A stretch of DNA of 23,536 bases from a virus. The DNA lies in the IMG/VR virus record IMGVR_UViG_3300019886_000028, positions 1 through 23,536 of that record. One strand, written 5' to 3'. The translations under genes and the position numbers were made by a program. This document shows positions 1 to 23,536 of the stretch, piece after piece (positions within the stretch are counted from its first letter, which is position 1; every line of letters begins with the position of its first letter). The notes beneath the pieces were generated by a model, which had not been told where the DNA came from, ran no database searches, and was given only the letters and a program-made list of their open reading frames with translations.

Positions 1-20
1 GTCCTCCAATTGATACATTC

Positions 21-49
21 TTTATAAACGTACAATTGATAGCTGTCAA
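21..49 (-). promoter_or_regulatory. sigma-70 promoter reading out of the left edge
   Basis: On the minus strand TTGACA (44-49) is followed by a 17-nt spacer and TATAAA (21-26), which is almost full consensus. An AT- and purine-rich block lies directly upstream, like an UP element. A GGAG Shine-Dalgarno (positions 4-7) sits downstream, so the promoter most likely drives a gene starting just left of the window. The upstream element overlaps the end of the 81-aa gene at 63-308. Confidence 0.8.
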
Positions 50-68
50 CCCTTTTCTTTAATTATTT
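44..68 (-). repeat. 25-bp direct repeat carrying a promoter -35/UP element (copy at 356-380)
   Basis: Positions 44-68 and 356-380 are identical over 25 bp. Read on the minus strand, each copy is an AT-rich tract ending in GGGTTGACA, so it is the upstream half of a promoter. A degenerate third version lies at about 996-1018. Identity covers the -35 and UP region and stops before the -10, which suggests duplication of an upstream promoter module. Confidence 0.8.
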
Positions 69-308
69 AAAGAACGTGCAACGGCTATCAGTCCAACCAC
101 GATTGCGATAATGAGTAGCCAAAGCTTCCTCAGTCTCACCAATCAAAGGAGTGACTTCAAAGATACCATCAACAGTTTCAATCCAAACAATACCAAACAC
201 AGCTACTTCAGTATAAAGACCATCTCCACAAGGCTGCATTTCAGTTTCAATCTGAACTGACACTTGCTTGATCTTTACATAACCAGCTTCTTGCATTTGG
301 TGAGACAT
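63..308 (-). CDS. hypothetical early protein (81 aa)
   Basis: The gene encodes an 81-residue acidic protein with no motif I recognise. The sequence alternates beta-like stretches (VKIKQVSVQIETEM, EVAVFGIVWIETVDG) and ends in an aromatic/basic tail (HYRNRGWTDSRCTFFK). The ATG at 308 has GGAG seven bases upstream. It is the only gene read from the promoter at 334-361 before the next promoter, so it seems to be monocistronic. Position in the leftmost minus-strand cluster suggests an early, possibly host-takeover role, but nothing in the protein shows this. Confidence 0.75.
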   Translation of the reverse strand: MSHQMQEAGYVKIKQVSVQIETEMQPCGDGLYTEVAVFGIVWIETVDGIFEVTPLIGETEEALATHYRNRGWTDSRCTFFK

Positions 309-333
309 TTGCTTGCTCCATCTGTTATTCAGT

Positions 334-361
334 GATATATACGTCTCCTATTGATTGTCAA
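334..361 (-). promoter_or_regulatory. sigma-70 promoter with conserved leader
   Basis: On the minus strand TTGACA (356-361) is followed by 16 nt and TATATC (334-339). The expected start point lies just before a 16-nt leader (316-331) that is repeated exactly downstream of the promoter at 974-1001 (957-972). The leader ends in the GGAG Shine-Dalgarno of the gene at 63-308. The shared leader suggests common transcript control or recent duplication. Confidence 0.75.
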
Positions 362-394
362 CCCTTTTCTTTAATTATTTTATATTGCACTGCA

Positions 395-592
395 TTATTC
401 TTTATATTTTCGTTCAGACTTATTTAGCTTACGCTCCCCATCATCATCTAAGATGCTGCTAACCAATTGATCTTGAGCAATCACCTTAAACAATCTTTGC
501 AATAAAGCTGACCTATGGATACCGCGTATACGAGCGCAAAGCATAAAATAATCAGCAACCTTATCTGACATTCTAACATGAGCGTGTTTCAT
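395..592 (-). CDS. small ribbon-helix-helix-like protein (65 aa)
   Basis: This is a 65-residue protein. Its N-terminal half fits a ribbon-helix-helix layout: a short strand (HVRMS, residues 5-9), helix one (about 10-24) and helix two starting near HRSALLQRLFKVIAQ (about 26-40), followed by a charged tail. Such proteins bind operator DNA as dimers through the strand. The assignment rests on pattern alone and is tentative. The ATG overlaps the stop of the 63-aa gene upstream (ATGA, 589-592), so the two are translationally coupled. It is the last gene of a three-gene minus operon read from the promoter at 974-1001. Confidence 0.65.
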   Translation of the reverse strand: MKHAHVRMSDKVADYFMLCARIRGIHRSALLQRLFKVIAQDQLVSSILDDDGERKLNKSERKYKE

Positions 593-780
593 TCTCGCCC
601 CAATGTCACATTAGTGCTAACCCTAACATCATAGTTAGCAAACGTCCAGCACTCTTTACTTTCAGTAATGAATACAACCCAATACAAATCACTCTCAATA
701 CCATAATCAATTAAGAACTTAGCAACACCTTGACCTTTAGGCGTCTCTAACCAAATTAAATTATTAATTTCGTGGATCAT
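589..780 (-). CDS. small hypothetical phage protein (63 aa)
   Basis: The protein has 63 residues and contains WLETPKGQGVAKFLIDYG, an acidic/aromatic centre (DLYWVVFITESKECWTF) and NYDVRVSTNVTLGR at the end. The overall pattern matches a small protein family that I recall from many phage genomes with no known function, in which a strand-rich domain closes with an N-x-T-x-GR motif. Start and stop both overlap neighbours by ATGA (777-780 and 589-592), so it is the middle cistron of a coupled operon. No catalytic or membrane features are visible. Confidence 0.7.
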   Translation of the reverse strand: MIHEINNLIWLETPKGQGVAKFLIDYGIESDLYWVVFITESKECWTFANYDVRVSTNVTLGRE

Positions 781-947
781 TTCTTCATCTTCCTTACCTC
801 ATGAGCTATGGCAAATGAACCTAGCGCTTCAATTTTGTTTGCTGCATCATTTATTGCTTCATTATAAATTTGATTATCCTGTTGCTCTCTTATTTCTCTC
901 ATTCTTTTGCTCTCAGCTAAACCAGCTTCCCATAAATTTAATCTCAT
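777..947 (-). CDS. small helical charged protein (56 aa)
   Basis: This is the first gene of a three-gene minus operon. The protein is almost entirely charged helix (AESKRMREIREQQDNQIYN, then a basic end HEVRKMKK), with heptad-like spacing that could form a coiled coil. I chose the ATG at 947 rather than the one at 962. The upstream GGAG sits nine bases before 947, and the arrangement matches the leader of the 63-308 gene, where the equivalent ATG is part of the untranslated leader. I do not recognise the family. Confidence 0.6.
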   Translation of the reverse strand: MRLNLWEAGLAESKRMREIREQQDNQIYNEAINDAANKIEALGSFAIAHEVRKMKK

Positions 948-973
948 TTTTGCTCTCTCCATCTGTTATTCAT

Positions 974-1001
974 ACAATAACAGCTTCTACAGTAATGTCA
1001 A
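974..1001 (-). promoter_or_regulatory. sigma-70-like promoter for the 395-947 operon
   Basis: On the minus strand TTGACA (996-1001) is followed by 16 nt and TATTGT (974-979), which keeps the key T-A-x-x-x-T positions. An AT-rich tract upstream resembles the UP element of the promoters at 21-49 and 334-361. The transcript would start with the 16-nt leader (957-972) also found at 316-331. The -10 is weaker than in the other two copies. Confidence 0.65.
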
Positions 1002-1004
1002 CAC

Positions 1005-1169
1005 TTATTTTAAATTAAAAGCATCATTCCAAATATCGTTCTGACACTCCATAGCCTTACTTAACATTTCAATAACATATTCATTGTTTCTATTGGACGG
1101 CTCACGCTTAAACGTATTCAACACAGTCTGCACATAATAAATTAAAGTTGGTCTATCTTCTGCTGTCAT
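1005..1169 (-). CDS. small hypothetical protein (54 aa)
   Basis: This short ORF starts MTAEDRPTLIYYVQTVLNTF and ends in FNLK. Its ATG (1169) has an excellent AAAGGAGG ribosome binding site at about seven bases, which is the main reason for calling it real. The content is helical and mildly acidic, with no recognisable domain. It lies 13 nt after the 61-aa gene and looks like the last cistron of the 1005-1580 operon. Its 3' end overlaps the AT-rich upstream element of the promoter at 974-1001. Confidence 0.65.
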   Translation of the reverse strand: MTAEDRPTLIYYVQTVLNTFKREPSNRNNEYVIEMLSKAMECQNDIWNDAFNLK

Positions 1170-1182
1170 TTGTCATCCTCCT

Positions 1183-1368
1183 TTAAAAATTCTTCCCCAA
1201 ATGTTCCTGCAAATACAAATATAGCATATGAGCTTGTGATCTATCTAAAACTATTACCGCATCATTAATATCATCAATTATTCTAATTCCAAACTTATTT
1301 GTAATGGTCCCATATTTAAATTCTACTAAACCAGTGGTGCCCCTAATTACTAATTCTTTACTGCTCAT
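1183..1368 (-). CDS. small hypothetical protein, similar in layout to its neighbour (61 aa)
   Basis: This 61-residue protein is strand-rich at first (KELVIRGTTGLVEFKYG, FGIRIIDDINDAVIVL) and finishes with a helix (DRSQAHMLYLYLQEHL). The closing pattern, a short hydrophobic strand, then an acidic/polar turn, then Q plus a Leu-rich helix, also occurs at the end of the 71-aa protein encoded just upstream (IACIALSEEQLTDLTKFF). The two could be diverged paralogues. ATGA overlap (1365-1368) couples their translation. The function is unknown. Confidence 0.7.
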   Translation of the reverse strand: MSSKELVIRGTTGLVEFKYGTITNKFGIRIIDDINDAVIVLDRSQAHMLYLYLQEHLGKNF

Positions 1369-1580
1369 TTGCCGCTATCCTTTCTTTGTACCCACACTGT
1401 AAAGAATTTAGTTAGGTCAGTCAATTGTTCTTCTGATAAAGCTATACAAGCGATCTGATCCCTCATGAATGCGTTTTTGCTAGTTTTATTTAAACTTAGA
1501 TAACAAGTAGCATCATCAGCTTGAATTCTAAGCTTAACGTCAAATAGATCATTTTTATTTATTAATTCAAAATCTTTCAT
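1365..1580 (-). CDS. small hypothetical protein (71 aa)
   Basis: This is the first gene of the minus operon 1005-1580. The ATG at 1580 has AAGGA eight bases upstream. The protein has strands in the first half (DVKLRIQADDATCYLSL) and ends with LSEEQLTDLTKFFTVWV, a helix that resembles the end of the neighbouring 61-aa protein. Two cysteines are not arranged as a metal site. The operon probably starts within the repeat-rich region just upstream. I do not recognise the family. Confidence 0.7.
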   Translation of the reverse strand: MKDFELINKNDLFDVKLRIQADDATCYLSLNKTSKNAFMRDQIACIALSEEQLTDLTKFFTVWVQRKDSGK

Positions 1581-1692
1581 TCTTTTCGTCCTTTTTCTTA
1601 ATAGTACAGGGTTGTATGGGCGTTAGTCTGGCTAAGTCCTTGTTTCTCTTATATATAGTATAAATAGTATATATAGTATAGATAGATATAAG

Positions 1693-1706
1693 TGTTACAT
1701 GTAACA
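1693..1706. repeat. 14-bp perfect palindrome
   Basis: TGTTACATGTAACA is identical to its reverse complement. Read leftwards, its TTACAT lies about 18 nt before a TATACT, so it could overlap the -35 of a promoter for the 1005-1580 operon and act as an operator. The phage encodes at least one ribbon-helix-helix regulator that might bind it, but nothing shows which protein does. Confidence 0.6.
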
Positions 1707-1732
1707 GGGGGTAGTTAGGGTGTTAAACGGGC

Positions 1733-1770
1733 CATACTATTACTTTTTCCACTTTTTTCGAAATAGTATG
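1733..1770. repeat. 9-bp inverted repeat with 20-nt centre
   Basis: CATACTATT (1733-1741) is matched exactly by AATAGTATG (1762-1770). The arms are AT-rich, so this is a poor transcription terminator, and no GC stem is present. The arms contain the same AATAGTAT core as the nearby 9-bp direct repeats, which suggests they are binding sites in opposite orientation. Confidence 0.65.
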
Positions 1771-1846
1771 ACAATTTCAATGACTTACGAGGGATATTTG
1801 CCTTTTTTTGCCGCACTATTCACACTATTTCACCCATTATTGCAGG

Positions 1847-4141
1847 TCAATCAATCGAACAAATGTGGTAAAGTTTTCCAACTGTCTTATATTTAGTCAA
1901 CTCTGCTCCTTTCAATTCAACTAGATTACCAGCATCTATTAAAACCTGAAGCGTCCTTTTTAGTGCCGCCGTTCCTCCTAACTTATCATTTAAGAAAGGA
2001 GATAGCTTACCTAAACGATTATTAAGATAGGCATTATTAACAACTTTATCTTTATGCTGAGCATCAATTCCTCTATATTTTCGTATGTAAGATACATCTT
2101 TATCCATATATTCTTTCAAAATACGCAAAGCTTCATTGTATTGTTTAAGCTCAAATGAACTAGACCCAATTTCACCAGCTTCAAAACGCTCAGTTAAAGC
2201 AGCAATATCAGCTTGAACAAGCTTAGCGGCCCATTCCATATGATTGACTTGAATTGTAGGTTCCCACATATGTTCGCCAACAGCAATCAATGCTGACAGC
2301 TTCAAGACTTTAATGTGGGCACGGTTCCAAAGTTGTCTAATTACTTCTTTATTAGAGCTATTAATCTTATTATCGGCAAACTTATCAAAATCATAAAGCA
2401 TCTTAGCTGCTTCAGGACTTGATTGCACATTAATACAACGTCTTGGATTAGAATAATTTATACCTTCACATTGAGCAACTAATGAAGCAACATTTCCAAT
2501 TAACGCTGTAGAAGGATGTATTTCTGTATGATGTTCATTAAGCGCAGGACGATTGCCCTTATACTCAATCAATAAGAAGCGAGGCAATAAGCCTTCACTA
2601 ATCATATCTTCGTTTAATGCTCCATAAAAACGCTCTGGAGTACTTTCCCCAAGAATACTAAAAGAGGGAGAAGGTACAGCACTAGTATTATTCGCCTTGT
2701 CTGAGTAAACGGAGGCATGAAGTATCTCGCTATGACCAGACTTGTTATAAAGGTCAAGAAACATGCGACGCAAACTAACTTCTGATCCGTTAGCATTAGG
2801 GCTGCTCATTTGTTGAAGGCGCAAACCAAACTCGCCCAATAGACTGATAAAGGATTGTGATGTATGACCTAAGTATTTAAATAGGGCTGCACCAGATGAT
2901 ATTTCTGATGGGCCAATGAAATATTGACTAGTCGGAACTTGCATCTTAATTGTATTCATTATCTTATTAATACCAGATGCAGCAGCTTCTTTACCTGCTC
3001 CAGTCATGGCTAAAAGCAGCACGTATTGATTTAATCCTGTACCTGAGATATTGTAGGCTCTACCGCAAATGCCAGCCATAAGCCCTATGGCCGCTGCCAA
3101 GGCTACTTCTGGTACGGGGCGAGGTGCAGCTTGATAAATGAAGCTAGCTATGTCGCCAAGCAATCCCGGTGGAAGCTCAAGATTAGATGACAGTATTGGA
3201 TCAGCTATCGCATTGCTCAACTTTAATTCCAATGCTTCTTTTAAGCTGGATATGTCTATATTTGGTATTTGCGCTAGAGGTTTATTTACTGCATTGCTAT
3301 ATGCACCGGGTAAATAATCCTTACGATTAAACTTCTCAGCTTTATCCTTTGGGCCAATTTTGCGCTGATACCCAAGTTTGCTATTCTTCATTATTCTTAT
3401 AGCTTGCTCAGCGCTGATATCATAGAACACAAGGAAATTCATGAAAGCTAGATCAATAGCTGACCTATCAGAACCTTCAGGATATCCGTTATAATAAAGC
3501 TCTTTAAATTGCTCGCCATTAGCAGCAGAACAAATTTTAGCTATCAATTCCTCATCTGTGCCAATTGCAACTGTAGCGACAGGATTAAGTTGAACTATAT
3601 TAGAATTGGGTCTAAAGGCTTGCTGCAATTTATTCAGCAATTCTTGGCATTCAGCAATAGGCTTATCATTATAAACCTTACCAGTGAAAATCAAGTAATG
3701 GTCGGATGAATAACACTCAACACCCCATTCTTGATTTTTAAATCCGCCTTTACCATCTTCTAAATGAAGTTCACCTTTGCCCACAATGTGACAACCGTTG
3801 CCAGACAGGCTAACTTCACTGTAGCAATTGAAATCGTCATGAATGGACTGATGCACAGGGCCACGCCTTGCTTCAGACTGCGTTTTGTCTAAGTCAATAA
3901 TGAAGTATGGATCAGCTTTAGTTAAAACTAACCCAATACCAATTAAATCATTGGTGCCAACTGCTGCAACGCAATGCTCAAAACTATTCCATGATGTAGG
4001 TCTATCAACGCTAGCTTGCCAACCATTCACTTGAAATAGATTTTTATCAGCCTTACAACATACCCATTGATTGAGTAGGCGCAATTCTTCCGGGATGTTC
4101 ATATACAAATTAGCCACGTCTCGCCCCTTATGGCTAATCAT
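1847..4141 (-). CDS. primase-polymerase / DUF3987-type helicase fusion
   Basis: This 764-residue replication protein has two parts. Residues 1-180 resemble the archaeo-eukaryotic primase-polymerase fold seen in phage NrS-1-type polymerases: an N-terminal NQWVCCK segment, the metal-binding DLD at 83-85, SGNGCHIVG at 113-121, a conserved VE at 141-142 and FTGK at 152-155. Residues 225-285 match the small helical domain that follows in that family (LAFMNFLVFYDISAEQ, then KLGYQRK). From about 325 comes a RecA-fold ATPase of the DUF3987 type, with Walker A AMTGAGKE (378-385) and a Walker B-like FISLLGEFG (431-439). It should unwind and prime DNA at the fork. The ATG overlaps the stop of the upstream regulator gene (ATGA), so the two are coupled. 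Confidence 0.85.
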   Translation of the reverse strand: MISHKGRDVANLYMNIPEELRLLNQWVCCKADKNLFQVNGWQASVDRPTSWNSFEHCVAAVGTNDLIGIGLVLTKADPYFIIDLDKTQSEARRGPVHQSIHDDFNCYSEVSLSGNGCHIVGKGELHLEDGKGGFKNQEWGVECYSSDHYLIFTGKVYNDKPIAECQELLNKLQQAFRPNSNIVQLNPVATVAIGTDEELIAKICSAANGEQFKELYYNGYPEGSDRSAIDLAFMNFLVFYDISAEQAIRIMKNSKLGYQRKIGPKDKAEKFNRKDYLPGAYSNAVNKPLAQIPNIDISSLKEALELKLSNAIADPILSSNLELPPGLLGDIASFIYQAAPRPVPEVALAAAIGLMAGICGRAYNISGTGLNQYVLLLAMTGAGKEAAASGINKIMNTIKMQVPTSQYFIGPSEISSGAALFKYLGHTSQSFISLLGEFGLRLQQMSSPNANGSEVSLRRMFLDLYNKSGHSEILHASVYSDKANNTSAVPSPSFSILGESTPERFYGALNEDMISEGLLPRFLLIEYKGNRPALNEHHTEIHPSTALIGNVASLVAQCEGINYSNPRRCINVQSSPEAAKMLYDFDKFADNKINSSNKEVIRQLWNRAHIKVLKLSALIAVGEHMWEPTIQVNHMEWAAKLVQADIAALTERFEAGEIGSSSFELKQYNEALRILKEYMDKDVSYIRKYRGIDAQHKDKVVNNAYLNNRLGKLSPFLNDKLGGTAALKRTLQVLIDAGNLVELKGAELTKYKTVGKLYHICSID

Positions 4142-4317
4142 TGAGCTAATTCAGCTTCAAGCGCTTCCTTAGTTAGCTCCTTAATAACCCTTGCAATGGA
4201 CAGCCGCTTGTTCATACGACGCTCCATCAGGGCTCGAAGAAGCTCGAGATTTTCAGCGTGATCGCCTGTAATACAGACGTTTACGCGGGCTTTTGAGGGG
4301 ATTTCTTGATTTGTCAT
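4138..4317 (-). CDS. ribbon-helix-helix DNA-binding regulator (59 aa)
   Basis: The 59-residue protein starts MTNQEIPSKARVNVCITGDH. RVNVCIT (residues 10-16) would be the DNA-contacting strand, AENLELLRALMERRM helix one and LSIARVIKELTKEALEAEL helix two. This is the standard RHH (CopG/Arc) layout. It is the first gene of the leftward primase operon and lies next to the divergent control region, so autoregulation and control of the rightward replication block are likely (inference). A longer reading from a TTG at 4413 would add a hydrophobic stretch, but I prefer the ATG at 4317, although neither start has a good Shine-Dalgarno. A TTGACC at about 50-55 bases before the stop of the leader might be a -35, which would give a nearly leaderless transcript. 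Confidence 0.7.
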   Translation of the reverse strand: MTNQEIPSKARVNVCITGDHAENLELLRALMERRMNKRLSIARVIKELTKEALEAELAQ

Positions 4318-4376
4318 GGGCGAAACGATTAAAGCAAAAAAAAGACAGGTCAAGAGAAATTTTAACGAAATAACGA

Positions 4377-4489
4377 TTGACAGAATTTGGGAACCGTCTA
4401 GAACGGCGTTCAAGCAAACAAGCTAAAAGGAACCATCATGAGCCGTCTAGTTAAAAACTAGCGCTAGGCAAAAGCGAGGCTAATATAAT
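4377..4489 (+). promoter_or_regulatory. divergent control region with promoter elements and operator-like repeats
   Basis: Two rightward promoter candidates are visible. TTGACA (4377-4382) is followed by 16 nt and TAGAAC (4399-4404). A second, perfect -10 TATAAT (4484-4489) has no good -35. CCGTCTAG occurs twice (4394-4401 and 4443-4450), the first copy overlapping the first -10. CTAGTTAAAAACTAG (4447-4461) is an inverted repeat and CTAGCGCTAG (4458-4467) a perfect palindrome, both at the -35 position of the second -10. This looks like the operator array of a repressor, plausibly the adjacent RHH protein. Confidence 0.55.
4438..4461 (+). CDS. possible 7-codon leader peptide
   Basis: ATG followed by six codons and TAG encodes MSRLVKN. 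AAAAGGA lies at a good distance upstream (4424-4430), which is a better ribosome binding site than that of the following gene at 4537. The stop codon falls inside the palindromes. A leader peptide affecting the downstream mRNA is possible, but the ORF is so short that chance cannot be excluded. Confidence 0.3.
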   Translation: MSRLVKN

Positions 4490-4536
4490 CAACACTACCC
4501 TGTCGCATTAATGATTAAAATGACAACAATGAAAGA

Positions 4537-5004
4537 ATGACTATGATTAAAGTTGCTACAATTGCTATCCTACTTATTGGTACAATTAATGCTAAAGCAG
4601 ATGGTCTATTCATGGGCGTAAATTGGGCAAGCTCCAACGAAGTCCGTGCTCAGGACAATGACGGCATTCGTGCGTATAAATTGAACAAGCCTAGTGTACA
4701 GGTTTACGCTCCAGCTTATGCAGGACGTAATTCGCAAGATGGTATCTGCGATAAGTTGCAGGTTAATGCTACAGACAATGACGGCTATATGGCCTATAAG
4801 AATAGCCTAGCAGTTCATACGCTCTACAAGCCAAATGGTGTATGCGAACCTGTTTATTATCCCGGCTTTGCGTTTTGGGGAGGTGAGCAGAACATGGCTC
4901 TAGCTCCGCGTTGGAATGGTCAACCTGATTGGACACCTGCTACATTTAATTATATGGACTGGACTGATCCGCGCTACAATCCTTGGATGCGATACGGAGG
5001 TTAA
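4537..5004 (+). CDS. exported protein with internal DNDG repeat (155 aa)
   Basis: The N-terminus (MTMIKVATIAILLIGTINAKA) is a Sec-type signal peptide with a likely cut after AKA (residue 21), so the mature protein should reach the periplasm. Two copies of a roughly 20-residue unit follow, at 38-59 (AQDNDGIRAYK) and 78-99 (ATDNDGYMAYK). Each has an acidic DNDG turn that could hold calcium. Two cysteines (71, 103) may form a disulfide. The C-terminus is rich in Trp, Tyr and Pro. It is the first gene of the rightward block. ATG at 4543 is an alternative start. I do not recognise the family. An envelope-directed early function such as superinfection exclusion is only a guess. Confidence 0.75.
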   Translation: MTMIKVATIAILLIGTINAKADGLFMGVNWASSNEVRAQDNDGIRAYKLNKPSVQVYAPAYAGRNSQDGICDKLQVNATDNDGYMAYKNSLAVHTLYKPNGVCEPVYYPGFAFWGGEQNMALAPRWNGQPDWTPATFNYMDWTDPRYNPWMRYGG

Positions 5005-5008
5005 ACTA

Positions 5009-5032
5009 ATTGGCGGTATAAAAGCCGCCAAT
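5009..5032 (+). terminator. hairpin after the exported-protein gene
   Basis: ATTGGCGG and CCGCCAAT form a perfect 8-bp stem with an 8-nt loop, five bases after the stop at 5004. No U-tract follows, so it is not a classical intrinsic terminator. It could limit read-through or protect the upstream mRNA end from decay. Confidence 0.4.
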
Positions 5033-5054
5033 CATTTCAAATGGAGTTTTAATA

Positions 5055-5426
5055 ATGCCTAATGATATTCGCGAAATTATTAATTCACTTGACGAACAAG
5101 ATAAACAAATGTTTTGCCAGCACCGCACAGAAATGCGACGCAGCTATTTGACTGCCCACAATTCAATTATTGGTGTCCATGCATGGGATGCTTACGATGA
5201 TGCGTTTATGGACATTATCGATTTGAAGCTGGCTATTCTATTTGATAGGGCTGGTAGGTTTGAAGCTGTTAAAGATAAAACTATTGATGACGCTGAAATT
5301 GGGCGCATTGAAGATGAAATTCGTGAGGCTGCAAAAACATTCAAGAACCCTAATTTTGAAACTAGCTTAGCTACTGCTTCAATGAAGGGTAATGGTAAAG
5401 ACAATGGATGGACAAGCAAGCCATGA
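5055..5426 (+). CDS. hypothetical protein (123 aa)
   Basis: This is a 123-residue, helix-rich, acidic protein. The first third (IREIINSLDEQDKQMFCQHR) is amphipathic, the middle contains HAWDAYDDAFMDIIDLKLAIL, and the C-terminal 30 residues are Gly/Asn/Lys-rich and probably disordered. GGAG lies eight bases before the ATG. The 16 bases from that site through the start (5043-5058) recur exactly at the start of the 57-aa gene (11420-11435). Its stop overlaps the next gene's ATG. The function is not recognisable. Confidence 0.75.
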   Translation: MPNDIREIINSLDEQDKQMFCQHRTEMRRSYLTAHNSIIGVHAWDAYDDAFMDIIDLKLAILFDRAGRFEAVKDKTIDDAEIGRIEDEIREAAKTFKNPNFETSLATASMKGNGKDNGWTSKP

Positions 5427-5608
5427 ATGATTATAAGATTGAATGCCGTCCTGAATATCAACATATTAAATATGCTATTTATAGAAAAGAACCTATTTGG
5501 TTTGGAATGAGTTACCAATGGGTAGAAATGGCTAGCTTTGATACTATAGATAAAGCTGAAGCTGCACTATCAGAAACAAAAAACTTCCCTAAATATTATA
5601 GGTATTAA
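5423..5608 (+). CDS. small hypothetical protein (61 aa)
   Basis: The protein is about 61 residues long: a short strand-rich domain (YKIECRPEYQHIKYAIYRK) with several aromatic residues, then WVEMASFDTIDKAEAALS, the W-x-x-x-A-x-F-x-T-x-x-x-A pattern typical of small phage proteins of unknown function. I chose the ATG at 5423, which overlaps the previous stop as ATGA. An in-frame ATG at 5408 would add five residues. No metal or nucleotide site is visible. Confidence 0.65.
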   Translation: MNDYKIECRPEYQHIKYAIYRKEPIWFGMSYQWVEMASFDTIDKAEAALSETKNFPKYYRY

Positions 5609-5609
5609 A

Positions 5610-6119
5610 ATGAACACTTGGCCTCTGCAATCGGCTACTCCTTGGCCTAATGCCCCTTCCAATCCCCTAGACGCCATGTCAGAGGATCAGCTTCTAATGC
5701 TATGGGATAGCAAAAAGAAAGCTATTGAAGTAGCTAAAGAAGAAGAAATGGACTTGCGCAAGTATATTGTGGGCAGGGAATTTCCTAAGAAAACTGAAGG
5801 TATGAATACCAAAGAATTAGGCAATGGTTACCAGCTTAAAGCAGCAGTTAAATATAATTACAATTTGGCTGATAATGATACGGTTGAAGAAAAACTCAAC
5901 AAAATTTCTTCACTTGGAAACATGGGTCCATTTATTGCGGATCGTCTGGTTAGTTGGAAACCATCATTCCTATTGACCGAGTATCGTCAACTGTGCGAAG
6001 ATGAAGCTAAAGGTGATAAGTTTGCTAAAAGTGTTTTGAATATTGTAAACGAAATGCTTACTGTGACTGAAGCTGCGCCTAGCCTTGAGATAAAGGAGCC
6101 GAAAGGTAAGAAGAAATGA
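5610..6119 (+). CDS. conserved phage recombination-cluster protein (DUF7173-like)
   Basis: This 169-residue protein begins with a Pro-rich stretch and continues with a long charged helix (AIEVAKEEEMDLRKYIVGREF), the conserved KKTEGMNTKELGNGYQLKAAV, a central low-complexity NYNLADNDT, then RLVSWKPSFLLTEYRQL and a tail with LEIKEPKGKKK. I recognise this order from phage proteins placed next to Sak4-type ATPases and ssDNA-binding proteins. No biochemical function is established that I know of. The Sak4-like gene follows two genes later, so a role in recombination or replication is likely by context. Confidence 0.6.
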   Translation: MNTWPLQSATPWPNAPSNPLDAMSEDQLLMLWDSKKKAIEVAKEEEMDLRKYIVGREFPKKTEGMNTKELGNGYQLKAAVKYNYNLADNDTVEEKLNKISSLGNMGPFIADRLVSWKPSFLLTEYRQLCEDEAKGDKFAKSVLNIVNEMLTVTEAAPSLEIKEPKGKKK

Positions 6120-6373
6120 AGAAAAATGAAACCCATGAGCGTATCATAACTTACTATTTAGAACCTCATGAAATAGATCAATTAATTTTAGATAAAGTTT
6201 CTAAAGAAGCTCAAGTTGGGACTAAACAATTTGCAGTAGAATTTGAAATTAATTATGAATTTGTCAAAGAAGGTTCTCCTGAATACAATACTCGCAAGAT
6301 TAAATGTACTGTAAAAATTAAGCATGATCTAATTAAAGCTGCTCAACCTCAATCAGTAGAGAAAACAATTTAA
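6116..6373 (+). CDS. hypothetical protein (85 aa)
   Basis: This 85-residue protein has a helical start (LEPHEIDQLILDKVSKEA) and a strand-rich second half (FAVEFEINYEFV, RKIKCTVKIKH). The ATG overlaps the preceding stop (ATGA, 6116-6119) and has AAAGG upstream. It sits directly before the Sak4-like ATPase gene, with no gap. No known domain is recognised. Its small strand-rich character would allow a binding-partner role in the recombination set, but that is speculation. Confidence 0.7.
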   Translation: MKKNETHERIITYYLEPHEIDQLILDKVSKEAQVGTKQFAVEFEINYEFVKEGSPEYNTRKIKCTVKIKHDLIKAAQPQSVEKTI

Positions 6374-7048
6374 ATGCAAATGTCTGATCTAAGACCAGCC
6401 CGTGACTTCGCATTACAGTTTGGCTGCAAAGCATTAATCTATGGAGGAGCAGGCACGGGCAAGACACCAATTTTTAATACTGCTCCTCGCCCATTGCTGT
6501 TAGCGTGCGAGCCCGGACTACTATCAATGCGTGGTAGCACTATTCCAACGTATGAAGCTTACACAGCACCACGAATTGATGAATTTTTTAAATGGTTTTT
6601 TAATTCAGCAGAAACTAAAAACTTTGATACGCTTGGTATTGACAGCACGTCACAAATGGCAGATATATATCTTCAAGATGCCGCAAAGACTATTAAGCAT
6701 GGCTTGCAGCAATATGGCGAAATGGCAACCAAGACCATGAACCATTTGCGTACACTTTACTTTACACGTCAGAAGCACACGTATCTAATTTGTAAGGAGG
6801 AAATTTTAACAATAAATAATATTCAAATGAGACGGCCCTATTTTCCGGGTAAGCAGCTAAACGTTGACATACCTTTTATGTTTGATGTTATCGCGCATCT
6901 TTCTAAAGTGCCTATCCCGAATGTAGGAGAACAATTAGCCTTCCGTTGCATTGGTTCTTATGATGTAATGGCACGTAATAGAGTTGGTACACTAAACGAA
7001 TTTGAACCGCCGGACTTTACGGCAATTGTCAATAAATGTATGGTGTGA
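6374..7048 (+). CDS. Sak4-like RecA-fold ATPase (single-strand annealing)
   Basis: The 224-residue protein has Walker A GGAGTGKT (24-31) and a Walker B-like FDTLGIDST (84-92). These are followed by the QYGEMATKTMNHLRTLYF segment and a KHTYLICKEE strand, as in the AAA_24 / Sak4 family. Sak4 proteins are short RecA-like ATPases of phages that promote annealing or strand exchange, usually together with a phage SSB. An SSB-like gene lies downstream at 8240, supporting the assignment. The usual length is about 220-260 residues, so this copy is complete. A second ATG two codons in (6380) is possible. There is no clear Shine-Dalgarno. Confidence 0.8.
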   Translation: MQMSDLRPARDFALQFGCKALIYGGAGTGKTPIFNTAPRPLLLACEPGLLSMRGSTIPTYEAYTAPRIDEFFKWFFNSAETKNFDTLGIDSTSQMADIYLQDAAKTIKHGLQQYGEMATKTMNHLRTLYFTRQKHTYLICKEEILTINNIQMRRPYFPGKQLNVDIPFMFDVIAHLSKVPIPNVGEQLAFRCIGSYDVMARNRVGTLNEFEPPDFTAIVNKCMV

Positions 7049-7049
7049 A

Positions 7050-7259
7050 ATGGCAGAAAAACTAATTGACATAGCTGCTGAACTACGCCACGAAACAGAT
7101 AAAGCCTATCTAATCTATGATGGTAGGTCAGAAATTAAAAAGGGAGACACAGCACCTAGTGAGTTACGCGTATGGGTGCCTAAGTCTCAAGTTGAAATGA
7201 ATGATGACAAAACTTTTACAATGCCAGAATGGCTGGCGTTGGAAAAAGGATTTATATGA
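7050..7259 (+). CDS. small conserved phage protein (69 aa)
   Basis: The start is taken at the ATG at 7050, one base after the Sak4 stop. An upstream in-frame start would overlap Sak4 by 47 bases and adds an unlikely basic stretch. The product (ELRHETDKAYLIYDG, then LRVWVPKSQVEMN and FTMPEWLALEKGF) matches a small strand-rich phage protein family with the T-x-K-A-x-L and W-x-P-K-S-Q signatures, commonly placed beside replication or recombination genes. The function is unknown. Confidence 0.7.
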   Translation: MAEKLIDIAAELRHETDKAYLIYDGRSEIKKGDTAPSELRVWVPKSQVEMNDDKTFTMPEWLALEKGFI

Positions 7260-7294
7260 AATATTACAGTACAGTTTATGAAAAGGAAATAACA

Positions 7295-7441
7295 ATGCCT
7301 GCTAAAACTAAACCTAAAAAGCGTGGTCGCAAGCTTGGCGTAAAGGTTGGACCTTACAAAATTATCACTCTTAAAATGCTTCATGAGCAGCTTAAGGAAT
7401 TGAAGGCTCAAGTTGCTAAACATGAAAAGGTGTTAGGCTGA
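7295..7441 (+). CDS. small basic coiled-coil protein (48 aa)
   Basis: The product begins MPAKTKPKKRGRKLGVK, a strongly basic segment of AT-hook-like character (KKRGRK), and ends with a short coiled coil (LKMLHEQLKELKAQVAKHEK). It may bind DNA or RNA non-specifically and dimerise. The ATG at 7295 has AAGGA eight bases upstream, while earlier in-frame starts (7229, 7256) lack one, although 7256 overlaps the previous stop as ATGA. The stop overlaps the next ATG by one base. Confidence 0.65.
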   Translation: MPAKTKPKKRGRKLGVKVGPYKIITLKMLHEQLKELKAQVAKHEKVLG

Positions 7442-7656
7442 TGATGTATGGATACAAACAATATCGCCGTACACAAATTGCTGAAATGATACCTTGGTTT
7501 ATTGGATTTGATATGGACGGCGTTAGCGTTTCTGCACCAGATAAGCAGAAAGGATCACCAAAGGAAGGTGACATGATTGCACGCAATCCTAAAAACCATG
7601 AAGATAGATGGTTAGTTGCGTGTCAATACTTTAATGATAATTTTGAGGAAATGTAA
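7441..7656 (+). CDS. small conserved phage protein (71 aa)
   Basis: This protein carries the signature YRRTQIAEM near the start, then VSVSAPDKQKGSPKEGDMIA and ARNPKNHEDRWLVACQYF with NFEEM at the end. The GDMIARNPKN...WLVA..YF pattern belongs to a widespread phage family of unknown function found in many tailed phages. The start at 7441 shares its A with the previous stop (TGATG). A second ATG follows immediately. AAGG lies about ten bases upstream. Confidence 0.75.
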   Translation: MMYGYKQYRRTQIAEMIPWFIGFDMDGVSVSAPDKQKGSPKEGDMIARNPKNHEDRWLVACQYFNDNFEEM

Positions 7657-7658
7657 AA

Positions 7659-7931
7659 ATGATTATTCCCACAATTGGACGTATTATGTGGTACTGGCCA
7701 GATAAACAGTATCGCGGCAAACTCCCTTGGGCTGCAATTGTCACTGACGTACATAGCGATAATATGGTTAGCCTTGCTGTGTTTGCTTCAAATGGCGACA
7801 CTATATTGGGCGGTAAACGGTCTGTACCTGTTGTACAAGACGGAAGTCCAAATATTGCTGGCGATAGCCCGTATGTCGAATGGATGCCATATCAAGTTGG
7901 TCAAGCTAAGAAAGATAAAATCAATGGATGA
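7659..7931 (+). CDS. conserved phage protein (90 aa)
   Basis: The product is mostly beta: IGRIMWYWPDKQYRGKLPWA, then AIVTDVHSDNMVSLAVFASN and a closing YVEWMPYQVGQAKK. This order (GR-x-V/M-W-Y, AAIVT-x-V, G-x-x-x-WMPYQ-x-GQ) recurs in small phage proteins near replication genes, and no function is known to me. GAGG is about ten bases before the ATG. The 3' end overlaps the start of the gp49-like gene by eight bases. Confidence 0.75.
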   Translation: MIIPTIGRIMWYWPDKQYRGKLPWAAIVTDVHSDNMVSLAVFASNGDTILGGKRSVPVVQDGSPNIAGDSPYVEWMPYQVGQAKKDKING

Positions 7932-8226
7932 AAACAAACTCGAAGCTGAGCTAACAGCGCTAGGCTTAAACGCACCACGCCTTTCGCCAACGCTAATAAG
8001 TGAAACTATCATAGCAGAACAGTACTATGTATTTCCGGGTACAGTTATGACTGTATGCTGTCTTACACTTCAGAATGGTTTCAATGTTGTGGGTACGTCT
8101 GCTCCTGCTTCACCTGAAAATTTTAATGAAGCTAAGGGCAGGGAAATTGCTAAGGATAAAGCACGCGAACAGATTTGGGCATTAGAAGGGTATTTGCTCA
8201 AGTCTAAACTCAACAAGACCCTTTAA
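7924..8226 (+). CDS. Gp49-family phage protein (100 aa)
   Basis: The 100-residue product contains YYVFPGTVMTVCCLTLQNGF, then VVGTSAPASPENFNEAKGRE and AKDKAREQIWALEGYLL. This is the conserved core of the phage Gp49-like family (TVCCLTLQNGF, S-A-x-x-SPENF, R-x-x-IW-x-LEGYL). The family is common, and its function is not firmly known. The ATG at 7924 lies inside the previous gene (8-base overlap), and a much longer upstream reading would only shadow that gene. Cysteines 45 and 46 are adjacent, which makes a metal site unlikely. Confidence 0.8.
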   Translation: MDENKLEAELTALGLNAPRLSPTLISETIIAEQYYVFPGTVMTVCCLTLQNGFNVVGTSAPASPENFNEAKGREIAKDKAREQIWALEGYLLKSKLNKTL

Positions 8227-8239
8227 GGATAAACAACTA

Positions 8240-8878
8240 ATGTCGCCGTACAACGCAACTTTCGACGCTAACCAATTCGAACCACGTCAATCTGCTGGTG
8301 GTCATCCAGTCGGAAATAAGTTTCCATTTGAAATTAGTCACACTGAAGTTAAGCCTACCAAGGATGGTACTGGTGGAATGTTTGTTGTGACATTCACAAC
8401 GCCAGCAGGACAGATTGACTATCGTTACAATCTGTTTAATCAGAGCGCTAAGGCTGTTGAAATTGCTCATGGTCAATTCTCAGCACTTTGCCGCGCTGTT
8501 GGTCGCTATCAGGTTGATTTTAACAATGATGGCGCAATCCTTCGCGGTGCTAAAGGTTGCTTGGATGTTAACTATCAAAAGGGCGAAGAACCTACCGCTG
8601 AGCGTCCTGAAGGTGGTTATGTTGAAGTCAAGAAAATCTATGACGTGAATGGCAATGAACCGGGCAAGGCTCCTGCCCAAGCTGCTCCTGCTCAGGGGTT
8701 TGCCAACCAAGGCCCAGCGCCAGCAGCAGGGCAAGTCCTACAGCAGCAGTCGGGCGGCGGTTGGGGGAATGGTGCCCAGCCTGCGGCAAACGCACCAGCG
8801 GCTTCCCAGCAGACCGCGCAAGCATGGTCTCCCGGTGGTCAAGGAAATACGGCAAATCCACCATGGGGTTCGCGCTAG
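8240..8878 (+). CDS. DUF669-like single-stranded-DNA-binding protein (212 aa)
   Basis: Residues 1-130 form the strand-rich core: KFPFEISHTEVKPTKDGTGG, MFVVTFTTPAG, YNLFNQSAKAVEIAHGQFSA and LCRAVGRYQVDF, as in DUF669-type phage proteins, which act as SSBs beside Sak4 annealases. Residues 140-212 are a Gln/Ala/Pro/Gly-rich disordered tail. Bacterial SSBs end in an acidic tip with Pro-Phe. This one ends NPPWGSR, with no acidic cluster, so it should not recruit host SSB partners in the usual way. The tail is much more GC-rich than the surrounding DNA. AAGGA lies about ten bases before the ATG. The DNA-binding role is inferred from the core pattern and from context. Confidence 0.7.
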   Translation: MSPYNATFDANQFEPRQSAGGHPVGNKFPFEISHTEVKPTKDGTGGMFVVTFTTPAGQIDYRYNLFNQSAKAVEIAHGQFSALCRAVGRYQVDFNNDGAILRGAKGCLDVNYQKGEEPTAERPEGGYVEVKKIYDVNGNEPGKAPAQAAPAQGFANQGPAPAAGQVLQQQSGGGWGNGAQPAANAPAASQQTAQAWSPGGQGNTANPPWGSR

Positions 8879-8913
8879 AACGAAGCCCGATAAGAGCCAT
8901 AGCGCGTAAACTA

Positions 8914-8955
8914 AAACCGTTGGCTTTGATACAAGGTCAACGGTTTCTTTTTATT
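8914..8955 (+). terminator. intrinsic terminator
   Basis: AAACCGTTG (8914-8922) pairs with CAACGGTTT (8938-8946), a 9-bp stem with a 15-nt loop, followed by CTTTTTATT. It lies 35 bases after the SSB-like gene and would end or weaken the transcript before the nuclease gene. The stem is of moderate GC content, so read-through to 8975 onwards is likely unless another promoter exists there. Confidence 0.65.
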
Positions 8956-8974
8956 CCCACACAAAGGTCACCTG

Positions 8975-9832
8975 ATGCTTGATTTAAATAATAAAGATGA
9001 CCGCAATAAACTAGAAGAATTGATTACTGATGATATTAATCAGTTTTGCGCAACCTATTATGAAAGTGGCCATAGAAAGCATTTAGGAGCTTCAGAGTTA
9101 GGCGAGGAATGTTGGCGCAAACTCTGGTATGGTTTTAGATGGACTAAACGGCAGGTGCATGACGGCAGAATACTGCGCTTATTCAACGTTGGTCATTCTG
9201 CTGAGCCTCGCTTTATTACTTATTTGCGCGGCATTGGATTTGAAGTTAGGGAGTTTGATGAAAATGGCAAACAGTTTAGAATTAGTGGAGCGAACGGACA
9301 CTACGGTGGTTCCCTTGATGGAATGTGTAAAGCCCCCGCACGCTATGAAATTAGCGAAGATGTTGTACTCCTCAATGAATATAAAACTAATGGAACAGGA
9401 GCAGGTTACACCAATGTAGTCAAAGGGCTACAAAAAGCCAAGCCCAAACACTTTGCGCAAATGAGCCAATACGGTTTTAAAAAAGGTTTAAAGTACGGTC
9501 TATATTTAATTGAAAATAAAAATGACAGTGACATAACGGTTAAGATTGTTATACTTGATTGGAATTTAGGTGCTCAAATGGAGCGCAAGGCTGAAGAAAT
9601 AATTTTTGCTAAAGAGCCTCCCCCGCGCATATCTGATAACCCTGCGTTTCAAGCGTGCCAATGGTGCCATCAAAGAGATATCTGTCACAAAGGAGAACAG
9701 CCTGAACGTAATTGTAGAAGCTGTAGGCAATGTTCGCCAGTCGAAGAAGGACAATGGCATTGCTCTAAATTTAATGATGTTGTGCCTGATGATTTTATAG
9801 TCAAGGGTTGTCCAGATTGGTTGCCAATTTAA
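8975..9832 (+). CDS. Cas4/RecB-like PD-(D/E)XK nuclease with extra zinc module
   Basis: The 285-residue protein shows the catalytic core HSAE (74-77), GGSLDG with Asp115, NEYK with Glu135 and Lys137, and QMSQYG (162-167). Cys46 in GEECWRK together with Cys228, Cys231 and Cys237 (CQWCHQRDIC) matches the four-cysteine cluster of Cas4/AddB-type nucleases, likely Fe-S. A second Cys set at the C-terminus (247, 250, 253, 263, 279; CRSCRQC...C...GCPDW) is extra and probably binds zinc. Such nucleases process DNA ends in recombination and replication, which fits the Sak4 and helicase neighbours. AAAGG lies before the ATG. Confidence 0.8.
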   Translation: MLDLNNKDDRNKLEELITDDINQFCATYYESGHRKHLGASELGEECWRKLWYGFRWTKRQVHDGRILRLFNVGHSAEPRFITYLRGIGFEVREFDENGKQFRISGANGHYGGSLDGMCKAPARYEISEDVVLLNEYKTNGTGAGYTNVVKGLQKAKPKHFAQMSQYGFKKGLKYGLYLIENKNDSDITVKIVILDWNLGAQMERKAEEIIFAKEPPPRISDNPAFQACQWCHQRDICHKGEQPERNCRSCRQCSPVEEGQWHCSKFNDVVPDDFIVKGCPDWLPI

Positions 9833-9833
9833 A

Positions 9834-11429
9834 ATGATAACACCTAGATATTATCAGGAAGAAGCTCTAAAAGCTGTTTACCAATTCTTTATGACACATA
9901 AAGAAGGTAATCCACTTATCGGGCTTCCTACTGGTACTGGCAAGTCAGTACTACCTGCTATTTTTATTAATCGCGTTATGAAGCAATGGCCAAATCAACG
10001 TTTTCTTTTGGTGACGCACGTCAAAGAATTAATCGCGCAAAACGCTAATGTCATGATGAAAGTATGGCCTGAAGCGCCACTTGGAATTTACAGTGCTGGT
10101 TTAAAACTTAAACAAACTGCTCAGCCTATCGTGTTCGGCGGCATTCAAAGTATGATAAGAAATCCTGCTTTATTTGGCCATCGCGATATCGCTTTTGTTG
10201 ATGAAGCTCACTTGGTTTCTGCCAATGACAGCAGCCAATATCAAACTTTTTTTGCTCATTTAAAATTGATTAATCCGAATTTAAAGATTATAGGAATGTC
10301 CGCGACCCTGTACCGCATGGGCATGGGGATGATCACAGAAAACGGCCTTTTCTCGCATGTCGCGTATGACATGACGAATATGGACGGCTTCAATAGGCTG
10401 GTAAATGAAGGTTTTATTTCTCCTTTAATTCCACTCCGCACTAAAACAGAACTAGACATTTCAGACGTTAGCGTACAGCAAGGCGAGTTTGTCGCGACAC
10501 AACTTCAAGGGGCAGTTGATAAAGCTCCTATAACTTTTAAAGCACTTCAGGAATTGGTACATGCCGGGCAATCCAGAAAATCTTGGCTTATCTTTGCATC
10601 AGGAATTGAACACGCTGAACATATCGCTGAGCAACTTGGGGCTTTTGGTGTTGACTGCGCACCTGTCCATTCCAAGCGGCCAGCGGAATATAATGATGCC
10701 GCAATTAAAGCGTTTAAAGCAAATGAGCTTAGAGCTATCGTCAATTACGGAAAGCTTACGACAGGCTTTGATCACCCATCCATCGACTTAATCGGAATGC
10801 TGCGTCCTACGTTATCTGTGCCTCTATGGGTACAAATGTTAGGACGTGGTACTAGGCCAGCAGACGGCAAAAAGAATTGTTTGGTCATGGATTTTGCTCG
10901 TAATACACCGCGTCTAGGACCAATTAATGATCCTCAAATACCCACAAAGAAAAGCTCTGCTCCCGGTGAAATGCCAATTAAAATTTGCGAAAACTGCGGT
11001 ACGTACAATCATATCTCTGCTAGACTTTGCTGTAATTGTGGGGAGCAGTTTAGCTTTCAGCAAAAGTTAGTTGGCAAAGCAGGAAGCGACGAATTAATTA
11101 AAGTTGCTGCAACCGAAGCTGTACCGATCATTGAGACATTCAATGTAGTATCTGCTCACTACGTCAAGCACGATGGAAAATTTGGTAAGCCTCCTACTTT
11201 AAAAGCAACTTATTTCACCAGCGGATTAGCCTTTAAAGAATTTGTTTGCTTGGAACACAATGGAATGGCTGGTAAGATAGCGCGGGATTGGTGGCGACGC
11301 AGGCATAAGGAAGAACCACCTAGGACAGTTGATGAAGCATTAGGGTTTGTTTCGCAGTTACGAGTGCCTAGACAGATTAGAGTGCATGTTAATAAAACTT
11401 ATCCTGAGATTTTAAATGCGGAGTTTTAA
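9834..11429 (+). CDS. SF2 DEAD/DEAH-type DNA helicase with zinc ribbon (531 aa)
   Basis: The helicase motifs are in order: LPTGTGKS (motif I, about 35-42), IAFVDEAHL (motif II, about 122-130), GMSATLYR (motif III), FASG (motif IV), VNYGKLTTGFDHPS (motif V) and QMLGRGTRPADGK (motif VI). A C-terminal zinc ribbon follows (CENCGTYNHISARLCCNCGE, two CxxC pairs). The tail includes a basic DWWRRRHKEE segment that I recall from related phage helicases. It resembles UvsW-like or SSL2-like enzymes that remodel forks and recombination intermediates. The start directly follows the nuclease stop (one base apart), so the two are probably co-expressed. Confidence 0.85.
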   Translation: MITPRYYQEEALKAVYQFFMTHKEGNPLIGLPTGTGKSVLPAIFINRVMKQWPNQRFLLVTHVKELIAQNANVMMKVWPEAPLGIYSAGLKLKQTAQPIVFGGIQSMIRNPALFGHRDIAFVDEAHLVSANDSSQYQTFFAHLKLINPNLKIIGMSATLYRMGMGMITENGLFSHVAYDMTNMDGFNRLVNEGFISPLIPLRTKTELDISDVSVQQGEFVATQLQGAVDKAPITFKALQELVHAGQSRKSWLIFASGIEHAEHIAEQLGAFGVDCAPVHSKRPAEYNDAAIKAFKANELRAIVNYGKLTTGFDHPSIDLIGMLRPTLSVPLWVQMLGRGTRPADGKKNCLVMDFARNTPRLGPINDPQIPTKKSSAPGEMPIKICENCGTYNHISARLCCNCGEQFSFQQKLVGKAGSDELIKVAATEAVPIIETFNVVSAHYVKHDGKFGKPPTLKATYFTSGLAFKEFVCLEHNGMAGKIARDWWRRRHKEEPPRTVDEALGFVSQLRVPRQIRVHVNKTYPEILNAEF

Positions 11430-11431
11430 TA

Positions 11432-11605
11432 ATGCTGCGCACCTTAATAGCCCTAATAGTTTTCTGTTTAACCCTGAGCGTATCTTATGTGACCGATGCT
11501 AGACGCTATCGACATAGGCACCATTACGTTAAGCAGATTGTTCCTCTACCGCAGGAAAGAATAGCTACGTTTGAAGATTTGTGGAATGAAAGAAGTTTAA
11601 AATGA
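11432..11605 (+). CDS. small exported His/Arg-rich protein (57 aa)
   Basis: The 57-residue product begins MLRTLIALIVFCLTLSVSYV, a hydrophobic signal-like segment, followed by DARRYRHRHHYVKQIVPLP. GGAG lies directly over the helicase stop codon, eight bases before the ATG, and the 16-base site-plus-start (11420-11435) is identical to that at 5043-5058. The stop overlaps the DUF3310 start. The mature part is short, basic and His-rich, so metal or surface binding is conceivable. It is one of three exported-type proteins in the replication block. I do not recognise the family. Confidence 0.7.
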   Translation: MLRTLIALIVFCLTLSVSYVTDARRYRHRHHYVKQIVPLPQERIATFEDLWNERSLK

Positions 11606-11829
11606 ATGAAAAAATAAATCATCCTAATCATTACGGCGGTAAAGACAATCCTTATGAAGCTATCAAAGTTATTGAAGCATGGGAGCTTGGATTTAATTTA
11701 GGAAACACTGTAAAGTATATAAGCAGGGCAGGTAAAAAAGAAAGTTTATTGGAAGATTTAAAGAAAGCAGCTTGGTATCTTGATAGAGAAATTAAAAATG
11801 CAGAAAACGCATTGCCTAAGAGGACATGA
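11602..11829 (+). CDS. DUF3310 phage protein (75 aa)
   Basis: NHPNHYGGKDNPYEAIKVIE, then LGNTVKYISRAGKKESLLED and DLKKAAWYLDREI is the DUF3310 signature (H-P-x-H-Y, E-x-I-x-V-I-E, A/G-N-x-V-K-Y-x-x-R-x-G-K, L-x-K-A-x-W-Y-L). The family is widespread in phages, and a nucleotide-metabolism role has been proposed for related phage proteins, but the reaction here is not shown. The start overlaps the stop of the exported small protein (ATGA, 11602-11605), and the 3' end overlaps the next gene by 32 bases. Confidence 0.85.
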   Translation: MNEKINHPNHYGGKDNPYEAIKVIEAWELGFNLGNTVKYISRAGKKESLLEDLKKAAWYLDREIKNAENALPKRT

Positions 11830-12004
11830 ATATATAAAAGAAAATACAAGATGGTCTATCGGAAATAGCGGCAAGCCTCAACGTTCATGTAAGCAATGCA
11901 ATTCAATAAGAGTTAAATTAAAATATAAAAATGATAAAGCCTTTAGAGAAAAGAAGAAAGCTTATTCCAAGGAATATAAATGTACAAACAACCCAAACCA
12001 ATAA
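11798..12004 (+). CDS. small zinc-type Cys/His protein (68 aa)
   Basis: The product has CLRGHEYIKENTRWSI and SCKQCNSIRVKLKY, giving Cys6, His10, Cys31 and Cys34, a plausible zinc site. Its C-terminal half is very basic (KKKAYSKEYK). The C-x-x-GH-x-x-x-x-NT...R-x-C-x-x-C pattern is common in phage HNH-associated zinc segments, but no nuclease domain follows, so this may be a stand-alone or remnant module. The ATG at 11798 lies within the DUF3310 gene (32-base overlap). A TTG at 11780 is an alternative. Confidence 0.55.
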   Translation: MQKTHCLRGHEYIKENTRWSIGNSGKPQRSCKQCNSIRVKLKYKNDKAFREKKKAYSKEYKCTNNPNQ

Positions 12005-12222
12005 TGCGGCAAAATAATCATGCCGATTTTTATTCAGATGTTCACACTGCATTAGATAAAGTAATTAAAAATCCTATGACAATGCCGTATCAAAACTGTT
12101 TAAACTGTAAGCATTGGAATTTTGGAAAAGATTTGTGTACTAAGTTTGATGCAAAACCTCCGACTGAAATTATTGTTTATAGTTGTCCAGCCTATGAGGA
12201 TGATTTAGACATCCCTTTTTAG
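11980..12222 (+). CDS. small zinc-type protein ending in an SSB-like acidic tip (80 aa)
   Basis: Residues 38 onward read NCLNCKHWNFGKDLCTKFDA and IIVYSCPAYEDDLDIPF. The C-x2-C-x8-C-x-KF...P...C-P pattern matches the extra C-terminal module of the phage's own Cas4-like nuclease (about residues 250-280 there). The last residues, DDLDIPF, closely resemble the bacterial SSB C-terminal tip. AAGGA is well placed before the ATG at 11980. An ATG at 12004 sharing the previous stop has no Shine-Dalgarno. A role in binding host SSB partners or replication proteins is an inference. Confidence 0.6.
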   Translation: MYKQPKPIMRQNNHADFYSDVHTALDKVIKNPMTMPYQNCLNCKHWNFGKDLCTKFDAKPPTEIIVYSCPAYEDDLDIPF

Positions 12223-12241
12223 TTAGTAAGCTAGAGAAAGA

Positions 12242-12406
12242 ATGGATAAAATGACTAAACAAGAATTAATAATTTGCAATCAAATCGCTATCATGGAAGC
12301 TTTAAAAGTCATAATGGTTCATACTGATAAACCAGAACGCAACCCTATGGCTAATACTTGGCAATTTGATCATTTAAAAAAGATGATAGAAACAAGTCAA
12401 AAATAA
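12242..12406 (+). CDS. small hypothetical protein (54 aa)
   Basis: The ORF begins MDKMTKQELIICNQIAIMEA and ends LKKMIETSQK. It is helical and Met-rich, with a short NPMANTWQFDH turn in the middle. GAGAAAGA lies just before the ATG, a weak ribosome site, and a second ATG follows three codons later. The stop is directly next to the clamp gene's ATG, which implies co-translation. I see no domain. It is called because it fills the space between two clear genes in frame with both boundaries. Confidence 0.55.
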   Translation: MDKMTKQELIICNQIAIMEALKVIMVHTDKPERNPMANTWQFDHLKKMIETSQK

Positions 12407-13417
12407 ATGGCACGCGCACCACGCTCAACCAAGACTGAACCTACCAAATCAAGTTTGCTAACTGCTCTAGAGTTCTGCTCATGCGTATCTGATAAGTTAG
12501 GAGCAAGCTATGAAACGCATATTGGTTTGCGAAATCATTGGGCTATTGCTTTCAATGGGATTGTTGCTGCTGGGTCACCAATTGTGGAAGACATTTACGC
12601 TCACCCACACAATTTATTGCTCATCGAAGCTTTGTCAAAATGTGATGATGTTTTTTCATTAACTCAGCTAGACAATGGCAGGCTTTCAATCAAGTCTGGT
12701 AAGTTCAAAGCTGTAGTGCCTTGTCTTGATCCTGCGTTGATGCAAGACGCGCTGCCTGATCCTTTGCTAGCTCCCATCACCAATAAATTTAGGGACGCTG
12801 TAGCGGCTGTTGGCGTACTCGCAAACGAAGATGCTCAACACGTTCTAATGGCTTCTGTGCTTATGAACGGTGCTTCTGTTATCTCTACCAATCGCGTGAT
12901 GTTGCTGGAATACTGGCATGGGTTAGACCTTCCGTTTAATATTCCATTGCCAAAAGAATTTGTAACAGCATTGGTGAAGTGCAAAAAGAATTTAACAGGC
13001 TTTGGATTTAGTCGCTCTAGCGCTACCTTCTATTTCGAAGATGGATGTTGGCTTAGGACGCAATTATATTCTGACGAATGGCCAGATGTTTCGCGCATTC
13101 TAAACCGCGAAGCTAATCTATGGAATATTGATCCGCAGTTTTTTAAAGCTCTAGAAAGTGTTGCGCCATTCTCAGATGATGGTAATGTTTATTCTGATAC
13201 AAATCTTTTAATGTCTCATGCTGATCATGGAATAGGGGCCGAGTTTGAATGTAACGGCATTCCGAAAGGATTTATTTATCCGATTAAACAATTAATGATT
13301 ATGAAACCATACGTTCGCAAAATTGATTATATGGCTAATGGAGTTGCTGATAGTAGCTATTGTCTGGTGTTTCAAGGGGATAGTTTGAGAGGAATGATCA
13401 GTGGTCGTCAACGCTGA
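12407..13417 (+). CDS. DNA polymerase sliding-clamp-like protein (beta-clamp fold, 336 aa)
   Basis: Sequence features resemble the bacterial DNA polymerase III beta clamp. ISTNRVMLLEYW (159-170) stands where ATDGHRLA is found, followed by LPFNIPLPKEFVTALVKC (175-192) as in the 'PRK-x-x-x-E-L' strand-helix. LYSDEWPDVSRIL (220-232) matches the FPDY-x-x-V-I/L-P signature. The length (336) is slightly below the usual 360-375. Clamps ring the DNA and tether polymerases. The gene ends inside the next gene, the family B polymerase (17-base overlap), which supports a joint function. The Asp/Gly/His of the ATDGHR motif are not conserved, so this is a divergent member. No clamp loader is seen in this window. 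Confidence 0.7.
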   Translation: MARAPRSTKTEPTKSSLLTALEFCSCVSDKLGASYETHIGLRNHWAIAFNGIVAAGSPIVEDIYAHPHNLLLIEALSKCDDVFSLTQLDNGRLSIKSGKFKAVVPCLDPALMQDALPDPLLAPITNKFRDAVAAVGVLANEDAQHVLMASVLMNGASVISTNRVMLLEYWHGLDLPFNIPLPKEFVTALVKCKKNLTGFGFSRSSATFYFEDGCWLRTQLYSDEWPDVSRILNREANLWNIDPQFFKALESVAPFSDDGNVYSDTNLLMSHADHGIGAEFECNGIPKGFIYPIKQLMIMKPYVRKIDYMANGVADSSYCLVFQGDSLRGMISGRQR

Positions 13418-15335
13418 AGGTCTAATAACCCTAGACCGCGCTGTAATGCTCAAACCCTATCAGCCTCGCCAATTCATTGAGCGAGAATATCTGACTGATG
13501 CTGAAATTCTAAGCTTCACTAACTATCCTGCGTTTGTGGATGTTGAATGCTATCCAAATTATTTTTTAATCAGTTTTAAAATTAATGGTAAGTTTCTATG
13601 CTTAGAGTGTGGGCAAAATCGTGGCTTCAATCCAAGAATGCTATCTTGGATAATGAACAGTTATAAAACCGTCGGATTTAATTCGATCAAATATGATCTA
13701 TTAATGATATGGCTTGCTTACACTACACAGGACACTCATGTTTTAAAAGATGCTTCAAACGATATCATCGTTAGGGAAATGCGAAAGCAAGACCTTCAAA
13801 AAGAATATCAGTTTTTTTCACCTAAGACTTCTCATGTTGACCTCATTGAAGTAGCTCCACTCAAAGGCTCATTAAAATTATATGGAGCTAGGCTTCATTC
13901 ACCTCGTATTCAGGAATTACCTTATCCAGATACACAAGAATTGAATGAAAAAGAAATTGAAATTGTTCGCAATTATAATTTCAATGACCTTGACGTTACA
14001 GAACAATTATATAATTTTATGAAAGAACGCTTGGAACTTCGCGAGGCTATGAGCATTGAGTATAACGAAGATTTAATGAGCAAGTCTGATGCTCAAATTG
14101 CAGAAGTTATTTTGGCTAAAGAAGTTGGAAAGCTAAACGGAAAGCGACCACAAAGAGCTACAATAGAAGCTGGTACTGTCTACCGCTATATCATTCCAGA
14201 TTATATCCAGTATAAAACGCCAACCTTAAACAGTTTATTAGAACGGCTCAGAGTTGCTAAATTCATTGTACAGCCTTCAGGCAAGATTGCTATTCCTGAA
14301 GAACTAAAGACATCTGTTCAAATTAATAAGGGGGTATACCGTCTTGGAATCGGTGGATTACATTCGTCTGAAGAAACTGTTACATATAAAGCAACGGAAG
14401 ATATGGCTATTGTCGATAGGGACGTGGCTAGCTATTATCCTAGGCTTATCACTACTCTTAAGTTATTTCCCGCATCCTGTGGTCCTAATTTCTTAGTTGC
14501 GTTTAATAAAATTATTGATATTCGTTTAGATGCCAAGAAAAAGAAAATCTTTTCCAGAGATAAAGGATTAAAGATTGTTATCAATGGAACATCAGGTAAG
14601 TTAAGTGATGTTTGGTCTATCTTTTACGCTCCTGATTTAACAATCCAAATGACTGTATCAGGTCAACTAGCGTTGCTAATGTTCATTGAATGGCTGGAGC
14701 TATCAGGTATACAAGTTATTAGCGCTAATACTGACGGCATTGTTATGCTAGTGACAAAAGATAAAGAAGAAACTTTAAAACAAATTGTAGCTCATTGGGA
14801 AAAGACAACAGGATTTGAAACAGAAGAAACTAGATACAAAAGCTATCATGCAAGGGATGTTAATGCTTATTTTGCTGTGAAAATGGACGGTAGCGTTAAA
14901 GTTAAGGGAAATCCTTATTCAGAAGTTGGCTCGCAATCAGGAACACAATTAGATGTTAATCCTTCAATACTTATCTGCTCTGACGCTATCAAATCCTTTC
15001 TTGCTAATGGCAAACCCATTGAGCAAACCATCAGAGAATGCCGAGACTTCACAAGATTTATCAACGTTAGACAAGCAAAGTCTCCCGGTGCCCACAAATC
15101 AGGGGAGTATTTGGGAAAGGTCCTCAGATGGTACTATGCGATTAGTGAAACAGGCTCAATTAACACAGTACAAGCTAATAACAAAGTAGCTGATAGTGAT
15201 GAAGCTAAGCCAGCAATGGATATGCCTAAAGACTGGCCAGACGATTTAAATTACCAATGGTACATAGACAAGGCTAACGAAATATTGTATGAAATTGGAT
15301 ATTTAACTAGACCTAAACAAGTGGAGTTCTTTTGA
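13401..15335 (+). CDS. family B DNA polymerase, compact (644 aa)
   Basis: The exonuclease motifs are present: FVDVEC (Asp47/Glu49), VGFNSIKYDL (Asn94, Asp99) and YNFNDLDVTEQLY (Tyr192, Asp196). The polymerase motifs are A: DVASYYPRLI (Asp341), B: KIVINGTSGK (Lys391, Asn395) and C: SANTDGIVML (Asp445). Motif C has N-T-D-G where D-T-D-S is usual; the second Asp, the catalytic one in the family, remains. At 644 residues it is shorter than the 750-900 of most phage family B enzymes. The GTG start overlaps the clamp gene and has AGAGGA seven bases upstream. The C-terminus ends TRPKQVEFF, which resembles a clamp-binding peptide. It should replicate the phage genome with proofreading. Confidence 0.85.
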   Translation: MVVNAEGLITLDRAVMLKPYQPRQFIEREYLTDAEILSFTNYPAFVDVECYPNYFLISFKINGKFLCLECGQNRGFNPRMLSWIMNSYKTVGFNSIKYDLLMIWLAYTTQDTHVLKDASNDIIVREMRKQDLQKEYQFFSPKTSHVDLIEVAPLKGSLKLYGARLHSPRIQELPYPDTQELNEKEIEIVRNYNFNDLDVTEQLYNFMKERLELREAMSIEYNEDLMSKSDAQIAEVILAKEVGKLNGKRPQRATIEAGTVYRYIIPDYIQYKTPTLNSLLERLRVAKFIVQPSGKIAIPEELKTSVQINKGVYRLGIGGLHSSEETVTYKATEDMAIVDRDVASYYPRLITTLKLFPASCGPNFLVAFNKIIDIRLDAKKKKIFSRDKGLKIVINGTSGKLSDVWSIFYAPDLTIQMTVSGQLALLMFIEWLELSGIQVISANTDGIVMLVTKDKEETLKQIVAHWEKTTGFETEETRYKSYHARDVNAYFAVKMDGSVKVKGNPYSEVGSQSGTQLDVNPSILICSDAIKSFLANGKPIEQTIRECRDFTRFINVRQAKSPGAHKSGEYLGKVLRWYYAISETGSINTVQANNKVADSDEAKPAMDMPKDWPDDLNYQWYIDKANEILYEIGYLTRPKQVEFF

Positions 15336-15580
15336 TGATCATTACTGCTGTAGCACTACTTTACCTAATCACTCCTGCTCAATACGGCGGTCCCCCAATG
15401 TGGGATCGCGGCCCTAATCCTGAATACAGCCGTCCCCGCCCAATGCCACCACCAAGGCGCTACGGGCCGCAGATGGAGCCGTGTATCTATCGCGGCGATT
15501 GCAGAGGACCAAGGCCCAATTACGGGATGCCCAGATATCCGGGGCCTCCCGACAGGTACGATATGTACGATGGAGAATGA
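15335..15580 (+). CDS. Pro-rich exported-type protein (81 aa)
   Basis: The N-terminus (MIITAVALLYLITPAQYGG) is hydrophobic and signal-like, but no lipobox follows. The rest is very rich in Pro, Arg, Tyr and Gly (SRPRPMPPPRRYGP, RGPRPNYGMPRYPGPP), with two cysteines (PCIYRGDCRG). GGAG is eight bases before the ATG, which overlaps the polymerase stop by one base (TGATG). It is the last gene of the rightward block before the terminator. The coding region is clearly GC-richer than its neighbours. The family is not recognised. It could be an envelope-associated factor. Confidence 0.65.
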   Translation: MIITAVALLYLITPAQYGGPPMWDRGPNPEYSRPRPMPPPRRYGPQMEPCIYRGDCRGPRPNYGMPRYPGPPDRYDMYDGE

Positions 15581-15583
15581 CGA

Positions 15584-15613
15584 AAAAGCCCCTTCGCAGG
15601 GGCTTTTATTTTT
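15584..15613. terminator. bidirectional intrinsic terminator between converging blocks
   Basis: AAAAGCCCC (15584-15592) pairs with GGGGCTTTT (15599-15607) around a 6-nt loop. T runs follow on the plus strand, and the A run upstream gives a T run on the minus strand. It lies immediately after the stop at 15580 and before the minus gene ending at 15652, so it stops both the rightward replication transcript and the leftward late transcript. Confidence 0.9.
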
Positions 15614-15651
15614 AGGTAGGCTCAGCTACCCCGAATAGATTTTAACGAGCG

Positions 15652-15855
15652 CTAGGCCGGTTTCTGGGCATCTGGTGCGGTAACTGGAGGGGCCTTAGCG
15701 TTGATGACATCCAAAAGCATTGTAGAAGCACGCCCAAGGCTATCGGCCGCGTCCCTAAGATGCTCTAGCGCAACCCTTAGTTGACTTTCTTGCACGCTGA
15801 AATCCTTATCTCCAGAACCATCATCTGCCCAAATACGACGAATTTGATTTATCAT
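15652..15855 (-). CDS. hypothetical late protein (67 aa)
   Basis: This is the last gene of the leftward late block. I chose the ATG at 15855, one base after the previous stop, with AAGG about ten bases upstream. The ATG at 15891 lies within the previous gene and has no ribosome site. The 67-residue product begins MINQIRRIWADDGSGDKDFS and ends with AKAPPVTAPDAQKPA, with a short amphipathic helix (QLRVALEHLRDAADSLGRAS) between. I do not recognise the family. Its place after the lysis-type genes makes a lysis accessory role possible. Confidence 0.6.
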   Translation of the reverse strand: MINQIRRIWADDGSGDKDFSVQESQLRVALEHLRDAADSLGRASTMLLDVINAKAPPVTAPDAQKPA

Positions 15856-15856
15856 C

Positions 15857-16117
15857 TTATTTAAGCCTTTTGGGTGTAGACCTGATTTCATTAGTCAATG
15901 CCGTTAAAGCCACAGTATTGCTGTGGATTGCGGTAGCTACTTGATCAGCAGCTTCTATTCTTTCGTCATAACTTTCGCTCAATAAATTTTCTAATAATTG
16001 AATGCGTAAATCTTTTTTTTCTTCACGTTCTTCAGACCTACTGAGCATAACCCACATTAGAACAGCTAACGCGCCCGGTGGTCCCCAAGCTTTTATGAGT
16101 TCCAATAAAATATCCAA
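15857..16117 (-). CDS. small one-TM membrane protein with coiled coil (86 aa)
   Basis: A transmembrane helix (about residues 12-26; GPPGALAVLMWVMLS) is followed by a charged coiled coil (SEEREEKKDLRIQLLENLLS, about residues 27-60) and a basic end. This layout fits an inner-membrane holin-like or i-spanin-like lysis protein, but no family signature confirms it. The only in-frame starts before the helix are TTG codons (16117 or 16105), because a stop lies two codons upstream. The next ATG would cut into the helix. The paired hairpins at 16146-16183 lie upstream. Confidence 0.6.
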   Translation of the reverse strand: MDILLELIKAWGPPGALAVLMWVMLSRSEEREEKKDLRIQLLENLLSESYDERIEAADQVATAIHSNTVALTALTNEIRSTPKRLK

Positions 16118-16145
16118 GGCTTATACCCGTGAAAATACGGCAGGA

Positions 16146-16183
16146 GTGTGCGATTTTGCACACTTTTGAAAATAATTTTCAAA
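16146..16183. repeat. two adjacent hairpins in a short intergenic gap of the late block
   Basis: GTGTGC (16146-16151) pairs with GCACAC (16158-16163) around a 6-nt loop. Next to it, TTTGAAAA and TTTTCAAA (16165-16183) form an 8-bp stem with a 3-nt loop that contains the stop codon of the 79-aa gene. In the direction of late transcription the pair sits between that stop and the small membrane protein gene, which starts with TTG. It could act as an RNA processing or attenuation element, or slow translation. Confidence 0.5.
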
Positions 16184-16418
16184 CATCATCATCTTGTTCA
16201 GGTGACAATGGAGCTTGAATACGCGCTGAAGTTGTGGCGATTTGAGCGCTAAGAGCATCCAAATCAGCTTGCGTTACCACTTTCTTATTTACTAGATGAT
16301 CCCATATGCCTTTAGCAAGAGGCTCAATAACCTGTTCTAACTTAATAGCAGTAGGGGCAAGCGTAACAGCCGCGCCAAGAACTTGTTCAATAATAGCAAT
16401 GATTGCTGCTGCGTTCAT
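16179..16418 (-). CDS. hypothetical late protein (79 aa)
   Basis: The 79-residue product has a hydrophobic first half (NAAAIIAIIEQVLGAAVTLA) that could touch or cross the membrane, a middle WDHLVNKKVVTQADLDALSA, and an acidic end (SPEQDDDV). AAGGA lies before the ATG at 16418. It sits one base after the lipoprotein gene in the late block. Being small, membrane-inclined and near the endolysin, it may be a lysis-associated protein, but no family is identified. Confidence 0.6.
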   Translation of the reverse strand: MNAAAIIAIIEQVLGAAVTLAPTAIKLEQVIEPLAKGIWDHLVNKKVVTQADLDALSAQIATTSARIQAPLSPEQDDDV

Positions 16419-16419
16419 G

Positions 16420-16836
16420 TTATGGGTTTCCTTGCTGAATTTGATAGAACGCTGTTACTGCTGATTGTGCAGCCGCTAATACAGCACTAGCATCAATCGT
16501 CGGATTGTCACGAACAAATACTTCTACGCGACCTAATGCGATGCCAGCTTTACGGTCAGCATCTTGCATCTTCACAACAATAGAACGCCGCGAACAAATA
16601 TTAGTTACACTCTCTAACCGCGTCTTAGTGCAGCGAAAGCCATCACGATAGCGCTGAACGTAGGTATCAGCACCAGCCTGTGCTATAGCATAAGTAGCTT
16701 TCAAATCATATAAACTCATAGGCGTAACGGGATTAGCTACGCTTGCTGTAGGAAGAAAAATCTTCGTTCCATTAGGACCATTCACACAACCAACAAGGCT
16801 TAAGCTTAAACCTATAATAATTAAAATCTTTTTCAT
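16420..16836 (-). CDS. phage lipoprotein (138 aa)
   Basis: The ATG at 16836 gives MKKILIIIGLSLSLVGCVNG, a classical lipoprotein signal with lipobox LVGC and the lipidated Cys at residue 17. AAAGG is upstream at good distance. A longer upstream reading overlaps the holin-like gene and is not used. The mature part (138 residues minus signal) contains FRCTKTRLESVTNICSRRSI, where two Cys may form a disulfide, and a helical end (DASAVLAAAQSAVTAFYQI). It lies after the holin-like and endolysin genes, so an outer-membrane lysis role (o-spanin-like) is possible, yet the sequence does not show the usual spanin Pro-rich layout. Confidence 0.7.
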   Translation of the reverse strand: MKKILIIIGLSLSLVGCVNGPNGTKIFLPTASVANPVTPMSLYDLKATYAIAQAGADTYVQRYRDGFRCTKTRLESVTNICSRRSIVVKMQDADRKAGIALGRVEVFVRDNPTIDASAVLAAAQSAVTAFYQIQQGNP

Positions 16837-16837
16837 A

Positions 16838-17347
16838 TTAAGATACCTTTTGTACTTGACTGCTATTAGTAGCGTCAACCAAAGTTTTATCTGTAACACT
16901 AATCTTACCGACAACTTCAGGCTGAGCAGCAACAGCATCAATTAAGGCTGCTTTAGCTTCAGTACTCTTAGGAATAGCAGGATCAAGAGCTACAGCAGTC
17001 GTAACCTCAATAACAGCCTTTTGAGCTTCTATCGCAGCAGGTCCAGCAGGTCCAGTAGCAATAGCCATCAATTTTTGCGAAATGCCTTTAATTGAAGCTG
17101 AGTTCCAACCTGCTTTGCCAATTAAATAAATCCCAACAGGACCAATAATAACCCACATTTTAGTCAAAGCGCCATAAGCTGAAATGATACTTTCGTTAAA
17201 ATCATGAACAGCAGCAGTTAATTGCGCTACTTGCTCAGGAGTTACAAATTGTAATGCTCCAAAAAGAGTAAACAATGTACCAGCAGCCGTACCACCATGA
17301 CGTAAGACAGAGCCTAATTTACTTTGTGCTTCGGTCACTTCAGCCAT
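16838..17347 (-). CDS. holin-like two-TM protein (169 aa)
   Basis: Two hydrophobic segments are visible: about residues 20-36 (AAGTLFTLFGALQFV) and 64-82 (MWVIIGPVGIYLIGKAGW), with a short loop between and a long Ala/Val-rich helical C-terminal region. AAAGGA lies eight bases before the ATG. The gene directly follows the M15 endolysin gene in the late block, which is the usual place for a holin that forms inner-membrane holes for the endolysin. The C-terminal half is longer than in typical small holins, so the call is by topology and context only. Confidence 0.6.
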   Translation of the reverse strand: MAEVTEAQSKLGSVLRHGGTAAGTLFTLFGALQFVTPEQVAQLTAAVHDFNESIISAYGALTKMWVIIGPVGIYLIGKAGWNSASIKGISQKLMAIATGPAGPAAIEAQKAVIEVTTAVALDPAIPKSTEAKAALIDAVAAQPEVVGKISVTDKTLVDATNSSQVQKVS

Positions 17348-17365
17348 TTCAATTTCCTTTAAATA

Positions 17366-17818
17366 TTAACGTGAAACCGCTTCAAAATGCATCCAATCTT
17401 TACGACCCTTATAATCTCCTCCCCAAAGCCAATTTTCATTTTTAAACGCAGTGATGACTATAGGGGACATTTTACCAATTTTAGCGCCTAAAGGATTATG
17501 TTCCGGGTCAAGATCGATAGCTGCGGCGAATGAATGATTAGAAATATTGGTCGATCCCCGTATTGATCTAGGGTTGTAACATCCTCCGTAATTGCTAACG
17601 CCAATCGCGTCAATCTTTTTCTGATCATGCCCACACTTATCTAGAATTTCATTGAAGATTGTCAAAAGCGACGTGGCAACTTTCTTATTAACTGTAATGC
17701 TTTTAACCGGGTGATGATCATAATACATTTGAAACGGTGGAATTATTGGTATTAAATTTGTTCCCGGCTTTCCAAAAAAAGCAGTTTTAGACTTGGTGTC
17801 ATCATGGGGCCATTGCAT
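17366..17818 (-). CDS. M15-family peptidase endolysin (150 aa)
   Basis: The zinc-peptidase motifs are present: SNHSFAAAIDLDP (93-105) with His95 and Asp102 as ligands, and WLWGGDYKGRKDWMHFE (130-146) with His144. This is the D-alanyl-D-alanine carboxypeptidase / L-Ala-D-Glu peptidase type, which cuts peptidoglycan peptides. At 150 residues it has only the catalytic domain, as in many endolysins of Gram-negative phages, and no signal peptide, so it depends on a holin for export. AAGGA is about ten bases before the ATG. The holin-like gene follows 18 bases downstream. Confidence 0.85.
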   Translation of the reverse strand: MQWPHDDTKSKTAFFGKPGTNLIPIIPPFQMYYDHHPVKSITVNKKVATSLLTIFNEILDKCGHDQKKIDAIGVSNYGGCYNPRSIRGSTNISNHSFAAAIDLDPEHNPLGAKIGKMSPIVITAFKNENWLWGGDYKGRKDWMHFEAVSR

Positions 17819-17831
17819 ATTTTAAATATCC

Positions 17832-20558
17832 TTATTGAACTCTAAACATAGTTACAGCTTCTGCGCCTAATGTACAGTTAGTTATAACTAACATCCACAT
17901 GCTACCAGTATTATTAGCTACAGTTAATACGTTTGTAGTACTAGCTAAAGTTACACCAGCGCCAGCAACTAAAGTTGCAATTTGGCCAGTATTTCTGTTA
18001 CCATATGATATTGTACGGCTCATAGGAACGTCGCAAGCATTGCCGGGTCCGCCAGATGTAGACTGAACAATTTGCTGTGCGGTAGGAGTAGTATCACTAA
18101 ATCCAGCGCCGGGAGCACCAGTACGATCAATATGTCCTGTTAGTAATTGAGCAGCGGTAAGTGTAACGCCAACACCAGAACTCACATTAACAGTAGTTGC
18201 TCCTGTCCATAATTTAGCTGAAGTAGCCCCTACTGTAGACCCATTACCTAATTGAAAGCTATCAGGTTGGGTCAACAAGCGAGCATAAGAGCCAATTCCC
18301 CATGCTCTTTGCAAAGCTGTAGCATTACGTTTTCCGCAAAGTTCACCTATACATTCTAAATTACTGTCACCACTAATTCCAAATACATTGGCTCCTACAT
18401 TTGGAAATCCGGCAGGAATGGCTGAACCGGCTAAAGCAGCCCCACCAGCAGTATCTCCAATCGCAGTAACTTGAACATTAGCAACGCCAACAAATAAAGC
18501 TGCGTGGCCAACTGCTGTATTGTGATCGCCAACAGTTTCGGCAAGCATTGACGCGCGACCCATTGCAACATTAGAGCCGCAAGTAGTACACTGGCGTAAC
18601 GCTTGATTTCCTAAAGCTGAATTATAGTTTTGTGTGATAACACCATTATGTAAGTTTTGACCTACCAGATACCCTATAAGAGTATTTCCAGTATCAACAG
18701 TTAGTGCTCCTCCATTGCCAGAACCTATGAGAACATTTTGAGTACCAGTAGTTAAACCTAATCCTGCTCCGGACCCAATAGAAATGTTATCAGCAGCACC
18801 ATTCATAACTGGAGACGTTGTGGTGTCGCCAATGCCAAAACTAGCTGTACTAGCAGTACCGCGAGTAAAAGAAAATCCATTAATAGAAGTAGCTGTAGCT
18901 ACTCCTAATGTTGGAGTTATAAAAACAGGACTTGTCGTCATAGCAACATTAGCAGTACCACTAATGTTATATTCACCTAAAATACCAGCATTATCAAATA
19001 AAACTCTAGTGGTAGTTCCTGCTGTTACAACAGTAGAACCTACAGTTAAAGCTGAACTCAAAACAGTAGCGCTAATAGTGTTTCCGGTACAAAGCAGTCC
19101 TGCTCCACAAGCAACACTTCCTGTCATACCACCTAAAGCTGTAACGCCAGATGCAGTAGCAGAATTATCATCAGGCAAAACTTTAATTATATAGTTTGAA
19201 GTTTTAGTAGGTGGAACAATACTTTTTAAAATAGGAGTTGTGGTATAAGTAACTGTTAGCTGTCCGCCAGTTCCCCCGCCACCAGTAGTAGCAGCAGGAT
19301 TATTGGGAGGAGATGTACAACTACCAGCAGTCAATAAAACAGGAGGATTGGTAAAAGCATTTCCAACTACTGTAACCGTAAACTGAGGCTGAGTAGCACA
19401 AGTACCACCAGCAATTGTAATTGTTTGAGCACCATTAGTATAACCAGAACCGGGGGCACTAACAACAGCAGCATTTGCCACTCCACCAAATGCAGCCGGT
19501 ATTCCAGTAAAAGTAGCGCCAGTTAAAGTTACAGCGCGTGGCGTCCCCCCGCTAGTAGTTAAAGCCGTAAAACTAGCTCCTGCTGTACCAGCTACACCTA
19601 AACTATCAAAAGAACCAGTTCCGCCGATAGTTCCAGCAGGAGCATAGCCAGAAGGAAGATTTCCATTTGTTAGTGTGATACTAGTATTTTCTGCACCACC
19701 AGCAGCGCCAGACGAATTTGGATCAGTCGCGCCAAAATAAGTAGTAGTCAACCTATTAGCTGCCACTCCTCCCATTATATCATTGCCAGCGATAGCAAAG
19801 CCTCTAAAGTCTGGCATATTAAAAGTAGTGCTTCCGTTACCTCTACCCCATGGAAAAAATATACCATTAGTGTTAATAGTAACGTTAGCATTTACAGCCA
19901 TAGTTACTGTAGTAGCAGTTTTAGAAATAACAGTAGTAAAACCGGGAGCTACACAACTAATTTCAATAGTCATCCCTATCCAAAAATTAGTTGTATCGCC
20001 AAGTCCACTTAAAATAGGACTTCCTGAATTACAAAAAACAGATTGAGTAGAAGTAATAGCTGTAAATAAAGCAGAATATGTAGTACGTGAAAGCTCCTGC
20101 CCATATGTAAAAACATATTGATTAGGGGCTGTCATACCAGCCCAAGGCTTAATCGTCCCTACTAAATCACCATCACCAGTTGCAGTAGAACCGCCTCCTC
20201 CACCTGATCCGGTAGAAGATGTAACTTGATCCCAAATAACATTATTAAGTCTATCTTTAACAACTTGACGATAAGAACCTGAGCCTAAAAGTAATGCTCT
20301 ACCTGCTGCATCTAACGTAAGTGGATTAGCATTAGGAATAGTCTCGGCAGCATCTTGCCAAGTTGTTTTATGAGTAGTGGTAGCAGGAATAAAACTTTCT
20401 ACAGTTCCCGCCGTTAAAGGTTTCCCATTCGCATCTATAAAGGTTGTCTTGGCAGGAGGAAGAATGCTAGCAGTCTGCGCATAGGCAAAATGCATTTGTG
20501 CGACCACAAGCACAGACAATAAGAAAGTTTTAAAGATGGAATGGGTAACACTTTTCAT
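17832..20558 (-). CDS. tail fibre/collar protein with a Sec-type signal peptide (908 aa)
   Basis: Start at the ATG at 20558 (AGGA eight bases upstream). Residues 1-27 (MKSVTHSIFKTFLLSVLVVA...FAYA) form a signal peptide, unusual for a virion protein. Next comes a fibre N-terminal domain (ILPPAKTTFIDANGKPL... YRQVVKDRLNNVIWDQVTS), a Gly linker near 115-124, and a tail-collar domain (GTIKPWAGMTAPNQ at about 134, then TTFNMPDFRGFAIAGN at about 244) interrupted by a roughly 70-residue insertion. Gly/Ser/Thr-rich beta repeats with GSGYTNG follow, then a trimeric-autotransporter-like stretch (SNVAMGRASM, HNTAVGHAAL). The C-terminus (YGNRNTGQIATLVAGAG) ends in a small beta domain. It should form the receptor-binding fibre. 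Confidence 0.75.
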   Translation of the reverse strand: MKSVTHSIFKTFLLSVLVVAQMHFAYAQTASILPPAKTTFIDANGKPLTAGTVESFIPATTTHKTTWQDAAETIPNANPLTLDAAGRALLLGSGSYRQVVKDRLNNVIWDQVTSSTGSGGGGGSTATGDGDLVGTIKPWAGMTAPNQYVFTYGQELSRTTYSALFTAITSTQSVFCNSGSPILSGLGDTTNFWIGMTIEISCVAPGFTTVISKTATTVTMAVNANVTINTNGIFFPWGRGNGSTTFNMPDFRGFAIAGNDIMGGVAANRLTTTYFGATDPNSSGAAGGAENTSITLTNGNLPSGYAPAGTIGGTGSFDSLGVAGTAGASFTALTTSGGTPRAVTLTGATFTGIPAAFGGVANAAVVSAPGSGYTNGAQTITIAGGTCATQPQFTVTVVGNAFTNPPVLLTAGSCTSPPNNPAATTGGGGTGGQLTVTYTTTPILKSIVPPTKTSNYIIKVLPDDNSATASGVTALGGMTGSVACGAGLLCTGNTISATVLSSALTVGSTVVTAGTTTRVLFDNAGILGEYNISGTANVAMTTSPVFITPTLGVATATSINGFSFTRGTASTASFGIGDTTTSPVMNGAADNISIGSGAGLGLTTGTQNVLIGSGNGGALTVDTGNTLIGYLVGQNLHNGVITQNYNSALGNQALRQCTTCGSNVAMGRASMLAETVGDHNTAVGHAALFVGVANVQVTAIGDTAGGAALAGSAIPAGFPNVGANVFGISGDSNLECIGELCGKRNATALQRAWGIGSYARLLTQPDSFQLGNGSTVGATSAKLWTGATTVNVSSGVGVTLTAAQLLTGHIDRTGAPGAGFSDTTPTAQQIVQSTSGGPGNACDVPMSRTISYGNRNTGQIATLVAGAGVTLASTTNVLTVANNTGSMWMLVITNCTLGAEAVTMFRVQ

Positions 20559-20655
20559 AATCTTCTTCCTGCTATTTAAATTTCGCAATTACGTTTGGAT
20601 GCCCACAATTCTAATCGTCATAGCATATTTTTGGTGGAAATCAGAAAATTATCGT

Positions 20656-22644
20656 CTATGGGCCAATTACACGCGACAACGCGTTACCGCTTCTGGAAAG
20701 CAAACTTTGCTTAGGTGGAGAAATAACATCAGATAGCGCTTGTATTAAAGCATCTTTTTCGGGTCCGGTAGCAGTAGCTAATTTAGCTAATTCAACATTT
20801 TTAGCTTTAGCGTGAGAAAGTTTAGCTACATCATAAAGTTTTGCTGCACCTTTTAATCCAAGAATAGCACCTGTAGATGCACCAAAAGGACCGCCAGATA
20901 AAGTACTGGCAACTTCACCTGCTGCCATTACAGGAAGACTTTTCATAACATTTGAAGCTTCAGGCAAATCAACAGCACTATGTGCTTTTAATCGCTGTGG
21001 TGTTTGAGAACCTTCAAATAATTTTTTATTAGTATCGGCTATTTGTCTTTCATGTTGAAGTTTGGCAGACATAGCCTCTACTTCAGCATCACCAAATAAA
21101 TATTTTAATTTAGATTTGTTAAATTCAACTTGAGGAATTTCAGTTCCTTTTTGACCTACAGCATTACGCATACCATTAATTTGTCTATCAACAGCCATGC
21201 GCGCGCCTTCTTTAGCGGCTGCCAATTCGTCAGCAGTAGCTTCTTTCTCTACCCAATGTTTCCAATAACTAGGGTCATCTTCCCTTTTAGTAGAACGATT
21301 TTGTAAAACTGTTTCACCTTTTTCAAAAGCATTTTCAACATGCATATCATCGCGATATTGTTTTAAAGCTGGCTTATATTGATTACCAGTTCCTTTATCA
21401 ATCGTATCAACAATCTTATTGCGAACGTCCATCAAATCATGACCCAAGTTAGCATCAGAACCGCCATTTTTAATTAAGCGTTCTGCTCTAACACGCAATC
21501 TAGATTGAACATCATGTAAATCATCAGTGTAATGCGCCATTTGGTCTCTATCTGGCCACTCTCCCCTGATCTCTTTTCTAACCTTTAAAAGCTCAGTCTG
21601 CAAAGGACTTACCGCAGGCGTAACCGTTCCTTTTCTAATTGAATTTAAAAGAGGCTTACCAATTTCCTTATCAATTCCATTTACTAAATCAGTAATATCA
21701 ACAATAGGAGTTTTAGAGACAACAGGATTGATTAAAGTCTTTCCAGTCTCTCTAGCTTTTGCTTTTAAACGATCAACAGTATTTTTTAAATCTATTGGAC
21801 CGCCCATTGTGTCACTAACAATATCGCCGACGGCACCTTTAGCGCTATTCAATCGTTGCTCCACAACGTTTTTCATTAAATTTTGATGCGGTCCTTCAGT
21901 CACAACTAGCTTTTGTGCAGCTTGTTGAACTGAGTTATTAACATCCATAGGAGATAAGCGTGGATTAGATTTTAACTCAGCTATAAATGTGGGCAAATTC
22001 TCTTTACCAACCAAATCAATTAATTGCGTAAATGCCTTATTAACAGGTCTAGCGGCGTTAACAGCACCACCTATTTTAGCAACAGGCAAAGCAGCGCCAG
22101 CAACAAAACCAGCAGCTTCGCCAGCCCTTTCACTACCAGTTAAATTAGTAACAGGTTTTTCTACTACTTCTTTCAATGCCCCTGTAACTGGCGATGCGAC
22201 ATAACCAGCAGCCCCTAACGCCATCTTCCCAACGCCAGTAGCAGGACGATTTTCAATTACATCCTGAGCACCGCTTTTAAACGTCTCGATGCCAGTCCTA
22301 GCAGCCTCGCCAGTTGATCGCGCAATATCCCCCGGTAGCTCTGAAGCTCCTGTGGCAACGTCTCCTACCAGCTTGCTAGGGCTGCTATAGCGCCTTGGAT
22401 TTTCTCCTCCCAACTGTGAAGGCTGAGCGTTAATATCAGCCGATTGTTCTGCTGTAGCTCCAGAAATAGGAGGCTTAGGCGTAGTATCAATATTCACTCT
22501 CTTTACGTCAGCAGAAATTGCCGCCGTGGGAGTAGAGCTAAGATAAGACTTTAAATAATCATCGCCAGTCATAGGCGTATCAGTACCTTTTGGAGTAGGT
22601 ACTTTACCGCCTAAATAACCTTCTAATAATTGATCAGCGTCCAT
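20656..22644 (-). CDS. probable internal virion/ejection protein (662 aa)
   Basis: A 662-residue protein without a catalytic signature. The N-terminus repeats a short motif (ADQLLEGYL, GDDYLKSYL), followed by a disordered Pro/Ser/Thr-rich segment to about 90. Then come Gly/Ala-rich amphipathic stretches (GVGKMALGAAGYVASPVTGA, GEAAGFVAGAALPV), long charged helices in the middle, and another Gly/Ala segment near 580-620 (GGPFGASTGAILGLKGAA). This composition is typical of podovirus proteins carried in the capsid and ejected with DNA. The gene overlaps the upstream gene by 11 bases. The 97-base gap before the tail fibre holds no minus-strand gene. Confidence 0.6.
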   Translation of the reverse strand: MDADQLLEGYLGGKVPTPKGTDTPMTGDDYLKSYLSSTPTAAISADVKRVNIDTTPKPPISGATAEQSADINAQPSQLGGENPRRYSSPSKLVGDVATGASELPGDIARSTGEAARTGIETFKSGAQDVIENRPATGVGKMALGAAGYVASPVTGALKEVVEKPVTNLTGSERAGEAAGFVAGAALPVAKIGGAVNAARPVNKAFTQLIDLVGKENLPTFIAELKSNPRLSPMDVNNSVQQAAQKLVVTEGPHQNLMKNVVEQRLNSAKGAVGDIVSDTMGGPIDLKNTVDRLKAKARETGKTLINPVVSKTPIVDITDLVNGIDKEIGKPLLNSIRKGTVTPAVSPLQTELLKVRKEIRGEWPDRDQMAHYTDDLHDVQSRLRVRAERLIKNGGSDANLGHDLMDVRNKIVDTIDKGTGNQYKPALKQYRDDMHVENAFEKGETVLQNRSTKREDDPSYWKHWVEKEATADELAAAKEGARMAVDRQINGMRNAVGQKGTEIPQVEFNKSKLKYLFGDAEVEAMSAKLQHERQIADTNKKLFEGSQTPQRLKAHSAVDLPEASNVMKSLPVMAAGEVASTLSGGPFGASTGAILGLKGAAKLYDVAKLSHAKAKNVELAKLATATGPEKDALIQALSDVISPPKQSLLSRSGNALSRVIGP

Positions 22645-23536
22645 TTTTTAAAGCCTGAATAGATTTCGTCTCATGAGCAATTTGAATAGAGCTTTTAAAT
22701 GTTCTTAATTCTTCTGGTGACATGCCTTCAATTAGTTTCTTAAGCTTATCTTTACCCATCATATCAACCCCATACGCTCTAGGGTCTTGTTCGTTATTAA
22801 AGCGTACAGAAAACTTTTGATATTCACTTTCAGGTAAACCAGATTTTTCAAATGCTACAATTTCAGCTTGTTGCATACGACGCAGAGATAATGCTGATTT
22901 TGCAACATCAACGGCAGCAGCATTAGAAATACCCACACTAGGATTTCCAGCAAACGCGGCAGCCAATTTGTCATTAGTACCACTATTGCCAGTTTGATTA
23001 ACGAAGTCAGTTAAATATTTCTTAGCCTTATCATAATCAGCAACAGTGCCGTTAAAATCACTTTCTTTAACACCCGGAACGTTAGATATGGCAAATGATT
23101 TCATATTATTAATGGTATCTGTTCCGGGGCCAGTACCTTTAGGACCAAGCCTTTCAAGTGCTGGAATAGCTTGCTGCAACGGGAAGATTTCACGCTGAAA
23201 ACTACCAGCCCTTTGCCTAGCTGCAACAGCCGCTTGCGCGCCACCTTGCGCACCAGTCTCCATAGCGCCTCCCGTGCCCGGTGGTAAGCTTGTCGTAACG
23301 CCACCGGGTCTAGCCGCGCTAAATCTATCAGCGAATGTGGGAGCTTCTGCGGTCGCTCCTGTGACCGTTCCGCCAAAGTTGGAGCTAGGCCCTAAAATAG
23401 CAGGATTGTTAATCGGGCCGGGCGGGTTAGGAGGTCCGGGCCTAGCCGTAGGAGCGGGCCTAAATTGGCCGGGTATTCCACCTTGAACGGGTAAAGAACC
23501 GGGCGGAATTTGTGCAGGTTGTGGACCGATTAATTG
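22634..23536 (-). CDS. virion-type protein, cut by the window edge (at least 300 codons)
   Basis: The reading frame is open to the right edge, so the true start lies outside. An ATG at 23263 is internal, since the frame continues upstream without a stop. The visible N-terminal part is Pro/Gly-rich and disordered (FRPAPTARPGPPNPPGP). The rest is helical (MKSFAISNVPGVKESDF, DYDKAKKYLTDFVNQTG, ALSLRRMQQAEIVAFEKSG) and ends IQALKNGR. The stop overlaps the start of the 662-aa gene by 11 bases. It resembles, in composition, other internal or ejection proteins of podoviruses, but no family signature is clear. Confidence 0.65.
   Translation of the reverse strand, partial: QLIGPQPAQIPPGSLPVQGGIPGQFRPAPTARPGPPNPPGPINNPAILGPSSNFGGTVTGATAEAPTFADRFSAARPGGVTTSLPPGTGGAMETGAQGGAQAAVAARQRAGSFQREIFPLQQAIPALERLGPKGTGPGTDTINNMKSFAISNVPGVKESDFNGTVADYDKAKKYLTDFVNQTGNSGTNDKLAAAFAGNPSVGISNAAAVDVAKSALSLRRMQQAEIVAFEKSGLPESEYQKFSVRFNNEQDPRAYGVDMMGKDKLKKLIEGMSPEELRTFKSSIQIAHETKSIQALKNGR

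Follow-up and report, generated by a model that had tools for sequence, protein, structure and literature searches.

A candidate SSB C-terminal docking tip on a small cysteine protein, a predicted sliding clamp or a RadD-like helicase in phage replication cassettes

The window, that is, the whole stretch of DNA analysed here, is a 23.5-kb virus record (23,536 nucleotides) carrying a replication cassette whose features are collected in Table 1. The gene order of such cassettes is Sak4, SSB, Cas4 exonuclease, RadD-like helicase, tip gene, clamp and polymerase, and most of them contain Sak4, Cas4 and polymerase. The tip gene lies within -130 to +60 bp of the end of the helicase gene in 56 of 78 cassettes, and within 800 bp in 20 more; in the window, the gap from helicase to tip gene is 551 bp and holds three small ORFs. 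Between helicase and tip gene there seems to be an insertion, an HNH-endonuclease-like ORF at 11780-12004 (phrog_1492, E 6.5e-9) that overlaps a DUF3310 ORF (11602-11829) on one side and the beginning of the tip gene on the other.

Table 1. Replication genes of the window and parts of the small four-cysteine protein
Feature	Position	Strand	Basis or remark
Sak4-like annealing protein	6374..7048	+	phrog_124
Phage SSB, C-terminus NTANPPWGSR, no acidic residue there	8240..8878	+	phrog_6015, E 3.5e-35
Cas4-domain exonuclease, ends CPDWLPI, no tip	8975..9832	+	phrog_1990
RadD-like SF2 helicase, 531 aa	9834..11429	+	best PDB match RadD, E 1.2e-58
Four-Cys protein P0001, 80 aa, SSB-Ct-like C-terminus	11980..12222	+	phrog_23504; alignment of 39 relatives
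Predicted N-terminal helix, residues 11-30	12010..12069	+	AlphaFold2, pLDDT about 81-82
Cys module C40-x2-C43-x9-C53-...-P60-P61-...-C69	12097..12186	+	alignment
SSB-Ct-like tip DDLDIPF, residues 74-80	12199..12219	+	stop codon directly after
Predicted sliding clamp, 336 aa, ends SGRQR, no tip	12407..13417	+	phrog_947, E 1.2e-50
DNA polymerase, ends KQVEFF (15315-15332; clamp-binding-like)	13401..15335	+	phrog_1252

The window helicase matches the NCBIfam model heli_RadD_YejH with E 1.1e-78 and 265 bits, below the equivalog cut-off of 720, and by these profiles it is RadD-like and outside RadD proper. RadD-like helicases that bear no tip share a conserved end of their own, YPEI-x3-E-[FYW] (for example, window 11379-11426). 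Identification of the phrog_947 protein as a putative sliding clamp is supported because the clamp profile also matches DNA polymerase III beta in the PDB (E 6e-5); when homologues of this clamp were sought in bacterial genomes, one fragmentary match was all that appeared. The polymerases of 42 of 86 cassettes end in a Q-x-x-[LF]-F-like sequence, the classical clamp-binding motif. The C-terminal Cys module of the Cas4-type exonuclease (9695-9820) resembles the small protein, with E 5e-5 against the module profile, and at locus L163 the Cas4 protein itself ends in DSDIPF.

The tip gene starts with ATG behind an AAGGA ribosome-site-like sequence (11969-11973) and encodes 80 residues that end in ...CPAYEDDLDIPF and are followed by a stop, confirming the sequence-only reading, made before this analysis, that a real ORF closes here on DDLDIPF. 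Cysteines C40, C43, C53 and C69, proline P61 and the final Pro-Phe are invariant across 39 relatives, and P60 is nearly so. The four conserved cysteines support a putative zinc binder, and the earlier description as a zinc-type protein thus stands in the form of a prediction. P0001 matches phrog_23504, a family of unknown function, with E 1.7e-11, its residues 34-80 aligning with positions 29-73 of 73, a profile match that spans the Cys module through the C-terminus. No Pfam or NCBIfam family and no SSB PHROG was matched, and by these three libraries the protein has no OB-fold ssDNA-binding domain of the kind that defines SSB proteins (PF00436 or phage SSB). Its AlphaFold2 model is of middling confidence (mean pLDDT 72, pTM 0.39), and a fold search with this model against the PDB returned no match. 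RFC4/RFC5 chains also matched the profile of the small protein weakly (E 0.12-0.39), which we put down to chance.

How general is the tip? A tblastn search with the small protein against 50,697 phage records matched 90 of them, and 60 of the 60 listed matches reach the query's last residue. Full ORFs of ten diverse phages, namely those of Variovorax, Escherichia, Xanthomonas, Sphingomonas, Rhizobium, Pseudomonas, Vibrio, Paracoccus and Achromobacter and one labelled Synechococcus, all end in [IV]PF-stop. Bias towards tips was removed by collecting viral loci through the neighbouring genes, 80 by helicase and 80 by clamp, with the tip protein as query in neither, and by searching all ORFs of the resulting 138 distinct cassettes with a Cys-module profile built without the tip columns. 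This profile found 79 distinct small proteins, 73 of which end in [IV]PF with preceding acidic residues, three in [IV]PY and three otherwise, the tip being absolutely terminal in 76; when 8,267 other ORFs (60 aa or longer) were put to the same tip test, none passed. Because the listed tblastn matches run to the last residue and 76 of the 79 relatives found by the tip-less profile keep the tip at their terminus, a chance origin is excluded. The earlier reading had proposed aligning homologues to see whether the tip is conserved and terminal: it is both, standing at the very C-terminus, and it is acidic and resembles SSB-Ct. Some small proteins bear weakly acidic tips (WELFIPF, WLGEIPF), and the mean number of acidic residues in the last nine is 2.8 for the small protein, 3.7 for the clamp and 3.8 for the helicase. 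Only 5-19 residues separate the last cysteine of the small protein from the tip.

The same tip sits on two further proteins, the carrier being the clamp in 35 of the 138 distinct cassettes and the helicase in 12. The clamp bears it behind a tail that is usually 12-50 residues long (one such end reads GDMDDDIPF); Pseudomonas phage 73 and Burkholderia KL1 are of this type. In the helicase, the tail before the tip (SDFDDDIPF, for instance) is about 30-55 residues long; PaMx25, KS_A8, Vid5 and R7M are of this second type. Clamp- and helicase-type records searched whole, these six phages included, yielded no small tip protein, the sole matches being weak ones to the Cas4 C-terminal module. Six further named phages gave one tip in four: the helicases of CAjan, SE1 and Yut4 end in EDPDYVPF, DFDDDIPF and YDDDIPF, and the small protein of Lucius in EDKIPF; the PSTCR7 helicase has a degenerate end, PDEAPW, and AB_SZL7 has no tip. 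The end of the helicase of Salmonella phage SE1 is the same as that of E. coli SSB. In an AlphaFold2 model built on 34 sequences, which is weak evidence, the helicase-borne tip is a free tail with a pLDDT of about 32. The helicase tree, on which many branches have weak support, requires seven or more switches between the three carrier states. Judging from these protein ends, the tip does not belong to the small protein as such but can be detached, and three proteins serve as its carriers: the small protein, the clamp and the RadD-like helicase. A census of DDDIPF-stop ends in viral contigs turned up, besides SSBs, a 75-aa phrog_1811 protein (L205, 2619-2846, and three relatives), a phage SSB of phrog_15004 and more RadD-like helicases, at loci that also include L253 (4127-5641), L259, L264, L271 and L236.

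Carriers tend to exclude one another. Helicase and clamp are both visible in 110 cassettes, and 99 of these have exactly one tip, two have two and nine have none; 10,000 column permutations, which ignore relatedness, gave exactly one tip in 56.7 cassettes on average and 76 at most. A relatedness-aware test had just six pairs, a number at which significance is unreachable, and found four opposite, none the same and two ties (p 0.125). Both double carriers combine a weakened, non-acidic small-protein tip (EDHCFLIPF, EDHVMKIPF) with a strong clamp tip (LDDDIPF, IEDDIPF), and locus L163 has tips on both small protein and Cas4. The sequence-only reading had named homologues with the same zinc module and varied C-termini as the observation that would speak against it. 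Such ends occur in three of the 79 relatives (L085/L087, L172 and L173), and in exactly these three the clamp carries the tip, ending in DDDDVPF, EDDDIPF and GDDVPF, which strengthens the idea of an SSB-Ct mimic. No tip is visible in L040, L042, L046, L096, L127, L143, L160, L176 and L054 (about 8%), and the records of five tip-less cassettes contain no tip-like ORF over their whole length or the part that is assembled; IMG/VR contigs are partly fragments. Since some cassettes have no tip, it would be dispensable or replaced in some lineages.

The phage SSB of the window lacks acidic residues at its NPPWGSR end, as had been read from the sequence, and an acidic, SSB-Ct-like tip is found on none of 119 homologous phage SSBs. 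These proteins have their own non-acidic terminal motif around P-P-W-G-x-R/Q (window 8858-8875), with a tryptophan within the last nine residues in 117 of 119, and this motif may be a second, phage-specific docking tip. The original proposal of SSB-Ct mimicry therefore holds in that the tip is conserved, terminal and absent from the phage SSB, and has to be widened in that it is not specific to the small protein. Bacterial SSB uses its short docking tip to summon repair and replication enzymes; many phages appear to have detached this tip and transferred it to the small protein, the clamp or the helicase, in most cases to just one of them in a given phage.

The explanation that we favour, and which we consider rather probable, is that the tip is a replisome-borne SSB-Ct mimic, a selected docking peptide on one replisome component that holds an SSB-Ct receptor there. 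The C-terminal D/E-rich [IV]PF tip would be a self-contained docking peptide copying SSB-Ct (DDDIPF). The phages would coat their own ssDNA with an SSB that has no tip, and would attach the tip instead to one replisome part, namely the small Cys protein (as in the window), the clamp or the RadD-like helicase; the small protein itself would ride on helicase or clamp. The tip would enter the SSB-Ct pocket of a host protein and so hold this receptor at the phage replication complex. Bacterial receptors recognise SSB-Ct as DDDIPF, holding its terminal Phe and carboxylate in a basic-rimmed hydrophobic pocket (PMC10238739). The terminal Phe features are retained in the phage tips, whose letters remain those of the bacterial consensus in phages of many different hosts, and a receptor of the host is more likely than one of the phage. 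As the carriers belong to a common replisome and exclude one another, there would be one receptor, brought to the replisome once.

Which host protein might this be? We single out chi (HolC), a part of the host clamp loader, as one specific candidate, since these phages have a clamp gene of their own and no recognisable clamp-loader gene; other candidates are PriA, RecO, RecQ, topoisomerase III and host RadD. In 16 complete genomes we found no delta-prime-type clamp-loader signature, and AAA-family matches were weak except for one in R7M at a gene annotated as Clp protease; loading of the phage clamp may thus fall to the host loader. The chi subunit of the clamp loader binds SSB (PMC8092217). 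Recorded hosts of these phages are nearly all Proteobacteria, and the search for chi in 14 controls was positive for E. coli and Caulobacter and negative for all 12 non-proteobacterial ones; the Caulobacter match is at odds with the published confinement of HolC to gammaproteobacteria (PMC8092217). Two records labelled as Synechococcus phages carry the small protein, which counts against the explanation that we favour. We tentatively extend this explanation to a further, doubtful scheme, in which the tip, uncoupled from SSB, is a portable tag on clamp, helicase or adaptor that enlists the host loader (through chi) or another host receptor of SSB-Ct for the phage replisome, the Trp tip separating host from phage SSB traffic.

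The receptor might instead be the phage's own RadD-like helicase, stimulated by the tip, so that the small protein would be a helicase activator and helicase-borne tips built-in activators. The neighbouring helicase is RadD-like, SSB-Ct stimulates the ATPase of bacterial RadD (PMC10238739), the tip gene begins close to or right at the stop codon of the helicase gene in the 56 of 78 cassettes noted above, and the RadD pocket retains its hydrophobic residues across 128 phage helicases (F20 in 116 of 128, with L113 and L147 aliphatic). The pocket as a whole is kept only in part, however: R145 is K or R in 122 of 128, but the other two of its three arginines, R21 and R49, are gone from nearly all phage helicases. 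The helicase, moreover, falls outside RadD proper by Pfam and NCBIfam, and the tip of a helicase that carries its own was modelled as an undocked, disordered tail in AlphaFold2 on 34 sequences, itself weak evidence; we regard this alternative as unlikely. Another phage protein could also serve as receptor, whether Sak4 annealase, Cas4 nuclease or DNA polymerase, after the manner of the HK620 SSB or the T7 tails. All three are present in most cassettes, and the HK620 SSB brings Sak4 to ssDNA through its last six residues, NDYPPF (PMC5928155). Here, however, the SSB is encoded beside Sak4 and has its own Trp tip, making it the more natural Sak4 partner, and a private contact within the phage should drift, yet the IPF core keeps the bacterial consensus across many hosts, which leaves a phage receptor of this kind quite improbable.

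A decoy that competes host SSB off its partners, thereby disabling host repair or defence, would suit a small soluble protein with a free tip. It would require very high expression, since SSB-Ct binding is just micromolar (KD 5.4 uM for RadD, PMC10238739), and stoichiometric replisome parts, the clamp and the helicase, bear the tip equally well. Titration is thus very unlikely in our estimate, and of the two roles raised by the sequence-only reading, recruiting host SSB partners or titrating them, recruitment is favoured because stoichiometric replisome parts carry the tip. We give scarcely any credence to a reading without SSB-Ct, in which the C-terminus would bind the sliding clamp or simply be a structural end. 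The tip gene does adjoin the clamp gene, and L-x-I-P-F loosely resembles hexapeptide clamp motifs, but the tip has no Gln, is acidic and always absolutely terminal, and has the clamp itself as its carrier in 35 cassettes, and the phage polymerases already end in the classical K-Q-x-x-F-F.

SSB-Ct is a hub signal of bacterial DNA metabolism. If the replisome-borne mimic is real, these phages form a natural series with the signal taken off SSB, which would reveal what SSB-Ct alone does and would point to host factors required by phage replication; it would also assign a function to the unannotated family phrog_23504, and likewise to the tails that annotated clamps and helicases carry. Much-used phages are concerned, among them Pseudomonas phage 73, PaMx25 and the E. 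coli phages Halfdan and CAjan. Our literature searches, which covered open-access PMC and leave room for a description elsewhere, found no account of an SSB-Ct-like tip moved to a clamp, a helicase or a small protein.

Set beside known systems, the tip resembles bacterial SSB-Ct (PF00436 proteins) in having an acidic run and then I-P-F at the absolute C-terminus, and the phage clamp and helicase tips are placed, as in bacterial SSB, on a flexible tail. Unlike bacterial SSB, the phage carriers are not SSB-fold, ssDNA-coating proteins. In T7, both the SSB (gp2.5) and the helicase (gp4) have acidic C-terminal tails that end in an aromatic residue; the partner of these tails is the T7 polymerase, and their sequence is not I-P-F. 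Acidic, aromatic-ended tails thus occur on more than one replisome protein in both phage systems, whereas the tip described here is I-P-F, near-exclusive and hops among carriers; to our knowledge, carrier exclusivity and hopping have not been described for the T7 tails. The helicase encoded beside the tip gene is a homologue of E. coli RadD (PMC10238739, PDB 6jde/7r7j), from which it differs in that R21 and R49 of the SSB-Ct pocket are not conserved. The acidic tail of T7 gp2.5 is cited in the work on the HK620 SSB (PMC5928155), which ends in NDYPPF and shares with the tip carriers both an SSB-Ct-like terminus and a place in a phage operon that contains Sak4. HK620, however, bears its tip on the SSB, whereas in the cassettes described here the SSB is without a tip and another protein carries it.

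Follow-up and report, generated by a model that had tools for sequence, protein, structure and literature searches.

How does a phage that encodes a bacterial-type sliding clamp directly upstream of a family B DNA polymerase bring the two proteins together, and what loads the clamp onto DNA? The locus that raises this question lies in IMG/VR record IMGVR_UViG_3300019886_000028; the window, meaning the whole 23,536-base stretch analysed here, is a genome fragment whose completeness is not given. The clamp ORF (12407-13417, + strand) begins with ATG and encodes 336 aa, and the polymerase ORF (13401-15335, + strand) begins with GTG and encodes 644 aa. This GTG is the first start downstream of an in-frame TGA at 13395-13397, and the clamp stop codon TGA (13415-13417) falls 17 bases inside the polymerase gene, such that the overlap spans 13401-13417. 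The initial annotation thus had both ORFs and the 17-base overlap right, but the genes are not fused, as it had put it; two ORFs overlap. We rejected the overlap as a conserved coupling device. The polymerase gene lies downstream of the clamp gene on the same strand in 163/163 de-duplicated loci, and with predicted starts the two overlap in only 58 of these, so the overlap is no family trait; gaps are 0-100 bases in 49 loci, 100-1000 in 52 and >1000 in four.

The pair closes a rightward replication block, all on the + strand, in the order Sak4-like ATPase (6374-7048; phrog_124, E 1.2e-41, and PF13479), single-strand DNA-binding protein (8240-8878; phrog_6015, E 3.5e-35), Cas4-domain exonuclease (8975-9832; phrog_1990, E 7.1e-92), superfamily 2 helicase (9834-11429; phrog_16, E 4.3e-82), clamp, polymerase. 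The block also holds proteins with DUF7173 (5610-6119, E 1.7e-32) and DUF3310 (11602-11829, E 9.8e-17). A primase-helicase is encoded on the opposite strand (1847-4141, - strand; phrog_3022, E 7e-186). Elsewhere in the window a repetitive-looking protein of 918 aa (17835-20588, - strand) has only weak phage-family matches, such as the phrog_8763 tail protein (E 7.1e-6).

The 336-aa protein had been read as a bacterial-type clamp, and this reading is well borne out. Its family match is phrog_947, "DNA polymerase processivity factor" (E 1.2e-50, clamp residues 8-333 on positions 3-362 of 368). An AF2 model of the single chain, built from 60 window and IMG/VR sequences, has pLDDT 92.1 and pTM 0.85, and the top 50 of 50 Foldseek matches to it in the PDB are bacterial beta clamps or complexes holding one, Helicobacter pylori beta being the best (E 7.5e-18). 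VIA-align places 317 of the 336 residues end to end on Caulobacter crescentus beta (Z 27.2, rmsd 2.7, 14% identity) and gives Z 25.6 for Escherichia coli 2pol. The three tandem clamp domains that the protein had been expected to show are found in the model, at about residues 13-120, 121-232 and 233-336 with boundaries inferred from secondary structure. The model therefore confirms the predicted three-domain bacterial beta-clamp fold, and the clamp would form a dimeric ring around phage DNA. By sequence, profile searches place the protein among clamps in part: in addition to the phrog_947 match, a 60-row clamp profile matches H. pylori beta (E 4.4e-4, over 213 profile positions), but a Pfam scan of the single sequence finds no clamp domain at any E value up to 1, the sole signal being a weak Autoind_bind match below the cut-off, and phmmer with the single sequence against PDB sequences yields chance matches only. 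Bacterial DnaN proteins share the fold along their full length (Z 25-27), yet with 9-18% identity among the VIA-align matches listed; the window clamp is about 30 residues shorter, and its C-terminal residues appear, from the end-to-end alignment ranges, to differ at the Gln subsite.

The segments STNRVMLLEY, LPKEFVTALVK and SDEWPDVSRIL, which had been picked out as clamp signatures, are residues 160-169, 181-191 and 222-232. The profile alignment to H. pylori beta puts STNRVM on the strand of Thr172 and aligns WPDVSRIL to the PDY segment that holds Pro242. Thr161 (12887-12889, + strand) and Pro226 (13082-13084, + strand) are thereby aligned with positions that, passing through the H. pylori protein, we take to be E. 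coli Thr172 and Pro242 of the partner-peptide pocket. Across the 60 aligned rows both are near-invariant (at least 90%), and these two are the reliably aligned pocket positions. The list of pocket residues comes from the available part of PMC11139829.

A phage with its own clamp plus a family B polymerase had been called unusual, which does not hold. Among 50,697 phage records, 354 contain a relative of the clamp; the match covers at least 80% of the query in 286, identity is <60% throughout, and many of these proteins are deposited as "replicative clamp", "DNA polymerase III beta subunit" or "DNA polymerase III sliding clamp". Phages DLP1 and DLP2 have genes listed as replicative clamp and DNA polymerase (PMC4559383, available part), and MMDA13 has a gene of the clamp family listed as "DNA polymerase III beta subunit" (PMC7472734, available part). 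The phages with phrog_947 (Septimatrevirus, Lokivirus, Kilunavirus, Queuovirinae, Kleczkowskavirus and others) match full-length and keep the same clamp-polymerase order; in phages 73, KL1, Halfdan and Pavpe01 the replication block is the same as that of the window. Pavpe01 is the best-ranked named phage, with at most 43% identity to the window clamp, while the close group of the window clamp (68-82% identity) is known here from IMG/VR contigs alone. A scan with the BUCT627 clamp gave no matches, and a scan of genome contigs found one distant clamp locus, 30% identical, in a Gammaproteobacteria MAG. The locus is thus an ordinary one, a further phage clamp of a known family beside a polymerase of a known family.

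The downstream gene was likewise correctly taken for a family B polymerase. It matches phrog_1252 (E 2.7e-179), carries the 3'-5' exonuclease motifs and motifs A, B and C, and its AF2 model (pLDDT 91.1) finds family B polymerases with Foldseek, led by archaeal enzymes and including E. coli Pol II. In 34 aligned rows, E49, N94, D99, D339, Y346-P347, K391, N395-G396 and T444-D445-G446 are invariant. Motif C reads N-T-D-G rather than the usual D-T-D (residues 443-446, window positions 14727-14738); N443, T444, D445 and G446 are all invariant in the 34 rows. The PolB_SITDG polymerases, in which the first Asp is lost, are described as a different group (PMC7544198, available part). Relatives of the window polymerase occur in 999 of the 50,697 phage records versus 354 for the clamp, so this polymerase is also found without a clamp of the phrog_947 type.

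The window polymerase ends in ...RPKQVEFF; in the seven IMG/VR relatives closest to it the end is PKQ/PRQ-x-x-FF. E. coli DNA polymerase II, also of family B, has the clamp-binding peptide QLGLF, and T4 gp43 has its clamp peptide at the C-terminus, the same end as the tag that we propose here. This candidate clamp-docking tag is QVEFF (residues 640-644; 15318-15332, + strand), which comes close to the beta-binding rule Q-aliphatic-x-[L/M]-[F/L] given in the available part of PMC11139829; positions 1, 2, 3 and 5 fit the rule and position 4 is Phe. The same part of that source places the beta-binding motif at the C-terminus in Pol II, as in the window polymerase, and in Pol IV, and gives a Gln-less AMSLF for the loader delta subunit. 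Polymerase II is a host repair enzyme working on the host clamp, whereas in the phage pair the clamp is phage-encoded. The window polymerase probably docks on its clamp through QVEFF, to judge from the peptide sequence.

Wider sampling suggests that such tags extend across two polymerase families. The polymerase downstream of the clamp is mostly of family B (PolB) and in a minority of family A (PolA, phrog_17), and these two families are not homologous. We placed 133 clamps, thinned from 162 at more than about 75% shared 5-mers, in a quick tree with SH-aLRT support only; 21 stand beside PolA and 112 beside PolB. The polymerase label changes 10 times on this tree, and at least two of the changes are forced by starred branches. 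There are two clamp lineages, one with Queuovirinae and the other with the window, and nearly all of the polymerases beside the 133 clamps have a short aromatic tag at one terminus. A W-type N-terminal tag, defined post hoc as G, hydrophobic, F/W/H/Y, W, any residue, D/E, is present in 11/11 PolA and 52/54 PolB of the Queuovirinae clamp lineage and in 0/10 PolA and 0/58 PolB of the window lineage. In the former, PolA and PolB share the start R-x-D-x-x-G-[LF]-F-W-x-D. In the latter, nine of 10 PolA have an FFDD-like start; of the 54 PolB whose C-terminus is closed, 51 carry a hydrophobic-F (or LW) tag there, QISFF, QLQFF and QIEFF being typical ends, and 10 of the 58 PolB have an FFDD-like start, alone or besides the C-terminal tag. 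Loci repeating already sampled contigs or records were left out of the counts, as was L140, treated as near L028. In three PolB leaders (L130, L133 and L186) an insert holding GFWAEQ or GFWAEA precedes the usual proline-rich leader segment.

Several controls bear on how far the W-type tag could arise by chance. First, it was found near the start of 0/1114 other ORFs of 200 aa or more, and shuffled leaders give <0.1 expected tags in all; a stricter related test for the C-terminal tag (hydrophobic-F in the last four residues) is matched by 92 of 1093 other ORFs. Second, among loci gathered after the tag idea had been formed, although before the exact pattern was drawn, 12/12 PolA and 59/61 PolB carry it. 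Third, upstream of the core the R is present in 66/66 PolB and 13/14 PolA, and so is the D (66/66 and 13/14); these rows were picked by their GxFW core, such that only the flanking positions are independent evidence. Fourth, a profile of PolB leaders matched 20 PolA, with E down to 1.9e-11, the only other matches at <0.9 being four polymerase ORFs truncated at contig ends. We also considered homology of the whole N-terminal leader between PolA and PolB, and set it aside as weak: with the tag removed, hmmsearch finds four PolA (best E 0.0086) and hhalign aligns 25 columns (E 3.6e-6). Since removing the tag takes away most of the similarity between PolA and PolB, the shared element comprises about 14 residues.

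A possible objection is that clamp binding is not what these terminal tags are for, and that polymerase folding, another partner or inheritance accounts for their conservation. Polymerases without a clamp neighbor bear on this. Our first tag regexes, set beforehand, picked up 67 of the 73 clamp-linked polymerases in the holdout, but eight of 13 clampless PolB as well; they were thus non-specific, and we replaced them with narrower post hoc definitions. Requiring the N-terminal tag to precede ExoI, again post hoc, gives 66/73 clamp-linked holdout polymerases and 4/13 clampless PolB. As clampless PolB controls we took nine named-phage relatives from matches without a clamp neighbor; phrog_947 is absent from eight of the nine records, and the remaining one has a 10-bit match. 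In these nine the start lies near the exonuclease motif or consists of unrelated residues, and a C-terminal extension is missing, although two of them, those of RHEph19 (QDLF near the end) and TaPaz (FF), match the simple C-terminal regex. In a scan of 80 PolA loci the tag is present in 26 of 33 with a clamp, a set that was not thinned and includes four contig repeats (L206, L207, L221 and L236; 29 without them), and in eight of 47 with no clamp nearby. A host-type QxxLF in the N-terminal leader shows the opposite distribution: 12 of the 47 PolA without a neighboring phage clamp have it (0.57 expected by shuffling) versus none of the 29 clamp-bearing PolA (0.21 expected).

The objection draws on the fact that clamp and polymerase adjoin and travel together. 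On a PolA tree of 98 rows clamp status changes about five times, leaving three independent pairs, and a test of independent contrasts between clamp status and tag gave no significance, having no power with three pairs; the clamp-tag association is thus not shown to be independent of descent. It also draws on three clampless PolA (L215, L218 and L220), which have tag-like N-termini (QTFFWDD, QADLFWET and QPDLFWET) in records with no phrog_947 match; none of the 19 whole records of clampless PolA and PolB loci had such a match. However, the QADLF of L218 and the QPDLF of L220, both among the eight tagged PolA with no clamp nearby, are of the host type, and all three starts look like intermediates between a host-type QxxLF and the phage W-type tag. 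The nine clampless PolB without extensions also speak against the objection, RHEph19 and TaPaz notwithstanding, and the stronger argument, from sequence comparison, is that two unrelated enzymes share a peptide beside one and the same clamp lineage. We consider it unlikely, although the most serious of the alternatives, that the tags serve something other than clamp binding, and we continue with the docking interpretation.

What then loads the ring? That the window holds no clamp loader had been noted from the start, and this stands: neither of the bacterial-type loader Pfams, PF13177 and PF06144, hit the window (0/1 each). Nor did either hit any of 29 related records, 19 of which are named phages deposited as complete genomes; in 14 control genomes PF13177 matched 13 and PF06144 matched eight. 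The generic AAA Pfam PF00004 hit none of the 29 records above the cut-off, and its weak matches, in 18 of them, include ORFs of the lengths of the Sak4 ATPase and the helicase. With no bacterial-type loader subunit found in the window or the related records, our best guess is that the phage ring is opened and loaded by the clamp loader of the host. The earlier suggestion that the phage borrows the host loader therefore stands as regards the absence of a phage loader subunit, and host loading itself has this status of a best guess.

One alternative is that an unrecognized phage clamp loader is encoded outside this 23.5-kb fragment; PF13177 and PF06144 could miss a loader subunit that has diverged very far or is of the small T4 type. 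The empty searches of 29 records, 19 of them from complete named phages, and the Sak4- and helicase-length ORFs among the sub-threshold PF00004 matches make this rather improbable. The T4 system of gp45, gp43 and gp44-62 resembles the window in pairing a phage clamp with a family B polymerase; unlike the window, T4 combines its own loader with a PCNA-like clamp (PMC7544198 and PMC7824862, available parts). Slightly less probable still is loading without any loader, in which the ring opens spontaneously or the polymerase does the loading. The failure to find a loader would fit this, as would the T4 clamp reported to be open in solution, but the model of our clamp is closest to the bacterial beta rings, which are described as stable and loader-requiring (both statements from the available part of PMC9690074). 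Finally, that the clamp is mainly a decoy or hub diverting host clamp partners, for which the retained pocket residues aligned with E. coli T172 and P242 might be cited, is very improbable given a polymerase gene downstream in every one of the 163 loci and tags that track clamp lineage across two polymerase families.

Building on the fold, the gene order, the polymerase class, the conservation of the tags and the lack of any detected bacterial-type loader subunit, we propose with good confidence the following mechanism. The beta-type clamp would form a dimeric ring on phage DNA and tether the product of the next gene downstream, the family B polymerase; the C-terminal QVEFF of the polymerase would plug into the partner pocket of the clamp, as the peptide of E. 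coli polymerase II does with the host clamp; and the host clamp loader would open and load the phage ring. In the wider family the clamp would be the constant part, to which a PolA or a PolB is fitted by a short N- or C-terminal tag.

We lean, by a modest margin of belief, toward a broader proposal, that a widespread phage replisome is built around this clamp as its fixed core, with PolA and PolB exchanged on it by means of a portable tag, their clampless kin carrying QxxLF and the phage tag being Gln-free and orthogonal. The portable peptide would be R-x-D-x-x-G-[LF]-F-W-x-D in one clamp lineage and FFDD or QxxFF in the other. The A-I-G-L-F-like core of the Gln-less tag resembles the AMSLF of delta more than QLxLF, and we hypothesize that the tag is an orthogonal code separating the phage polymerase from the host clamp. 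Neither shared end tags nor exchange of A and B polymerases on one clamp is described in the parts available of the literature searched (PMC7544198, PMC9690074, PMC10783043, PMC8775771, PMC7824862, PMC11946847, PMC11139829, PMC4559383 and PMC7472734), where we found the clamp annotation only.

The proposal poses a testable question: can a polymerase, whatever its family, be switched between host and phage clamps by a short end peptide alone? If it can, these phages would provide natural orthogonal clamp-tag pairs, and the tags would explain how phages replace one replicative polymerase by another and prevent its use of the host clamp.

Follow-up and report, generated by a model that had tools for sequence, protein, structure and literature searches.

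Genes at the locus

The window, by which we mean the whole stretch of viral DNA analysed (an IMG/VR virus record of 23,536 nucleotides), carries the gene of a 644-aa family B DNA polymerase with a GTG start (13401..15335; PHROG 1252 and predicted fold) and, upstream of it, that of a 336-aa phage beta-type sliding clamp (12407..13417; PHROG 947 and predicted fold). The clamp ORF and the polymerase start overlap by 17 bases. Coordinates refer to the plus strand unless stated otherwise. Further upstream lie a phage SSB whose C-terminus carries no acidic tip (8240..8878; PHROG 6015), a Cas4-domain exonuclease (8975..9832; PHROG 1990), a DNA helicase (9834..11429; PHROG 16; Pfam ResIII and Helicase_C) and an 80-aa Cys-containing ORF ending in AYEDDLDIPF (11980..12222; PHROG 23504, unknown function). 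A primase/helicase-like protein is encoded on the minus strand (1847..4141; PHROG 3022 DNA primase; Pfam DUF3987). At another locus, L002, the ORF at 5090-5995 between clamp and polymerase resembles, as we take it from a motif, a C5 DNA methyltransferase.

When the 644-aa protein was compared with PHROG 1252 (DNA polymerase), an E-value of 2.7e-179 was obtained; no Pfam family matched either the polymerase or the upstream clamp gene. The AlphaFold model of the polymerase (pLDDT 93.3, pTM 0.89) was aligned using VIA-align with archaeal PolB 7b0f (Z 16.6, rmsd 6.2, 435 residues aligned), E. coli Pol II 3k5o (Z 14.8) and RB69 gp43 4khn (Z 13.8), in the last case through residue 644. Judged by this predicted fold, which has both the exonuclease and the polymerase domain, the enzyme is a family B polymerase (PolB).

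The polymerase ends in ...TRPKQVEFF, followed by a TGA stop at 15333-15335. The sequence-only reading had it ending in KQVEFF from position 15316; the ending stands, while 15316 falls within the Lys codon, the codons of KQVEFF occupying 15315-15332. In the model the last helix covers residues 618-631 and is followed by a short tail (residues 632-639; 15294..15317), which bears the tag QVEFF (residues 640-644; 15318..15332), a clamp-binding peptide proposed from sequence and conservation. The final four residues have a mean pLDDT of 68, and the tag appears to take up the flexible end or loop position expected of a clamp motif.

The 336-aa protein matched PHROG 947 ('DNA polymerase processivity factor') with an E-value of 1.2e-50. 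When its AlphaFold model (pLDDT 91.8, pTM 0.84) was submitted to Foldseek, the matches listed were mostly bacterial beta clamps (best E-value 2.5e-17), and VIA-align superposed it on the Caulobacter beta clamp with Z 27.2, rmsd 2.6 and 14% identity over 316 residues, spanning model residues 13-336, that is, to the last residue. Pfam clamp families matched none of 63 clamp relatives (0/63), a PDB sequence search with the protein found no beta clamp, and hhalign of the clamp family against E. coli beta gave a probability of 0.7%. Because the Pfam and PDB sequence searches found no clamp, the beta-clamp call rests on the fold: the protein appears to be a beta-type clamp by its modelled structure and not a member of the DnaN family by sequence. 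Compared with beta clamps, the phage clamp shows 9-18% identity and lacks a Pfam signature. The clamp-like gene that had been noticed directly upstream of the polymerase can thus be assigned the beta-clamp fold.

Conservation of the polymerase C-terminus

The bacterial clamp-binding motif is given as Q-aliphatic-x-[L/M]-[F/L] in the motif definition of PMC11139829. When QVEFF was set against this definition, Q640 (position 1), V641 (position 2) and F644 (position 5) all conformed, and position 4, where the published host consensus has Leu or Met, was F643. Since position 4 is Phe where that definition wants Leu or Met, QVEFF is best filed as a variant, and not a strict member, of the bacterial motif. 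E. coli Pol II, which the sequence-only reading had invoked as a family B enzyme with a clamp motif at its extreme C-terminus, does end in ...TGQLGLF. With it and with the bacterial motif QL(S/D)LF the phage tag shares the Gln, the aliphatic residue, the free third position, the last Phe and the location at the C-terminus of a PolB, but it has Phe at position 4.

The nearest polymerases in IMG/VR (69% and 65% identity) end in QVDFFA and QLQFF, respectively. A set of 76 non-redundant PolBs was drawn from the side of the clamp tree (see below) on which the window falls. In this set, Q is found at position -5 in 42 and I, L or V at -4 in 43; position -3 shows no preference; -2 is F or L in 72 (F in 60, L in 12) and -1 is F or W in 63. 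An exact Q..[FL][FW] end is present in 41/76 and an FF or LF end in 59/76. In the window's own 14-row clamp clade, 13 polymerases end exactly in Q[ILV]xFF, the exception being L001 with QVDFFA. Across 21,621 ORFs of at least 60 aa from 332 loci (overlapping loci included), only 56 end in Q..FF and 54 of these belong to this polymerase family, a concentration beyond chance. Read from these alignments, the tail has the pattern expected of a short linear motif rather than of general similarity. The original proposal had staked itself on the last five residues being conserved among relatives, and they are, as a Q-aliphatic-x-F-F motif. When the other ORFs were inspected for further clamp clients with the same tag, none was convincing (overlapping loci included; not every ORF above 500 aa was confirmed to be a polymerase).

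Tag presence and clamp presence

Polymerases more than 90% identical were removed, which reduced the set from 231 to 178. The tag patterns were written after the sequence listings had been inspected, and the tag and clamp counts are therefore not blind. Among PolBs, 87 of 96 with a clamp were tagged as compared to 4 of 16 without one (Fisher, 8.5e-8); among family A polymerases (PolA), the corresponding counts were 42 of 43 and 1 of 23 (Fisher, 2.8e-15). A looser C-terminal pattern matched 69/96 clamp-bearing PolBs against 41 of 1,081 other ORFs of at least 250 aa (3.8%), and the background of the N-terminal patterns in the same 1,081 ORFs was 6.3%. A search of 19 clampless PolB loci over the full length of their contigs gave no clamp match (positive controls found, 6/6), nor was one found in the 17 clampless PolA contigs that the search covered, a part of all such contigs (controls found, 2/2); some contigs in both sets are fragments.

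Nine clamp-bearing PolBs were missed by the patterns. Three of them (L147, L132 and L113) have G-x-(F/W)-W tags by eye, and in L153, L149 and L144 such tags are seen, again by eye, farther upstream. A clamp without a clear tag was observed for PolBs L136, L169 and L138 and for PolA L198. Conversely, PolA L197 has an FFWDD tag and no clamp was found on its 59-kb contig, and PolBs L162, L140, L109 and L163 are tagged and clampless on contigs of at most 13.2 kb. Independent-pair tests on the polymerase trees yielded 1 to 4 pairs (median p 1) and were underpowered. Because these tests had too few pairs, the presence-absence counts are to be read as partly reflecting common ancestry.

Two tag forms and the clamp tree

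Some clamps adjoin an unrelated PolA instead of a PolB. The PolA start was M/L/V-F-F-D-D or F-L-F-D-E in 12/12 aligned cases, and most PolAs without a clamp start differently. The PolBs of phages Pavpe01 and Shy start with MFFDDLDLAP. Clamp-adjacent PolAs and PolBs share FFDD-type starts, so that much the same peptide is carried by non-homologous enzymes that share the clamp. A PolA stands in place of a PolB beside the same clamp in L011, L012, L038, L041, L061, L066-L069, L071, L082 and others. The PolA of phage SD350 (Rosemountvirus) begins with MSFLFDSFEG.

A second tag form was found with a more distant clamp, as in MARSDAIGFFWEDRP (PolB L104) and MRNDSIGLFWEDIP (PolA L201). The L099 polymerase, whose tag was mislabelled in the tree, begins with MARSDSIGFFWQDMP. 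For phage JenP2 (Nonagvirus; host field E. coli K-12 MG1655) we recorded MRKDAIGFFWEDLPP, and its clamp ends in RGVIVGFRL. Clamp clade 1 goes with a C-terminal Q-aliphatic-x-F-F or an N-terminal MFFDD, and clade 2 with an N-terminal G-x-F-W-x-D (FW form). The first N-terminal pattern missed GMFWMD, GFFWND and GLWWRD; relaxed patterns were added post hoc and both counts are given.

When a tree was drawn for 134 clamps, one starred branch set 41 clamps with FW tags apart from 93 with tags of the C-terminal or FFDD kind. PolA and PolB are present on either side, the FW side consisting of 21 PolA and 20 PolB loci, and 40/41 FW-side clamps are accompanied by an FW tag under the relaxed pattern. On this tree the tag form changes once and the polymerase family 18 times, the single change being counted after PolBs L063 and L032 had been reassigned by hand to the FF form; in three shuffles of tag form, 32 to 36 changes were needed. 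The FW calls in L063 (which ends in LLFT) and L032 (which ends in QIKFF) were rejected as relaxed-pattern matches in stretches that are not tag-like. The N-F-D-D matches of L028 and L030 are unlikely to be tags either, and each of these polymerases has a C-terminal tag. A more careful tree of 65 rows was also built, from which most long-branch rows were omitted and the remainder thinned by hand. Here the tag-form split received a support of 100/100 and was present in 200/200 bootstrap trees; the tag form again changes once, and for the polymerase family there are 11 changes, of which supported branches force at least 6. Read from these sequences, replacement of one polymerase by a non-homologous one beside a retained clamp appears to have occurred repeatedly.

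A further scan, seeded with the FW-side clamps, added 43 non-redundant polymerases including L338. Of 42 new polymerases with FW-side clamps, 30 fit the unchanged FW pattern and all 42 the relaxed one; an FFDD or C-terminal tag, sought with the same patterns, was found in none of them. L338, whose PolB ends in PVQMDFF, was the sole locus with a clamp from the scan of bacterial genome contigs. It is a contig of a Patescibacteria MAG with a clamp relative and is probably of phage origin, having been binned with the MAG.

These trees bear on whether the tail might bind the beta clamp of the host, either in place of the phage clamp or in addition to it, the neighbouring gene then having another job. 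QVEFF does resemble the host motif, and QLGLF is the C-terminal end of E. coli Pol II; moreover, the clampless PolBs L162 (QLDLF) and L140 (QMELF) look like host-clamp binders. The form of the tag, however, follows the clade of the phage clamp with one change on the tree, no tag was detected by the patterns used in 12/16 clampless PolBs and 22/23 clampless PolAs, and the FW form has a Trp, an exchange of Phe for Trp being reported by the review PMC11139829 to make one motif bind E. coli beta less well. Because the tag form tracks the phage clamp, we regard the host clamp as an unlikely partner. The endings of L162 and L140, which lie near the C-terminus, are nearer to the host consensus than is the tag of the window, and these two polymerases are possible host-clamp users.

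We also considered that the ends are alike merely from kinship of the polymerases, or from recombination that kept the first codons beside the clamp gene. The N-terminal tags do sit near the clamp-polymerase junction, and recombination at this place could take them with the clamp gene. Such an origin fails for the C-terminal tags, many of which belong to PolBs separated from the clamp gene by hundreds of bases, for a free third position amid fixed neighbours and for the lack of tags where there is no clamp, and we consider it the least probable of the explanations weighed.

Groove residues of the clamp

The subsite I residues of E. coli beta were taken from the groove description in PMC11139829. 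They were mapped onto the phage clamp through an hhalign alignment to E. coli beta that is weak but collinear, with the C-terminal residues paired by hand, end to end. Clamp residues 161-166 (12887..12904) lie opposite beta T172-L177 of subsite I, and residues 225-232, WPDVSRIL (13079..13102), opposite beta 241-248, which include P242, R246 and V247; both stretches were placed by hhalign and column counts. The structural alignment sets the C-terminal strand RGMISGRQR (residues 328-336; 13388..13414) against the beta C-terminus, with residue 336 opposite beta 366/372.

Beta T172 corresponds to clamp T161 (T in 60/63 alignment rows), L177 to L166 (L, I or M in 61/63), P242 to P226 (kept in 60/63) and V247 to I231 (I, V or L in 63/63). 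The phage clamp, which has the same fold as E. coli beta (DnaN) over about 316 residues, keeps these four equivalents or replaces them conservatively, and subsite I appears to retain some of its hydrophobic lining. The equivalents of V360, M362, P363, M364 and R246 are changed in the phage clamps. At the C-terminus, the phage clamps have RGxIxGR in contrast to VVMPMRL in E. coli beta; R328 is present in 63/63 rows and G329 in 62/63. The equivalents of G174, M362 and M364 are split by clamp clade (mostly R/G, A/S and R versus N, I/V and M) and are, on this alignment, candidates for what determines the tag form.

SSB-like tips and clamp loading

The end of the 80-aa ORF upstream of the clamp, AYEDDLDIPF, resembles the acidic tip of SSB. 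The clamps of phages 73, KL1, Kmi2C, RcMotherGoose and others themselves end in SSB-like tips of the DDDIPF type; on the C-terminus of the clamp such acidic tips were noted in L004, L007, L008, L013, L075, L114 and others. In loci whose clamp has no tip, one is often found on a small Cys-containing ORF immediately upstream, as in the window. Among the 92 clamps that share the window's side of the tree and have enough upstream DNA, the tip is on the clamp in 15, on the small ORF in 41 and on both in 0 (Fisher, 7.7e-5); neither was detected by pattern in 36/92, among them L070, which ends in SSNDIPF. On the FW side, the tip is on the clamp in 2/38 and on the small ORF in 2/38. Contigs with a clampless PolA (L228, L229, L231, L232, L239, L242 and others) encode a protein of about 510 aa with an SSB-like tip, its end consisting of an LRVW(W/F)VP stretch and DDDEIPF-like residues.

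The annotation of phage 73, a complete genome, contains no clamp loader. The same gap was noted in a paper on Aquificae viruses that encode a beta clamp of their own (PMC7689252). One idea is that the tip may recruit host proteins that bind SSB, e.g. the chi subunit of the clamp loader or primase.

The gene neighbourhood also bears on whether the tag could bind another replication partner (SSB, primase or helicase) that was inherited along with the clamp. Next to the polymerase of JenP2 and of SD350, no replication gene other than the clamp is annotated; the remaining near neighbours are queuosine-pathway, nucleotide-metabolism and unknown genes. Together with the match of the tail to a known clamp motif pattern, this makes such a partner quite improbable, and we keep to the phage clamp as the partner of the tag.

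Proposed clamp-polymerase pairing

We consider it very probable that QVEFF is a clamp-binding tag on a flexible tail, which docks the polymerase onto the phage's own beta-type clamp. We infer that the peptide binds the groove, that processivity is gained and that the phage clamp is the partner: the last five residues would dock into the hydrophobic groove of the clamp encoded just upstream, and docking would tether the polymerase to the DNA for processive synthesis, much as QLGLF of E. coli Pol II does on the host clamp. The tag may be seen as a movable module, since nearly every polymerase encoded with a clamp, PolA or PolB, has one at one of its ends, in the form (Q-aliphatic-x-F-F or MFFDD, or else G-x-F-W-x-D) that accompanies the clade of the clamp. 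The dedicated phage clamp-polymerase pair suggested by the sequence-only reading gains support, because the tail is conserved and linked to the clamp, and because in both of the polymerase families, which are unrelated, its form follows the clade of the clamp.

Beyond this pair, we think it reasonably likely, as one joint claim, that there are two mutually exclusive clamp-tag codes set by the clamp clade, with a transferable tag that can switch ends; that the tag was kept, or re-acquired in the right form, at each replacement between PolA and PolB; and that the codes are orthogonal to each other and the FW form also to the host clamp.

Several known systems can be compared with this arrangement. 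The gp43 of T4 and RB69 is a family B polymerase whose C-terminus contacts the clamp gp45, and T4 has a trimeric clamp of the PCNA type and its own clamp loader. The window likewise encodes a phage PolB, whose model aligned with gp43 to the last residue, but its clamp is of the beta type. Unlike the bacterial motif, the tags of the phage relatives also occur as an N-terminal MFFDD or G-x-F-W-x-D, and on PolA as well. The clamp motif of Hda is of the QL type. It sits in a disordered N-terminus, as described in PMC11139829; the N-terminal placement is alike, but the protein is no polymerase and the motif differs from the MFFDD and FW forms. In phages DLP1 and DLP2, the polymerase and a 'replicative clamp' are neighbours, and no tag is named in the text consulted (PMC4559383). 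Our literature searches listed no publication on these polymerase tags.

With the contact named, an annotation of 'processivity factor' becomes a testable clamp-polymerase pair, and the phages concerned include known groups that infect Pseudomonas, Xanthomonas and E. coli. The question of how a phage clamp is loaded onto DNA without an obvious loader is also made sharper. If the two codes hold, these phages would provide a set of naturally occurring, orthogonal couplings between clamp and polymerase, and would show how a replisome exchanges its polymerase family while retaining its clamp.
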